From Candidatus Parcubacteria bacterium (GTDB lineage Bacteria; Patescibacteriota; Patescibacteriia; Patescibacteriales; UBA12075): DNA of 52,959 nucleotides. The notes beneath the pieces are model-generated. The model made no database searches and was not told where the DNA came from. It worked only from the letters and a program-made list of their open reading frames with translations. The translations under genes were made by a program, and so were the position numbers. Numbering within the stretch: the stretch's first letter is position 1; each line of letters opens with the position of its first letter. Below, one piece after another: positions 1 to 52,959 of this stretch. The stretch covers positions 1 to 52,959 of the forward strand of contig JAGLYP010000014.1 of NCBI GenBank assembly GCA_023132155.1. The letters run 5' to 3'.

Positions 1-36
1 TAATATTGCTGTCCGTTTTTATTTTTATTAATAATA

Positions 37-45
37 TGCTATAAT
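37..45 (+). promoter_or_regulatory. extended -10 promoter of the pilin gene
   Basis: A TGCTATAAT sequence is a perfect extended -10 (TGnTATAAT) and lies about 30 bases before the start of the VirB2-like gene. No good -35 is visible, as is common for extended -10 promoters. The same type of site (TGGTATAAT and TGATATAAT) stands before both broken copies of the gene further along the window. Confidence 0.6.
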
Positions 46-75
46 ATAATCAAAATTTATCTCAACTTAAAACCT

Positions 76-489
76 ATGAAATTATTTATTATCTTTTTAA
101 TTATTTTTATGTTTTTTATTCCTACTGCTATTTTTTCTCAAATAGAAGTTGATAAAAACGAAGTTAAATTAAACAACCCCCTAACAGGGGGACCAACAGC
201 CACCACCCCAAACCAACTAATCGGCCAAATAATAAACGGAGTCCTCGGCATAGTCGGGTCTTTGGCGCTGGTTATGTTTATTTACGGCGGATTTACATGG
301 ATGCTTGCCGCCGGCTCTAATGAAAAAGTGCAGAAAGGCAAAGACATATTAATCTGGGCAACGCTTGGGCTGGTGGTGATATTTTCCGCCTTTGCGATTG
401 TAGATTTTATATTAAGAGGCATAACAAATACACCAAAACCATCGCCGACTACAAAAATGGAGAATATTTCAATTGGGCGGATTTTGTGA
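76..489 (+). CDS. VirB2/TrbC-like small pilin or membrane protein
   Basis: The 137-residue protein has an N-terminal signal peptide (residues 1-21, hydrophobic, ending near FSQ). Two hydrophobic segments follow at about 50-75 and 92-113, separated by a short charged loop (GSNEKVQKGKD). This two-helix hairpin after a signal peptide is the layout of VirB2/TrbC conjugative pilin subunits, and many CPR genomes carry such proteins annotated as pilin. No other conjugation genes are in the window, so the role is unproven; it could be a membrane or surface filament subunit. No Shine-Dalgarno is obvious. Parts of the gene recur as broken copies near 3.9 kb and 10.3 kb, so this is the only intact copy here. 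Confidence 0.7.
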   Translation: MKLFIIFLIIFMFFIPTAIFSQIEVDKNEVKLNNPLTGGPTATTPNQLIGQIINGVLGIVGSLALVMFIYGGFTWMLAAGSNEKVQKGKDILIWATLGLVVIFSAFAIVDFILRGITNTPKPSPTTKMENISIGRIL

Positions 490-532
490 TTTTAGTAACG
501 ATATATTCAAATATTATTTTTATAAAAAAATT

Positions 533-566
533 AGCTGACCGTGTTTAAGCGGTCAGCTATTTTATT
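533..566. terminator. bidirectional intrinsic terminator
   Basis: Nine-base arms AGCTGACCG and CGGTCAGCT enclose an eight-base loop and are followed by a T-rich run on +. An A/T-rich flank lies on the other side. It can end both the pilin transcript from the left and the minus-strand operon from the right. Confidence 0.75.
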
Positions 567-575
567 ATGACTTTT

Positions 576-737
576 TTAGTCATGATTTTTTTCTTTCCTT
601 CCTTTCATAAAAAACTGTTGAATTTTTACAAGTCTTCTGTTTCTCGTGTTTTTATCATAGCCCAACAAAATAAAAACAATAGCAACAACAGATAGAATAA
701 GGCCGGCGCCTATGCCAATTTTTTGTTTATCTTTCAC
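576..737 (-). CDS. small single-pass membrane protein, unknown
   Basis: This is a 53-residue reading frame starting with GTG, placed four bases after the stop of the preceding gene. A strong ribosome site (AAGGAGGTG) lies just upstream. The protein has a short basic head, one membrane helix (about residues 8-27, IGAGLILSVVAIVFILLGY) and a strongly basic cytoplasmic tail ending KGRKEKNHD. It is the last gene of the four-gene minus-strand operon and is followed by a terminator. I do not recognise the family. The ribosome site and operon spacing support it being real. Confidence 0.6.
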   Translation of the reverse strand: MKDKQKIGIGAGLILSVVAIVFILLGYDKNTRNRRLVKIQQFFMKGRKEKNHD

Positions 738-740
738 TTT

Positions 741-1613
741 TCACCTCCTTAAATCTGAAAGCATATCGCGTAATTCCTGAAGAGCGTTATTACCAGAAAC
801 AGATAAACCACTTTGTCTGCTACCGGATCTAATTTGAGACATTTTTCCATCTACTACAATCATGTCATATTTTTTTTCCTCAAGATATTTTATGATTAAC
901 GCGGCAACATCGCCGTTAATAGGTGATAAAATAACTTGAAGCTGAGGATGAGAACCTTTGTTCCCAAATAATTCAACTTTTCCGTTTGGCTGTTGATAAT
1001 ACCAAATCATTGGCGAGCCGTCAGGCGCGAAAAAACGCAAATTTTTATGCGGCGTAATTCGCTTAAATTCTCCGGGTCCATTTTTCATTGTGTTTTTTAT
1101 GGCAATCATTTCCATGGAAGCCGGAATAACCTTTGTGCCATATTTGGGATGCACTGCCCAACCGCAAAAAATGTCATCATCATATTGTCCTGCCACAGGA
1201 TTCCATGCCATGCATTTTTTTGCGCTGCCATCGGGATTAAAAACAAAATCACGATTAGTTATATAGGCGCTAAAAAATATTAACACAAAAATTAATCCGG
1301 CAAATAAATATCCGATATGGCGTTTTCGCGAGTTTAGCGTAAAAATCAACGGCGAGATTAAATTAATAAAAACTAATCCCAAACAAATCGCCGCAATACG
1401 CGCCAGCCAAATATCAAGGTTTATGGTTGTGGCAATACTTTTAACGATTGAATCAAACAAGAGCAGAAATGCCAGAATATTTCCATAAAGGAAAAGTCCG
1501 GCAATCAACGTTAAACTAAAAAGCATAACAACAAGCCATAATTTAAAGTTGATTCGTTTCTTGATGTTGTCAGGTATCTTTTTTACTCCTTGAGATATTT
1601 TATTTATATCCAT
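741..1613 (-). CDS. membrane protein with soluble C-terminal domain, unknown
   Basis: The frame is open from 1652, but the ATG at 1613 has AAGGAGA at the right distance upstream, so I choose that start (290 residues). The first half holds about four hydrophobic segments, including a pair near VVMLFSLTLIAGLFLYGNIL and one at IGYLFAGLIFVLIFFSAY. The second half is a soluble domain with a Cys pair around CMAWNP and FCGW, and it ends in a Ser/Gly-rich stretch. It is third in the operon with the two coiled-coil proteins upstream. I do not recognise the family. The operon suggests an envelope complex, but that is inference. Confidence 0.65.
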   Translation of the reverse strand: MDINKISQGVKKIPDNIKKRINFKLWLVVMLFSLTLIAGLFLYGNILAFLLLFDSIVKSIATTINLDIWLARIAAICLGLVFINLISPLIFTLNSRKRHIGYLFAGLIFVLIFFSAYITNRDFVFNPDGSAKKCMAWNPVAGQYDDDIFCGWAVHPKYGTKVIPASMEMIAIKNTMKNGPGEFKRITPHKNLRFFAPDGSPMIWYYQQPNGKVELFGNKGSHPQLQVILSPINGDVAALIIKYLEEKKYDMIVVDGKMSQIRSGSRQSGLSVSGNNALQELRDMLSDLRR

Positions 1614-1660
1614 GATTATTTCTCCTTTTTGGTTAGAAAAATTTTGTTTCATATAACTTT

Positions 1661-2890
1661 TCAGCGCGGTACAGTAAATTCAACTAAAAATGTATCGTTA
1701 TCTCCATAAAGTAAGTTGCCTTTTCTAATTTTTTCAAAATCTAATCCACCATATATGTGATATGTTTTTTCATAACTCCTAACTCGAGCGCTCCGACCAC
1801 CAATATCCGCAACATGATCATTATCTATTCTGCTGCCATTGCTATTAAATACATTGTTAGGATAATGATGGAATAAATTTTTATCCATTAATTTAACCTT
1901 ACCAAGTTTTATAAACGCCGCATATCCATCTTTTTTATATTTCCAGAGTAGCTCTATTATTATATATCTTTTCAGTTTGATTATTCTGGAAATATGTATT
2001 GTATATTTTTTATTTTTTAAAACTTGTTTGCCTTTAACGTAATGAGTATATTTTTTATCTAGGCGGTTATACCAGTCGCAAGAAAATCTTCCATTATCTA
2101 AGGATTTCTCTAATCTTCCAGCAGGATTTCTTAAATATTTTTGTTGCTGTTTTTTGGTTAAATCTTCCGCAATTTGCAGTTGCCTTTCTTTCTCTTGAAT
2201 ATCTCTTAATCGAGCTTTTTTTCTCTCCTTGGCAATTTTTTGCTGTTTGGCTTTTTGCGCGGCTTCTTTTTCTTTTAATTTCATTTTAAACAAAGTGTCA
2301 TTCCAAATATTTTCTAATCCTACTGGATTAATATTTTCAGTATTAAGAACCAACTCATCAGCATAAGGCAAATATTTGTTTATTACGTAATCAATCTGCT
2401 TGATTAATTCACTAATTTGCGCCTCGCCAATAACTGAAGCCACTAAAACGTCAGAATCAAATTTTTCTTCAAGATACCTTAATTCACTTGCGCCTTTGTT
2501 TAATGAAACAGCCACTTCTTCCAGCTTAGTAATATAAATCAGATTAACCTGAATAATTTTTAGATGGCTTTTCACTTCTTGATTGGCAATCGCCTGAGCG
2601 TAATTTCCAAAGTTTTCAGTATCTTTAACTTCAAAAATCAGTTGCTGAAATTTGTCAATTTTTGCCAATAATTGCTCGCGGGTAGACTCAATATTATCTT
2701 TTTTTTGAGCCAACTTTTCATTAAGCGCTTTAACTTCTTGATAACGTTTTTCCAGATATTCAATACTGTTTTTTTCTATCTGAGCTGAAGCGGAATCTTC
2801 TTCGTCACCGAGTAAATATTCATCAATTAAATCACAACCCATAAAACAAATACATATTGCCGCAATAATTATCAATTTTATCTTTTTCAT
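1661..2890 (-). CDS. coiled-coil lipoprotein, unknown
   Basis: The 409-residue protein begins with a lipoprotein signal (MKKIKLIIIAAICICFMGCD; the lipobox ends at Cys19), so the mature protein should be lipid-anchored outside the membrane. Residues about 40-260 are rich in Lys, Glu and Gln and look like long coiled coils. The C-terminal 130 residues are more mixed and aromatic, suggesting a beta domain. A segment near IDYVINKYLPYADEL...LENIW matches the end of the neighbouring 264-residue protein (EIDRILKQYRPYADDK...LDGLW), so the two share a domain. AAGGAGG lies before the ATG. Function unknown. Confidence 0.7.
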   Translation of the reverse strand: MKKIKLIIIAAICICFMGCDLIDEYLLGDEEDSASAQIEKNSIEYLEKRYQEVKALNEKLAQKKDNIESTREQLLAKIDKFQQLIFEVKDTENFGNYAQAIANQEVKSHLKIIQVNLIYITKLEEVAVSLNKGASELRYLEEKFDSDVLVASVIGEAQISELIKQIDYVINKYLPYADELVLNTENINPVGLENIWNDTLFKMKLKEKEAAQKAKQQKIAKERKKARLRDIQEKERQLQIAEDLTKKQQQKYLRNPAGRLEKSLDNGRFSCDWYNRLDKKYTHYVKGKQVLKNKKYTIHISRIIKLKRYIIIELLWKYKKDGYAAFIKLGKVKLMDKNLFHHYPNNVFNSNGSRIDNDHVADIGGRSARVRSYEKTYHIYGGLDFEKIRKGNLLYGDNDTFLVEFTVPR

Positions 2891-2905
2891 TTCAGTTGCC
2901 TCCTT

Positions 2906-3700
2906 TCACTCATTCTTAATCTCACGCCATAGCCCGTCAAGAGAACTAAAGCGCAAGCGTGATTGATCAATAATTTTGTCATCCGCGTATGGCCGATACT
3001 GTTTTAAAATTCTGTCAATTTCAACCATTAATTTTTCTGCTTCAACTTGCCCAAGAGTTTTAACCATTTGTAAGTCTGTGTAAGCTTCGTCAAGTTTCAC
3101 AAGTAATTCATTTAAAGCAAAGGTAAGTTGCTTATTTATTTCTACAAGTTGTTCAAAGTATGCCTTTTTTCTTTGCAGTAAACGAAGTTGTCCGCTTACC
3201 GTTGGATTACGAATTGCTAACGCAAAAGGTAATTTTGAATTTTTAATGTTTTCTCCCAGATTTTGAATATCAAACTTAAGTCCTTCTGATAATTTAAGTA
3301 CTTTTATTTGTTTAGTTTGAATATTCTGATTAAGATTATACATATTGCGAATCCGAAGTTCTAAATCATTTTTCGTTCCACCTCCGTCCAAGCATTCCCC
3401 CTGCGCTATTATCTCAATTTTTTTCTGTTTTTGCTGTAAATACAATTCATTTTTTCCTTGTTCTGTATTAAGATAAGATAAATATGCTCTGTGCTTGAAA
3501 TACTTTATAATGTTATGTTCCCAAGTAGCTAAACAAACAATTCCAGTAAAAAACATTACTAAAAAAACCATAAACATTAGAGGGGCAGTGCTTCCATCGT
3601 ATCTAAGCCTAGAGGCTTCTTTGCATAGTGCAATAATCATAAAAAATGAAGCAATAAACACAATATTAATTATTATCCCTGTTGTCCAATTAGATTCCAT
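2906..3700 (-). CDS. membrane-anchored coiled-coil protein, unknown
   Basis: The 264-residue protein has two membrane segments near the N-terminus (about residues 9-26 and 40-60), followed by a long helical region rich in Lys, Glu, Gln and Leu. Its last 60 residues are similar to a segment of the next gene's lipoprotein (the PYAD motif and a following Gly-Leu-Trp). It is the first gene of the four-gene operon. A GGAGGTG ribosome site precedes the ATG and a good promoter lies upstream. With the lipoprotein it could form a structure linking the membrane to the cell surface; that is inference only. Confidence 0.65.
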   Translation of the reverse strand: MESNWTTGIIINIVFIASFFMIIALCKEASRLRYDGSTAPLMFMVFLVMFFTGIVCLATWEHNIIKYFKHRAYLSYLNTEQGKNELYLQQKQKKIEIIAQGECLDGGGTKNDLELRIRNMYNLNQNIQTKQIKVLKLSEGLKFDIQNLGENIKNSKLPFALAIRNPTVSGQLRLLQRKKAYFEQLVEINKQLTFALNELLVKLDEAYTDLQMVKTLGQVEAEKLMVEIDRILKQYRPYADDKIIDQSRLRFSSLDGLWREIKNE

Positions 3701-3779
3701 AATTCACCTCCATATATCTAAAATTTATTTAATTGTCAATGTCCGTTTATTATATTTTATTAAAATAATATAATATTGT

Positions 3780-3808
3780 ATGTTAGCCAAAAAAATATAT
3801 TTTGTCAA
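3780..3808 (-). promoter_or_regulatory. promoter of the unknown envelope operon
   Basis: Reading the minus strand, TTGACA is followed after 17 bases by TAACAT. A second TTGACA lies ten bases further upstream. It stands about 80 bases before the first gene of the operon. Confidence 0.5.
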
Positions 3809-3809
3809 G

Positions 3810-4825
3810 TATTTTGTCAAATTTTATTTTTTGTGTATTTAATGGTATAATAAATTATATTAACATTCCAAACCAACTAATCGGCCAAATAATAAACGAC
3901 CGTTTAGGCATAGTCGGATCCACTTTCGCGCTAGGCTACGGCGGATAAATTTTTGGCGCTGGTTATGCTTGCCCCGCGTAGCTGAAAGCGTAGTGGGGTT
4001 TATTTATGGCGGATTTACATGGATGATGGCGGCCGGCTCTAATTACAAGCGCAAAAAGGCAAAGACATATTAATTTGGGCAACGCTTGGGCTGGTGGTGA
4101 TATTTTTCGCTTATGCTATGGTTAAATTTATTATTGAGGAGATTTGCGGGGACGATGTAAGTACGCGATGGAATTTTGGAATGGAGAATGTTTTGGTCGG
4201 GCGGGTGTTGGGATTTGAGATGTTTATTTATAAAATTTTGTTGCGCAAGTTCGCTAACATAATAATATTGACAGAATAAAATATTTATTGTAAGGTCAAT
4301 AAAATCTGATCTTTAAAAAATATTTTTTATGAAGCAATATTTAAAAAAATAATAAGAATGAAAACAATTAAAGAAAATATGGAGGAAAAAACAATGAAAT
4401 CTAAAGTTGAAATTTTAACAGGTATTCGCCCGACAGGAGATCTTACTGTTGCTAATTATTTAGGCGCGGTTAAACCTATCTTGCAAATGCAGAAGGACGG
4501 AAAAAGACCAATGTTATTTGTGGCTGACTTGCATGCCATGACAACAAATGAACCAATGGAAATCGCCAAATACAGCCGTGAAGTAATAGCCGATTATTTA
4601 GCGCTTGGTGTGGACACGGACAAAACCACAATTTATCTTCAGTCTGACATTGCCGGACAAACTACCACGCTAATGACTTTTTTAGCTCGTCATATAAGCG
4701 TGGCAGAATTATTAAGAGTGCCGACATTAAAAGAGAAGATGAAAACCGATAGTGAGGAAAAGTTAAAAACCGCTAACGCGCTGCTTTTCTTGTATCCGGT
4801 TATGATGGCGGCGGATATTCTTCTT
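3810..4825 (+). repeat. left copy of the pilin-trpS segmental duplication
   Basis: From about 3810 to 4825 the sequence is closely similar to about 10120-11118. The shared stretch covers an extended -10 promoter, a decayed pilin gene, the trpS leader and the first part of trpS. The leader before trpS is almost base-for-base the same in both copies. The right copy breaks off inside trpS after ATGATGGCGGCGGA. Confidence 0.85.
3866..4270 (+). pseudogene. broken copy of the VirB2-like pilin gene
   Basis: The DNA matches the intact gene at 76-489 from about codon 44 onward (CCAAACCAACTAATCGGCCA and further), but the signal-peptide part is missing. Extra pieces interrupt the frame. One lies at about 3920-3950 (contains GGCTACGGCGGA) and another at 3969-3998, a palindrome-like insert CCCCGCGTAGCTGAAAGCG and onward. 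There is also a lost base run around GCAAAAAGGC. Open stretches remain (for example 4094-4279), but they do not make the original protein. An extended -10 (TGGTATAAT at 3843-3851) is still present upstream. Confidence 0.8.
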
Positions 4826-5383
4826 CAACAAGCAAAAAGCATACCTGTCGGCGAGGATCAGGTTGCTCATTTAGAGGTAACACGCAAGCTTGCCAATCGT
4901 TTTAACAAAAAATATGGAGACACTTTTCCTGTTCCTCAATTAATGCAAGTAAAAGCGTTACGCTTGCTTTCGCTTAAAGGCGATGGCAAAATGAGCAAAT
5001 CAAATCCGTCTGGAGCTATTTTTTTAACAGACTCTGCTAAAGTTGCGGCTCAAAAAATTAAAAAAGCTGAAACTGCCATTGAAGGCAAAATGACACCAAG
5101 ACTGGAAAGTCATGTAGTATTGGCTAAAAAACTTTGCAAAACCGAAAACGAACTTAAACAAATTGATGAACTTATAAACCAACACAAAAACGGCAAACCG
5201 GTAATGGGCCTGTTTAAACAGCTTATGGCTCAAATTGTTACGGATTTTTTACAGGATTTTCAAAGTAAACGAGCTAAAATCAAAAATGAACACATAAATT
5301 CCGTACTGGCTGCCGGCGCAAAAATTGCCCAAAAAAATGCTGATGAGACATTAAATCTTGTCAAAAAAACATTATTTAATTAA
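4394..5383 (+). CDS. trpS: tryptophan-tRNA ligase
   Basis: This 329-residue class I aminoacyl-tRNA synthetase charges tRNA-Trp. It opens with GIRPTGDLTVANYLGA; TVAN stands in the HIGH position, as in other bacterial TrpRS with a T-x-x-N form. It continues with PVGEDQVAHLEVTRKLANRFN, a typical tryptophan-enzyme segment. GKMSKSNPSGAIFLTD near residue 205 is the KMSKS loop. The length fits the family. The frame is open from 4358, but GGAGG seven bases before the ATG at 4394 fixes the start there. The decayed second copy at 10701 shows the same start. A strong terminator follows. It sits at the left edge of an island whose cargo includes a TrpRS relative. Confidence 0.93.
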   Translation: MKSKVEILTGIRPTGDLTVANYLGAVKPILQMQKDGKRPMLFVADLHAMTTNEPMEIAKYSREVIADYLALGVDTDKTTIYLQSDIAGQTTTLMTFLARHISVAELLRVPTLKEKMKTDSEEKLKTANALLFLYPVMMAADILLQQAKSIPVGEDQVAHLEVTRKLANRFNKKYGDTFPVPQLMQVKALRLLSLKGDGKMSKSNPSGAIFLTDSAKVAAQKIKKAETAIEGKMTPRLESHVVLAKKLCKTENELKQIDELINQHKNGKPVMGLFKQLMAQIVTDFLQDFQSKRAKIKNEHINSVLAAGAKIAQKNADETLNLVKKTLFN

Positions 5384-5388
5384 TTGAA

Positions 5389-5421
5389 AAGCCGAGGATG
5401 GTAATCATCCTCGGCTTGTTT
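5389..5421 (+). terminator. trpS terminator
   Basis: A perfect stem with arms AAGCCGAGGATG and CATCCTCGGCTT, a GTAAT loop and then TGTTTATTT, lies five bases after the trpS stop. Confidence 0.85.
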
Positions 5422-5437
5422 ATTTAAAGTTAAATGT

Positions 5438-6397
5438 GTGAATAAATTAAAAATTCCAAGCGAATTAAAAAAATTTACTCCATTTTTTCATGATATTGAT
5501 TTAGGGAATGGATATATTACTAATCCTGAAACTTATAGAATGAGAAATTGTATTGATCTCTTTTTTCCTCCATTGTTAAAATTATCTGGTGGCAATCTCA
5601 GAGGATTAAAAATTTTAGATGTTGGGTGTAACTGTGGCGGATTTTCTTTTGCCGCCGCTAAATATGGTGCAAAAGAAGTTATCGGAATAGACTCAGACCA
5701 AAAAAATATAAACCAAGCAAATGCAATTAGTAGATACTTAAAAATTTCTAATGTTACATTTAAAAAATTAACTGTAGAAAATTTAAATAAAAAATTTTTT
5801 GGTAAATTTGATATTTGTATCCTTGCTGGAATTTTATACCATCTGGAAAATCCAATGAACATAATGAAAATCATTTCAAAAATTACAAAATCAACAATTA
5901 TGGTTGACTGTCATGTTCATTATTCTTCTAACACGACAGAAGAAGACACTCCATCTTGGTGGATGCTTTCTGATACAGATCAAAAAAATTTAGAGGGTCT
6001 TTTTGAGAATAATCAAATATTATCATCAAAACAATATTTAAAATTTGAGAATGAAACAAAAATAGATTATAGCGGATTACCTAATCAATTTAATCCTTCC
6101 CCGCACACAAGTAGAGATTTAAAGTTTATACAAAAATGCATGCCGCACCCCACTCATGAAATGACATCAAGATATAATATTGGTTCAGCTGATCCTGGGA
6201 GTTTAGTTTTTATTCCTAATAAAAAAGCGATTTACAAGCTTGTTAGATATTTTGGATTTGAAGATATTTTGGAAGTAATTCCACATAGATTTTCAGAAAT
6301 TCCTTATTTAATGCGTTATCGCATAGGCTTTTTTGCTATTAGACGAGAAAAAAAAGGACCCTTTTCTGTTTCTATATTACAAAACTATCACAAATAG
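5438..6397 (+). CDS. CmoB-like SAM-dependent methyltransferase
   Basis: The 319-residue protein starts with GTG only 17 bases after the trpS terminator. It carries a Rossmann methyltransferase core: motif I ILDVGCNCGGF (about 61-71), an acidic end of strand 2 at VIGIDSD, and FDICILAGILYHLENP (about 126-141). The FHDIDLGNGYIT start and the ILYHLENP segment resemble the CmoB/DUF1698 group, which modifies tRNA wobble uridine using carboxy-SAM; related enzymes methylate small molecules. No CmoA partner is seen. The gene is convergent with and abuts the three-gene minus-strand cargo operon. It is more AT-rich than trpS, as are the other cargo genes, which fits transfer. The true substrate is unknown. 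Confidence 0.75.
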   Translation: MNKLKIPSELKKFTPFFHDIDLGNGYITNPETYRMRNCIDLFFPPLLKLSGGNLRGLKILDVGCNCGGFSFAAAKYGAKEVIGIDSDQKNINQANAISRYLKISNVTFKKLTVENLNKKFFGKFDICILAGILYHLENPMNIMKIISKITKSTIMVDCHVHYSSNTTEEDTPSWWMLSDTDQKNLEGLFENNQILSSKQYLKFENETKIDYSGLPNQFNPSPHTSRDLKFIQKCMPHPTHEMTSRYNIGSADPGSLVFIPNKKAIYKLVRYFGFEDILEVIPHRFSEIPYLMRYRIGFFAIRREKKGPFSVSILQNYHK

Positions 6398-7534
6398 TTA
6401 ATGAACGGATTTTTGAATAATTTGAATAAGTTCTTTTTGGCTTTTTTCTCTAAGAATATATATTATGGGTCTATTTTTGTCAACAACGATTAGAGTCGCT
6501 TCTTTTTTTAAAACAATATAATTATTTTTTAAAGAAAGATTTTTGATTTCTTCAACAGATTTAAAAATTTTTTTTTGTTGATTAGCTTCCATTAAACTGC
6601 GTTTCGCGAAATTAGCCAATCTTCTTGAGGCCTGATTTCTAGATTTTAAAATTGGTATTATTAACGCATAAATTTTTAAAAAATATTTTTCAAGCCAACA
6701 TGGAATTATAGGTCTTGGAATAACTTGTAATTTTTTTGGTAAAAGATTTCTTACCATTTCCCCAAAAATTAACTCCCCATTTGTAATATTTACCTCAATT
6801 GGTAATTTATTAATTTTTATGCTTGATGGAACTAAAAATTCTTCCAAAATATAATAAATGATATCTGCTAAATCATCCACATCTATAATACTTATCTTAA
6901 AACCGTAAAACCATCTATGGCATATTCTCATTTTTTTCCAAAGACTCCATGCGGCTTGAGTCATTTTCTGTTCACCCTTTCCCTTAACATAAGCTGCTAT
7001 AAATTGATAATCACATAGCCCGCTTTCTTCTAATTTTTGCCTTGCTATTTTTTTTGTTTTTTCGTATGGTGGCAATTTTTTTTCAAATCGTTTCTCAACA
7101 GTTGAGCCCATGTTACAAAATATAAAAAAATTATTTTGAGCTTTTAATTTTTTAACGACTGTTAGCATACCGTCCAAAGTTCCTAAATTAGATTTTAATA
7201 TCTCTTTTGCTGATCCAGAAGTATTAGCTACAAGATTTATCATCCTTGAAATTTCATATAAAGAAATTCCAATTTTTTTAAATGTTTCTTGCCAACTCTG
7301 GACATCTTTCCATTTTGGATTGCTAAAATCAGCTTTTGTAATAAATAACAATTGGCTATTGCTAATATATTTATTAAATTTAGAAATGTCAAAATTGTGT
7401 GAAATAAGTTTATTGCGAATTTTCGTAATATTGGGAAGGCGCGTACTAATAATTACTTTCCATCCTTCATGAAGATATTTTTCTGTTAGTGCTCTGCCAA
7501 TAAAACCACCTCCGCCTAAAATCAAAACTGTCAT
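6398..7534 (-). CDS. NAD(P)-dependent epimerase/dehydratase-like protein (SDR)
   Basis: The frame is open from 7573, but the ATG at 7534 lies four bases after the stop of the upstream gene and gives the usual family start MTVLILGGGGFIGRAL, so I choose it (378 residues). GGGGFIG is the nucleotide-binding loop. PYEKTK near residue 145 fits the YxxxK catalytic pair of extended short-chain dehydrogenases. Later parts (IIDVDDLADIIYYIL) fit the NmrA/epimerase group. There is a hydrophobic stretch near the C-terminus. It is the last gene of the cargo operon with the TrpRS-like and TrpD-like genes. Substrate unknown; a sugar-phosphate or ribosylated intermediate is a reasonable guess. Confidence 0.7.
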   Translation of the reverse strand: MTVLILGGGGFIGRALTEKYLHEGWKVIISTRLPNITKIRNKLISHNFDISKFNKYISNSQLLFITKADFSNPKWKDVQSWQETFKKIGISLYEISRMINLVANTSGSAKEILKSNLGTLDGMLTVVKKLKAQNNFFIFCNMGSTVEKRFEKKLPPYEKTKKIARQKLEESGLCDYQFIAAYVKGKGEQKMTQAAWSLWKKMRICHRWFYGFKISIIDVDDLADIIYYILEEFLVPSSIKINKLPIEVNITNGELIFGEMVRNLLPKKLQVIPRPIIPCWLEKYFLKIYALIIPILKSRNQASRRLANFAKRSLMEANQQKKIFKSVEEIKNLSLKNNYIVLKKEATLIVVDKNRPIIYILREKSQKELIQIIQKSVH

Positions 7535-7538
7535 TTTG

Positions 7539-8681
7539 CTATTTGGTATTTTGTTTAAATAATGTTTTGACATGAAATTTATATTTATTATTAGCGGTAG
7601 ATTCCCATATTTTTTTGATTTTTATAAAATATTTTAGGTATTCTTTTTTAAAATCAACCCATTCTTTCTCTTTGTCATCATATGCCTGAGTCGCTTTTTT
7701 TATTTTTTCAAAATTCCAATCAGATACTAATGTTATCATTTGAAGGATTATTTTTTCATCTTCAGAATTGCAATTTAAAATTTTATTTTTCAATTCTCTG
7801 CAAGAGTCGTCCAAATTAATTGAAGAGTTTGGGATACTTTTCGACATTTTTGAAAAACCATTCAACCCCTCAATAAGATTACCAAATATTGATGAAATAT
7901 AAACATTTTTAGATATAAATTGTTTGTAGTGTTTTTTATTTAATCTCTGTATAACTAAATTTGCCATTTTAGGAAAATAATATTCTTCTATACCAACAAA
8001 AACCAACACTCTTTCTTTCTTTTTTAAAATTACAGGCAGAAGAATGTCAGCAATTGTATAGTTAACATCTATATAAGTAGGAAAATCGCTTCCCAAAATT
8101 TTCATTTTTTTATATAATTTTGCCGTAACTTCTTCGTTTTTTACAAAATCATCAATACTTAATACCTTTGAGGTTAAACTTGATGTAACCAATAATTCAA
8201 AATTATTATGTGTCCGTAACATGCCTTTGTATCCTAATTTCCGTATAAATTTTATAAATCTATTCGTTAAATACTCTATTTTTTCAAGTTTTATATTTCT
8301 TGAATTGTAAGCGCCTAAATTTGATATAATTATTGTAGAGTCAATACCCGTTTCTTTTTCGAAAAACAAAGCCCTTAAAATCATTGATAAAGTTCCGCCC
8401 GTTGGGGAATTAGTAGGTCCGAAACCAGTAACTAAGTGTTGTTTTTTTATGGGTACTTGGCTAAATTTTTCTAAATCCATATGACAACTAAATTTAGATC
8501 GTAAAAAATCTGTATCTGAAATTTTACCTATTGCTAAATTTTTCGAGATTTGACGATATTTTTCTTTCTTGATTATATTCTTAACAAATCTATTATCCAT
8601 CTTAATTTCTTTTTTAGCATGATTTATCATGCTATTATTAATATCTATTTTTATTAATTTTTTCTTTTTCATAATTTTCAC
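7539..8681 (-). CDS. TrpRS/TyrRS-like class I synthetase paralog
   Basis: The 380-residue protein has the catalytic fold of tryptophan/tyrosine-tRNA ligases. An ATP site GFGPTNSPTGGTLS (about 86-99) stands where HIGH should be; TGGT replaces HIGH. A central DILLPVILKKK...FVGIEEYYFP segment aligns with the tRNA ligase stretch that ends PVGxDQ. An intact KMSKSIPNSSINLDD (about 280) is followed by a short helical tail. The sequence is far from the true trpS 3 kb away. Its GTG start overlaps the stop of the TrpD-like gene (GTGA), so the two are co-translated; ATG at 8672 is an alternative start. It may activate an amino acid or aromatic acid for the cargo pathway rather than for translation. Confidence 0.75.
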   Translation of the reverse strand: MKIMKKKKLIKIDINNSMINHAKKEIKMDNRFVKNIIKKEKYRQISKNLAIGKISDTDFLRSKFSCHMDLEKFSQVPIKKQHLVTGFGPTNSPTGGTLSMILRALFFEKETGIDSTIIISNLGAYNSRNIKLEKIEYLTNRFIKFIRKLGYKGMLRTHNNFELLVTSSLTSKVLSIDDFVKNEEVTAKLYKKMKILGSDFPTYIDVNYTIADILLPVILKKKERVLVFVGIEEYYFPKMANLVIQRLNKKHYKQFISKNVYISSIFGNLIEGLNGFSKMSKSIPNSSINLDDSCRELKNKILNCNSEDEKIILQMITLVSDWNFEKIKKATQAYDDKEKEWVDFKKEYLKYFIKIKKIWESTANNKYKFHVKTLFKQNTK

Positions 8682-10045
8682 ATTAAACTTTGTAATTTTT
8701 TAATATCTCCACCTGATAAAACTATTAATTTCTCTAACACCTTAATGCCATTTCCAGATTTTATCATTTTAAGTGCTATTGAAGCGCCAATTTTTAAATT
8801 CTTCACAACGCCAATACCATAAAGATTCATAGCTGTTTCCATTGCTATTAATGATTCTAAAGTAGAATTATTTTTTCCTAATAATAATTTAACAAATTCC
8901 TGAGCATTTTTCTTTTGTGTATTTTTGGTTTGTACATTTTTTATATTTCCGCATTCAAATCCTAAGTTTTTAGGAGTTATTTTATAATATGATATTTTCC
9001 CATTAATGGATTCTGCAATGTTCGTATTATCCATTATAGAAATTTGATCTATTATTTGATTATTATTCTTATTTTGTCCTGTTGTTATTATAATATTTTT
9101 ATCTGGGTATATTTTTTTTAATATTCCCAAGCACACTTTATTTGATCCTCTTGTTAGCCCATAATTAATCAAGTCTACGTCAACGGGACATACAACTGCT
9201 GCACCTCCAATAAGTCCTGCAAAAACCTGAACATTATAAATTCGATTATCATAAATATGATTAAGTCTTGGAACAGTATTATTAATGTTGAATATTCCCA
9301 ATTTTGTTTTCACGGCTATTTTCGCCATTTCATTATTAGAGATATTAAGATTGACACCGAGAAATGAAAATATATCGGATGAACCCGTAACACTGGATAC
9401 TCCTCGTGATGCTGTTTTTGCTACAACAATATTTTGATTGGTTTCAATTCCGATCGTGGCTAAGATGACAGCTACCATGGAACTAATATTTAACAGCTTA
9501 AATTCTTTTCTTTTTTTACCACTTCCGCAAGGATTTATAATTTTTGCGTTTTTTGCATTAATTTTTATTTTATTTGATATATAATTAAATTTATCAAATT
9601 CAAAAGCCGCCTTTGTTATTGCTAAACCATATTTAATCGCTAAATTTAAATTATCGGGATTATTCATAAATGTCCAAAGACTTGCTAAAAAGCTACCTAT
9701 TAGAACATCTCTTAATTCTGTTTGTGTGTCAGGTATAACCAGTATGGTTGCGTATATTTTTTTTATTTCTTGCGGAGTAAAATAAGCACAATTTAATATT
9801 TTAATGCATTGTTTAAATATATTATTTTGTATTAAATTTGAGTAAGCTTTAATTTTCGGTAATTTTTTGAATTTATAATAATAATATAACAAAATATATC
9901 CCTTATAAATATCGAGATTAAAATTTTGATTTGAATTAATCAATTTTAAAGCTTTTAGCATTGTGTTTTTATCAACATCAATATTATCTGTTAATTTTTC
10001 AGTTAGCTGAATGATATATTCTATTATTTTTTCCTTCTTATTCAT
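8678..10045 (-). CDS. TrpD-like phosphoribosyltransferase
   Basis: The 455-residue protein has the anthranilate phosphoribosyltransferase layout. An N-terminal helical part is followed by NPCGSGKKRKEFKLLNISS (about 170-190) in place of GTGGDxxxTFNIST, then KTASRGVSSVTGSSDIF in place of KHGNRxxSSxxGSAD. NVQVFAGLIGG matches the N-V-x-G-P-L-x-N-P segment, and the end (SLIAMETAMNLYGIG) matches the family tail. The Mg-binding Asp-Glu pair of TrpD is not visible; TTGQNKNN stands there. About 100 extra residues lie at the front. No other trp biosynthesis gene is near. It is the first gene of the cargo operon. The acceptor substrate is unknown. Confidence 0.75.
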   Translation of the reverse strand: MNKKEKIIEYIIQLTEKLTDNIDVDKNTMLKALKLINSNQNFNLDIYKGYILLYYYYKFKKLPKIKAYSNLIQNNIFKQCIKILNCAYFTPQEIKKIYATILVIPDTQTELRDVLIGSFLASLWTFMNNPDNLNLAIKYGLAITKAAFEFDKFNYISNKIKINAKNAKIINPCGSGKKRKEFKLLNISSMVAVILATIGIETNQNIVVAKTASRGVSSVTGSSDIFSFLGVNLNISNNEMAKIAVKTKLGIFNINNTVPRLNHIYDNRIYNVQVFAGLIGGAAVVCPVDVDLINYGLTRGSNKVCLGILKKIYPDKNIIITTGQNKNNNQIIDQISIMDNTNIAESINGKISYYKITPKNLGFECGNIKNVQTKNTQKKNAQEFVKLLLGKNNSTLESLIAMETAMNLYGIGVVKNLKIGASIALKMIKSGNGIKVLEKLIVLSGGDIKKLQSLM

Positions 10046-10189
10046 AAATATGCAAATTCTACCAATGGCAAAATTTTTACGATATTAAAAATTATTTAAA
10101 GCATATCACAAATTTTGTAATATTGCCAAAAAATTGAAATGTCAAATTTTAATTTTTATATATTTAATGATATAATAAAATTACACTAT

Positions 10190-10490
10190 ATAAAAGAACC
10201 AACTAATCGGTCAAATAATAAAACGGCAGTTTAGGCATAGTCGGATTTTTGGCGCTGGTTATGCTTGCCCCGCGTAGCTGAAAGCGTAGTGGGGTTTATT
10301 TATGGCGGATTTACATGGATGCTTGCCGCCGGCTCTAGTGAAAAAGTGCAGAAAGGCAAAGACATATTAATCTGGGCAACGCTTGGGCTTGTGGTGATAT
10401 TTTCCGCCTACGCGCGAGGCTGCGGCGAGACATGTCCGCTTATGCTGTTGTTAGATTTGTGATTGCGGGGATTGCGGGAACGGCGTAAAT
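10190..10490 (+). pseudogene. second broken copy of the VirB2-like pilin gene
   Basis: The match to the intact gene starts at AACCAACTAATCGGTCAAAT, so the signal-peptide part is lost as in the first broken copy. The same palindrome-like insert CCCCGCGTAGCTGAAAGCG... lies at 10268-10294. A second insert around 10413-10440 (GAGGCTGCGGCGAGACATGT) is absent from the other copies. The central part still reads FIYGGFTWMLAAGSSEKVQK in one frame. An extended -10 (TGATATAAT) remains upstream near 10168-10176. Confidence 0.8.
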
Positions 10491-10700
10491 TTTAAAGATA
10501 GAGATGTTTTGGGTGGATGTTGTGATTTTGAGGATGTTTACAAAATTTTATTGTATTAGTTTACTGATATAATATTGACAGAATAAAAATATTTATTGTA
10601 AGGTCAATAAAGCCTGATCTTTAAAAAATATTTTTTATGAAGCAATATCTAAAAAAATAATAAGAATGAAAACAATTAAAGAAAATATGGAGGAAAAACA

Positions 10701-11118
10701 ATGAAATCTAAGGTTGAAATCTTAATAGGCATTCGTCCGACAGGGAATCTTACCGTTGCTAATTATTTAGGGGCAGTCAAGCCTATTTTGCAAATGCAAA
10801 AAGACGAAAAAAATCCCATGTTATTTGTAGCTGATTTACATACCATGACAACAAACGAGCCCATGGAAATCGCCAAATACAGCCGTGAAGTAATAGCTGA
10901 CTATTTAGCGCTGGGGTTGACACGGCTAAAACTACAGTTTATCTTCAATCTGACATTGCCGGACAAACTACCACATTAATGACTTTTTTATCACGCCACA
11001 TCAGTGTAGCGGACTTATTAAGAGTGCCGACATTAAAAGAGAAGATGAAAACCGATAGTGAGAAAAAGTTAAAAACCGCTAACGCGCTGCTTTTCTTGTA
11101 TCCGGTTATGATGGCGGC
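10701..11118 (+). pseudogene. trpS: truncated, frameshifted trpS copy
   Basis: This copy keeps the ribosome site and the first ~140 codons of trpS (MKSKVEILIGIRPTGNLTVA). A single base is missing near 10912 (GCGCTGGGGTTGACACGG against GCGCTTGGTGTGGACACGG in the intact gene), which shifts the frame. The match ends at 11118, well before KMSKS. The product cannot be an active enzyme. It is best read as the former chromosomal gene left to decay after integration of the island brought a complete trpS. Confidence 0.88.
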
Positions 11119-11178
11119 GGAAAATATTGTCAATATCCTTATATATAAGCTTACTAAGATTAAACACAATTTAGTCTA

Positions 11179-11207
11179 TTGACATTTTTTTAAAATTAAC
11201 ATATTAT
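11179..11207 (+). promoter_or_regulatory. promoter of the T-box transcript
   Basis: TTGACA, a 17-base spacer and TATTAT form a near-consensus promoter. The predicted start is about 11214, just before the T-box leader. Confidence 0.7.
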
Positions 11208-11213
11208 ATAAAT

Positions 11214-11537
11214 ATCTTTAACAATTATAAAATCCTTGATTAGGATCCCTTAAACTTAAAGTAGTTTTGAGGGGCTGGGTCTTAGTCGCCTAAAATATTT
11301 AGGCAGGATGATTGCTGCGTTAGTGGCAATCCGGTTTCCTCCGTAACCATAGGATAACTGATATCTCCGCCAAATGGCGGACAAGAGTCAGTAAAAGTGG
11401 TTTTGAAATCCGTTTTACTGACGGATTTTTTTAATTCGTCAAGAAATTTCAAGACAATAAAGGTGGCACCGCGGGAGTAAACTTCTCGTCCTTTTATCCA
11501 AGTATTATGTTTGGATAAAAAGATAAGAAGTTTTTTT
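11214..11537 (+). promoter_or_regulatory. T-box leader (tRNA-sensing riboswitch) with terminator
   Basis: AAGGTGGCACCGCGGG at 11460-11475 is the signature T-box sequence that pairs with the end of uncharged tRNA, and the expected CGTCC follows shortly after. A 22-base stem (11480-11532, arms starting AACTTCT and ending AGAAGTT, two mismatches) with a T-run is the terminator. The CGTCC lies inside its left arm, so the antiterminator and terminator exclude each other as in known T-boxes. Upstream hairpins include GATTGC/GCAATC, CCGCC/GGCGG and GTCAGTAAAA/TTTTACTGAC. I could not assign the specifier codon by eye. No synthetase gene follows; the next gene is a 65-residue zinc-ribbon protein 178 bases on. 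Confidence 0.85.
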
Positions 11538-11714
11538 ATTGGCAAAAAATAATAAAAATCTTTGACAAATTATGCCCAAAGGGCGCTAATAATAGTCGAA
11601 AATATTCAAATTCCTTGACTAAAAATTATTTCTTAACAAAAAAAGAGATATAAAATATTGACTAAAAAAATAAAAATAAAAAAACGAAAATAAAAAACAA
11701 GGAGAAAGAAACTT

Positions 11715-11912
11715 ATGAAAGGATTAAAAAAAACAAAAATGAAACTTATCAATATAAAAAAAACAAAAAATAAAATTTGCCCATACTGCGGCGGGGAAAT
11801 AACAATTAAAAGAGGTCCTGGCTTTTCTTCAAAAGAAGAAAAAAAATGCAAAACAAGCGGCTGTGAATTCAACAAATTTTCATGGGGAAGTTCAAGCGGA
11901 TGGGGCAATTGA
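11715..11912 (+). CDS. small zinc-ribbon-like protein
   Basis: The 65-residue protein has a basic N-terminal half and a zinc-ribbon-like pattern: CPYCGGE at residues 22-28, then Cys at about 46 and 51 (KCKTSGC). It ends in a Gly/Ser/Trp-rich tail. AAGGAGAAAG lies before the ATG. It is the first gene after the T-box leader and is followed by a strong terminator, so it is either the gene the T-box controls or a separately transcribed neighbour. Function unknown; binding of nucleic acid would be typical for such ribbons. Confidence 0.6.
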   Translation: MKGLKKTKMKLINIKKTKNKICPYCGGEITIKRGPGFSSKEEKKCKTSGCEFNKFSWGSSSGWGN

Positions 11913-11957
11913 AGTAAAAGCGCAAAATGGACTGGCGCCAAATAACACCAAATAAAA

Positions 11958-11992
11958 AAGGGCAAAAACTTAACATACAAGTTTTTGCCCTT
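11958..11992. terminator. bidirectional terminator
   Basis: Fourteen-base arms AAGGGCAAAAACTT and AAGTTTTTGCCCTT with a short loop. It ends the zinc-ribbon gene from the left and the cohesin-dockerin pair from the right. Confidence 0.8.
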
Positions 11993-12038
11993 GTTAAAAG
12001 GTTCAATAATTTTAGATTTAGATTATTTTTTGCTGTTG

Positions 12039-12617
12039 TTAATCCACAAAAATCTGGATAGCACCGGTATCGCTCAACAAAATATTAGAAACTGTTAAGC
12101 TGCCCTCGCCTCTTTCAAGAGCAACAAAAGTAACTGTCGCCAATACGAAATTATCCGGCTGAGTGTCGTTGGTTTCCTCTGTTCGCACAAAAGAAACGGC
12201 GTCAATATACAATGAACCGGGATTATCGTTTTGATGGGTATCTACCTCCTGTAAATTTAAATATCCCAAATGCGAGCTGTAATCTATTGAAACAAACTCA
12301 ATCATGGCAGGATCATAATCAAGATTCAAAGAAAATGCTCCTAAAGACGGGGCTGTTTCATTGCCCAAACCGCGGATGCTTAGCTCTACGCTAAAGTATT
12401 CTCCCTTTGCAATCCCTTCATCGGGAATATTAATGCCAAAGGAAATTCCCGTTTCAGCTTCGGTTTCCGCTTCCGTTTCCGTCTCCGCAGAAATAGAGGT
12501 TTCGTTTTTGTCTTCGTCGCATCCACTTTCACTTCCGCCTCCGTCTCCGCCGCAGCCGATTAAAGAAAAAACCAAAAAAACGGCTATTGCCGAAACATTG
12601 ATTATGTTTTTCATCAT
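12039..12617 (-). CDS. cohesin-like lipoprotein
   Basis: The 192-residue protein has a lipoprotein signal ending at FSLIGCG (Cys22), a low-complexity linker of Glu, Thr and Ala repeats (about 40-58) and one beta-rich domain. That domain (about 59-192) resembles a cohesin: an early INIPDEG...GEYFSVELSIRG strand pair, GAFSLNLDYDPAMIEFVSID in the middle and VLATVTFVALERGEGSLTV near the end. Cohesins bind dockerins, and the gene just upstream, overlapping by four bases, ends in a dockerin. The product would sit on the outer face of the membrane and could hold that partner. GGGAGGTGA precedes the start. Confidence 0.75.
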   Translation of the reverse strand: MMKNIINVSAIAVFLVFSLIGCGGDGGGSESGCDEDKNETSISAETETEAETEAETGISFGINIPDEGIAKGEYFSVELSIRGLGNETAPSLGAFSLNLDYDPAMIEFVSIDYSSHLGYLNLQEVDTHQNDNPGSLYIDAVSFVRTEETNDTQPDNFVLATVTFVALERGEGSLTVSNILLSDTGAIQIFVD

Positions 12618-14446
12618 TCACCTCCCTGATAGGAATTTATCAAATTAACCTCTGTCCTTAAATCAAGGACATTGAGATAACCATCGCCGTTTAAATCGTA
12701 CTTTGGGTCAAACGAACCCGAAATCAGATGAATTAAATGTGCCTCTCTGATTATCTGATAGTCGTTCCGGTCAAGATAACCGTCGCAATCAAAATCGCCG
12801 AGCGGATCAATCGGACAAATCAGGTCTTCACCGTCGCAGTCTTGGTTTATGCCGTCGCCGCAAATTTCCGGAGCGCCGGGGTAGATGGTGTCGTCACAGT
12901 CATTGCAATCGCCTTGGTTTTCAGTAAAACCGTCATTATCGTCGTCAATATCTGATGGGTCAAGCGGACAAATCAGGTCTTCACCGTCGCAGTCTTGGTC
13001 AATGCCGTCGCCGCAAATTTCCGGAGCGCCGGGGTAGATGGTGTTGTCGCTGTCGTTGCAGTCTCCTTGGTTTTCCGTAAAACCGTCGCCGTCATTATCA
13101 ATATCCAATGGATCAGGCGGAGGCGGAGCGGTATAAACCACCCTCATAGCTTGTTTATCGCCAAACCTGCCGCCGGCAATCGCGCCGGTTGGAGTCCATA
13201 TAATAGCTCCCAAAGAATTATTCCAAGTTTCTCCGGGATTAACCTGAAGATCCTTTATAATAATGCCTTCATTTGCCAAACTGCCATCATCCGCATGTAT
13301 CATAATAAGCATTGAATAGATGCGCCTATATTCACCATTAGAAGAACCGGCCGCACCGCAAATATAAATGATTCCTTCAGGATTTATACTTACGCGCCTC
13401 GGATTAAATTCAAAATTCATAACACCATCGCCAACATAAACGGTTTCTCCCAAATCCATACTGTTACACATTGAAACTAATGTGGTAGAGCTGGTGTACC
13501 GAATACTCTTAACTTCTTCGAAATCTTGATTAAGCCTTAAATAATATAAGGCACTTTCATCAACTCCATCTGTGTTAGCTATAATAATAATATCATCCTG
13601 ATATAAAACAATATCTCCCAGAGAATCGTCGTAAAGATTAATATTATTATAATTCGCCAAAGGCGGACATAGATGCTCTCCGTTTCCGTCAATTTTCGCA
13701 ATGAACAGATTATACTCCTGGTCACTTCTGGCTACAAAACAAACAATAATTTCATTGTCAGAAATTTTAGCGGTTCTAATATTTGACATTGACCCGATAT
13801 ACCCGCCGGACTGGGCGCTTATATCAAGCTCTTTCATTTCCGGCCAGCCTTCCGCGATTGTGTCATCGGCATTAAAGCGGCTCATATAAAACTTTTTACA
13901 ATCCGAGCTGAATATCATATAGGAACCATCGGAAAAGGTAATCATTGAATATGGCTGATACATTTTCTCACTATCCGCAGGCCACCTTGGTCTGGCTTCA
14001 TGCAGAAACGTTAACTCCGCATCCATATAAAATGTCCAAAGTTGAGTGGTGCCCAAGCCTAACCGTCTTGAGGCAAAACAACGAAATCCCGTTATCTTTT
14101 CCTCGGCTTCATCATATAACGGTTCAATTCCACCAAAAGGACCAGCTAATCCACGAACTTGTCCGTCCACTTCAGGGGCTCTGTTTATTTCAATTCCCTC
14201 AAGATTAAGTCGGCGGAAATAAAAACGACCACTACCGCCATCAGTACCGATACACTCTAAGGTGCCAATAAGGTTATCACTGCCTTTTGGCTCAAAAAGT
14301 TTTATAATCGCCTTTATTTCCTGTCCAAATACTGATTCCACCGCAATATCCCCTTGAGACATTGCAAAACAATTTGAATGAAGCGTAAAAACAATAAAAA
14401 TGGCCATTGTTACAATAAAACTTATGCTTCTAATTACTCTAATCAT
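12614..14446 (-). CDS. secreted propeller-like protein with MopE-type repeats and dockerin
   Basis: The 610-residue protein has a signal peptide (1-28). About 400 residues follow with repeated beta segments and aromatic blades, probably a beta-propeller. Two nearly identical Asp/Cys-rich repeats come next (about 450-545: NQGDCND, TIYPGAPEICGDGI, QDCDGEDLICP), matching the metal-binding motif of MopE-like proteins. The C-terminus is a dockerin: two Ca-loop helices, DFDCDGYLDRNDYQII and DLNGDGYLNVLDLRTEV. The last base of its stop is shared with the start of the cohesin-like lipoprotein gene. GGAGG precedes the ATG. A partner pair displayed outside the cell is likely; the ligand is unknown. Confidence 0.75.
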   Translation of the reverse strand: MIRVIRSISFIVTMAIFIVFTLHSNCFAMSQGDIAVESVFGQEIKAIIKLFEPKGSDNLIGTLECIGTDGGSGRFYFRRLNLEGIEINRAPEVDGQVRGLAGPFGGIEPLYDEAEEKITGFRCFASRRLGLGTTQLWTFYMDAELTFLHEARPRWPADSEKMYQPYSMITFSDGSYMIFSSDCKKFYMSRFNADDTIAEGWPEMKELDISAQSGGYIGSMSNIRTAKISDNEIIVCFVARSDQEYNLFIAKIDGNGEHLCPPLANYNNINLYDDSLGDIVLYQDDIIIIANTDGVDESALYYLRLNQDFEEVKSIRYTSSTTLVSMCNSMDLGETVYVGDGVMNFEFNPRRVSINPEGIIYICGAAGSSNGEYRRIYSMLIMIHADDGSLANEGIIIKDLQVNPGETWNNSLGAIIWTPTGAIAGGRFGDKQAMRVVYTAPPPPDPLDIDNDGDGFTENQGDCNDSDNTIYPGAPEICGDGIDQDCDGEDLICPLDPSDIDDDNDGFTENQGDCNDCDDTIYPGAPEICGDGINQDCDGEDLICPIDPLGDFDCDGYLDRNDYQIIREAHLIHLISGSFDPKYDLNGDGYLNVLDLRTEVNLINSYQGGE

Positions 14447-14560
14447 AATCTACCTCCTTTCAAAACTGAATTTCAAAAAATTCATAAAAAATGCCATCAA
14501 AAAAAATAAATTGTCAATGTCCGCTATTTAACTCTATAATTGCACTTTTTTGCTAATTTG

Positions 14561-15019
14561 TCAATACTTTAACTCAATAACGCGATTTACATCCTCAAAA
14601 CTTCCGTATGAAGTTAAAATGGTTTCAGCTGCGTTATATTCAAATTTGATATTATAAGTTGAATTATTTGATAATTGCTGTTTTTTAAATTTACCAACGG
14701 GGCAAGGATCATTACAAGCATTTAACGTACCATCTGTATTATTAAAAAAACAAAAATACGACGGACCAACTCCGCAAAAATCGCCACCTGCTCCCTCACC
14801 CGGATCAATATTATTTTTTCTAATCTCCCACAAAATTCTTTCCGCGCCTGCCTCAGCTGCAAAAAAGGCTTTAGTGGAATGCACTTGAGTTGCTCCGATT
14901 TTTAAGCTGTTAACGACTATCGCGCCTAATGATAAAGAGATTATTAAAATACTGGCTAATACCAAAAATGTCATCACAAGCATTGTGCTGCCGGTTTTAT
15001 TTTTGATTATTTTTAGCAT
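14561..15019 (-). CDS. PilX-like minor pilin
   Basis: The 152-residue protein has a short basic leader, then a single hydrophobic helix (about 12-36, STMLVMTFLVLASILIISLS) and FFAAEAGAERILWEIRKN. This stretch is typical of PilX N-terminal domains, in which a Phe-x-Ala-Glu-Ala-Gly-x-Glu motif follows the helix. The remainder is a short pilin globular domain with four Cys. It ends the run of minor pilin genes (FimT, PilV, PilW, PilX order), which in other bacteria prime pilus assembly. The gene before it ends 13 bases upstream, so they are co-transcribed. Confidence 0.8.
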   Translation of the reverse strand: MLKIIKNKTGSTMLVMTFLVLASILIISLSLGAIVVNSLKIGATQVHSTKAFFAAEAGAERILWEIRKNNIDPGEGAGGDFCGVGPSYFCFFNNTDGTLNACNDPCPVGKFKKQQLSNNSTYNIKFEYNAAETILTSYGSFEDVNRVIELKY

Positions 15020-15032
15020 AGACGGTTTTAAT

Positions 15033-15617
15033 TTACTTATAATACCGCGACGAAACAGTCGTTTGCATTATCATATGATGTTTATGCGCGCCGGCGTTAT
15101 TCGCTTCAACCTCTATCTTCATTGTTAGGCAGGGCTGAATTTTTACATCAGGCGATACGCCAATAACATTATCCGTAACATCAAAAATCAAGCTGGTAAC
15201 TTTAATGTCATTCGGGGTAATCGGTAAAACAATATCATTGGCGGCAGTACGGCGCCTTATTACTAAATCATCATTAATATCAATATAATACGCAACACAT
15301 TCATCATTTTTATTTTTAAAATATAATTCCGTGTTACCCGCTTCCGTGTCATAAATTTCATTTCCGGAATTATTGCCGGTAGCCCATTCACAACCATGAT
15401 CAACAACCTGCGCGCTTCTTATTTCTTTACTCATTATTTCAAATAAAAACCGCAGGCTTTCCTGCGTGTCTTGCGAGGCGATTATGCTTTTCTGGCTTTC
15501 TATCGTTGACTTAAAAATACCCAATGTCAAACCGATTAAAATCACAAAAATGCTAACCGCGAACATTATCTCAATCAAAGAAGTGCCGGATTTGTTTTTT
15601 AGGATATTTTTTTGCAT
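15033..15617 (-). CDS. PilW/PilJ-like minor pilin
   Basis: The 194-residue prepilin has leader MQKNILKNKSG, then TSLIEIMFAVSIFVILIGLTL. Cleavage should fall after Gly11, with Glu at position 5 of the mature protein. The following FLFEIMSKEIRSAQ is usual for PilW-type minor pilins. The C-terminal half is beta-rich and ends in a short basic tail. It is followed 13 bases later by pilX and preceded by a 118-base palindromic repeat that separates it from pilV. Confidence 0.8.
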   Translation of the reverse strand: MQKNILKNKSGTSLIEIMFAVSIFVILIGLTLGIFKSTIESQKSIIASQDTQESLRFLFEIMSKEIRSAQVVDHGCEWATGNNSGNEIYDTEAGNTELYFKNKNDECVAYYIDINDDLVIRRRTAANDIVLPITPNDIKVTSLIFDVTDNVIGVSPDVKIQPCLTMKIEVEANNAGAHKHHMIMQTTVSSRYYK

Positions 15618-15626
15618 TTAATAATT

Positions 15627-15745
15627 ATTGTCATTGCGAGCCTGCGAAGCAATCCCGAGGCTCAGAACACCAATGATAAATTATCCACGGACGGTGCGTT
15701 GTGGCTCGGGATTGCTTCGTCGCTATCGCTTCTCGCAATGACAAT
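15627..15745. repeat. long palindromic repeat, family D
   Basis: Inverted ends ATTGTCATTGCGAG and CTCGCAATGACAAT enclose further paired pieces (GCGAAGCAATCCCGAG and its complement). A second, diverged copy lies at 49228-49339. It fills the pilV-pilW gap and touches the stop codon of pilV. Confidence 0.8.
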
Positions 15746-16290
15746 CACCGCCAATTATATAAATATGTTTCCGCGATATAATCTTTTAACACATCCCCAT
15801 CCCGCCATTGAACATGGGATTTTACTTTATAATAATCAATTATTCCGTCAAAAGGATCACTGGCATCAACCCCTGTTACATCTATTAAACGCGAATACAT
15901 GGTTTTTGTGTTTCCTCCCGTGGTCGTATGCGTATAAAAATTATTCGCGCTGTCTTTGTAAAGTTCGGCTTTGGCATCTCCTATGCCATTCGCGTCTTTA
16001 AAAGTCATTGTGTAATCAACCGAAAAATCATCATCAGCCCACCCTTTAATATATGAATCCCAATCAACCACAGGATTCGCAATCCAATTATCATCCCTGA
16101 TATTCCTAGCCAATTCCAAACCCTCTTGCGCCAGCATTGACGCGACAAGTATGTTTTTACTTACTTTTTGCGCTTGAATATTCTGCAAAACCAAAGAAAA
16201 AACCCCTAAAACGCCAATGCTGACAACGCCCATCACAATAGACGCTTCCAATAAAGAAAAGCCCTTATTATTTATTTTATTTTTTTGCAT
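15745..16290 (-). CDS. PilV-like minor pilin
   Basis: The 181-residue prepilin has leader MQKNKINNKG, then FSLLEASIVMGVVSIGVLGVF with Glu5. ASMLAQEGLELARNIRDDNW, the usual PilV continuation, follows. The globular part is typical in size and ends in YNWR with its stop at the very edge of palindromic repeat family D. Third in the minor pilin series. Confidence 0.85.
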   Translation of the reverse strand: MQKNKINNKGFSLLEASIVMGVVSIGVLGVFSLVLQNIQAQKVSKNILVASMLAQEGLELARNIRDDNWIANPVVDWDSYIKGWADDDFSVDYTMTFKDANGIGDAKAELYKDSANNFYTHTTTGGNTKTMYSRLIDVTGVDASDPFDGIIDYYKVKSHVQWRDGDVLKDYIAETYLYNWR

Positions 16291-16347
16291 TGCTTTATTG
16301 TCAAACTGTTAAATCGTTATATATCACGACTATTTCAAACAATTCGT

Positions 16348-16379
16348 AATTCGCTTGTGCTCGCTTGACGGGTGTAATT
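16348..16379 (+). repeat. short repeat family C, copy 1
   Basis: AATTCGCTTGTGCTCGCTTG ACGGGTGTAATT, one of five copies in the window. This one is intergenic, just after the FimT-like gene (minus strand). Confidence 0.75.
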
Positions 16380-16399
16380 GACAATTGAAAATTGATTAT

Positions 16400-17005
16400 T
16401 TATTCCACATCCACCAAACCAAACTTATTCACTTTAACGGTTCTCGTATAAACGCCCTCAGAATCAGATAAAATTATTTTAGCTGTTTTATAAAGGCATT
16501 GAACACCGCTGCAACTAGCGGTATTTTTGCAAACATACGCGCGTGAGTCAGGCGGTTCAAAAAGAATGACAAGCTTATTAGAATTAGCGACATCTAGTTT
16601 TAAATCGTTAATTTCAACCCCATTTAAAAATTTTATTTCAGGCGCGAGTAATTCAGCGCCATCATATTTACAATTATCAATGCCGGTATTATCGCCGTCG
16701 GCAAAAACAATATATTTATTCCTGCTGCCGTCAACATCATTAAAGTAAATACCCCAGCCCCTATCGGGAACTTTTCCGCCAAGCTCTTTTAAGCTTAAAG
16801 CGTAACTTTGCACTTTTCTAATATCACTGGCAAGCTTATAAGCGGCCAAGTCAATCTTATTTTTTTTATCATGCGCGCCAAAATTAGCCAAAGCCATAGT
16901 GGAAATAATCGCGATTATCGCCACGCTCACGGTTAGCTCAATCAAGGTAAAGCCTTGCTTATTTTCACCCGTCAAGCGAGTACAAGTAATTAAAAATTTT
17001 CGCAT
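16400..17005 (-). CDS. GspH/FimT-like minor pilin
   Basis: The 201-residue prepilin has an unusually long leader (18 residues, MRKFLITCTRLTGENKQG), then FTLIELTVSVAIIAIISTMA with Glu5. The body, including the DIRKVQSYALS stretch, fits GspH/FimT. The leader is partly encoded by a copy of short repeat family C (16966-16991), so the insert has become part of the leader peptide. PilD should still cut after Gly18. First of the minor pilin set. Confidence 0.8.
   Translation of the reverse strand: MRKFLITCTRLTGENKQGFTLIELTVSVAIIAIISTMALANFGAHDKKNKIDLAAYKLASDIRKVQSYALSLKELGGKVPDRGWGIYFNDVDGSRNKYIVFADGDNTGIDNCKYDGAELLAPEIKFLNGVEINDLKLDVANSNKLVILFEPPDSRAYVCKNTASCSGVQCLYKTAKIILSDSEGVYTRTVKVNKFGLVDVE
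16966..16991 (-). repeat. short repeat family C, copy 2, inside a gene
   Basis: CACCCGTCAAGCGAGTACAA GTAATT, reverse orientation to copy 1. It lies within the leader part of the FimT-like gene and encodes the residues TCTRLTG. Confidence 0.75.
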
Positions 17006-17077
17006 TTCTTTTTTAAAAGTCCGACAAGCGCGAAAGCAGTCGGACTTTTTAAAAATTATTTCTTCCCTATAAAAATA

Positions 17078-18649
17078 TTATTTAGTTTCAATCCAGGAAG
17101 GAAGCTTGTGCTTTGCCGTAAAATCATCAGTAGTACTAGAGCAGGAATATGAATTTATTATATCCGTTACCGTTAATTCAATTTTTCTAGAAACATTATA
17201 TTCTTCAAAAATTATAATAGTGGAAGAAGCATTGCTTGGATCAAATGTTACATCAAGGTTATCATTTTTTTCTTTCCAACTCCACGAGCAATGAGCCTCA
17301 TCACAATTATTCTCAACATCATTAATATAATACTTCGCCATATCCATGCTCTCAAACAACACTTCCTCACCGGCGCTGAATTCTTTTGGCGTCCAAATAA
17401 AATTATCAGGATTTGGGAATTCGCTTTTGTAGGTTGTGAAGGTTAAGGGATCGCCGTCTTCAATAAGCGGATTAATCGGCATATCTGTTATGCTGTCATA
17501 AGGAGTTGCTCCTGAACTGCCGTTTTTTGAATCCCAAACTTCCACGTTCCATGAGTATGCTTTGCCATAAGTCAAAACACTGGAATCAAGTTTATAGCTC
17601 AATGTATCCCCTGTTCCGAATCCAAGCAGAACATCAATTTGACAATCCTGCGGATTATCCAGACAATCAGCATCTCCGGCATCACAGCAAGAATTGTCGC
17701 CGTCAAACCGCTTAATACATTTTCCAGTATCCAAAACTTCAACATTATCTGTTTCATTTTTTACAATCAACCTATAGGCTGACATTTTATCGCCCGGGAC
17801 AGGATCATCACCGTCATTATATTTCCATTTCAAATAAGCCGCTAAAGCCGTATCACAAGCTTGCGCCGGAGTCCAATACGGAGCTTTTAAATCATCCGCT
17901 GTCGGCATCTGATTTAATTCGGCTTTTGTTTGATAAGGTGAAATTGAACATGTATCCCCGCAATCATTATTCACGCAATTCGCGTTTACCGTACAAACTT
18001 TCCCTTTGTCAGATCCTGTAAGGCAAGAAGAATAATCTTCACAGCTAAAACTTATCCAGCCGATGCCGGTACCATCGCCGTTCCTATTCCACGCAAAACC
18101 GTCTAATTCGTTAGTCGCAACATCACCCGTAGCCTCAAAACCGGCTTGCCCATGATCAAACCTTATCCAGCCGTCATTACCCATTGATAAAATTTTCGCC
18201 CATCCCAAAATATCTCCGCTGACAAACTTGGCAATCGGCCCGTTGCCGCCGCCGGGATCATCTGCCAATGGCAAAGGATCGCCTGTATCACCGTCAGCTG
18301 TCGCGCAATTACCGTCTGTTCCGCAACGATTAAAACTAATCCACCCGACATTATTATTCCACGCGTATCCTGAAAAATCTCCGGTACCAATGTCAATATT
18401 AACTCCGTAATCAAAAAAGAGCGTACCGGCTGCCGGACATCCTGCCGGAGTACCGTCGTAATTAGAACCATCGTTATTGCAATCATCAGAATTAAAGCTA
18501 ATCCATCCGACATTGGAATTCCATGCCCAACCGCTAACATTATCCCCCGGTATTCCGGCCATAACTTGTTTTTCCGAACCAAAAAAACAAAGCGCTGACA
18601 ACAAAATTAAACTTAATAAAAAAATTTTAAACTTAAAAAAATACTTCAT
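17078..18649 (-). CDS. secreted surface protein with WAWN/GWISF repeats
   Basis: The 523-residue protein has an N-terminal signal peptide (1-31). Four repeats of the type WxWN...GWISF lie at about 40-200 (GWAWNSNVGWISF, GYAWNNNVGWISF, GWAKIL...GWIRF, GFAWNRN...GWISF). A Cys-rich middle and beta domains that look PKD- or fibronectin-like follow. Such repeat proteins are common in Parcubacteria and often lie near pilus genes; their function is not known. It sits between pilD and the minor pilins, so it may be a pilus-associated adhesin. There is no membrane helix at the C-terminus. Confidence 0.7.
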   Translation of the reverse strand: MKYFFKFKIFLLSLILLSALCFFGSEKQVMAGIPGDNVSGWAWNSNVGWISFNSDDCNNDGSNYDGTPAGCPAAGTLFFDYGVNIDIGTGDFSGYAWNNNVGWISFNRCGTDGNCATADGDTGDPLPLADDPGGGNGPIAKFVSGDILGWAKILSMGNDGWIRFDHGQAGFEATGDVATNELDGFAWNRNGDGTGIGWISFSCEDYSSCLTGSDKGKVCTVNANCVNNDCGDTCSISPYQTKAELNQMPTADDLKAPYWTPAQACDTALAAYLKWKYNDGDDPVPGDKMSAYRLIVKNETDNVEVLDTGKCIKRFDGDNSCCDAGDADCLDNPQDCQIDVLLGFGTGDTLSYKLDSSVLTYGKAYSWNVEVWDSKNGSSGATPYDSITDMPINPLIEDGDPLTFTTYKSEFPNPDNFIWTPKEFSAGEEVLFESMDMAKYYINDVENNCDEAHCSWSWKEKNDNLDVTFDPSNASSTIIIFEEYNVSRKIELTVTDIINSYSCSSTTDDFTAKHKLPSWIETK

Positions 18650-18802
18650 AAAAAATATATTTATTAAAATTATAACATTCTCTTTTGTAAAAAAAATTTT
18701 TCCAAAAAATTATTTATTTGCTCCAAATATTCCGGCGCATCTTTACTACAAATTTTTCTAATATTTTTTTTTGTTTTTTTAACAAATTCATAAAATTTAC
18801 AC

Positions 18803-18850
18803 TATTCGCAATTCGCGGATTAGCATTTATTGGCAGATTAGCATTATCTT
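18803..18850. repeat. repeat family B (TTCGCGGATTAGCAT type)
   Basis: ATTCGCAATTCGCGGATTAG CAT and a second GCAGATTAGCATTAT unit. It lies between the surface-protein and pilD genes and is related to the arrays at 42213-42360 and 47757-47805. Confidence 0.7.
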
Positions 18851-19664
18851 AAATAAACAAACCCCAGTAAAAAGAAACTAATTCATCCCCCCAAAACAGC
18901 GAAATAACGGTTGCCGTTGTTAAAAACACGCCAAAAGGGATTCTGCCGCCCCATTGCTTTTTTTTGGCTGCCAATAAATAAATTCCGATAACCGAACCTG
19001 AAATATAAGCAATATACAAAGCCGTTAAAATCATCGGCCAGCCAAGCGCCAAGCCCATCAAAAGCCCCAAGCGAATATCACCGCCGCCAATCCACTTCCC
19101 GCGGGAAACTGCAAATTGCAATAAAAAGAAACTACCTCCTATTATACCAGAAATCAAAAGATTTTGCCAATTAAAACCAAGCAATAAATTAAAAATAAAA
19201 ACAACTGCGCAAGCAGGGAGAGTTATAATATCAAGTATTAAATACCAGCGTAAATCGTAGATAAAAATTATTATCATCACAGATACAATAAACCAGTCCC
19301 GAATTAAATGAATAAAAAATAAAGAATTAGGAATTAAGGAAAAATTAAAAACAAATAATCCTTGATTCCTGATTCCTGATTCTTGATTCCCTAAAAAAGC
19401 AATTACAAACAAAACCCCTGTAACAAATTCCACCGCCGGGTATTGCCAAGAAATCTTTTTAGCGCAATGCCGGCACTTGCCCCTCAAAATAATAAAACTC
19501 AAAAGCGGAATATTATCATACCAAGCTATCTGCTTACGGCAATGCAAACATATTGAACGGCCTAAAATCGTCTTTTTCTTATGCAAACGCCAAATCAAAC
19601 AATTCAAAAAAGAGCCGATCACCGCCCCGAAAACAAAAACTAAAAATAAAATAAAATAAAACAT
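18849..19664 (-). CDS. pilD: prepilin peptidase (A24), PilD
   Basis: PilD cuts prepilin leaders and methylates the new N-terminus in the membrane. The frame is open from 19730, but its first 22 codons fall in a palindromic repeat. The ATG at 19664 gives the normal start MFYFILFLVFVFGAVIGSFL, so I choose it (271 residues). The CLHC...CRHC zinc pair lies at about 39-75. YDLRWYLI and GGGDIRLGLLMG hold the two catalytic Asp residues. Several membrane helices are visible. Between helices a stretch NQESGIRNQGLFVFNFSLI is coded by a short repeat (GATTCCTGATTCCTGATTC) inserted in frame, an oddity near the active-site loop. Confidence 0.88.
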   Translation of the reverse strand: MFYFILFLVFVFGAVIGSFLNCLIWRLHKKKTILGRSICLHCRKQIAWYDNIPLLSFIILRGKCRHCAKKISWQYPAVEFVTGVLFVIAFLGNQESGIRNQGLFVFNFSLIPNSLFFIHLIRDWFIVSVMIIIFIYDLRWYLILDIITLPACAVVFIFNLLLGFNWQNLLISGIIGGSFFLLQFAVSRGKWIGGGDIRLGLLMGLALGWPMILTALYIAYISGSVIGIYLLAAKKKQWGGRIPFGVFLTTATVISLFWGDELVSFYWGLFI

Positions 19665-19668
19665 AGTT

Positions 19669-19712
19669 ATTCGCTTCGCGAACCCGCCGCTGCGAATGCG
19701 GGACATGCGAAT
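19669..19712. repeat. repeat family A, copy 1
   Basis: A 44-base unit starting ATTCGCTTCGCGAACCCGCC and ending GGGACATGCGAAT. The second copy is at 48189-48232 with five differences. It lies just upstream of the pilD start. Confidence 0.8.
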
Positions 19713-19750
19713 GCTACAAATTATATCCAAATACTACAAAAAAATAATTC

Positions 19751-20236
19751 TTAATTCGCTTGTACTCGCTTGACGGGTGTAATTCTTAATTGATGGGGTG
19801 TAGCCTCATAAGCCCCCGGCTTTAGACCCGAAGTTTTGCTTTCCAGGCGATATTTTATAACATAGCTTTTTGCGCCAACAGCGCCAGCCTCGCAATTTTC
19901 GCTCATTTCATCATAACAAGGGACATATAAATATCTTTCATTGCTTAACGGATCAAGAGGATAATTATCAAGGCACAAACCGTTAAAACACTCTTCTTCT
20001 TTCTTTGCTTCTCTTTTAGTTAATATTTTTTCAGGGAATTTATTGCGATTTTTATAAAACAAAAACAAATCAGACTGCAAGCTCCTCATTGCCGATAGCC
20101 TGATAATATCCCGCGACTGTTTTTTTGCAACAGACAGCCCCAAAAAGGTCGCGGTCAGCAGCAAAACAAAAATCAAACCGCCGCCGGAATACATTAAAAT
20201 TTTATTTTTTTTCTCTTGAGACATTGCCTCTTTCAT
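19751..20236 (-). CDS. pilin-like membrane protein, unknown
   Basis: The 161-residue protein has one N-terminal helix (about 15-33) without the G-F-T-L-x-E motif, followed by RDIIRLSAMRSLQSDLFLFY, DNYPLDPLSNERYLYVPC and a paired Cys region. These resemble the body of type IV pilins. The last residues (TPVKRVQAN) come from short repeat family C, so the tail was altered by an insert. It lies between pilD and the pilin genes. It could be an assembly factor or a non-processed pilin relative. Confidence 0.6.
   Translation of the reverse strand: MKEAMSQEKKNKILMYSGGGLIFVLLLTATFLGLSVAKKQSRDIIRLSAMRSLQSDLFLFYKNRNKFPEKILTKREAKKEEECFNGLCLDNYPLDPLSNERYLYVPCYDEMSENCEAGAVGAKSYVIKYRLESKTSGLKPGAYEATPHQLRITPVKRVQAN
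19753..19784 (+). repeat. short repeat family C, copy 3, inside a gene
   Basis: AATTCGCTTGTACTCGCTTG ACGGGTGTAATT. It encodes the C-terminal residues TPVKRVQAN of the pilin-like protein on the minus strand. Confidence 0.75.
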
Positions 20237-20335
20237 AAGATTGTTATTTGGATAATTTTATTAAACTGTTTCTAATAGTATGCTTACATTGTATACTATT
20301 GGGAACAATTTGTTAAGGCTGAATAAAAAAACCGA

Positions 20336-20357
20336 AAAACCGCTTTTAAACGGTTTT
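20336..20357 (-). terminator. terminator after the insert-split pilin gene
   Basis: Arms AAAACCG and CGGTTTT, followed on the minus strand by T-rich DNA. It lies just beyond the displaced 3' part of the pilin gene (TAA at 20384-20386). Confidence 0.5.
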
Positions 20358-20383
20358 AAAAATATTATATTAAATCAAGATAT

Positions 20384-20988
20384 TAATTTGCCCCATCGCA
20401 ATCATTAGCCGAAGGATAACAAGAACCGTCAGAACATATAAACCAATCGTCCGCGTCAGCATCATCGGTATTTTCCAGATTTACCCCGTAAAGAAAAGCT
20501 TCTGACGAAATCGAAGGTGTGATATTTTATCGCAGTCGGTGGTTTAATGCCACCGACAAGCAATACCTTTCTACGGGGTTTACTTCTATGCAATACGAAC
20601 CCGCGTCGCTTTGATTGTCGTAAATATAGCGCTGGTCCGCGGAATTTGTCGGATATTGAGGCAATCGCTCTATATATATTTCAGAAGAATCTTTAAACGC
20701 AATGTCGGAACAAACCGGCTGATCAACCGCGGGAGCAATAACTCCCGCGTCTCCGCAAGCGTCAACCGCAGGAGTGCTTGCGGCATCAATCGGATAAGTG
20801 TTATTTTCCGTATAATACATCTGTATAGCAGTAGCGATACTATTCATATCCGACTGGCGCACCGCGTCGCGAGCTTTTTCTCTCGCGTTGCCAACCGCGA
20901 CGGTTGCCATTGTTGATAAAATTCCGATAATCGCGATAACGACTAATAATTCTATTAAGGTGAAGCCTTTTTTTGAGGATACTTTCAT
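20384..20988 (-). pseudogene. type IV pilin gene split by a 95-bp insert
   Basis: Reading from 20988, the gene encodes a pilin (leader MKVSSKKG, then FTLIELLVVIAIIGILS, Glu5) and still makes a 153-residue product ending at 20527. The last residues (PVERYCLSVALNHRLR) come from an insert at 20484-20578. Joining the two flanks across the insert restores an open frame. YCIEVN runs into LENTDDADADDWFICSDGSC and ends at TAA 20384-20386, matching the tail of the next pilin (YCISAHLEKTG...CVNGSCYE). So the insert removed the Cys-bearing tail. Whether the shortened product still works is unknown. Confidence 0.85.
20484..20578. mobile_element. 95-bp MITE-like element in a pilin gene
   Basis: Inverted ends CCCCGTA and TACGGGG (longer if imperfect pairing is allowed) enclose an inner hairpin GTCGGTGG/CCACCGAC. 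The target bases TTTA flank both sides (20480-20483 and 20579-20582). Taking out element plus one TTTA removes 99 bases, exactly 33 codons, and restores the reading frame of the pilin. Confidence 0.85.
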
Positions 20989-21027
20989 AAAAATTTTAAA
21001 TTCTACTTAAATAATAACGCAAAAACC

Positions 21028-21054
21028 AAAAAACCGCTACTACAAGCGGTTTTT
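21028..21054 (-). terminator. terminator between two pilin genes
   Basis: Arms AAACCGCT and AGCGGTTT around a short loop, T-rich on the minus strand. It follows the 167-residue pilin gene. Confidence 0.55.
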
Positions 21055-21148
21055 GGCTATATTTTAAATTATCAAATATAATTATATACCTACACCTGAT
21101 AAAATCCCGCGTGGGTAAGGCGCGTAGTGATAAATATGCCACAGAAGC

Positions 21149-21652
21149 TTAGCCTCCTGCCTCTGTACAGTCAGTTGTCCTTTCATAACAAGAGCCATTA
21201 ACGCAAACAAAATAAGGAGTGCCTGTTTTTTCTAGATGAGCTGATATACAGTAAGTAGTAGCACTTCCTTCATAATGATAGTTAGCTGATGATACTGGAT
21301 CTGCGGGAATAGCTTGTAAAAATGTATCGGTTCCATCAGTAATCGCGTTATTAGAACCACATAGATTATCAATCGCGGCACCATTATCAGCTGCGGCAAT
21401 AATATTGCTTGTAGGAGTGTCAGCGCAAGTTTCCGCGCCAGCTGCGTTAGTCGGATAAGCACTGGTACCTTGATCAGATGAATAAAGTTCCATTGCCGTC
21501 GAAATCTGTTTTAAATCAGACATTCTCTTGGCGTCGCGGGCTTTCAATCTGGCATTGTTCAAAGAAACAACCGCCAAAGTTGACAGTAAGCCGATAATGG
21601 CGATTACTACCAACAACTCTATTAAAGTAAAACCTTTTTTATTAATTTTCAT
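21149..21652 (-). CDS. type IV pilin, major-pilin type
   Basis: The 167-residue prepilin has leader MKINKKG, then FTLIELLVVIAIIGLLSTLAV with Glu5. The NARLKARDAKRMSDLKQISTAMELY stretch is usual for GspG/PilE-type pilins. The body has a Cys-rich tail with CVNGSCYE. GAGAGGTGAATAT gives a good ribosome site. A strong terminator follows, so it may be made at its own level. One of three similar pilin genes; this and the next are intact. Confidence 0.87.
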   Translation of the reverse strand: MKINKKGFTLIELLVVIAIIGLLSTLAVVSLNNARLKARDAKRMSDLKQISTAMELYSSDQGTSAYPTNAAGAETCADTPTSNIIAAADNGAAIDNLCGSNNAITDGTDTFLQAIPADPVSSANYHYEGSATTYCISAHLEKTGTPYFVCVNGSCYERTTDCTEAGG

Positions 21653-21754
21653 ATATTCACCTCTCTTTCTATTTTTTCACACTCATTAGCTTAATTCTAG
21701 AAATTAAGACAACGAACGTGAGGATTAATTATTAATTGAAAATTTTCAATTACG

Positions 21755-21786
21755 AATTACACCCGTCAAGCGAGTACAAGCGAATT
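21755..21786 (-). repeat. short repeat family C, copy 4
   Basis: AATTACACCCGTCAAGCGAG TACAAGCGAATT, intergenic between pilin genes, in opposite orientation to copies 1 and 3. Confidence 0.75.
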
Positions 21787-21885
21787 AAAAATCAAATTAA
21801 CTTATCCACATTATACCATATTTTTAGCAAAACATAAACTAAAATTAGTAAAAAACAATTCGTAATTTTTAATTGAAAATTGACT

Positions 21886-22371
21886 CTACCATCCCCTAAT
21901 CATCTTCTCCCCGCCCTCTTCCAAAGTATAAACAAGCGCGTACTGAGAACCTGCGGCATCGGTAACATAACGATATATATAGGTATTATTTGTTGATGCT
22001 AAATTATCGGAATTCTGCGGATCAAGCGGCATCACCATCATAATCGGACGCGCGCCCGCGGTTAAATCAGCTCCCAATCCGTTTAAATAGCACCAAGAAC
22101 CATCGTCAACCGCGTCGCCGATGGTCGCGCCAAAATCAGCAAGCGTGCCGTCCCAAGTTCCGCAAATCGGATAACGCTCATTTTCAAAACTATATAAGCT
22201 AAGCGCGGTTCTAATCTGCGCCATATCGCCCTTACGAAGCGCGTCGCGCGCCTTGACGCGCGCGGAATTCAAAGACACAACCGAAAAAGACGAAAGAATA
22301 CCTATAATACTGATTACAACCAATAACTCTATTAAAGTAAAACCTTTTGTGTTTTTAGTTATTTTTATCAT
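21886..22371 (-). CDS. type IV pilin, major-pilin type
   Basis: The 161-residue prepilin has leader MIKITKNTKG, then FTLIELLVVISIIGILSSFSV with Glu5, and the NSARVKARDALRKGDMAQIRTALSLY continuation. Its C-terminal domain lacks the CxxGSCY tail of the other two, so it is a distinct subtype. It follows the preceding gene by 13 bases and is the first of three pilin genes in the direction of transcription. Confidence 0.87.
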   Translation of the reverse strand: MIKITKNTKGFTLIELLVVISIIGILSSFSVVSLNSARVKARDALRKGDMAQIRTALSLYSFENERYPICGTWDGTLADFGATIGDAVDDGSWCYLNGLGADLTAGARPIMMVMPLDPQNSDNLASTNNTYIYRYVTDAAGSQYALVYTLEEGGEKMIRGW

Positions 22372-22384
22372 TCTTTAAAAACCG

Positions 22385-23269
22385 CTAATTTATTATTTCT
22401 ATTTTTTTCGCGAACAAAATATCATTTATAAACTCAGCATAAACTATTGCTTGTTGTCCAGAACGCAAATTATCAATTGTAACTAAATCGCTAAAAAACC
22501 AACTTGGCGCGACAACGCTTCCCAAATCTTTATTGCCTGCTATTTTTTTATTGAAATCTTCCTGTTCTTTTTGAAACTGCTCGTTGCTCTTTTTTGTTTT
22601 TAGATAAAATTTTGTTTGTTTATTCAAAATTATTTCTTTTAACTCTCCATAAACATCAATCTTTAAAATATTTTTTTTCACATTTATTTCTTTAATCACA
22701 CCGTCATACTGTATTTTATTATTTATTTGCTTATCTAAACTTGAATCAATCTCCTTATTTTTAAATTCCAAAATAATTTTTTGGGCAATATATTCATCTT
22801 TATTCTTATAAACCATAGCCTTAAGAGCGTCGCCAACTCTTAAATCGCTAATTTTTATATTCTCCGAAACATGCCAATTAGGCGCTTCAATTCCAAATGT
22901 ACTTTTTCCATTTTTTTTATATCCGTTAATTATTTTTTCATATTCAGCCTGTTCTTTTAAAAATTGTTCTCTGGTTTTTACATCGCCTAAATAACGTTTT
23001 ACTTCCGTGTCTTTATTTATGTTTATTTTATATAAAACAAAATTATTTTTTTCCGTGGAACCTAAAATAATATCTTTAATATTTTTTATCGTTATGCTTT
23101 CACTATTAACAACGCTTAATTCGCCCGTTAATATTTGCTGTTCTTTGTTAATTCTCTCGGGATTATTTAATTTTTCGTTGTTAGGCTTATTATAAAAAAA
23201 ATAAAAATAAATTCCCGCTAAAATTAAAACTATAAAAAAAGCAATACTTATTCTTTTATATCTTTGCAT
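22385..23269 (-). CDS. membrane-anchored protein with two repeat domains, unknown
   Basis: The 294-residue protein has an N-terminal membrane helix (about 7-26). Two similar beta domains follow (about 45-175 and 185-294). Each ends in a segment of the type W-x-x-S/F...I-x-x-L-R-x-G-x-A and a hydrophobic A-K-K/Q-I-x-x-I/E. The DLRVGDALKAMVYK and NLRSGQQAIVYAE lines are parallel, so the protein arose by internal duplication. It resembles DUF5666-type domains. It sits between secreted fibre-like proteins and pilins and may be a pilus accessory protein. Confidence 0.65.
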   Translation of the reverse strand: MQRYKRISIAFFIVLILAGIYFYFFYNKPNNEKLNNPERINKEQQILTGELSVVNSESITIKNIKDIILGSTEKNNFVLYKININKDTEVKRYLGDVKTREQFLKEQAEYEKIINGYKKNGKSTFGIEAPNWHVSENIKISDLRVGDALKAMVYKNKDEYIAQKIILEFKNKEIDSSLDKQINNKIQYDGVIKEINVKKNILKIDVYGELKEIILNKQTKFYLKTKKSNEQFQKEQEDFNKKIAGNKDLGSVVAPSWFFSDLVTIDNLRSGQQAIVYAEFINDILFAKKIEIIN

Positions 23270-23277
23270 ATTATTTT

Positions 23278-24144
23278 TTAGTTACAACAAACTGAACATT
23301 TAATAAACTTTTTTGTTTCATAAGAACTTAAACCAAAATTTTCTTCTACCCTCGCGCCATACCAAATCGCACCCCAATCTGGCGCCAATATGCTTGCGTC
23401 AAAATTTCTGTTCAAACAGTATCTTTCGGTACTGGCATAATGCGTTGGATAATTTACTTCGCCGGTTAAATAGCCATCATATATTTTATTGCCAAAGCCT
23501 GGTACGCCGCAATTATGCGTACCTTGATTAATAAAACACGCGCTATTTGGGCGATAACAAACCGCGCATTTTATAAATCTTTGCCTATCAATCGTACTAC
23601 TCGGGTCAATCATATTCGTCGGTAGAATTGCCGATGTTCCGGTCATTAACGGAAAAACTCCATCGGCTTTTGCTCCGGAACTAAGCATTTCGCCGTCAAA
23701 CGGCTCTTGAATACAAATGGGGTTATCTCCACCGGATGAATTTGAATATTCATTTCCAAAACCATAACCGTCATAAAGCAAAATATCACTCCCTGCGCAA
23801 CCGGCTCGTCCCCAATTTATATATGTATCACCGCCTTGTACCGCTGAAATACCATTATCAACATACTCTTTACTGGCAGCATTCTTTTGGCCGTTGCCAC
23901 TATCTAAATTAATAATACGGTTATTATTCATATCTAAATCATTTAATACTGAATTTACGCCATCAGTTAATAAAAAATCTTCATCCAAAAAATTCCAATC
24001 CTCCACGGATATACCACCGCCGGGCGCCGGGCGATTATAATCACCTTGCGTAACAGCCGATACGCATTGCAAAAAATAACCGGACAAACAATATAATCCA
24101 ATCACTAAACAAAATAAAAATATAAAAAATACGTATTTTTTCAT
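23278..24144 (-). CDS. secreted tail-fibre-like protein, paralog 2
   Basis: The 288-residue protein starts with a signal peptide or anchor (MKKYVFFIFLFCLVIGLYCL). DWNFLDEDFLLTDGVNS and LDMNNNRIINLDSG...NAASKEYVD follow. That last motif is typical of trimeric phage-fibre and adhesin head-to-stalk segments. The second half is Cys-rich and ends in FIKCSVCCN. The gene after it in the window (24153-25055) encodes the same layout, so the two are tandem paralogs inside the pilus operon. They may form a pilus-associated adhesin. Confidence 0.7.
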   Translation of the reverse strand: MKKYVFFIFLFCLVIGLYCLSGYFLQCVSAVTQGDYNRPAPGGGISVEDWNFLDEDFLLTDGVNSVLNDLDMNNNRIINLDSGNGQKNAASKEYVDNGISAVQGGDTYINWGRAGCAGSDILLYDGYGFGNEYSNSSGGDNPICIQEPFDGEMLSSGAKADGVFPLMTGTSAILPTNMIDPSSTIDRQRFIKCAVCYRPNSACFINQGTHNCGVPGFGNKIYDGYLTGEVNYPTHYASTERYCLNRNFDASILAPDWGAIWYGARVEENFGLSSYETKKFIKCSVCCN

Positions 24145-24152
24145 TATATTTA

Positions 24153-25055
24153 TTAATTACAGCAAATAGAGCATTTTATAAACGCGTCCGTTGTATAGCC
24201 TAAGCCAAAATTTTCTTCTATCCTCGCGCCATACCACATCGCGCCCATATTTACGCCTGCTGAAATACTACTGTCAAAATCCCTGTTTACACATGCTCTT
24301 TGAGTGGAATTATAATGAGAATCAGTTCCATTGGTCGCGTAACTTCCAAGCACATACCCCCTGTAAACATGGCTAAAAGAACCGCCGCAATCATGCCCGC
24401 CATAATGTTCATAACATGTGCCGGCCGGATTATGGCATAAAGCGCATTTAATAATTGACTCGCTCGTAATTGTGCTACCGGAATCTACGCTGCTATCGGG
24501 TAATGTTTCAATTCCCCCTGTTACTACTGGATAAATCTTATCGGCATTAGCATTTATATGGGCGGGACCGGCATCGCCGCTTTGCATGCACACGGGATTA
24601 CTGCCGCCGCTGGTAGTATTATACGGAGCGCTAAAAGCTATTCCGCCATATAATTTATCAGTTCCGCCAGGGCAATCATCATTTCCCCAATTCACAAAAA
24701 TATCACCTCCGCCGGCTACTTCAGCCGCGGCTATCGCGTCAGTAACATATTCCACATTAGCGGCATCATTAGGATTGTTTGTGGTTGTAACATTCGTAAT
24801 TCTGTTATTATTCATATTCAAATCTCCTTGCATGGAATTAGCGCCATCGGTCAACAAAAAATCATTATCCAGATGATTCCAATCGTCAACATCAATAATA
24901 TTATCGCTTGCCGTCCGATTATAATTTCCCAAAGTTAAAGCCTTGGCAATATTTTCGAAAGACAAAGGAGTAAAAATCAGTAAGCCGCAAAATAATAAAA
25001 CCACTAAAATTATAAACAATAATTGCTTATCTTTTTTCTTAAAATTATATAACAT
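24153..25055 (-). CDS. secreted tail-fibre-like protein, paralog 1
   Basis: The 300-residue protein has an N-terminal helix (about 13-37), then DVDDWNHLDNDFLLTDGANS and DLNMNNNRITNV...DAANVEYV. The C-terminal part is Cys-rich and ends in FIKCSICCN, matching its downstream paralog. The paired Cys residues and N-terminal signal point to an exported protein stabilised by disulfides. The gap to the paralog is eight bases, so they are co-transcribed. It lies directly after pilC in the operon order. Confidence 0.7.
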   Translation of the reverse strand: MLYNFKKKDKQLLFIILVVLLFCGLLIFTPLSFENIAKALTLGNYNRTASDNIIDVDDWNHLDNDFLLTDGANSMQGDLNMNNNRITNVTTTNNPNDAANVEYVTDAIAAAEVAGGGDIFVNWGNDDCPGGTDKLYGGIAFSAPYNTTSGGSNPVCMQSGDAGPAHINANADKIYPVVTGGIETLPDSSVDSGSTITSESIIKCALCHNPAGTCYEHYGGHDCGGSFSHVYRGYVLGSYATNGTDSHYNSTQRACVNRDFDSSISAGVNMGAMWYGARIEENFGLGYTTDAFIKCSICCN

Positions 25056-25166
25056 AATATATGCAAAAAAATAATTAATAAAATCATAACCATATTATAC
25101 CACAAATCTATAATATTATAAAAACTTATTCAAACTTTTAAACAAAAATTTGTGGATTTGCTCTCA

Positions 25167-26372
25167 TTAAAAATTAGAAGACATCTGATACATCGGCAGG
25201 ATGATTGCGGCCACCATAAGGCCGACGCCGATGCCCATAACAACCATTATTATCGGCTCCATTAAAGTCATCAAATTCGCGACCATATTATTAACTTCTC
25301 TGCCGTAGAAATCGGTAATACACTCTAATATAACATCCAGCTTGCCGGTTTTTTCGCCAATGTTCATCATCTGCGAAACCATGCTCGGTATTTCTTTGCT
25401 ATTGCTAAAAACCAATGAAATTGAATTGCCGTCTTCAATTTCTTTTTTGGTCGCCAATATCAAATCTTTATAAACTTGATTTTCAACAACCTCTGACACA
25501 ATCAAGAGCCCCTTGGAAATATTAACTCCGCCGATTAAAAGGGTATGAAGCGAACGTGTAAAACGCACCAAATAAATCAGACGAAAAAGCCTGCCGAAAA
25601 CCGGCAAATGCAAAAGTATTTTATCAATATTTTTTTTAACAGCAGGTACTTTTTTTAAAACTTTAAAGCCGACCACCGCGCCAACCAAAAGAATCAGCAA
25701 TAGCCACCAAAAACCGGCTAAAAAATCCGAAACCGCGATTAATACTTTGGTAGCCACAGGCAATTCACCTCCTGTTTCGGAAATCACCGCGGTTAACTTC
25801 GGCACCACAAATATCATCATAATAACTCCAACAATGCCCAATCCGCAAAACACAAAAGCCGGATAAATCATAGCTCCCTTGATTTTAGAAGCCATATCAT
25901 AATCCTTTTCTAATTCATCAGCCAAATAGTTTAAAACTTCATCAAGCTTGCCAGAGGTTTCACCGGAACGGACAACATTTACATAAAATTTGGAAAAAAT
26001 ATGCGGCTTTTTGGCAAAAGCGTCAGAAAGCCTGACGCCCTCGTCAATATCATCGGCAATTTCAGAAATCGCCATTTTTAATTTAAGATTTTTGGTTTGT
26101 TCGGTAAGCAATTTTAAAGACTGCACTAAAGCGACATTAGCGGAAATCAAAACCGAAAACTGGCGGGAAAATGCCACTAACTCTTTAGCTTTTATTCCGC
26201 CAATCACAATAGAAAAACCGCCGGATCCTTTGCCGCCGGTTTTTTCCAAGGAAATTATATCTAAATTTTTTTCTTTCAACAAATCAATCGCCGCTTCTTC
26301 GCTATCAGCCTCAACCAGGCCCGAAACGGTTTTATTGCCTTTATTTGTTGCTTTATATTTAAATATTTGCAT
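25167..26372 (-). CDS. pilC: type IV pilus inner-membrane platform protein PilC
   Basis: The 401-residue protein has two type II secretion F domains. The first is about 67-190, with FSRQFSVLISANVALVQSL and the second at 270-390, with FTRSLHTLLIGGVNISKGL. Each is preceded or followed by membrane helices. MQIFKYKATNKGNKTVSG at the start is the usual PilC beginning. It anchors the assembly ATPase at the membrane. It is preceded by a response regulator gene and pilB. Confidence 0.92.
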   Translation of the reverse strand: MQIFKYKATNKGNKTVSGLVEADSEEAAIDLLKEKNLDIISLEKTGGKGSGGFSIVIGGIKAKELVAFSRQFSVLISANVALVQSLKLLTEQTKNLKLKMAISEIADDIDEGVRLSDAFAKKPHIFSKFYVNVVRSGETSGKLDEVLNYLADELEKDYDMASKIKGAMIYPAFVFCGLGIVGVIMMIFVVPKLTAVISETGGELPVATKVLIAVSDFLAGFWWLLLILLVGAVVGFKVLKKVPAVKKNIDKILLHLPVFGRLFRLIYLVRFTRSLHTLLIGGVNISKGLLIVSEVVENQVYKDLILATKKEIEDGNSISLVFSNSKEIPSMVSQMMNIGEKTGKLDVILECITDFYGREVNNMVANLMTLMEPIIMVVMGIGVGLMVAAIILPMYQMSSNF

Positions 26373-26395
26373 TTTAATTCTTAATTCTCAATTAA

Positions 26396-26785
26396 TTAAT
26401 CCCGTCCCAATATTTTTTTAATCCGCGTAACCACTTCGGAGGGCATAAAATGGGCTTTGATTAAATAATCATCCGCGCCTAAAATCAAACCCTTTTCAAT
26501 TTCATCTTTTTGGTTTAAATTCGTCAAAAGAATAACCGGAATTTCTCTGGTATCCTCATCGGCTTTCAACTTTTCCAATACTTCAAAACCATTCATTTTC
26601 GGCATTAAAATATCCAATAAAATTATATCGGAATCTTCTCTTTTCGCCATTTCAAAACCTTTCTCACCGTCATCCGCGGTTATCACAATAAATCCTTCAG
26701 CTTCAAATTTTATAGAATACATGCTTAATAGAAAAGGATCATCCTCAATTAAAAGAATTTTTATAGCGCTATTTTTTTCTGGCAT
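26396..26785 (-). CDS. single-domain response regulator (CheY-like)
   Basis: The 129-residue receiver domain has LLIEDDPFLL near the start with the acidic pair, IILLDILMPKMNG with the phospho-accepting Asp at about residue 57, and LTN plus a Lys-containing LIKAHF near the end. There is no output domain. It lies between pilB and pilC, so phosphorylation may tune the pilus motor, as with stand-alone regulators in some pilus systems. No histidine kinase is in the window. A second such protein is at 47809-48177. Confidence 0.88.
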   Translation of the reverse strand: MPEKNSAIKILLIEDDPFLLSMYSIKFEAEGFIVITADDGEKGFEMAKREDSDIILLDILMPKMNGFEVLEKLKADEDTREIPVILLTNLNQKDEIEKGLILGADDYLIKAHFMPSEVVTRIKKILGRD

Positions 26786-26877
26786 ATATTTATTATTAAG
26801 AATTAAGAATCAGGAATTAAGAATCAAGGACATAAATAAATTCCCTAATTCTTTATTCTTAATTCTTTATTCTTAAC

Positions 26878-28620
26878 TTAATCTTTCATTACCCTCAAAA
26901 TTTCTTCTATTGTCGTAATTCCCTGCAAAACTTTTAATATTCCGTCTTGCTTAATTGTGATAAATTCTTGTGTGTTTTTTACTTGTTCAATAGTTAAATC
27001 ATGATTACCGCCAAGAATCAATCTTTTTAATTTTTTATTTATATCCAAAACCTCTACCACGGACACGCGGCCGGAGTAACCGCTATTTCCGCAGCGCGGA
27101 CATCCTTTGCCATGATGAAAAATTAATTTTTTCGGATTAAAATTTTTAATTACCTGACTAACATATTCTTCGCCGACATTGCTTATTTCCGCCTTTATTT
27201 CCTCTAAAATATCATTTGGAATTTCAAATTCTTCTTTACAATGCGGACATATTTTACGCGCCAAGCGCTGGGCTACTATTGTATGCATAGTTGAACCCAA
27301 TAAAAAAGGCTCAATACGCATATCAATCATGCGCGGTATCGCCCCAACCGCGCTATTGGTATGCAAAGTTGACAACACCACATGTCCTGTCAACGCGGCG
27401 TGAATCGCCAATTCAGCGGTTTCTTCATCGCGAATCTCTCCGACCATAATTACATCGGGATCTTGCCTTAAAAAAGACCTTAGGCCGGATGAAAAAGTAT
27501 ATCCGATTTCCGGTTTAACCTGCGACTGATTAATGCCTTTTATTTGATACTCAACAGGATCTTCCAAGGTGGAAATATTTACGCCTTCTTTGTTTAAAAT
27601 ATCAAGCATGGAAAACAAAGTGGTTGATTTACCCGAACCGGTAGGGCCGGTTACCAAAAGCAAGCCTTCGGTTTTTTTTAAATTATTTTCCACCGTTTTT
27701 AACTGCCTTCCCTGAAAGCCTAAATCCGGCAAAGCAGGCGCGCCTTTGGTTGTGTCCAAAATCCTCATCACCACTTTTTCCGAACCGATTAAAGGCATAA
27801 TTGAAACACGGAAATCAATTTCTCTTTCATTAATAATCAAGCGAATGCGCCCATCCTGCGGAATTCTTGTTTCATCAATTTTTAAATTCGCCATTACTTT
27901 TACGCGAGCGACAATCGCGTTATGCACGTTGCGCGGAAGCACCAAAGAAGTATGCAATATGCCGTCAATGCGGTACCTGACCCGGCTCTCTGAATACAGG
28001 GGCTCAATGTGAATATCACTGGCGTCGCCCTCAACCGCGTGACGGATAATAACTGAAACAATTTTCGCTACCGGCGCGCTTTTAGTTATTTCTTCCAAAT
28101 CAATCTTGTCCTTAGCGTCAACCGTCATTAGCTCCCCTTCTTTCGACGCTTTAGATTCCAGGGCGGAAGAAAGCTCTTCGGAAATTGATTTATATTTTTT
28201 AACAGCTTCCTGAAAACTGTCTTTGGAAATAAAAAAATATTCCACTTCCAAACCATTGCCTTTAGCCAAAAAATCTACAGCTTCAATCGCCTTAAAATTA
28301 TCCGGATCAGTTACGCCGACTTTTATTTTCCGTCCTTCTTTTAAAAAACAAATAATTTTATAATTCTCCGCGACCTCGCCGGGAATTATATTAATCGCGT
28401 TTTCATCAATATCTTTTTCTCGCAAATTTTCATAAGGCAGATTATAAAGCCCTGCTTTAAGCTTAGTTAAATCTTCCAGGCTGATTATTTTTTTATTTGC
28501 TAAAATTTCTTCAATGCTTTTCTTATCCGCATTCGCCTTTTTTTTAAACTCGCTTGCCTGCTCCAACGTCAACATTTGATTTTCAACTAAATGCCTTAAA
28601 ATTTCTTCCTGTTTTGCCAT
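26878..28620 (-). CDS. pilB: type IV pilus assembly ATPase PilB
   Basis: The 580-residue AAA+ motor drives pilus extension. The N-terminal MshEN-like domain (about 1-140) is followed by the secretion ATPase core: the Asp box SDIHIEPL at about 200, Walker A GPTGSGKST near 325, GEIRDEETAELAIHAALTGHVVLSTLHTN as Walker B and His box, and a zinc-binding insert CPHCKEEF...CPRCGNSGYSGR. The length fits the family. The retraction ATPase PilT is not in the window. Confidence 0.94.
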   Translation of the reverse strand: MAKQEEILRHLVENQMLTLEQASEFKKKANADKKSIEEILANKKIISLEDLTKLKAGLYNLPYENLREKDIDENAINIIPGEVAENYKIICFLKEGRKIKVGVTDPDNFKAIEAVDFLAKGNGLEVEYFFISKDSFQEAVKKYKSISEELSSALESKASKEGELMTVDAKDKIDLEEITKSAPVAKIVSVIIRHAVEGDASDIHIEPLYSESRVRYRIDGILHTSLVLPRNVHNAIVARVKVMANLKIDETRIPQDGRIRLIINEREIDFRVSIMPLIGSEKVVMRILDTTKGAPALPDLGFQGRQLKTVENNLKKTEGLLLVTGPTGSGKSTTLFSMLDILNKEGVNISTLEDPVEYQIKGINQSQVKPEIGYTFSSGLRSFLRQDPDVIMVGEIRDEETAELAIHAALTGHVVLSTLHTNSAVGAIPRMIDMRIEPFLLGSTMHTIVAQRLARKICPHCKEEFEIPNDILEEIKAEISNVGEEYVSQVIKNFNPKKLIFHHGKGCPRCGNSGYSGRVSVVEVLDINKKLKRLILGGNHDLTIEQVKNTQEFITIKQDGILKVLQGITTIEEILRVMKD

Positions 28621-28748
28621 ATATTATATACAAAATTATTAAAATAATCGTGCCAAAAAAATTTTTATAGACGCTTTTCTTAAATTTTTGCCGTAATTCT
28701 TGTCTTGTTCTTTTTTCACCGAGATTCCCGCAAACTTTAAGGCGGGAA

Positions 28749-29034
28749 TTGTAGATGTTTACTAATTCGCTGACAAATTTTTTTAAAATTTAACCGACAA
28801 ATACCTCTCTCCCTCTTTTGTCATCTCGACCGGAGCGTTAGCGGAGCGGAGAGATCTTTAATATATTTAAACTTTTTCACGGATTTTTTAGTAGATAATT
28901 ATTTCTTATTTATTTTATATATTAATCATTTTTTGTAATTCACGTATTATAGATCTCTCCTCGCTTCGCTCGTTCGAGATGACAAAATGAAAGAAAAATT
29001 CCTTTTTTGCCAGCGAATTAGTAGACGTCTACAG
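28749..29034. mobile_element. nested inverted-repeat element between pilB and the pilO-side genes
   Basis: Outer imperfect inverted repeats of about 27 bases (TTGTAGATGTTTACTAATTC and onward, against GAATTAGTAGACGTCTAC) enclose an inner element (28816-28987). The inner ends are TTTTGTCATCTCGACCGGAG and TCGAGATGACAAAA, with GGAGAGATCT/AGATCTCTCC. The inner one has a second copy at 50808-50978. The left flank also holds a hairpin GATTCCCGC/GCGGGAATT. This fills most of the 430-base gene gap; no gene is seen there. Confidence 0.75.
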
Positions 29035-29051
29035 AAATGACAAAAAGTGGA

Positions 29052-29351
29052 TTAATCAGCCTTAAAGGGATTTTTTTTGCCGATTTTCAAATCAGCCATA
29101 CTCTTAATATCAACGGAATTATCTTTTAATTTTTTATACCGGCTGTCTTTTAAAAAACCGGAATCAAACTTTTTAATCGGCCTATCCTGCGCCAAAAAAT
29201 CTGTCTTTGGTATTGAAAAAAAATTTTCCCCACCAGGATCACCTATAAAAACACTGTCTTTAAATAACAAAACGGCAATAACTATTAAAATCACGCCCAA
29301 AACAGCTCCGTAAATTAAATTTTTCTTTTTACTAACTTTTTGTGTCAACAT
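29052..29351 (-). CDS. small membrane protein of the pilus locus (PilP-like position)
   Basis: The 99-residue protein has one membrane helix (about 13-31) and a soluble tail ending KIGKKNPFKAD. It directly follows the PilO gene with one base between, in the place where other genomes keep PilP. The sequence is too short and different to claim homology to PilP. It is probably part of the alignment complex. Confidence 0.6.
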   Translation of the reverse strand: MLTQKVSKKKNLIYGAVLGVILIVIAVLLFKDSVFIGDPGGENFFSIPKTDFLAQDRPIKKFDSGFLKDSRYKKLKDNSVDIKSMADLKIGKKNPFKAD

Positions 29352-29352
29352 C

Positions 29353-30003
29353 TTATTTGTCTTTTAAATAATACGCGGTAACACTCAAATCTAAAACACC
29401 CTCTTCCAAATTACAATCCAGCTTATCAATATCTAATATTTGCAAATTATTTTCAAACGCGGATAGCACTTTTTTAAAATGCTCATAACTGCCAATTCCT
29501 GAAATTGACAAATCAATTTTAAGCTCATCAACCCCGGAAACCGAAACTTCCATATCGGTGTCAGATGTTTCTACGCGCCTTCCCCTTAAATTATCAGCTG
29601 CCTTGCATTCTTCATTTATATCAATAGAATCAAGAACCAGGCCTTGGCGCAAAATAAAGGCTTCCATATTTGTAAATAATAAATTTTTATTATTATTTTC
29701 CGGAATCATTATGTTTATTTTTTTCTTTTCCGCCTCGCTAACGCTTTCATAAGCCAAACGATATTCTTTTAACTTTTCTAATTTTTTTTCCAGCATTATT
29801 TTAGCACTTTCCTTATTTTCATTGGCAACTTCAATATTGCTTTTTATATTATCTTGCTTAGCCCTAATAACATAAAAATAACCCGCGTATAATAATAAAA
29901 TAACTATAAGCGCGATGATAAAACCAAAATATTTAAGCAAAAACAAATTTATTTTATTTTGTATTTCTTTGTTTTTTTTCTTGTTTTCGGTTTTTTTAAT
30001 CAT
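29353..30003 (-). CDS. pilO: pilus alignment protein PilO
   Basis: The 216-residue protein has a membrane helix at about 28-48, a coiled region to about 95 and a beta-alpha domain with LFTNMEAFILRQGLVLDSID and IDLSISGIGSYEHFKKVLSAFENN. This is the usual PilO profile. The start overlaps the pilN stop by eight bases, so they are translated together. PilO binds PilN and links the motor to the envelope. Confidence 0.82.
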   Translation of the reverse strand: MIKKTENKKKNKEIQNKINLFLLKYFGFIIALIVILLLYAGYFYVIRAKQDNIKSNIEVANENKESAKIMLEKKLEKLKEYRLAYESVSEAEKKKINIMIPENNNKNLLFTNMEAFILRQGLVLDSIDINEECKAADNLRGRRVETSDTDMEVSVSGVDELKIDLSISGIGSYEHFKKVLSAFENNLQILDIDKLDCNLEEGVLDLSVTAYYLKDK

Positions 30004-31009
30004 GCTGATTTTTTATTTTAAAAATATCCGGAGATAATTTCAATTCCAATGAATAACTTACGCCGTCTCTTGTTTTTTTATCTTCTTCGCCTTTATTTTC
30101 CTTATCAATCACGCCGGATAAAACCTTTGCTTTCAACACATGCTCAGTAGATCTTAAAACTCTTAGCTGATCGTCAATACTGCCATAATTTTTGGTAATC
30201 GCTTCAAAATCAAAAACTCCGGCAGTATTTCCTGAAACGCTGCTGGTATAATAAGTATTTGATAAAGTATTTTCTTCTAAAAATTTAAAAAAATTAGTCC
30301 AATATATATGATTATCAAGCAAACTTGAGGCAATATTCAATTTTTCCTGAAATTCAACAATCTCTTGATTTTGCTCTTCAATATTATTAATTTTAACATT
30401 CAAAACTTCAATCTCGCTATCCAGGCCTTTGCCTTCTAAATCAAATCTATATTCCTCGTAAATTAATTGCGCGTAAAAACCGCCGATTACCAAAACAACA
30501 AAAACCAAACCCATCAAAAAAAGAATAATATTTTTCTTCCAATCTATATAAGTAGTAACGTCTTCTTTAATCAAATTAGTTTTTAAAGTAACTTCAGATG
30601 GAAAACCGGAATTATCAGCCTTATTAACTCCGGATTTCAAATTCGCGAGGCTTAAAACGTTCTTGCGGGATTTTTTTTGATTTGAATCCTTAACAACGGT
30701 TTTCGTGTTTTTTTCCACGAAAAAATTTTTATTTTGTTTTTCCCGTTTCAAGACTTTGTTATATTTGCTTAAAATACGCTTTTTGCCGGCAAAACCAGAA
30801 TCATCGCCTGAATTAACATTTGGTGATTTTTTAGAAAAAGAAAAAAATCCTTTTCTATTTTCTTCCAAAGGCTTATTATCTATTGAATTCTTACCGCCGG
30901 ATTCTTTTATGCTAACATCCGGAGACGTCCAGACAATTTCTTTTTCCTGCTTTTCCTGTTTAACTTTCTCTGTATTTCCTTTGTTTGTTACAAAATTATT
31001 ACCGCTCAT
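29996..31009 (-). CDS. pilN: pilus alignment protein PilN
   Basis: The 337-residue protein has a long, Lys- and Ser-rich N-terminal cytoplasmic extension (about 1-155). A membrane helix (about 160-180) and coiled coil follow, then a PilN-type beta domain (about 235-330). The extension is much longer than in model PilN proteins, where only a short PilM-binding tail precedes the helix. Gene order pilM-pilN-pilO confirms the call. Confidence 0.8.
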   Translation of the reverse strand: MSGNNFVTNKGNTEKVKQEKQEKEIVWTSPDVSIKESGGKNSIDNKPLEENRKGFFSFSKKSPNVNSGDDSGFAGKKRILSKYNKVLKREKQNKNFFVEKNTKTVVKDSNQKKSRKNVLSLANLKSGVNKADNSGFPSEVTLKTNLIKEDVTTYIDWKKNIILFLMGLVFVVLVIGGFYAQLIYEEYRFDLEGKGLDSEIEVLNVKINNIEEQNQEIVEFQEKLNIASSLLDNHIYWTNFFKFLEENTLSNTYYTSSVSGNTAGVFDFEAITKNYGSIDDQLRVLRSTEHVLKAKVLSGVIDKENKGEEDKKTRDGVSYSLELKLSPDIFKIKNQHD

Positions 31010-31107
31010 AAATAATATTACAAGTTTAATTATTTAAGTTGCGCAAATCACACGCTTACCTAAAAAATTTATACCGATAGCTATTTAAACGCGCATAGAC
31101 GAACTGT

Positions 31108-32163
31108 TTATTCCAATTCCCTAATGGCCAGACCGATTGCTACCGCCATTCTGGGACCTATCTCCTGCAATAACGGCCTTAATTCTCTCGGATAAGAAAC
31201 TCGCGACCATGGATCACCGATAATTATTTTCATATCCAAAATTTTAGCCAAATACCCGGTTAAATTCGGTAAAAGCACCGAACCGCCGGACAAAATAATT
31301 TTTTCAATTTTTTTATTATTCTTGCCATGAAAATGATTAACGACATATTTTATCTCATTAACCACCGGAGAAATAGCATTGGTAATCGCTTTAAGCTCAT
31401 TGCCACCATGAGAATTAATTGAAGAAACACCCAAATCATATTTAAATTGTTCCGATTTATCCAAGGAAATATTTAAATTTTTACCGATTGTTTCTGTTAT
31501 TTTTTCCCCGCCCACGTCAATACTGCGGCTCAACATGGGAATAATAGAATCAACCACGGATATATCCGTAGTGCTGGCGCCAATTTCAACCAACATTATC
31601 GTTGATTTATCATTTCCCAGCAATGAACGGATTAAAGAAAAAGTTTCTGTTTCCAGGCTTAGTAAATTTATTTTTGCCAATTTAAAAATTTCAATATATT
31701 TTTTCACCAAAACCCTGGGCGCCCCAGTCAATAAAATCTTAACATCATTGGCGTTTTTTTTCTTATTTTGTTTTTCCCTGCTGGCATCAATTTCTTTCCA
31801 ATCTAAAATCATATCTTCAAGAGGAAGCGGAATAACTTTTTTTGCCTCCCAATGAACAGCGGACGCAATGTCTTTTTTGGGAATATTAGATAAATTCAAC
31901 ACGCTGGAAAAAACAGAAAAAGTCGGCAACGCGGAAATCGCGCTTTGCGCGCTTATTCCCGCTTCCCGAATAATTTTTTTTATTACCTTAGCGGAAAGCT
32001 CAGAATTATTTTGCCAATCCACGATTTCTGATTTTTCACTTTCGCTAAAGCCGTAATTTACCAGTTTAATTTTGCCGCTTTCTTTTTTTAACTCAACAAT
32101 CTTTATGCCGGTACTTCCGATATCTATGCCCATATAGCTTGCCGAATTTGATAATAATGCCAT
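31108..32163 (-). CDS. pilM: pilus cytoplasmic ring protein PilM
   Basis: The 351-residue protein has the actin/FtsA fold: MGIDIGSTGIKIVELK at the start (phosphate 1 loop), VEIGASTTDISVV in the middle (phosphate 2 loop) and LSGGSVLLPNL near the end (adenosine loop). The frame is open from a TTG at 32178, but the ATG at 32163 is the better start. First gene of the pilus locus; PilM forms a cytoplasmic ring that recruits PilN. Confidence 0.9.
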   Translation of the reverse strand: MALLSNSASYMGIDIGSTGIKIVELKKESGKIKLVNYGFSESEKSEIVDWQNNSELSAKVIKKIIREAGISAQSAISALPTFSVFSSVLNLSNIPKKDIASAVHWEAKKVIPLPLEDMILDWKEIDASREKQNKKKNANDVKILLTGAPRVLVKKYIEIFKLAKINLLSLETETFSLIRSLLGNDKSTIMLVEIGASTTDISVVDSIIPMLSRSIDVGGEKITETIGKNLNISLDKSEQFKYDLGVSSINSHGGNELKAITNAISPVVNEIKYVVNHFHGKNNKKIEKIILSGGSVLLPNLTGYLAKILDMKIIIGDPWSRVSYPRELRPLLQEIGPRMAVAIGLAIRELE

Positions 32164-32170
32164 AAGTATT

Positions 32171-32199
32171 TTGTGCAATTTCTTAATTTGTAGTATAAT
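32171..32199 (+). promoter_or_regulatory. promoter of the propeller protein gene
   Basis: TTGTGC, 17 bases and TATAAT on +, about 95 bases before the start codon. On the minus strand an extended -10 (TGTTATAAT, 32257-32265) may serve pilM, so the gap holds divergent promoters. Confidence 0.5.
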
Positions 32200-32294
32200 T
32201 TAAATACACATCCAGAATTATCATTTTTTACACATTAATAAATATTTCCTTTTTTTATTATAACACAAAAGGCCGCTTAACTCCAAATATTTTT

Positions 32295-33533
32295 ATGAAC
32301 TTTTGGTATAAATATAAAAAACTTATTTTAATAACAGCCTTTTTGGCTGTTTGCTTATCAATCGGCTATCTATTATATCTAATGTTTTTTAAGCCAGCTC
32401 TTCCAAAACCTCCAACAGATGAAGAAAAAACAAGCACTTCGAGCATGAGCGGTTTTCCCGATTCCGATTCCGGCGCAAAAATAACCGGAGACACTGAAGA
32501 CGGAACACAAACAAGCGATATTTCTTTACCGCAAAGCCGAGCCAGTGAAATAGCCAAAGGGGGCTTAACTAAAACAAGCAAATTAAACAATGAAAATTCT
32601 CTTGAACCGATAATCAGTTCTGATGGAAATAAATTGCAATATTATAATAAAGAAGACGGGCATTTTTATAAAATTGACAAAAACGGCAAAGCCTTTTTAA
32701 TGTCGGAAAAAACATTTCATAATGTTGAAAACATTGTTTGGGCGGATACTAAAAATAAAGCTATTATTGAATATCCTGATGGAGCAAATACTTTATATAA
32801 TTTTGACACAAACAGGCAGACAAGCCTGCCCTCGCACTGGAAAGATTTTAATTTTAGCCCCGGCTCTGAAAAAATTGTCATGAAAAGCATCGGTCTTGAT
32901 CCCGGAAATCGCTGGCTGGCTGTTGCCGGCGATGACGGCTCTAATGTCCGCGCTCTTGAACCGTTGGGAAAAAAAGACGATACTGTTTATCCTGCCTGGT
33001 CGCCCAATAATCAAATTGCCGCGGTTTTTACGGAAAGCCGTGATTTTGACCGCCAAGAAGTTTATTTTATCGGCCTGAATAAAGAAAATTTTAAATCCGC
33101 TATTGTTGACGGCCGCGGCTTCCAGCCCAAATGGTCGCCCAAAGGCGATCAATTGCTCTATAGCGTTTATTCAAGCAAAAACAATCTTAAGCCAAGCCTC
33201 TGGGTGGTAAACGCGCAAGGCGAATCAATAGGCAGCGGACGAAAAAATTTAAATATTGAAACTTGGGCGGAAAAATGCGCTTACGGAAGCGACACTGAAT
33301 TATATTGCGCGGTTCCGGAAAATCTGCCGGAAGGCTCCGGCTTATTTCCGGAATTAGCCTTAGGAAGCAAAGACAACATATATAAAATTGACACAAAAAC
33401 CGGAGTAAAAAAATTAATCGCCATACCTGATCAAAATTTTAGCATGTCTAACCTGAATATAAGCGAAAACGGCTATTATCTTTATTTCACTGATAACAAA
33501 AATAATAATATTCATAAGATTAAATTGAAATAA
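32295..33533 (+). CDS. membrane-anchored TolB-like beta-propeller protein
   Basis: The 412-residue protein has an N-terminal membrane helix (about 10-32), a Pro/Ser/Thr-rich linker (about 35-95) and a propeller-like body. Several WSPNNQIAAVF and WSPKGDQLLY type strands are typical of PD40/TolB blades. No enzyme motif is seen. It is divergent from pilM. The likely role is a scaffold or sensor on the outer face of the membrane. Confidence 0.75.
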   Translation: MNFWYKYKKLILITAFLAVCLSIGYLLYLMFFKPALPKPPTDEEKTSTSSMSGFPDSDSGAKITGDTEDGTQTSDISLPQSRASEIAKGGLTKTSKLNNENSLEPIISSDGNKLQYYNKEDGHFYKIDKNGKAFLMSEKTFHNVENIVWADTKNKAIIEYPDGANTLYNFDTNRQTSLPSHWKDFNFSPGSEKIVMKSIGLDPGNRWLAVAGDDGSNVRALEPLGKKDDTVYPAWSPNNQIAAVFTESRDFDRQEVYFIGLNKENFKSAIVDGRGFQPKWSPKGDQLLYSVYSSKNNLKPSLWVVNAQGESIGSGRKNLNIETWAEKCAYGSDTELYCAVPENLPEGSGLFPELALGSKDNIYKIDTKTGVKKLIAIPDQNFSMSNLNISENGYYLYFTDNKNNNIHKIKLK

Positions 33534-33546
33534 CGATATAGCAAAA

Positions 33547-33730
33547 GGCTAAGCTACTAACTAGAGAATTAAGAATATTCAATAACCAATAAACAATATT
33601 CATTAAATAATTAATAATTCAACATTCAATAAAATTGAGAGTTAAGATATTGGATATTGATTAAATATTGAGTATTGAACATTGAAGATTCTGTGTTGCG
33701 CGTGGATATTCTCTAGTTAGTAGCTTAGCC
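33547..33730. mobile_element. 184-bp element with perfect 23-bp inverted ends
   Basis: The ends are GGCTAAGCTACTAACTAGAG AAT and the exact reverse complement. Between lie AT-rich inner repeats (AATATTCAATA type). It fills the gap between the propeller protein gene and comFC. There is no gene inside. Confidence 0.8.
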
Positions 33731-33745
33731 TCTTTTTCAATAAAT

Positions 33746-34507
33746 ATGCCTTTCTCAAACAACATCTCACTCGCGCGTGATTTTATTTTTGACTTGATTT
33801 TCCCGATAGAATGTTTAGGGTGCGGTGAACAAGGAAAATGGCTATGCGGCCAATGTTTTAAAAAACTTGAAGTTAATAGCAAGCAACGCTGCCTTAATTG
33901 CAAAACTGAAAATGACTTCGGGGGATTGTGCCCTGAATGCAAAAAAAATTTTTATCTTGATGGCGTGCTTGCCGCGGGAAATTATGAAGACAAATTAATA
34001 TCACAGCTGATTAAGCAATATAAATATTACTTTTCCTTAAAAGTCGCTGATATTCTCAGCGATTTTGTACTTTTTTTTCTTAGAAATTTAAACAGCCAAA
34101 TAATTTTATTGCCCGCGAAAAGAACAGGCGCGCCTAGATTTTTGTTTAAACAGAATAATTATTGCATTATGCCGGTTCCATTGCACAAGCGCCGCTTGCG
34201 CTGGCGCGGTTTTAATCAATCTGAAAAACTCGCGAAAATATTATCAAAAAAACTGAATATTCCGCTTATCAATAACCAATTAATCAGAACAAAATATAAC
34301 CGGCCGCAGGCTAAAATAAATTCGCAAAAAAGAAAAAACAATATCAGCGGCTGTTTTCAATATCAAGGCGATTCTCTCGCCAAAAAAAATATTATTCTTA
34401 TTGATGACGTCGTTACCAGCGGTTCAACTCTGGATGAATGCGCGAAAATCTTAAAAGAAAAAGGCGCCCAAAAAGTTTGGGGCCTTTGCGTTGCCAGAGG
34501 CGGGTAG
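33746..34507 (+). CDS. comFC: ComF-family phosphoribosyltransferase-like protein
   Basis: The 253-residue protein has a Cys-rich zinc part (CLGCGEQ, CGQC, CLNC, CPEC at about 24-70), then YKYYFSLK, RGFNQSE and a PRPP-site loop IILIDDVVTSGSTLDEC near residue 220. This is the ComFC pattern. In model bacteria it is needed for DNA uptake. The pilus locus on one side and a ComEC-like protein later in the window fit natural competence. Confidence 0.9.
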   Translation: MPFSNNISLARDFIFDLIFPIECLGCGEQGKWLCGQCFKKLEVNSKQRCLNCKTENDFGGLCPECKKNFYLDGVLAAGNYEDKLISQLIKQYKYYFSLKVADILSDFVLFFLRNLNSQIILLPAKRTGAPRFLFKQNNYCIMPVPLHKRRLRWRGFNQSEKLAKILSKKLNIPLINNQLIRTKYNRPQAKINSQKRKNNISGCFQYQGDSLAKKNIILIDDVVTSGSTLDECAKILKEKGAQKVWGLCVARGG

Positions 34508-34509
34508 AG

Positions 34510-34848
34510 TTATAAATCAAAATGTTTTTTTAAATATTTTTCTGCTTGAGCCATTACAATCAATTCTATTTCACCAATCTTATGAATAAAACGCGCTTTA
34601 TCAAAACTTATTATATGATGGACTTTAATTAAAGAATCCATTTTCAATCTGTTCTTAGAGCTCTTAATAATTGCAATATCGTCATTATGCTTATTGGTTG
34701 AGCTAGTCATTGGCATTATAGTAACTACTGTTGCAATCTGTATTTGTTTATTGCTTTCAATAACAAGAGCCGGTCTGTCTTTTATATGCTCATGTCCGAC
34801 GCTTTAATTTTCTATAAATTTAACTAACCATATTTCTCCTTTCTTCAT
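34510..34848 (-). pseudogene. MazF/PemK toxin gene with an in-frame stop
   Basis: Read from 34848 (MKKGEIWLVKFIEN), codon 15 is TAA at 34804-34806. The same frame continues with SVGHEHIKDRPALVIES and then the full C-terminal half. That is the MazF start GEIWLV...VGHE...RPALVI with one nonsense codon. AGAAAGGAG precedes another in-frame ATG. The gene is inactive unless the stop is read through. Its antitoxin gene is just upstream. Confidence 0.8.
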
Positions 34849-34850
34849 AA

Positions 34851-34988
34851 TTATTTTAAATTGCGATAATAATTAGCTTCATCTGCCGGCATAAAGCCCA
34901 GTGCGTCAAGAGCGTCTTTACCGGCAGCATCCTGCATTGCTGACAACTCTTTGAACGCTGATATTTTTTTTCTTATTAATTTACTCAT
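34851..34988 (-). CDS. small antitoxin of the broken MazF-type pair
   Basis: A 45-residue reading frame (MSKLIRKKISAFKELSAM...). It ends two bases before the MazF-type start, the usual antitoxin-toxin order. It is basic at the front and acidic behind. Too short for a firm family call; the position gives the role. Confidence 0.55.
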   Translation of the reverse strand: MSKLIRKKISAFKELSAMQDAAGKDALDALGFMPADEANYYRNLK

Positions 34989-35060
34989 GCAAATATTATA
35001 TCAAAAATTGAATTAAAAAACAATTAATAAAAAACATAAAATAATAATTAAAAAATAAAA

Positions 35061-35090
35061 AAATGTACGTACATATGTACGTACATTTTT
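35061..35090 (-). terminator. tRNA-Tyr terminator, perfect 28-bp palindrome
   Basis: AAATGTACGTACAT and its exact mirror at 35061-35088. On the minus strand it follows the tRNA by seven bases and is followed by a T-run. A rho-independent terminator is the simplest reading; a binding site for a dimeric regulator is possible. Confidence 0.65.
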
Positions 35091-35095
35091 ATTTG

Positions 35096-35179
35096 TGGGC
35101 CGAGTAGGATTCGAACCTACGAAGGTATAAAACCGCGAGATTTACAGTCTCGAGCATTTGACCGCTCTGCAATCGACCC
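35096..35179 (-). tRNA. tRNA-Tyr (anticodon GTA)
   Basis: Acceptor arms GGGTCGA and TCGGCCC pair. The anticodon arm is GAGACTGTAAATCTC with anticodon GTA. There is a long variable arm as in tyrosine tRNAs, and the T-arm loop is GTTCGAATC. No CCA is encoded. Confidence 0.95.
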
Positions 35180-35183
35180 ATTT

Positions 35184-35798
35184 TTATGTTAACTTGACTA
35201 TATATTCTTTTATTAAACTTCTTATTAAATTCAACAACTTCTTATCGGCATATCTGACATGTATTAATCCATATTTCATCTTTCCGATTTTATTTTTGTC
35301 ATAGTCTTTCCTAATATAAGGCTTAGTAAACTGTTTAATTGAAATATTTGTTATTTTTGACCAGTGCTTCATTAAAAACTGAGGATTTTGATTAGCATAA
35401 CAATACAGATATACTCTTAACTTCTTTTCCTTAACACTGCAAATAATTCGTAGAAAATTCAAAAAAACTTTTATCATTTCAATATCACTATTAGCAAAAT
35501 CAATAATTTTTTCTCCAGACCACTTTGATCCCTCTCCCCAATACAACATCACACCAGCGACCTTTAATTTTTTTTCTTCTTCTGACAAATTTGTTTTTAA
35601 TTTAAAAGAGGGTTTTTGTTTTTTATAAATCAAATTTCTAACTTCAGATCTATTTCTTCTTTTTATTTTATATTTACGAAAAAAATAGTAAACTGCGTCT
35701 ATTGATACGCCAAGCTTTTCTGCAATATCTTTAGCACTCAATCCAGAATCATAATACTCTTTAATAATATTAAATTTTTTTTCTTTAATAGTAGCCAT
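35184..35798 (-). CDS. HTH protein with LAGLIDADG-like domain
   Basis: The 204-residue protein begins with a helix-turn-helix (about 10-45, YDSGLSAKDIAEKLGVSIDAVYYFFRKY). The rest includes KVAGVMLYWGEGSKWSGE (about 80-97), in which GVMLYWGEG stands where a LAGLIDADG motif would. A long C-terminal alpha/beta part follows. It resembles the single-motif homing-endonuclease fold also used by WhiA-like regulators. It directly precedes tRNA-Tyr. Either a DNA-binding regulator or a derived homing nuclease; I cannot decide. Confidence 0.65.
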   Translation of the reverse strand: MATIKEKKFNIIKEYYDSGLSAKDIAEKLGVSIDAVYYFFRKYKIKRRNRSEVRNLIYKKQKPSFKLKTNLSEEEKKLKVAGVMLYWGEGSKWSGEKIIDFANSDIEMIKVFLNFLRIICSVKEKKLRVYLYCYANQNPQFLMKHWSKITNISIKQFTKPYIRKDYDKNKIGKMKYGLIHVRYADKKLLNLIRSLIKEYIVKLT

Positions 35799-35935
35799 AC
35801 TACTATTATATCAATTTAAGTAGGATATGTAAACTACTCTTATTTTCACAAAATAAAACCCTTAAAAAAGGACTTCAAAGCAAATATTATATATCTAAAA
35901 TATCATAAAAAAAAATATTTGGCAAGTTGTATTTT

Positions 35936-36178
35936 TTAAAAATTATATGTATTATCATTTTTTCTTTCTATTGCTAAAATTTTGTATTCACCATCATTAT
36001 AAACCAAATAAATAATCCGTATCTTGCCTTTTCTAATTCTAAAAATATTATCTTTATTTTTTAATTTTTTAATGTCAAAACCGGACAATCCGCGGCTTTT
36101 TATACTTCTTAATATTGAACTGATAACTTGTTTTTCTCTCTTACTAAATTTTTTCAAAGCCTTTGAAATTTTATCCAT
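35936..36178 (-). CDS. RelE-type mRNA interferase toxin
   Basis: The 80-residue protein has the RelE/ParE pattern: ISKALKKFSKREKQVI at the start, a DIKKLKNKDNIFRIRKGKIRIIYLVYNDGEYKILAIERKN body and conserved Arg residues. It follows its antitoxin by five bases. It cuts mRNA on the ribosome in related systems. Confidence 0.8.
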   Translation of the reverse strand: MDKISKALKKFSKREKQVISSILRSIKSRGLSGFDIKKLKNKDNIFRIRKGKIRIIYLVYNDGEYKILAIERKNDNTYNF

Positions 36179-36183
36179 AAAAT

Positions 36184-36396
36184 TTATAAACGAGATAAAA
36201 TCTCATCAATTTTAACGCCGCCTTTTTTTATTTTGGTAAAATCAACCACTTCTTCCCATTGCTCATTATCTATTGGAGATATTTTAAATAACGGTTTAGA
36301 TTGTTTAAACACGATAAAAGAATTGCCTTGCGCGACTTTCTGAGAATATTTTGTCATATTTTCCCTTAATTCTTTTAAACCGACTATATTTTTCAT
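36184..36396 (-). CDS. Phd/YefM-type antitoxin
   Basis: The 70-residue protein has the Phd start (MKNIVGLKELRENMTKYSQKV) and a hydrophobic FIVFKQSKPLFKISPI strand. The acidic C-terminal half should bind the RelE-type toxin. Standard order, antitoxin first. Confidence 0.8.
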   Translation of the reverse strand: MKNIVGLKELRENMTKYSQKVAQGNSFIVFKQSKPLFKISPIDNEQWEEVVDFTKIKKGGVKIDEILSRL

Positions 36397-36552
36397 ATAT
36401 TTTTAGTTAATATTTAGATTATCTAAAGTTTAACAAATGTTCAACTTTGTGTCAAATAAATTTTTTAAAAACTGTAAATTTACCTTTTTTTATTCCGCAA
36501 ATACTCTATAATTCCCATAGTTGACTTATTGCCTTTTTTAAAGGCTTTTATT

Positions 36553-37113
36553 TTAACCTAATGATATCCCCTGTTTTTTTAATTCTTTTCGCAAACGCGA
36601 ATAATCGGGAATGGTTTTTGCCACTAACTTCCAAAACTTTCGCGAATGGTTAAATTCCAACAAATGGCAAAGTTCATGGGTGATTATATAGTCTTGCAAT
36701 TCAGCCGGCAAATAAATTATTTTATAGCTAAAATTCAAATTTCTCTTAGACGAACAGCTTCCCCATCTGGTTTTCTGGTTGCGGACCGCGATTTTATTAA
36801 ATTTAAAATTATAATTTTTATTTATCTCTTTTATTTTTTTTGATAAGGCTTTCCTTGCCTGCTCTTTTTTTTCTAAATAATCCGAACTGCTTAAAACAAT
36901 TCTTTTGTGTTTTTTATAATATTCTATTTTTTTAATAACCCAATCCGCCTTTTTAATTAAAAAATTTTTTGCCAATATTCTTGGAAACAGCCTTGGCATT
37001 GTTATTACGACACTTGTGTCAGAACAAACGCAAAGCCGCAAATTTTTAGCCCGCTTGCTTTTCTTGATATTATAAATTATTTCTTGATTGTTAATTGAAA
37101 GCTTATACCGCAT
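36553..37113 (-). CDS. YgjP-like metallopeptidase (SprT/M48 relative)
   Basis: The 186-residue protein has ITHELCHLLEFNHSRKFW near residue 140 (HExxH with Leu and Cys inside), preceded by WGSCSSKRNLNFSYKI. This is the DUF45/YgjP pattern. A zinc-dependent peptidase is likely; substrate unknown. Confidence 0.8.
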   Translation of the reverse strand: MRYKLSINNQEIIYNIKKSKRAKNLRLCVCSDTSVVITMPRLFPRILAKNFLIKKADWVIKKIEYYKKHKRIVLSSSDYLEKKEQARKALSKKIKEINKNYNFKFNKIAVRNQKTRWGSCSSKRNLNFSYKIIYLPAELQDYIITHELCHLLEFNHSRKFWKLVAKTIPDYSRLRKELKKQGISLG

Positions 37114-37268
37114 CGCTTGTCATAATTTTTTTGATTAATTTATGTTTTTTAAACCTGATTTTTATCAGGCATTAATTAGAATATTTATATTATTATATCA
37201 TAATATTAGCATTAACCAAAATTTCATTTCTTTACTAATAGCCAAATTACGTATATAATAGATTTTAT

Positions 37269-37769
37269 ATGAGAACACCGATAAGAAAACCCGGGAAATA
37301 TACAGATCTAAAAAAAGACGCTAATATTACAAAGAAAAAATACCTGGAATTAAAAACAAAACTGGAAAAATTAATCAAATACAGCCGCCCGACAGCAATC
37401 AAAGAAGTAAAACGTCTGGCGCTTGACGGTGATTTTTCGGAAAATCACGCCTATTCCATGGCTAAAGGCAGGCTCAGGGGCATTAACCAACGAATAGATG
37501 AAATAGAAGACATACTCAAAAGAGCGGTAATTATTGAGCCGCGAAAAAATACTGAAACAACGCGGCTCGGGCAATTTGTTACTGTGGAAACCGGCGGCAA
37601 AACAAAAACTTACCAAATCCTCGGCTCCGCGGAAACCGATCCTGAAAAAAATATTATCTCCCATCTGTCTCCCTTGGGCTCTGCCTTAATGGGAAAAAAA
37701 CGCGGCGACATAATAAGCTTAAAGATTAAAAATAATATAAAAGAATACAAAATACTCAAAATAAAATAG
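37269..37769 (+). CDS. greA: transcription elongation factor GreA
   Basis: The 166-residue protein has the GreA coiled coil: tip residues in LDGDFSENHAYSMAKGRL (two acidic residues that enter the polymerase) and the RIDEIEDIL helix. The C-terminal FKBP-like part contains SPLGSALMGKKRGD. A basic N-terminal extension of about 15 residues is unusual. A short terminator follows that is also the start of a tRNA-derived repeat. Confidence 0.87.
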   Translation: MRTPIRKPGKYTDLKKDANITKKKYLELKTKLEKLIKYSRPTAIKEVKRLALDGDFSENHAYSMAKGRLRGINQRIDEIEDILKRAVIIEPRKNTETTRLGQFVTVETGGKTKTYQILGSAETDPEKNIISHLSPLGSALMGKKRGDIISLKIKNNIKEYKILKIK

Positions 37770-37770
37770 C

Positions 37771-37984
37771 CCTTAAAAAAGGCGTGTTTTTATATGTGAG
37801 CCGTTGTGGGGACTTGAAAGGGCGAGCCCTACACCATCATAATACTCGTTGTGCGGTTTCTTTTGTTATATCTTTAAATTTAAATATTCTATACAACTTC
37901 TTATATATAATCAAAGGGATTCAAGCCCTCCACAACGGCTCACATATAAAAATACACCTTAAAAAAGGCGTGTTTTTATATGTG

Positions 37985-38004
<20 letters not shown>
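37771..38004. repeat. tRNA-Thr 3'-end repeats, two direct and one inverted
   Basis: A 48-base sequence, starting CCTTAAAAAAGGCGTGTTTT and ending GTTGTGGGGACTTGAA, occurs identically at 37771-37818 and 37957-38004. It covers the T-arm and acceptor end of tRNA-Thr and its downstream hairpin. An inverted copy of the tRNA end lies at 37920-37960. So one real tRNA gene stands beside two fragments of its 3' end, with about 100 bases of other DNA between. Confidence 0.85.
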
Positions 38005-38056
<52 letters not shown>

Positions 38057-38147
38057 TTAGTAACAATTAACTTTTAAACATTTAACAATTAAGCCTATAA
38101 AAAAACGAAAATAAAAAATTTTATTTTCATTTTAATTTTCTTATTTT

Positions 38148-38996
38148 TTACAATTCATCTATCTGTTTTGCCAATTCTTCCAACTTTTGATTTTCCGGAT
38201 TTGCCGCTTTTAATTTTTCAAATGTTTCCCAAGCCAAATCTTTGTCTTTATTCATTATACTGATTTCCAATTTTGCGTCAAGAAACCTTGGATTATTCGC
38301 TTCAATCGCCAATGCCTTATCAGTGGAAATAATTGCCTCAGCATACTTTTCTTGTTGCTTATAAACCAAAGCTAAATCAAAATATGAACCTGATAAATTT
38401 CGGCTAATATCATCTTTTTTAACTCTTTCTTCTTCATTTAAATCTTCGTTTCGGAGTGGCTCATAAACATTATAATCCCTTTCTAAAAGCCTAATCGCGT
38501 GCTCCATGGTTTGCTTGGCTTCATTAAAATCCTTGCGTTCAAAATATAGCCTGCCCAATCCGCGAAAAGCTTTAATATTTTTACTGTCTAAGCTGATGAT
38601 CTTAATATATTTCGCCTCAATTTTATCCAACTCATCTTTTTCAATTAATTCATCAATTTCAGAAAATAATTTTTCCTGGATATTTTCGTCCAAAGCCTCC
38701 GCCTGCTTCTGTTCTTGATAATCTTCTTTATATTCAAGTAATTTTTTAAATAAACTATGGAAAAAACCGCGCGTAGCCTGTCCGACCGGTTTTAATGCCC
38801 GCGTAACTTTCGCGTAATATTTAAAATAATTTCTTTTTAAGCGATTGCTGATAATCCGCTCTTTAAACTTTGCTTCTCGCTCCGACTGAATGCTATCAAC
38901 GTCCAGATTGGCCAAAACTGAAAATTTCCTGACAACAATAACGATAATGACGCCTAAACTGATTAAAATCAATACTAATGGAATAATATTATACAT
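38148..38996 (-). CDS. membrane-anchored TPR protein
   Basis: The 282-residue protein has an N-terminal membrane helix (about 5-24), a basic segment and about four TPR units from 130 onward (AFRGLGRLYFERKDFNEAKQ, SGSYFDLALVYKQQEKYAEA and similar). It is a scaffold for other proteins. It follows tpiA by 22 bases in one operon. Confidence 0.8.
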   Translation of the reverse strand: MYNIIPLVLILISLGVIIVIVVRKFSVLANLDVDSIQSEREAKFKERIISNRLKRNYFKYYAKVTRALKPVGQATRGFFHSLFKKLLEYKEDYQEQKQAEALDENIQEKLFSEIDELIEKDELDKIEAKYIKIISLDSKNIKAFRGLGRLYFERKDFNEAKQTMEHAIRLLERDYNVYEPLRNEDLNEEERVKKDDISRNLSGSYFDLALVYKQQEKYAEAIISTDKALAIEANNPRFLDAKLEISIMNKDKDLAWETFEKLKAANPENQKLEELAKQIDEL

Positions 38997-39018
38997 AAAT
39001 ATAAATATTTATTTTTAT

Positions 39019-39783
39019 TTATAGAACAGCTTTCACCACTTTATAAAATTCATCCGCGTCCAAACTGGCTCCGCCGACAAGCATGCCGTCAAGATTTTCC
39101 AAACCGATAAAACCTTTAACGTTTTTTGAAGTGATGCTGCCGCCGTAAATAATTTTAAAATTATTATTCACTATTTTCATTCCAAACATATTGTTAAGCG
39201 TCAGCTTAATAATTTTGTGGGCGTATTCCGCTTCCGACGGTTCAATCGCCGTACCTGATCCGATTGCCCAAATCGGCTCATACGCTAAAATTATTTTTTG
39301 ATCTCCAACAACATCAATGCCGGATAAAGACTGCTGTAATTGATCATATAAAACATAATCTCTGCGATCGGTTTTTCTTTCATCCCAATTCTCGCCGATA
39401 CAAACAATCGGAGTCAGATCTTCAACCTGCAATACCGCTTTAATTTCTTTATGGATTATTTCATAATTTTCCATTAAAAATTTTCGCCGTTCCGAATGTC
39501 CGATTATGACATACCGGCAGCCGGCTTCCACTAAAAGGCTTGGAGAAATTTCACCGGTATAAGCGCCTTTCTGCTCCCAAAAAACATCCTGCGCGCCCAA
39601 GCTGATTTTGCCTCCTTTTAAAATTTTCGCGGCATCCAACAGAGATATAAAATTCGGACAAACCGCGATTTTCACATCTTTCAAATCCTTAAATTTTGTT
39701 TTAATATTTTTCGTCAATTCCAATGTCTCTTTTAAATTCAATTTCATTTTCCAATTGGCGATAATAATTTTTTCATCATTCAT
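39019..39783 (-). CDS. tpiA: triosephosphate isomerase
   Basis: The 254-residue enzyme interconverts DHAP and glyceraldehyde 3-phosphate. ANWKMKLN carries the active-site Lys (about 11), GHSERRKFL the catalytic His (about 96), LAYEPIWAIGSGTA the Glu (about 171) and IYGGSIT the phosphate loop. Full length. Confidence 0.96.
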   Translation of the reverse strand: MNDEKIIIANWKMKLNLKETLELTKNIKTKFKDLKDVKIAVCPNFISLLDAAKILKGGKISLGAQDVFWEQKGAYTGEISPSLLVEAGCRYVIIGHSERRKFLMENYEIIHKEIKAVLQVEDLTPIVCIGENWDERKTDRRDYVLYDQLQQSLSGIDVVGDQKIILAYEPIWAIGSGTAIEPSEAEYAHKIIKLTLNNMFGMKIVNNNFKIIYGGSITSKNVKGFIGLENLDGMLVGGASLDADEFYKVVKAVL

Positions 39784-39800
39784 ATATTTTAATTAATTAA

Positions 39801-40847
39801 TTAATATTCCCAAGAAAAATTATCATAAGCCCACTCGGCAAGCTCTTTGGATTTTTGAAAGCGATAATTATAATCTTCTCCGCCCAAAATTACCGCGAAA
39901 ATTTCTTGATCATTTTTATTTTTAAACTTGCCGACAAAGCAATAGCCGGCCGCGCCGGTATAGCCGGTTTTGCCGCCCAACAATATTATATCATTAATTG
40001 GAAAACTTTTTAACAAAAAATCGGTATTATATACTATCTTCTTTCTGTTGCCGATTGTGGTAAAACAATATTCTTCGTTCAAAATCGCTTTAGCAATATC
40101 CTCGTTTTCAAAAGCTACTTTCGCTAATTTTGCCACTTCATAAGCGGTAGAACGATTTAAATAACTTAAACCCACGGAATCAACAAAACTGGTATTTTTT
40201 AAATTTAAATCTTTGGCCTTTTTATTCATGGCCTCTACAAATTCCTTTTTACTTAATCCGGTTGAACTCACTAAGGCCAAAGTTGCCGTATTAGCGGAAC
40301 CCACCAGGCTTAAATAAAATAAATCTTTAACCTTAACCTTTTCTCCGCTAAATAAATAAATTTTCCCGCCATTAACGCGATCCGAACGCTTAATTTCATA
40401 TTCTGTTTCCCATCCGGGGTTATTATCCAAAAACACCAAAGCCGCGGCCAATTTCGTAATACTGGCAATCGCCTTCTGCTTATTGGCGTCTTTGCTAAAT
40501 ATTATTTTTCCGCTTTGGCTATCCATAAGCACTGCCGATCCATGGCTGATATGAGGATCTTCCGCTTCTGCTATTTTTCGCGGAATAACTATGCTTGTTT
40601 TAATTTCTTTATTTTCCGGCAAAGAATTAAATTTTAATTCAGGCATAATTTCTTCTCGCGAACCGGCCTGCTTTGATTTTAAAAATTCCAATTTTGAATC
40701 TTGCTTGTACTCGCTTGACGGGTTAATATTTAACTCTATTCCCTGATAAGCGCTTTGCGTAGGCAAGCTGTAGAATAAAAATAAAGAGCCGAATACGAAT
40801 ATAATCGTAAAAAAAGCCGCGATTAAGAAAAAAGGATTTTTATGCAT
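39801..40847 (-). CDS. dacA: D-alanyl-D-alanine carboxypeptidase
   Basis: The 348-residue protein of peptidase family S11 trims peptidoglycan stems. It has an N-terminal membrane anchor (about 5-25), the SITK box near 133, SAN near 187 and KTG near 300. The order and spacing fit. Between the anchor and the domain, NPSSEYKQDSK is partly coded by short repeat family C (40701-40727). Confidence 0.9.
   Translation of the reverse strand: MHKNPFFLIAAFFTIIFVFGSLFLFYSLPTQSAYQGIELNINPSSEYKQDSKLEFLKSKQAGSREEIMPELKFNSLPENKEIKTSIVIPRKIAEAEDPHISHGSAVLMDSQSGKIIFSKDANKQKAIASITKLAAALVFLDNNPGWETEYEIKRSDRVNGGKIYLFSGEKVKVKDLFYLSLVGSANTATLALVSSTGLSKKEFVEAMNKKAKDLNLKNTSFVDSVGLSYLNRSTAYEVAKLAKVAFENEDIAKAILNEEYCFTTIGNRKKIVYNTDFLLKSFPINDIILLGGKTGYTGAAGYCFVGKFKNKNDQEIFAVILGGEDYNYRFQKSKELAEWAYDNFSWEY
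40701..40727 (+). repeat. short repeat family C, copy 5, inside a gene
   Basis: TTGCTTGTACTCGCTTGACG GGTTAAT, read within the dacA gene on the other strand, giving the linker residues NPSSEYKQ. Confidence 0.75.
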
Positions 40848-40938
40848 GGGGATATTTTATGGGGTTTTTGAGATTGTTATGATCTTTGAGATATTTGGGA
40901 TAAAATTTTATTCTCAAAAAAATCCAGATGTTAAATAA

Positions 40939-41502
40939 TCATTTATTTTTTTGTTCAGCTGATGATTGCCCGCCGCTGAGCATCCTATCAAGCGTATCAT
41001 CTTTGCTTAATTTTTCATAATCAGGCAATTCGCGCACATCATTAATGCCGAGAAAACGGATAAAATCAAAAGTAACAGTATAATAGGTTTCTTGTTTTTT
41101 ACTGTCATTTTTTGCCTCAATCAGGCCCCTGAGCAAAAGGTTGCGCAAAATCAATGAACAATTAACGCCGCGAATACGATCCAGATCAATCTTGGAAATC
41201 GGACTGCGATAAGCGATTATTGTCAAAGCTTCAAGGCTCGGGCGCGACAACTCGCCCGTAGTTTCATCTTTGATAAATTCCTGAATCAGTTTCGCGTTTT
41301 CAGACGAAGAAACCATTTGCAATTTAGAGCCGTTTTTGATTATCTGAATGCCTTTTTTATTATTTTTATACTCCTCAACCAACTCCTCTCCGGCATTTTC
41401 AATCTCTTTTTTATCTTTTTTGATTAATTCCGCTAATTGCTTTATTGACATCGGCTTTGCGGAAATAAATAATAATGATTCAATTTTTGGCTTTACGCTC
41501 AT
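40939..41502 (-). CDS. scpB: segregation and condensation protein B
   Basis: The 187-residue protein has winged-helix motifs (MSVKPKIESLLFISAKPMS, LEALTIIAYRSPISKIDLDRIRG). The frame is open from a TTG at 41520, but the ATG at 41502 gives the usual start. It works with ScpA and SMC to fold the chromosome. It follows scpA directly. Confidence 0.9.
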   Translation of the reverse strand: MSVKPKIESLLFISAKPMSIKQLAELIKKDKKEIENAGEELVEEYKNNKKGIQIIKNGSKLQMVSSSENAKLIQEFIKDETTGELSRPSLEALTIIAYRSPISKIDLDRIRGVNCSLILRNLLLRGLIEAKNDSKKQETYYTVTFDFIRFLGINDVRELPDYEKLSKDDTLDRMLSGGQSSAEQKNK

Positions 41503-41506
41503 AATC

Positions 41507-42211
41507 TTATATTTTTTCAATTAATATTTCCGTAAAAAGCCCATTCTGCTTTAATATTACTTCACGCTGGCGCATCAATTCCAGAACAGCCAAAAAACTA
41601 ACGACAATTTCAGTTTTATTTTTCGCGCCGGCTATTACTTTATTAAAACTCATATTAACGCGATTAAGCAAGCTATTTTGAATGGAAATAATTTTATCTT
41701 CAATATTTATTCTGCGGTCTAAGATTTCCTCTTCAAGTTTTTTTGCCGGCCGCGAACGGAATAATAAATCACTAAACGCATTCTTTATGTCTTTGGCTTT
41801 GGTATTTTTTGGCGGAGAAAATGAATTTGTTTGATTTAAAACAAATTCGCGGTTAAATTCCCGCGCGAACATAAATTTTTTCTTTCTTAAAATTTTCTCG
41901 AGTCTTTGAGTCGCGTTCAAAAACTCCCGGTACATTTTTAACTGATCTTCAAAGTCTTGAATATCTTCCTCTTCTTCGGGATAAAGATACGGCAAAAGCG
42001 CTTTTGATTTAATTAATAAAAGCCTGGCCGCGACAACTAAAAAATCCGCCATTTCTTCAGGAATAATATTTTTTGATTCGCGTATATAGGATACGTACTG
42101 ATCGGCGGCATTTGCCAAACTCACCTGCGTTACGTCCATTTTTTCTTTTTCAATCAATCGCAAGAGCAAAGACAATGGCCCTTCAAATTTTTCCAGTTTT
42201 ATATTCAACAT
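41507..42211 (-). CDS. scpA: segregation and condensation protein A
   Basis: The 234-residue protein opens with IKLEKFEGPLSLLLRLIEKEKMDV, the ScpA start, and has MADFLVVAARLLLIKSKALLP in the middle. It is the kleisin subunit that bridges SMC heads. Five bases separate it from the scpB ATG. Confidence 0.92.
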   Translation of the reverse strand: MLNIKLEKFEGPLSLLLRLIEKEKMDVTQVSLANAADQYVSYIRESKNIIPEEMADFLVVAARLLLIKSKALLPYLYPEEEEDIQDFEDQLKMYREFLNATQRLEKILRKKKFMFAREFNREFVLNQTNSFSPPKNTKAKDIKNAFSDLLFRSRPAKKLEEEILDRRINIEDKIISIQNSLLNRVNMSFNKVIAGAKNKTEIVVSFLAVLELMRQREVILKQNGLFTEILIEKI

Positions 42212-42212
42212 A

Positions 42213-42360
42213 CATACATAATGCCAATCTGCGAATAAATGCTAATCTGCGAATTGCTAATATTAATTATTCGCAATTCGCAGATTAGCATTTATTCGCG
42301 GATTAGCATTATTCATTAGCAATTAGCAGATTAGCATTTATTCGCAGATTAGCATTATTC
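42213..42360. repeat. array of repeat family B units
   Basis: Six or more units of AATCTGCGAATAAATGC, GCAGATTAGCATTTATTCGC and GCGGATTAGCATT occur in both orientations, forming nested hairpins. This fills the gap before scpA. Related units are at 18803-18850 and 47757-47805. Confidence 0.85.
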
Positions 42361-42373
42361 TTAACATTACACG

Positions 42374-42955
42374 CTATTTCTTTCTTCGTTTCTTGGATTT
42401 AACCGTCGCCTGTTTTTTAATTTTCTTTTTCTCTCCGACGGCGCCGACAATCGCTTTTTCCAAATCAATAAAATCTTTAACCGCCATTTCAATGGAATAA
42501 TTAGGCGTGCCCGCGGCGAAAACCGCTTTTTTAACTTTTTCCATTTTTTTATCAATAATCACGCTGACCTTATGCAATTTGCCAAAAGCGGTTATTGTTC
42601 CCGCTTTGATTTTCAAAGCATTTTCAATAATTTTTTCTCCGGGAATCTTTATGGTTTTAATTTCTTTTTCTTTTATTTTGCCGATAACTTTTTTTAATTT
42701 TTCAAAATTAAGATTGTTGTCGGCCGGCAGTAAAACCAAATAATAATCTTTATCAGCCTTAACCAGCAAAGACTTGGCGATTTCATCCATCTTTTTCTTG
42801 ATTGTCATGGCCGCGTCAATCGCGGTATAAACGGTTTTATGCTCCAAAATTTCATGCTTAACTCCCGCTTTTTCCAAATACTTGGTTAATTTTGCCGGAA
42901 TCTTAATTTTTTTTGAAATTCTTGGCTTTTTGCTTGTTTTTTTCTTAATTGGCAT
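42374..42955 (-). CDS. YbaK/ProX-type aminoacyl-tRNA deacylase-like protein
   Basis: The 193-residue protein has a YbaK-fold core (AKLTKYLEKAGVKHEILEHK, AAMTIKKKMDEIAKSLLVKA, LLPADNNLNFEKLKK, AVFAAGTPNYSIEM). A basic tail (KKKIKKQATVKSKKRRKK) suits RNA binding. The ATG at 42955 is chosen over the TTG at 42970. It may clear mischarged tRNA. Confidence 0.75.
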   Translation of the reverse strand: MPIKKKTSKKPRISKKIKIPAKLTKYLEKAGVKHEILEHKTVYTAIDAAMTIKKKMDEIAKSLLVKADKDYYLVLLPADNNLNFEKLKKVIGKIKEKEIKTIKIPGEKIIENALKIKAGTITAFGKLHKVSVIIDKKMEKVKKAVFAAGTPNYSIEMAVKDFIDLEKAIVGAVGEKKKIKKQATVKSKKRRKK

Positions 42956-43044
42956 ATTATTAAAATTCAATATTTATTAATATAACTTTTTTATCTATAC
43001 ACATATTATAACCTAATCAACTTTAAATAGCAAAAACAAAAAAA

Positions 43045-43075
43045 CAACGGTAAATACTACTATGGCCTACCGTTG
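43045..43075 (-). terminator. terminator of the aminotransferase operon
   Basis: Arms CAACGGTA and TACCGTTG, with a T-run on the minus-strand side after the aminotransferase gene. Confidence 0.75.
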
Positions 43076-43113
43076 CTTTTTATATTTCAAGCTTCAAAAA
43101 ACAATAAAATACC

Positions 43114-44229
43114 TTAGCTTATTTTCTTTAAAATCGCGAGTCCTTTTTCCAATACCTCGTCTGAAACCGCGAAAGAAAGGCGAAAATAGCCGCTTTTTTC
43201 AGAAAAAACCTCGCTGGGAACAGTTAAAAGCTTATTTTTAAGCATTTCTTCTCCAAAATCCGGATAATTTTCCGGATATTTTATATACGCGTAAAACGCG
43301 CCTTCCGGCTTTTGCAAAGTATATTTATCTTTTAAATTTTCATACAAATAATTTCTTTTTTCCTGATATTTTTTTACATGCAAGGAAATATCCGCATCAA
43401 ACTGTTTAACCAGCGCTGCCTGCGCCATGGATGGCGCGCATACAAATGTATATTGCTGTAATTTGTTCATAGCTTTAATAATTTTTCCCGGGCCATGCGC
43501 GTAGCCGACGCGCCAGCCGGTTATGCTTAAGCTCTTGGAAAATCCGTTCAAAGTTACTGTCTTATCATAAAATCGGCCAACACTGAAAAATTTATTTTCA
43601 TAATCAAACTTTTCATAAATCTCATCGGAGATTATCAATAAATCATGCTTGCGCGCGGCATCAGCCAAACTTTTCAACTCTTCCTTGCTATAAACAATTC
43701 CTGTTGGATTATTCGGTGTATTAATTATAATTGCTTTGGTTTTTGAAGAAATCAACTTTTTTATTTTTTCACAATGCAGGCGGAAATCAGGATAAGTATC
43801 TAAAAAAATAATCTTTACTCCCAAAAAATTTAAAATTCGCTTATACAAAACAAAATACGGATCAGGTAAAATTACTTCGTCGTGTTTATTAAAAATACTG
43901 GAAAATAACAAAAATATCGCGCCAGACACGCCGCTGGTAATTATTATATCTTCCACGCTTGAATTAATATTATTTTGCTTGATTAATTTTTCAGAAACCG
44001 CCTCTCTTAACTCTTGCAAGCCACAAGTGCTTATATAAGCATTGGCATTATCATCAATCGCGTCTTTTGCCGCTTGTTTAAGTTTTTGGGGAACAGAAAA
44101 ATGCGGCTGGCCGATTGATAAATTTATATACTCGCGCTTATTCTTCGCGGCTAGCGCAAAAACTTTTCTAATTCCGGATTCTTCAATTCTATTTATTCTA
44201 TTTGATAAAATATCTTCTATTTTTGCCAT
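43114..44229 (-). CDS. pyridoxal-phosphate aminotransferase (class I/II)
   Basis: The 371-residue enzyme has LSIGQPHFSVPQKL at the front, INTPNNPTGIVYS, SDEIYEKFDY with the cofactor-binding Asp, and NGFSKSLSITGWRVGY with the Schiff-base Lys (about 232). It resembles aspartate/aromatic aminotransferases. Its start overlaps the tyrA stop by 13 bases, so it likely makes Tyr/Phe from the keto acids formed by its neighbours. Confidence 0.88.
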   Translation of the reverse strand: MAKIEDILSNRINRIEESGIRKVFALAAKNKREYINLSIGQPHFSVPQKLKQAAKDAIDDNANAYISTCGLQELREAVSEKLIKQNNINSSVEDIIITSGVSGAIFLLFSSIFNKHDEVILPDPYFVLYKRILNFLGVKIIFLDTYPDFRLHCEKIKKLISSKTKAIIINTPNNPTGIVYSKEELKSLADAARKHDLLIISDEIYEKFDYENKFFSVGRFYDKTVTLNGFSKSLSITGWRVGYAHGPGKIIKAMNKLQQYTFVCAPSMAQAALVKQFDADISLHVKKYQEKRNYLYENLKDKYTLQKPEGAFYAYIKYPENYPDFGEEMLKNKLLTVPSEVFSEKSGYFRLSFAVSDEVLEKGLAILKKIS

Positions 44230-45245
44230 TTGTACGCTTCGCTAAAAATTATTTTATATAATTTTTTAATAAACTCTTTATCCAGCTTTGTTTGCTTTAC
44301 TTTTTTATTAATAATTTCCCGCTCTCTTTTTCTGTCTACAATTTTTAAGCCCTGCTTTTTCTTAAATTTACCGATTAAGCGAGCATGCTGAAATCTTTTT
44401 TGCAGTAATAAAAAAATCCGCTTATCAATTTTATCAATCATTTTTCGATTAAAATCAAACTCATTTTCAGAACACGCTTCAACAATTTTCTCTTGCAGCG
44501 CGCGCCCTGATTCCATGTATTTATCCATTAACTTTTCGGCAAATGGATTATAATTATGCATATCATAAAATAGCCGCCAATCATCCGAAGTCGTGTGCGG
44601 CAAAATTTTTAACAAACCCGCGTAACCGGGAGTATATATTTTTTGCTCGTTGATTTTGGAAGCCGACAAAGAGCGGCCGATAAAATGAACAAGGCTCAAG
44701 GTTTTGGCGTTTTGCCGATCATGTTCTTCCGCGCTTGTTATAATCACTTTTAAGCCAAGATTTTTCAAATATTTTTTTATCAATCCCAATTTTTCACCGC
44801 TAATTCTTAAAGGACACAAAACTATTTGCTTATCATCCAGCTTATAATTTTTTCTATTGATGTCAAATTTTGCCGTAGTCGGCCCGAACATCGGATGCGT
44901 ACCCATTATCTCAATATTTTTAGGCGCGTATCTTTTAAGCCACCTGCATGGATAAATTTTAACCGAACAAGTATCAATTAATAAAGCATTATGTTTAATT
45001 TTTTTGGAAATATCTTTAATAATTTTTTCGGTCTGGGAAATTGGCGCTGTTAAAATTATAATATCGGAATTTAAAACGGTTTTTATGCCAGCCAATTTTA
45101 CTCCGATTTTTTTAGCGTCAAGAAAATATTTTTTTTGCTTACTATTATGAAAAACTCTTACGTCAAAATCCCCGCTCAATACGCAAGCGGCTAATTTTCC
45201 AAAATTCCCAAAACCGATAAGCCCGATTTTAAAATCTTTATTCAT
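44217..45245 (-). CDS. tyrA: prephenate dehydrogenase with C-terminal chorismate mutase
   Basis: The 342-residue protein joins an N-terminal prephenate dehydrogenase (KIGLIGFGNFGKLAACVL at about 6-23, LIDTCSVK, MGTHPMFGP near 115 with the catalytic His) to a C-terminal AroQ-type chorismate mutase (about 255-342: MIDKIDKRIFLLLQKRF, IGKFKK, VDRKRE). In E. coli TyrA the mutase comes first; here the order is reversed. It makes prephenate and then hydroxyphenylpyruvate. Confidence 0.85.
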   Translation of the reverse strand: MNKDFKIGLIGFGNFGKLAACVLSGDFDVRVFHNSKQKKYFLDAKKIGVKLAGIKTVLNSDIIILTAPISQTEKIIKDISKKIKHNALLIDTCSVKIYPCRWLKRYAPKNIEIMGTHPMFGPTTAKFDINRKNYKLDDKQIVLCPLRISGEKLGLIKKYLKNLGLKVIITSAEEHDRQNAKTLSLVHFIGRSLSASKINEQKIYTPGYAGLLKILPHTTSDDWRLFYDMHNYNPFAEKLMDKYMESGRALQEKIVEACSENEFDFNRKMIDKIDKRIFLLLQKRFQHARLIGKFKKKQGLKIVDRKREREIINKKVKQTKLDKEFIKKLYKIIFSEAYKWQK

Positions 45246-45262
45246 TCTTTATTTTTTAATTA

Positions 45263-45838
45263 TTATTTCCTCTTTACCGCCGCGATAAAAGTTGTAAAAT
45301 TAAATTTTAAATCCTGGATGCTTTCTTCAAAAAGCTCCAAGCCGTATAATTCCACGCAGACGCGCGGGGCGATTACCGCTGCTGTTTTGGGCAAATTGCC
45401 ATTGCTTAATGCTTTAGCCGCGCTGGCGGTGTCTGAATATTCTTCTAAATCCGTATCTCCCCATTTGCGCTTTAAATACATGCGGCACTGTTTTAAGGCT
45501 TGGGGATGGGAAACAATTTTTGTAATCTCGCTTGCTTTTATTCCTTTCAGCGCGAGCAAATTCATTTTGATGTCAATTTCAAAAATATTTTCAATTTCAA
45601 AATTGTGCTCGCTCATAGAATAAACCGACTCATAAACAATTCCGCCATTGGAATTTTCAATTGGAAAAACGCCTTTATCTGTTTCTCCCTTATTTAAAGC
45701 AACAAGCGTATTATTGACACTGCACAAATAAACCAGCTCATAGTCCTTAATGCCGTTTTTATGGCAATAATAATCAGCTGCTTCCTCGGAAAAACTGCCC
45801 TTATTGCCGGCTGCTCCGATTTTAATTTTTTTTGGCAT
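45263..45838 (-). CDS. pheA: prephenate dehydratase
   Basis: The 191-residue protein has the prephenate dehydratase domain: AAGNKGSFSEEAA at the front, GVFPIENSNGGIV (substrate loop), SHPQALKQC and NFTTFIAAVKRK at the end. No ACT regulatory domain follows, so it should lack Phe feedback; control may act on transcription instead. First gene of the pheA-tyrA-aminotransferase operon. Confidence 0.87.
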   Translation of the reverse strand: MPKKIKIGAAGNKGSFSEEAADYYCHKNGIKDYELVYLCSVNNTLVALNKGETDKGVFPIENSNGGIVYESVYSMSEHNFEIENIFEIDIKMNLLALKGIKASEITKIVSHPQALKQCRMYLKRKWGDTDLEEYSDTASAAKALSNGNLPKTAAVIAPRVCVELYGLELFEESIQDLKFNFTTFIAAVKRK

Positions 45839-45890
45839 ACTTTTAATAAATTAATCTTATTAATATATAAATATTATCATAAATGGAAAT

Positions 45891-45926
45891 AAAGGGTAAG
45901 AGCGTTTGTTAACACCCCTACCCTTT
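45891..45926 (-). terminator. terminator after the 102-residue gene
   Basis: Arms AAAGGGTA and TACCCTTT with a 20-base loop. It lies between the attenuator-controlled small gene and pheA. Leakage would connect the leader to the aromatic operon. Confidence 0.55.
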
Positions 45927-45945
45927 ATTGCTGCTGTTTTAAAAA

Positions 45946-46254
45946 TTACCGATTTGCGGCAACACAAAGCCCAAGAGCATAAGAAGCATCTCTTGCCGAC
46001 AATTCTTCATGGCATTTAGTAGACAAAAAAATCTTTTCTGATGAATTGATGATTTTTAAGGCCTTGTCCTTGCGTCCAAAGCTAACTATGTCTTGGCCGC
46101 AAATAATTCCTACCATTTTTACGCATTTCGCCGTATCGTCCGACAACAGCGCGCCGCCAGATTGAATTTCTTGCCTCAGATACTCTATTTTATTTTTCAG
46201 TATCTCAACCTTGCCAACATCCGTCATCAGCTCCAGTGCTACAATTGCTTCCAT
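45946..46254 (-). CDS. 102-residue protein downstream of the aromatic leader, unknown
   Basis: The protein starts MEAIVALELMTDVGKVEILK and has a helical front and four Cys residues. AGGAGGAGTAG is a strong ribosome site. I do not recognise the family. It is the first gene behind a Phe/Tyr-rich leader peptide and attenuator hairpins, so its supply should follow aromatic amino acid levels. Confidence 0.6.
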   Translation of the reverse strand: MEAIVALELMTDVGKVEILKNKIEYLRQEIQSGGALLSDDTAKCVKMVGIICGQDIVSFGRKDKALKIINSSEKIFLSTKCHEELSARDASYALGLCVAANR

Positions 46255-46346
46255 TTTCTACTCCTCCTTAATCTAGTGGTTTAATAAAACAACAAATAAA
46301 ATTTAAAGGGCAATAACAATTAAAAAAATGACTTTAAAAAAAACAA

Positions 46347-46377
46347 AACCGGCTCCTCTTTAAGCGAGGAGCCGGTT
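46347..46377 (-). terminator. terminator hairpin of the aromatic-leader attenuator
   Basis: Twelve-base arms AACCGGCTCCTC and GAGGAGCCGGTT with a seven-base loop; TTTTGTTTTTTTT follows on the minus strand. The arm CTCCTCG can pair instead with CGAGGAG in the leader, so the two structures exclude each other. Confidence 0.85.
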
Positions 46378-46407
46378 GTTGTTTTCCCTAATGATGTTTT
46401 ATCTACT

Positions 46408-46500
46408 TTAAGTGGTTAAAACACCACGAACAACTAATCTCCTCGGCAGAGCAAACCAAAAGTAAAAAAAGAAATAAGTTGTTTGTAATGTCTTAATCAT
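46408..46500 (-). CDS. leader peptide rich in Phe, Tyr and Trp codons
   Basis: A 30-residue reading frame. Residues 9-16 are YFFFYFWF, eight aromatic codons in a row. The pattern is that of pheL-type leader peptides. The frame ends 30 bases before a strong terminator (46347-46377), and CGAGGAG in the reading frame can form an antiterminator with it. A promoter with extended -10 (TGATATAAT) lies about 50 bases upstream. Stalling at the aromatic codons should favour readthrough into the 102-residue gene. Confidence 0.7.
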   Translation of the reverse strand: MIKTLQTTYFFFYFWFALPRRLVVRGVLTT

Positions 46501-46537
46501 ATTATAAATATCAGGGATTTTCCCTATCTGTGGATAA

Positions 46538-46568
46538 TTATATCATAACTATTGGAAAAAGCAAGCGT
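46538..46568 (-). promoter_or_regulatory. promoter of the aromatic leader
   Basis: On the minus strand TTGCTT, 16 bases and TGATATAAT (extended -10). The predicted start is about 35 bases before the leader-peptide ATG; a small AGGGAAAATCCCT hairpin lies between. Limits are given to within a few bases. Confidence 0.55.
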
Positions 46569-46666
46569 TTTTTGTTAATATTTTATTAATTTAACTAATA
46601 TTAAATGAAAAAATAAAGACGGTTATACTTTAAAGCGCCATTTTTTTGTGATTATAGCAAAATTAA

Positions 46667-46697
46667 AAAGGGAGGATTTTAAAAAATCTCTCCCTTT
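46667..46697 (-). terminator. terminator after the 56-residue gene
   Basis: Arms AAAGGGAGGATTTT and its mirror with one bulge, T-rich on the minus strand, 13 bases after the stop. Confidence 0.75.
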
Positions 46698-46709
46698 CGT
46701 TTTCGCGCC

Positions 46710-46880
46710 CTAGCAGGCGGCGCATTGGAGCTTTAATTGAGCCATTGATAATTCCCGATGTTTATCAAGGATCTTTTCGGAAAGTTTATCATACTCTTCC
46801 CAATTGCCGCTTCTTTCCGCCTCAAGCGATAACTCTTGTTTAATTTTTTTCATTTCTTCTATTTTCTCTATTAAACCCAT
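46710..46880 (-). CDS. 56-residue helical protein downstream of the Leu leader, unknown
   Basis: The protein begins MGLIEKIEEMKKIKQELSLE, is almost wholly helical and charged, and ends in QCAAC. The ribosome site AAAGGAGGGT stands six bases before the ATG. It is the only gene between the Leu-rich attenuator and a strong terminator, so it is a distinct regulated unit. I do not recognise a family. Confidence 0.65.
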   Translation of the reverse strand: MGLIEKIEEMKKIKQELSLEAERSGNWEEYDKLSEKILDKHRELSMAQLKLQCAAC

Positions 46881-46947
46881 AATCAACCCTCCTTTTAAAA
46901 ATTTGTTTGTTTTATATTCTTATTTTGTTCATGTACAAACTAAAAAA

Positions 46948-46965
46948 CCACCCGTTTACGGGTGG
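46948..46965 (-). terminator. terminator hairpin of the Leu-leader attenuator
   Basis: Arms CCACCCGT and ACGGGTGG; TTTTTT follows on the minus strand. The left arm (GCCACCC) can pair instead with GGGTGGC in the leader region, giving an antiterminator. Confidence 0.8.
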
Positions 46966-46993
46966 CTGCCAATTTATTTTTTGTTGAAATTTA

Positions 46994-47074
46994 TCAACTG
47001 TCAAAACAAGCCACCCTATCGGGTAGTAATAACAAAAGGCTTAATAATAAATTTTTGTTATTTGCTTGCTTCAT
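46994..47074 (-). CDS. leader peptide rich in Leu codons
   Basis: A 26-residue frame: residues 9-17 are LLLSLLLLL, eight Leu in nine codons. It starts about seven bases after the predicted transcript start. Behind it lie three mutually exclusive stems: ACCCGATAGGGT, then GGGTGGC with GCCACCC, then the terminator. That is the layout of leu-type attenuation. No classical Shine-Dalgarno is seen, so translation would be leaderless. A signal-like hydrophobic peptide is the alternative reading. Confidence 0.65.
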   Translation of the reverse strand: MKQANNKNLLLSLLLLLPDRVACFDS

Positions 47075-47087
47075 AATCTATAATATT

Positions 47088-47115
47088 ATAATAGCATGTT
47101 TTATAAAAAAGTCAA
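47088..47115 (-). promoter_or_regulatory. promoter of the Leu leader
   Basis: On the minus strand TTGACT, 16 bases and TGCTATTAT (extended -10). The same spacing and TGC form occur in the promoter at 52123. Confidence 0.65.
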
Positions 47116-47118
47116 GCA

Positions 47119-47721
47119 TTATTCCTTTATCCCATCCAAATTCACATCATACAAGATTTTTTCCTGCAAATGCGTATATTTAAGGATTTCCTCGTCTTTA
47201 AACCAGATTTTCAGCTCTTTCTCCGCTTCTTCAACAGTACCGGAAGCATGAATTAAATTTCTAACGCTTCTTTGGTCAGTATCCGCAAGCGCGAAAGAAT
47301 CCAAAGTTAAATCACCGCGAATTGTGCCGACATCAGCCAAAAGCGGAGCGGTAAAGCCTGTTATTTTTCTTACCAACTCAATCGCGCCTGCTCCCTGCCA
47401 CACCATAGCCACAACAGGTCCGGAACTTAAATACTTGGCATTAGCCTTTAAAACCGCCCAGCCGTTTTCCGAATAAGTTTTGTACGGAGATTTTTCTCCT
47501 TTTTTTTCATAAGCTTCCGCGGCTTTTCTGCCTACTTCTTCAATCCATTCATCACCGCCGACATCATAATAATGCGTGGTTGCTTGTTCCTCGGTTGGAA
47601 TAATCATTTTAAGGCCGATTAATTTAAGTCCAACGCGTTCATAACGCTTAATAATTTCACCAATCAACGATCTTTGCACGCCATCCGGCTTGATAATCAC
47701 TAAAGTTTTTTCGTTTTTCAT
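47119..47721 (-). CDS. ndk: nucleoside diphosphate kinase
   Basis: The enzyme transfers phosphate between nucleotides. TLVIIKPDGVQRSLIG at the start and NLIHASGTVEEAEKE (catalytic His at about 151) are the family marks. At 200 residues it is longer than the usual ~140, with an insert around 55-85 (YEKKGEKSPYKTYSENGW), as seen in several CPR and archaeal versions. Confidence 0.9.
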   Translation of the reverse strand: MKNEKTLVIIKPDGVQRSLIGEIIKRYERVGLKLIGLKMIIPTEEQATTHYYDVGGDEWIEEVGRKAAEAYEKKGEKSPYKTYSENGWAVLKANAKYLSSGPVVAMVWQGAGAIELVRKITGFTAPLLADVGTIRGDLTLDSFALADTDQRSVRNLIHASGTVEEAEKELKIWFKDEEILKYTHLQEKILYDVNLDGIKE

Positions 47722-47756
47722 AAAAAAATAAATCCACCCAATATATCAATCAACGA

Positions 47757-47805
47757 ATTATTCGCAATTCGCGGATTCGCATATATTCGCGGATTCGCAT
47801 TATAT
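47757..47805. repeat. repeat family B, third site
   Basis: ATTATTCGCAATTCGCGGAT TCGCATATATTCGCGGATTC GCATT units between ndk and the response regulator gene. Confidence 0.7.
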
Positions 47806-47808
47806 ATA

Positions 47809-48177
47809 TTATTTTAAATATTTTTTTATCGCTTCACCGACTTGCGACGGAGTTAAATTCGCTTTTACCAAATAATCAGTCGCCCCTAATTGACCGCCTT
47901 TTTTCTTATCTTCATCCGTGCTTAAATTGGTCAGCATTATTATCGGCGTTTTTTTTGTTTTGGCGCTGGCCCTAAGCTCTTGCAAAACCAAAAAACCGTC
48001 CAACTGCGGCATAATAATATCCAATAAAATCAAATCCGGATTTTGGCTTAATGCCATGCTAAGCCCTGAGGCGCCGTTATCGGCAATAAAAACCATATAT
48101 CCTTCCTGCTCTAATTTGGTTTTATACATTCCGCCAATCATAGCGTCATCTTCAACAATTAATATCTTTTTTTCCAT
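47809..48177 (-). CDS. single-domain response regulator (CheY-like)
   Basis: The 122-residue receiver domain has LIVEDDAMIGG, LILLDIIMPQLDG with the phospho-Asp at about 54, LTNLS and LVKANL with the Lys. It is close to the one between pilB and pilC. No output domain and no kinase nearby. Confidence 0.88.
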   Translation of the reverse strand: MEKKILIVEDDAMIGGMYKTKLEQEGYMVFIADNGASGLSMALSQNPDLILLDIIMPQLDGFLVLQELRASAKTKKTPIIMLTNLSTDEDKKKGGQLGATDYLVKANLTPSQVGEAIKKYLK

Positions 48178-48188
48178 AATTTTAGGTT

Positions 48189-48232
48189 ATTCGCTTCGCA
48201 AACCCGCCACTACGAATGCGGGACATGCGAAT
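48189..48232. repeat. repeat family A, copy 2
   Basis: A 44-base unit related to the one at 19669-19712, placed just upstream of the response regulator gene. Confidence 0.75.
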
Positions 48233-48302
48233 AATAATATTGAAATCTTTTATATTTAATTAATATCAGTATAGCAAAATATTTATAAATGGCAAGGTTT
48301 TT

Positions 48303-49130
48303 TCAAAACCTAATCGTTCCGTCCAAATCCGTCCGCAAAATTTCCACCCCCATCTTTTCCAAACGCTTAATAATCCGCCGGCTGGGATGACCAAATTTAT
48401 TATCTTTACCTACTGAAATCACTGCTTTTTGCGGATTTACCAATTGTAAAAATTCCCGATTGCTGGAAGTATTTGAGCCATGGTGTCCGACTTTTAAAAT
48501 TTCCACACTGCCCAAATCGCCTGTTTTAATTAATTCTTCTTCCACTTCCGTTTCCGCGTCTCCCATAAATAAAACCGTTCTGTTTTCGCAGTCCAATTCA
48601 GCTATAATTGAAGTGTTATTAAGATTGTTTACGCTTTTGCCTAACAGGCTTTTTCTTGGATAAATTATATCCAAAAAACAGCTGTTACCAAAAATTATTT
48701 TTTGCGGACGATCAATTATAATCAAAGGAATATTTTTTTCTCTAATTAATTTAAGCCACTCCAGATAAGACGGGGCGGTATGTACTACTCCTGTATAAAA
48801 AATCTTGTTTACTTTATATCTTTCTAAAACAGGTATCAAGCCGGCAACGTGATCGTTATGCGGATGAGTCAAAATCATTAAATCAATTGTCGTATCCCAC
48901 CACGGCAATTCTTCTTCAAGCCTTTCTATTATTTTATAATCCTGTCCGCCGTCAATTAAAATATTTTGTCCGAACGGAGTTTTAATTAAGCTGGCATCGC
49001 CCTGGCCTATGTCTAAAAACGCGACTTCCAATTTGTTTTCCGCGCTTAAAGTCATCCAAAACACCGGAAGCGCTAAAAATATTCCGATTATCGCGAGAAT
49101 GATTAGGATTTTGTATAATTTACGGGGCAT
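48303..49130 (-). CDS. ComEC-like metallo-beta-lactamase-fold hydrolase
   Basis: The 275-residue protein has a signal anchor (about 8-28), then VAFLDIGQGDASLIKTP and LTHPHNDHVAG (HxHxDH zinc box near 85), GDAETEVEEEL and VGHHGSNTSSN. This matches the C-terminal domain of ComEC, which degrades the non-transported strand during DNA uptake. The channel domain is absent, so this is a stand-alone version. Confidence 0.87.
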   Translation of the reverse strand: MPRKLYKILIILAIIGIFLALPVFWMTLSAENKLEVAFLDIGQGDASLIKTPFGQNILIDGGQDYKIIERLEEELPWWDTTIDLMILTHPHNDHVAGLIPVLERYKVNKIFYTGVVHTAPSYLEWLKLIREKNIPLIIIDRPQKIIFGNSCFLDIIYPRKSLLGKSVNNLNNTSIIAELDCENRTVLFMGDAETEVEEELIKTGDLGSVEILKVGHHGSNTSSNREFLQLVNPQKAVISVGKDNKFGHPSRRIIKRLEKMGVEILRTDLDGTIRF

Positions 49131-49227
49131 TTTTATTATTTGTGTAAATAAACATTGATAATATCCGGTTTTCTGTCCTTCTGTGTCTTGATGAATGCTT
49201 TTCTTACTATCTCAAGCGAATGCCTTC

Positions 49228-49339
49228 TTTGTCATTGCGAGCTTGCGAAGCAACCCCGTGCCACAGAACATCATATGTGAATTTACAATGGACGGCGCAG
49301 GAACCACGGGATTGCTTCGCTGGCGCTCGCAATGACAAA
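49228..49339. repeat. long palindromic repeat, family D, copy 2
   Basis: Ends TTTGTCATTGCGAGC and GCTCGCAATGACAAA with inner GCGAAGCAA/TTGCTTCGC. It is related to 15627-15745. Confidence 0.8.
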
Positions 49340-49345
49340 AAACAT

Positions 49346-50737
49346 CTATTTTCTCAAAAAAACCATTACATCCCCAACATTCGTATTGGTATTGTCCATT
49401 TTGATTAAAGAATTGCCGAGCTTTTTAAATAAGCTATCAGTATCAAAATTCTTTATATGCTCCGCGATATCAATTTTTTTCTCTATTGCCTGGCGATATG
49501 AATTATTGTCAACAATGGCGCCGGCGATATTTTTCGTATAGTCAGAGCCGTCAGTGCTGACGCTGGCAAACACCCATGAAAAATCCGTGTCTTTTAAATA
49601 ATCCAAAACAAGCGCGGACAAGTGCCGGTTACGGCCGCCTTTTCCATGGTCTTTTGGCAAAGATACTAAAGGCTCGCCGCCAAAAAGCAAAACATCATAA
49701 CCACTATTTTTTTCTTGGGACAAACCGGCAATTATCCTTTTAACTTCCAACTCAACATTTTCACTTATGCTCGCGGTAACAATTAACGGTTTTAATTTCG
49801 CGCGCATGGCTTCTAAAGCGATTGCTTCAAGCGCGTCCCTGTTAGAGCCAATAATAAAATTTTTTGCTTGGCCCGAAATTTTGCTTGTTTCTTTTTGCCT
49901 GCCTCGCGTTCCCTCTTTAATATATTTAATTACGCTTGCCGGAGCGCTCTTACCCAAAGGGTGCCCCGCAGGAAATGCCCTTGGGGTGCACTTCGTAATT
50001 AAATCGTATTTTTCCAAAACCAAATACGCATCTTGAAAAGCGGCCGGATCAAACACTGTCGGTCCGGAAGCGATTATTTCCTGCTGATCAAAAATTACAT
50101 CGGAAATAATTACTGAAACCGCCCGCGCGGGCGCGAAAAATTCCGCCAGTTGTCCGCCTTTTATCTTTGACAAATGCTTGCGCACGGCATTTATTTCCCC
50201 AATGCTCGCGCCGGACTTTATTAATAAATCCGTTGTTTTTTGCTTATCTTTCAAAGATACGCCGTCAACCGGAGCCGGCAGCATTGCCGAACCGCCTCCG
50301 GATAAAAGGCAGACTACCAAATCTTTTTTGTTAATTTTATACTTTTCTTTCAGTCCAAGCATTTTTTCCACGCCCTTCAATCCCGCGCGGTCAGGCAATG
50401 GATGTCCTGCCTTGATTACTTTAATTTTTTTAATATTTTTATTTTTTTCAATGGAATTAACGATTCCCGCGGCAATATTGTTTTCACCCACGATTTTTTC
50501 AAAAATCTCCGCCATTTTGCCGGCGGCCTTGCCGCCGCCAATAACAAAAATTCTGCCGGTCAGCAGATCAAATTCATTGTTATTAATAATAAGCGAATTA
50601 AATTCCTTTCCGTAACGGACGGCTTTCTTCATTAGGTTTTCCGCCTGTACGGCTTTAATGCCTGCTTCAATTAATCTGACGGCTTGCTTTCTTGCTTTTG
50701 AACCGCTTATTTCTTGTTTATTTTTGATTATCGGCAT
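49346..50737 (-). CDS. glycerate 2-kinase (MOFRL family)
   Basis: The 463-residue protein has VIGGGKAAGKMAEIFEKIVG, the nucleotide-site LLSGGGSAMLPAPVDG (about 145-160), IGEINAVRKHLSKIKGGQL and the C-terminal MOFRL part with LFGGEPLVSL and TDGSDYTKNIAGAIVD. It phosphorylates glycerate to 2-phosphoglycerate. The ATG at 50737 is chosen over the TTG at 50758. A stretch CTPRAFPAGHPLGKSAP near 255 is coded by a palindrome (GGGTGCCCCGCAGGAAATGC and its partner), probably another in-frame repeat. Confidence 0.85.
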   Translation of the reverse strand: MPIIKNKQEISGSKARKQAVRLIEAGIKAVQAENLMKKAVRYGKEFNSLIINNNEFDLLTGRIFVIGGGKAAGKMAEIFEKIVGENNIAAGIVNSIEKNKNIKKIKVIKAGHPLPDRAGLKGVEKMLGLKEKYKINKKDLVVCLLSGGGSAMLPAPVDGVSLKDKQKTTDLLIKSGASIGEINAVRKHLSKIKGGQLAEFFAPARAVSVIISDVIFDQQEIIASGPTVFDPAAFQDAYLVLEKYDLITKCTPRAFPAGHPLGKSAPASVIKYIKEGTRGRQKETSKISGQAKNFIIGSNRDALEAIALEAMRAKLKPLIVTASISENVELEVKRIIAGLSQEKNSGYDVLLFGGEPLVSLPKDHGKGGRNRHLSALVLDYLKDTDFSWVFASVSTDGSDYTKNIAGAIVDNNSYRQAIEKKIDIAEHIKNFDTDSLFKKLGNSLIKMDNTNTNVGDVMVFLRK

Positions 50738-50807
50738 ATTGATTATAATCTCAAGCAAACATTTCTTTTTCTCTTTTGTTATCTCGACCAGAACAAAGCG
50801 CCTCCCA

Positions 50808-50978
50808 TTTTGTCATCTCGACCGGAGCGGCAGCGGAGCGGAGAGATCTTTAATATATTTAAACTTTTCCCATGTTTTTGGTTGATCTAATATTTTTAAT
50901 ATATTTTTTATTTTAATCTTTTTCTATAATTTACGTATTATAGATCTCTCCTCGCTGTCGCTCGTCGAGATGACAAAA
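50808..50978. mobile_element. MITE-like element, second copy
   Basis: Ends TTTTGTCATCTCGACCGGAG and TCGAGATGACAAAA with inner GGAGAGATCT/AGATCTCTCC. It is the same family as 28816-28987. A further partial end (TTTTGTTATCTCGACCAG) lies at 50774-50791. Confidence 0.85.
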
Positions 50979-51019
50979 AAAGAGGATACTCAGCCAAAAT
51001 AACAAAATACGATGACCTA

Positions 51020-52006
51020 TTAATTATCTTCAATTGGTAATTCCATTATTTCCACATCAAGCTCTTCTGCCGGAGCTGGCGTTTCTTTTTCATCCGGCAA
51101 TGGCTCATCTTTAATAATTTCTTCAACAGATTCCGTTAATCCGCTTTCTGTTTCGCTAACGCCATCTTCAATGAGCTTAAGCAATTCGTCTTCGGTCTTG
51201 TCCTCCGTAGCTTCAGCGTAGGAGGATTCTTCATCGCCAGCTAAATTTTCTCCAATATTATCTTCTTCGCTAATATCTTCATCCGCGGGAATATCAACAA
51301 CAGGCTCCTCAATAGCAACAGATTCTTCAGCAGCGTCATTTTTCATTTTTTCAAGATAATCAAAATAAACTTTTGTTAAATCATCCGGCTCTCCCTCGCT
51401 CTCCTCGCTTGTCTGCTCTTTAATTTTTCTTTTTGCCAATACTGTTGCCGGAACAGCCGGTGAAGGAATCTCCCGTTTTTTAACGGATTCATAGCCGGAA
51501 AATATTTTTTCGGTTAATTTTAAAGTTTTTCCAATCAAGCCTGAATAATCAGCAACTTCTATTCTTGTTTCTTCTCCTTTCTCCGCGGCTATCTCCCGCT
51601 CTTTCTTTAATGCCTTAATTCTGGCATCATATTCTTCTTTTAATTCTTCGGCCAAATAAGCGCCCAAATCTTTTTTTATTTTTTTGGATATTTTTCTGAT
51701 TTTTTCATTCAGCTGATACTCCCAAACATTATCTATTTTTGCTAAATCCAAATAAGTGTAAGCAACAAAATAATATTTATCGTTTTCTTTAATTCTTTCA
51801 ATTTTAAAATCCATATCATATTCTTCCATATCAACGCTTAGAAGCAAAGTATTGTCTGTTCCTTCAATTTTTTCCTGTTTTTCGCCGATAAATTCCCGAC
51901 CAGCTTCAGTTTGCGCCCAAGCGCCGGAACCGATCGCGAAAATCGCCAATAATATTAATAAGGCGGCGTTGTTGTATTTTATGAAATGTATTGTTTTTTT
52001 AAACAT
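51020..52006 (-). CDS. secreted or membrane protein with DUF5667-like region, unknown
   Basis: The 328-residue protein has a signal anchor (about 12-31, ending WAQTEAG), a helical middle with many Lys and Glu (about 60-190) and an acidic low-complexity tail. Inside the tail the short palindrome at 51201-51226 encodes SYAEATED in frame. I know this peptide as a recurring insert in CPR proteins. Function unknown. Confidence 0.65.
   Translation of the reverse strand: MFKKTIHFIKYNNAALLILLAIFAIGSGAWAQTEAGREFIGEKQEKIEGTDNTLLLSVDMEEYDMDFKIERIKENDKYYFVAYTYLDLAKIDNVWEYQLNEKIRKISKKIKKDLGAYLAEELKEEYDARIKALKKEREIAAEKGEETRIEVADYSGLIGKTLKLTEKIFSGYESVKKREIPSPAVPATVLAKRKIKEQTSEESEGEPDDLTKVYFDYLEKMKNDAAEESVAIEEPVVDIPADEDISEEDNIGENLAGDEESSYAEATEDKTEDELLKLIEDGVSETESGLTESVEEIIKDEPLPDEKETPAPAEELDVEIMELPIEDN
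51201..51226. repeat. short palindrome coding SYAEATED
   Basis: TCCTCCGTAGCTTCAGCGTA GGAGGA, near-perfect inverted arms. Its core is related to the insert CCCCGCGTAGCTGAAAGCG... found in both broken pilin copies. Confidence 0.7.
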
Positions 52007-52122
52007 ATTATTATTGATTATAGCAGTTTAATGTTTGGTTTTCAATGCCATTAAAGGCTAACTTTGAATTTCGTCCCTCCCTTGGCTAATCGCTTTAAAA
52101 AAACTTATCCACAATTATTTGC

Positions 52123-52150
52123 TTGACAAAAACTAATAATTTGCTATACT
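52123..52150 (+). promoter_or_regulatory. strong promoter of a small RNA
   Basis: TTGACA, 16 bases, TATACT preceded by TGC (extended -10). It points away from any + strand gene and ends 50 bases before a terminator. Confidence 0.75.
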
Positions 52151-52156
52151 AATAAT

Positions 52157-52207
52157 GTGATGACACTCTGGAGTGTTCCCGCAAGGGAGCAGCTCCAGAT
52201 TTTTTTA
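52157..52207 (+). ncRNA. candidate ~50-nt structured RNA
   Basis: Between a near-consensus promoter and a T-run lies one compact structure: CTGGAG pairs with CTCCAG around an inner UCCC-GCAA-GGGA stem loop. Upstream ACACTC can instead pair with GAGTGT, which breaks the outer stem, so two folds exclude each other. No reading frame of note is inside. The 3' end just reaches the stop of the NYN gene on the other strand. It does not match a small RNA I know. Confidence 0.6.
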
Positions 52208-52714
52208 TTGGGCAATTTTGTTTTTTAATTTGCGCAAGTCAATGTATTTTGCCCGCTCCAAAAGTTCTTTTGCAACTCTGCCCCTTGTGGACATCACAAT
52301 AACATTTTTGCCGGCTTGCTTTAATTGATCTAAAACAATGGCAAAATCGCTATCTCCAGAAATTAAAACCGCAGTATTATATCTGTCTTTTAATCCAATC
52401 ATTTCCAAAGCCAACTCTATGTCCAAATTGCCTTTCCATTTATTTTTGCCGTTTGGATTTTTTATTATCTTAACAACTTTAGTGCGCAAAATATAACCGT
52501 TAATATCAAGCATATCTAAAAATCTCTTTTGCCCTGTATTATTTTCGTCAACCCCTTTATAAACAAAACATCTTGTTTTTTCGCCGCATTCCCGCTTAAA
52601 ATAATCCATCAACTTTTCATAAGAAATACGCCACCCTAAATTGCGCTGGGAATAAAATAAGTTCTCAGCGTCTATAAAAACATAAACTTTTCCTCTAATA
52701 AATCTTGAAATCAT
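52205..52714 (-). CDS. NYN-domain (LabA-like) RNase candidate
   Basis: The 169-residue protein has VYVFIDAENLFY at the front (first catalytic Asp), KGNLDIELALEMIGL in the middle and VLISGDSDFAIVLDQLKQAGKNVIV (acidic site). This is the PIN-like NYN fold of LabA/DUF88 proteins. It probably cuts RNA. Its 3' end meets the small RNA gene. Confidence 0.85.
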   Translation of the reverse strand: MISRFIRGKVYVFIDAENLFYSQRNLGWRISYEKLMDYFKRECGEKTRCFVYKGVDENNTGQKRFLDMLDINGYILRTKVVKIIKNPNGKNKWKGNLDIELALEMIGLKDRYNTAVLISGDSDFAIVLDQLKQAGKNVIVMSTRGRVAKELLERAKYIDLRKLKNKIAQ

Positions 52715-52959
52715 ATATTACTTTTGTTTAAACAAAATTTTTGTAGTTAAAACTACAAGAATTATTTTTAACAAGAATTCTATTATTCGCATTATTCTTG
52801 CTAAAGATAATTCCTGTAGTTCAAATTCAAAACCGAACCCCTCCTTTAAACCTAACCCCTCCTTTAATCCTTGTCTTAACATTCTCTCCGCTCGGCCTAG
52901 AAACCGGCTCCGGCAAACAAACCTCTTCCCCAAAAGTCATAAAACTCCCCACGCTAACC
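52715..52959. other. window end, no supported gene
   Basis: AT-rich DNA with a short hairpin (TTGTAGT/ACTACAA, 52740-52758) and a direct repeat of AACCCCTCCTTTAA (52836-52869). An open frame on the minus strand starts with TTG and codes low-complexity residues; I do not accept it. Confidence 0.5.

Follow-up and report, generated by a model that had tools for sequence, protein, structure and literature searches.

The window (the whole 52,959-nucleotide stretch of DNA analysed here) contains three tightly spaced genes on the minus strand, encoding a TrpD-like protein, a TrpRS-like protein and an SDR, which converge with a methyltransferase gene on the plus strand. A sequence-only reading had proposed this same-strand trio and its facing methyltransferase, and a frame check confirmed all four frames where it had placed them. 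The features of the locus are:

3815..4117, plus strand: pilin-like remnant upstream of trpS2, copy 1 of a duplicated flank (repeat comparison)
4358..5383, plus strand: trpS2, second tryptophanyl-tRNA synthetase gene, with its own hairpin terminator at about 5385-5425 (NCBIfam, tree)
5438..6397, plus strand: SAM methyltransferase, related to TIGR04290 and CmoB but under both cut-offs (Pfam, NCBIfam)
6398..7573, minus strand: extended SDR/epimerase-like protein, 391 aa, with GGGGFIG, YEKTK and a C-terminal domain of its own (Pfam, NCBIfam)
7539..8681, minus strand: class Ic aminoacyl-tRNA synthetase paralogue (TrpRS/TyrRS family), 380 aa, KMSKS intact, HIGH unrecognisable (Pfam, NCBIfam, alignment)
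8678..10045, minus strand: 455-aa protein of the TrpD family (glycosyltransferase family 3), extended at the N terminus by a helical domain of about 85 aa; motifs GSGKK, KTASR, VQVFAGLIGG and DQ (Pfam, NCBIfam, alignment)
10140..10450, plus strand: pilin-like remnant, copy 2 of the duplicated flank (repeat comparison)
10586..11128, plus strand: truncated, frameshifted trpS2 copy, 85-97% identical to copy 1 (repeat comparison)
11242..11496, plus strand: T-box leader, tentatively Trp-specific (UGG in the stem I bulge; UGGC antiterminator bulge complementing G73)

The proposed four-base overlap between the TrpD-like and TrpRS-like genes holds only if the latter begins at GTG 8681; with the in-frame ATG that follows three codons later, a small gap would separate the two genes. 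The SDR has a possible alternative start at Met14, just past the TrpRS-like stop. The cassette has a GC content of 27.1%, against 30.4-39.8% in all other equal-length stretches of the window, and the operon is flanked by direct repeats of a pilin-trpS2 unit, whose second copy is truncated and frameshifted. No other trp genes were recognised within the window, in agreement with the sequence-only reading. Phe/Tyr genes occur in the same window at 43114-45838.

The family assignments stood as well. The TrpD-like protein belongs to PF00591 (Glycos_transf_3, E 3e-20), the TrpRS-like protein to PF00579 (tRNA-synt_1b, E 1e-9) and the SDR to PF01370 (Epimerase, 28.7 bits, cut-off 20.9), all above gathering score, and the methyltransferase matches PF13847 (E 5e-17). 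The TrpD-like protein also matches solved TrpD structures in a sequence search. Its best NCBIfam match, TIGR01245, gave 92.3 bits and did not reach the family cut-off of 199.05. The TrpRS-like protein scored 51.1 bits against the archaeal-type TrpRS model (cut-off 451) and 38 bits against the other curated TrpRS model (cut-off 176.75), and lies under every TrpRS and TyrRS cut-off in NCBIfam. Because these scores fall far below the cut-offs, both proteins are, judged by sequence, relatives and not members of these families.

TrpD has a PRPP loop and holds Mg at an Asp-Glu pair. When aligned against 16 ordinary TrpDs, the window protein, its homologues in Athens0714_12 and G982, and a shorter relative in G934 all carry GSGKK in place of GTGGD in the PRPP loop. 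In the first three, DQ replaces the Mg-site pair, and a Gln (VQVFAGL) stands where, in this sequence alignment only, ordinary TrpDs have the anthranilate-binding Arg of the R-T-x-F-N stretch. GSGKK, DQ and this Gln are invariant across these three main homologues, and by these changes the window protein is no plain TrpD. The TrpD-like proteins also have K-T/I-A/V-S-R where ordinary TrpDs have KHGNR, a stretch that resembles AMP phosphorylase (KTSSR in L046) more than it does TrpD. Read against established knowledge of TrpD, the altered motifs point to a probable change in both anthranilate binding and the Mg-dependent binding of PRPP, and anthranilate is an unlikely substrate. The same motifs are found in the full-length G982 homologue, and the changes are therefore conserved rather than products of decay. 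The AlphaFold model is of low confidence (pLDDT 48) except in the helical N-terminal domain, where it is fair.

A search with the TrpD-like protein, a query that does find ordinary TrpDs elsewhere, recovered no second TrpD in the genome or the order. Most matches in the phylum were 21-29% identical, and those opened proved to be ordinary TrpD genes or trp fusions. One match in the class, L046, is an AMP phosphorylase.

The TrpRS-like protein retains an intact KMSKS loop (KMSKSIPNSSINLDDS), which aligns with those of TrpRS and TyrRS, and has TGGT at the position of HIGH. The residues of its Tyr/Trp pocket, at positions that we take to correspond to the residue roles of M. jannaschii TyrRS, are replaced in the alignment. 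The protein has an N-terminal extension of about 80 aa and contains three Trp residues; its AlphaFold model is of low confidence (pLDDT 39.5). Searches of genomes, viral contigs, plasmids and phages found no close relative beyond the window, and the match that was opened was an ordinary trpS.

An aminoacyl-tRNA synthetase paralogue lacking HIGH that adjoins or overlaps a relative of a phosphoribosyltransferase recalls HisZ, itself a synthetase paralogue, which has no adenylation activity but regulates the phosphoribosyltransferase HisG (PMC9437257). By this analogy, the TrpRS-like protein would be a non-catalytic metabolite sensor controlling the TrpD-family transferase. However, its KMSKS loop is intact, its pocket residues are not kept, so that Trp would not be sensed by the known mechanism, and the G982 transferase lacks a TrpRS-like partner. 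We regard such a pairing as quite unlikely.

The SDR is probably an active oxidoreductase, since both GGGGFIG and YEKTK are present. The similarity of the methyltransferase to CmoB is far under the cut-off. The methyltransferase was dropped as a member of the core set, being absent from the trpS2 locus of Athens0714_12, and is probably outside the transferred set. It may have arrived with the operon in this lineage, low GC being common to both.

The TrpD-like clade is rare. Besides the window, it was found in Athens0714_12, in G982 (full length, 47% identical, conserved motifs throughout) and as a remnant in G101 that ends at a tRNA-Pro gene; neither the 110 other genomes searched in the order nor 32 genomes from family f54 contained it, and about 380 phylum and about 380 class genomes gave no members beyond these homologues. 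A scan of GTDB contigs with the protein alone gave no matches, and one with the TrpD-like alignment returned Athens0714_12 and two ordinary TrpDs. No relatives of the set turned up among viral contigs, plasmids or phages, apart from weak matches of the TrpD-like protein to Listeria phage records. A reading as a defence system was dropped, the PADLOC matches being weak and generic only.

Genes for an aldo/keto reductase and a nucleotidyltransferase-like NTP_transf_5 protein come after the TrpD-like gene in G982, and HAD and NUDIX genes come after the shorter GSGKK relative in G934. These neighbours are placed as tailoring enzymes would be. The SDR, the TrpRS-like protein and any matching trpS were not found in the G982 assembly (456 kb, about 86% complete), whose trpS is missing or distant, and G982 has no linked trpS2.

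A class-wide search placed the TrpD-like homologue of Parcubacteria group bacterium Athens0714_12, from another order of the same class, at 54% identity over residues 3-346. Its locus comprises trpS2 on the plus strand, then on the minus strand an SDR fragment, a deletion and the TrpD-like gene, in the same order and orientation as in the window. The SDR fragment is 57% identical to the C-terminal part of the window SDR, and at the junction the reading frames connect TrpD-like residue ~344 with SDR residue ~213. On this reading of the frames, a single deletion took the end of the TrpD-like gene, whatever held the place of the TrpRS-like gene, and the start of the SDR. From the gap, we infer that a TrpRS-like gene was once present in the ancestor of this locus. 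In Athens0714_12, the 3' end of a histidine-kinase gene is directly repeated around the cassette (240 bp, 88%), and an integrase remnant is also present. The bracketing repeats at both loci may plausibly have arisen when incoming DNA recombined with homologous local sequence.

These comparisons also bear on the idea that the set is a relic, imported without a present function and decaying by deletion. The truncation in Athens0714_12 and G101 fits such a fate, as does the window's second trpS2 copy, a pseudogene. However, the three cassette frames (380-455 codons, 25-28% GC) are all open in the window, and the G982 homologue keeps 47% identity and the conserved motifs over its full length. A relic is thus very unlikely.

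The trpS2 protein scores 256.2 bits against the curated TrpRS model, above its cut-off of 176.75. A housekeeping trpS lies on another contig of the same genome, is 35% identical to trpS2 and clusters with the trpS genes of its own genus. The nearest relative of trpS2 is instead the second trpS of Athens0714_12 (62% identical), which likewise has a separate housekeeping trpS. In the tree, the two are sisters (99/98) within a clade that includes family f54 of the same phylum (100/100), and the pair is 33-38% identical to the housekeeping trpS of either genome. As trpS2 groups with this clade and apart from the housekeeping genes, it is by its phylogeny a foreign second copy. The suggestion that the neighbouring trpS is an extra copy was thereby upheld, and the copy is linked to the broken set in a second genome. 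Since that broken set adjoins the same foreign gene in a distant relative, trpS2 and the three-enzyme set probably moved together.

A divergent second trpS linked to enzyme genes could signal self-immunity: the trio would produce a small molecule that inhibits TrpRS or a nearby step, with trpS2 as the resistant version, on the pattern of indolmycin-type clusters. Auxiliary synthetase copies with about 30% identity to their housekeeping counterparts are the usual means of self-defence (PMC9437257; PMC7916415). At the position of B. stearothermophilus Gln9, trpS2 has Arg (GIRPT) where the housekeeping copy has Gln (GVQPS). In 2002 Kitabatake reportedly found that Lys9 underlies the indolmycin resistance of S. 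coelicolor TrpRS1. However, the same Arg occurs in the trpS of f54 genomes without the cassette, and some relatives have Lys. Moreover, trpS2 keeps His43, a residue implicated in indolmycin sensitivity (PMC4899734), and neither indolmycin-type enzymes nor an exporter were recognised. Self-immunity therefore seems unlikely.

The T-box at 11242-11496 (E 1e-8, 50 bits) is under the gathering score of 93, and its antiterminator and terminator seem complete. The predicted fold places GCUGG in the stem I bulge, and UGGC in the antiterminator bulge would be complementary to a G73 discriminator. The tRNA-Trp of this genome carries G73 and the recovered tRNA-Leu genes carry A73, which favours a reading of UGG (Trp) over CUG (Leu). 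A T-box in G982, which precedes glyS, fits the same discriminator rule. The leader lies 1.2 kb from the cassette and is followed by a terminator and a 65-aa zinc-ribbon-like ORF; because it precedes this ORF and not the cassette, it is only suggestive of a link between the cassette and tryptophan.

Published CPR TrpRS-A/ORF1 loci pair an unusual TrpRS with a bacterial-type TrpRS that lacks Trp (PMC5370408), and the window could be a comparable tryptophan-starvation island, with duplicated Trp-charging functions responsive to tryptophan supply. The trpS2 protein has no Trp residue, as is the case for the whole trpS2/f54 clade in the tree, and a T-box fitting tRNA-Trp lies 1.2 kb off. However, that T-box precedes neither trpS2 nor the operon, and the TrpRS-like protein has its three Trp residues. 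The one tRNA-Trp found, on another contig, has G73 and not A73; none was found in the window or linked to the cassette, though some tRNAs may escape detection. This makes a starvation island distinctly improbable.

The reading that we prefer, tentatively and at a probability of about 0.4 with the proposed enzyme roles included, is a laterally transferred, tryptophan-linked accessory cassette that includes an auxiliary TrpRS and serves either specialised metabolism or a regulated transferase. Lateral transfer is indicated by the trpS2 phylogeny, the shared gene order, the bracketing repeats with an integrase remnant, the AT-rich cassette and its absence from the rest of the order. In this cassette, the TrpD-like protein would move a ribosyl or phosphoribosyl group onto an acceptor other than anthranilate, by chemistry that is possibly Lys-based, Mg-poor and phosphorylase-like. 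The TrpRS-like protein would be its nucleotide-binding partner or provide an acid-activating step, and the SDR would perform a redox step. The trpS2 protein would keep tRNA-Trp charged when the product or a shortage of Trp blocks the housekeeping TrpRS. The methyltransferase would be a neighbour and not a proven step. Counted against this reading are the presence of the TrpRS-like gene in one genome only and the lack of the SDR, the TrpRS-like gene and a linked trpS2 in G982.

The sequence-only reading had gone further and proposed that the set could activate an aromatic acid, attach ribose phosphate, and then reduce and methylate the product. Such a four-gene pathway using anthranilate and PRPP was not supported: the methyltransferase is absent in Athens0714_12, the TrpRS-like gene was found nowhere else, the G982 TrpD-like gene lacks both SDR and TrpRS-like partners, and the TrpD-like protein has lost the signature residues for PRPP/Mg and anthranilate. 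The TrpD-like/TrpRS-like pair, sought in other genomes, was seen in the window only. Strictly, the four genes were found together in no other genome; the order trpS2/SDR/TrpD-like is kept in one other. A role of the cassette in tRNA or nucleotide modification, also proposed there, may still apply.

A bolder proposal, which we consider quite improbable, is a mobile CPR set in which a remodelled TrpD and a likewise remodelled class Ic synthetase jointly make a small molecule from a new substrate while trpS2 protects the cell, that is, a natural-product or nucleoside pathway, possibly host-directed, in an ultra-small epibiont. CPR bacteria mostly lack biosynthesis, and a TrpRS inhibitor, or a new pair of synthetase paralogue and transferase, would if true be a rare and testable case of specialised metabolism or enzyme regulation in this group. 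The linked trpS2 offers a ready assay for the immunity idea.

Several elements of the locus are of known kinds: auxiliary trpS copies, synthetase paralogues beside transferases as in HisZ-HisG (PMC9437257), and odd CPR Trp-synthetase operons (PMC5370408). Their combination was not found in the literature searched, which had partial coverage. As in indolmycin-type clusters with an auxiliary resistant TrpRS, a second divergent trpS lies by enzyme genes, but these are not of the indolmycin type. Like HisZ-HisG, a synthetase paralogue gene lies beside a phosphoribosyltransferase relative; HisZ, however, is a class II HisRS paralogue, and the HisG fold is unrelated. With the TrpRS-A/ORF1 operons the locus shares extra Trp synthetase relatives in CPR beside a bacterial-type TrpRS without Trp, whereas it has no A73 tRNA-Trp that we could find, its TrpRS-like protein contains Trp, and TrpD-like and SDR genes are not described in the published operons. 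Compared with class Ic synthetases (archaeal-type TrpRS; TyrRS), the TrpRS-like protein shares PF00579 and a KMSKS followed by PNSSINLDDS, as in archaeal and eukaryotic TrpRS, but differs in its lost HIGH, replaced pocket, N-terminal extension and scores under the cut-offs. Compared with TrpD (TIGR01245, PF00591), the TrpD-like protein belongs to the same fold family by sequence and keeps the K, SR, SS and GS.D framework, while GSGKK, DQ, Gln for Arg, the extra N-terminal domain and a setting outside any trp operon set it apart. What the locus adds to these systems is a TrpD-derived clade whose altered active site is conserved, together with linkage between this TrpD-like gene and a second trpS in two Patescibacteria orders.

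A T4SS-pilin-like segment occurs three times around the window's cassette of TrpD-like, TrpRS-like and SDR genes, once intact and twice degraded. Its copies and other features of the window are:

76-489, 3815-4117, 10140-10450: T4SS-pilin-like (PF18895) segment, three copies
11242-11496, plus: T-box leader, 5' of an ORF at 11715-11912
12039-14446, minus: cohesin-domain lipoprotein-like protein and an adjoining 610-aa protein
43114-45838, minus: prephenate dehydratase, prephenate dehydrogenase with chorismate mutase domain, class I/II aminotransferase

The 610-aa protein carries MopE metal-binding motifs, and its dockerin match is weak. The genes at 43114-45838 represent the Phe/Tyr branch within a CPR genome.

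Three loci in other genomes contributed further features:

L048 (trpS2 cassette locus of Athens0714_12), 4-2923, minus, on the left flank of the cassette: genes for kinase-like, NUDIX, phosphoribosyltransferase-like and methyltransferase proteins
L048, 10988-11239 and 11214-11999, minus: Cys-rich 83-aa peptide ORF and adjoining radical SAM protein
L012 (genome G101), 1510-1797: frameshifted TrpD-like remnant
L109 (genome G982), 3942-4087, plus: T-box leader, 5' of glyS

The radical SAM protein has a SPASM-like tail, and with the peptide ORF it forms a possible RiPP locus in Athens0714_12. The TrpD-like remnant stops where a tRNA-Pro gene has its 3' end, a typical place for integration.

T-boxes of Patescibacteria may have been little described so far. 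The antiterminator bulge of the glyS leader, UGGA, would match a tRNA with U73, for example tRNA-Gly. The window leader is tentatively assigned to tRNA-Trp; the 65-aa product of its ORF is zinc-ribbon-like, with two Trp residues close to its end. In B. subtilis, anti-TRAP is preceded by a Trp T-box; the window arrangement resembles it in context, and the sequence gives no sign of kinship.
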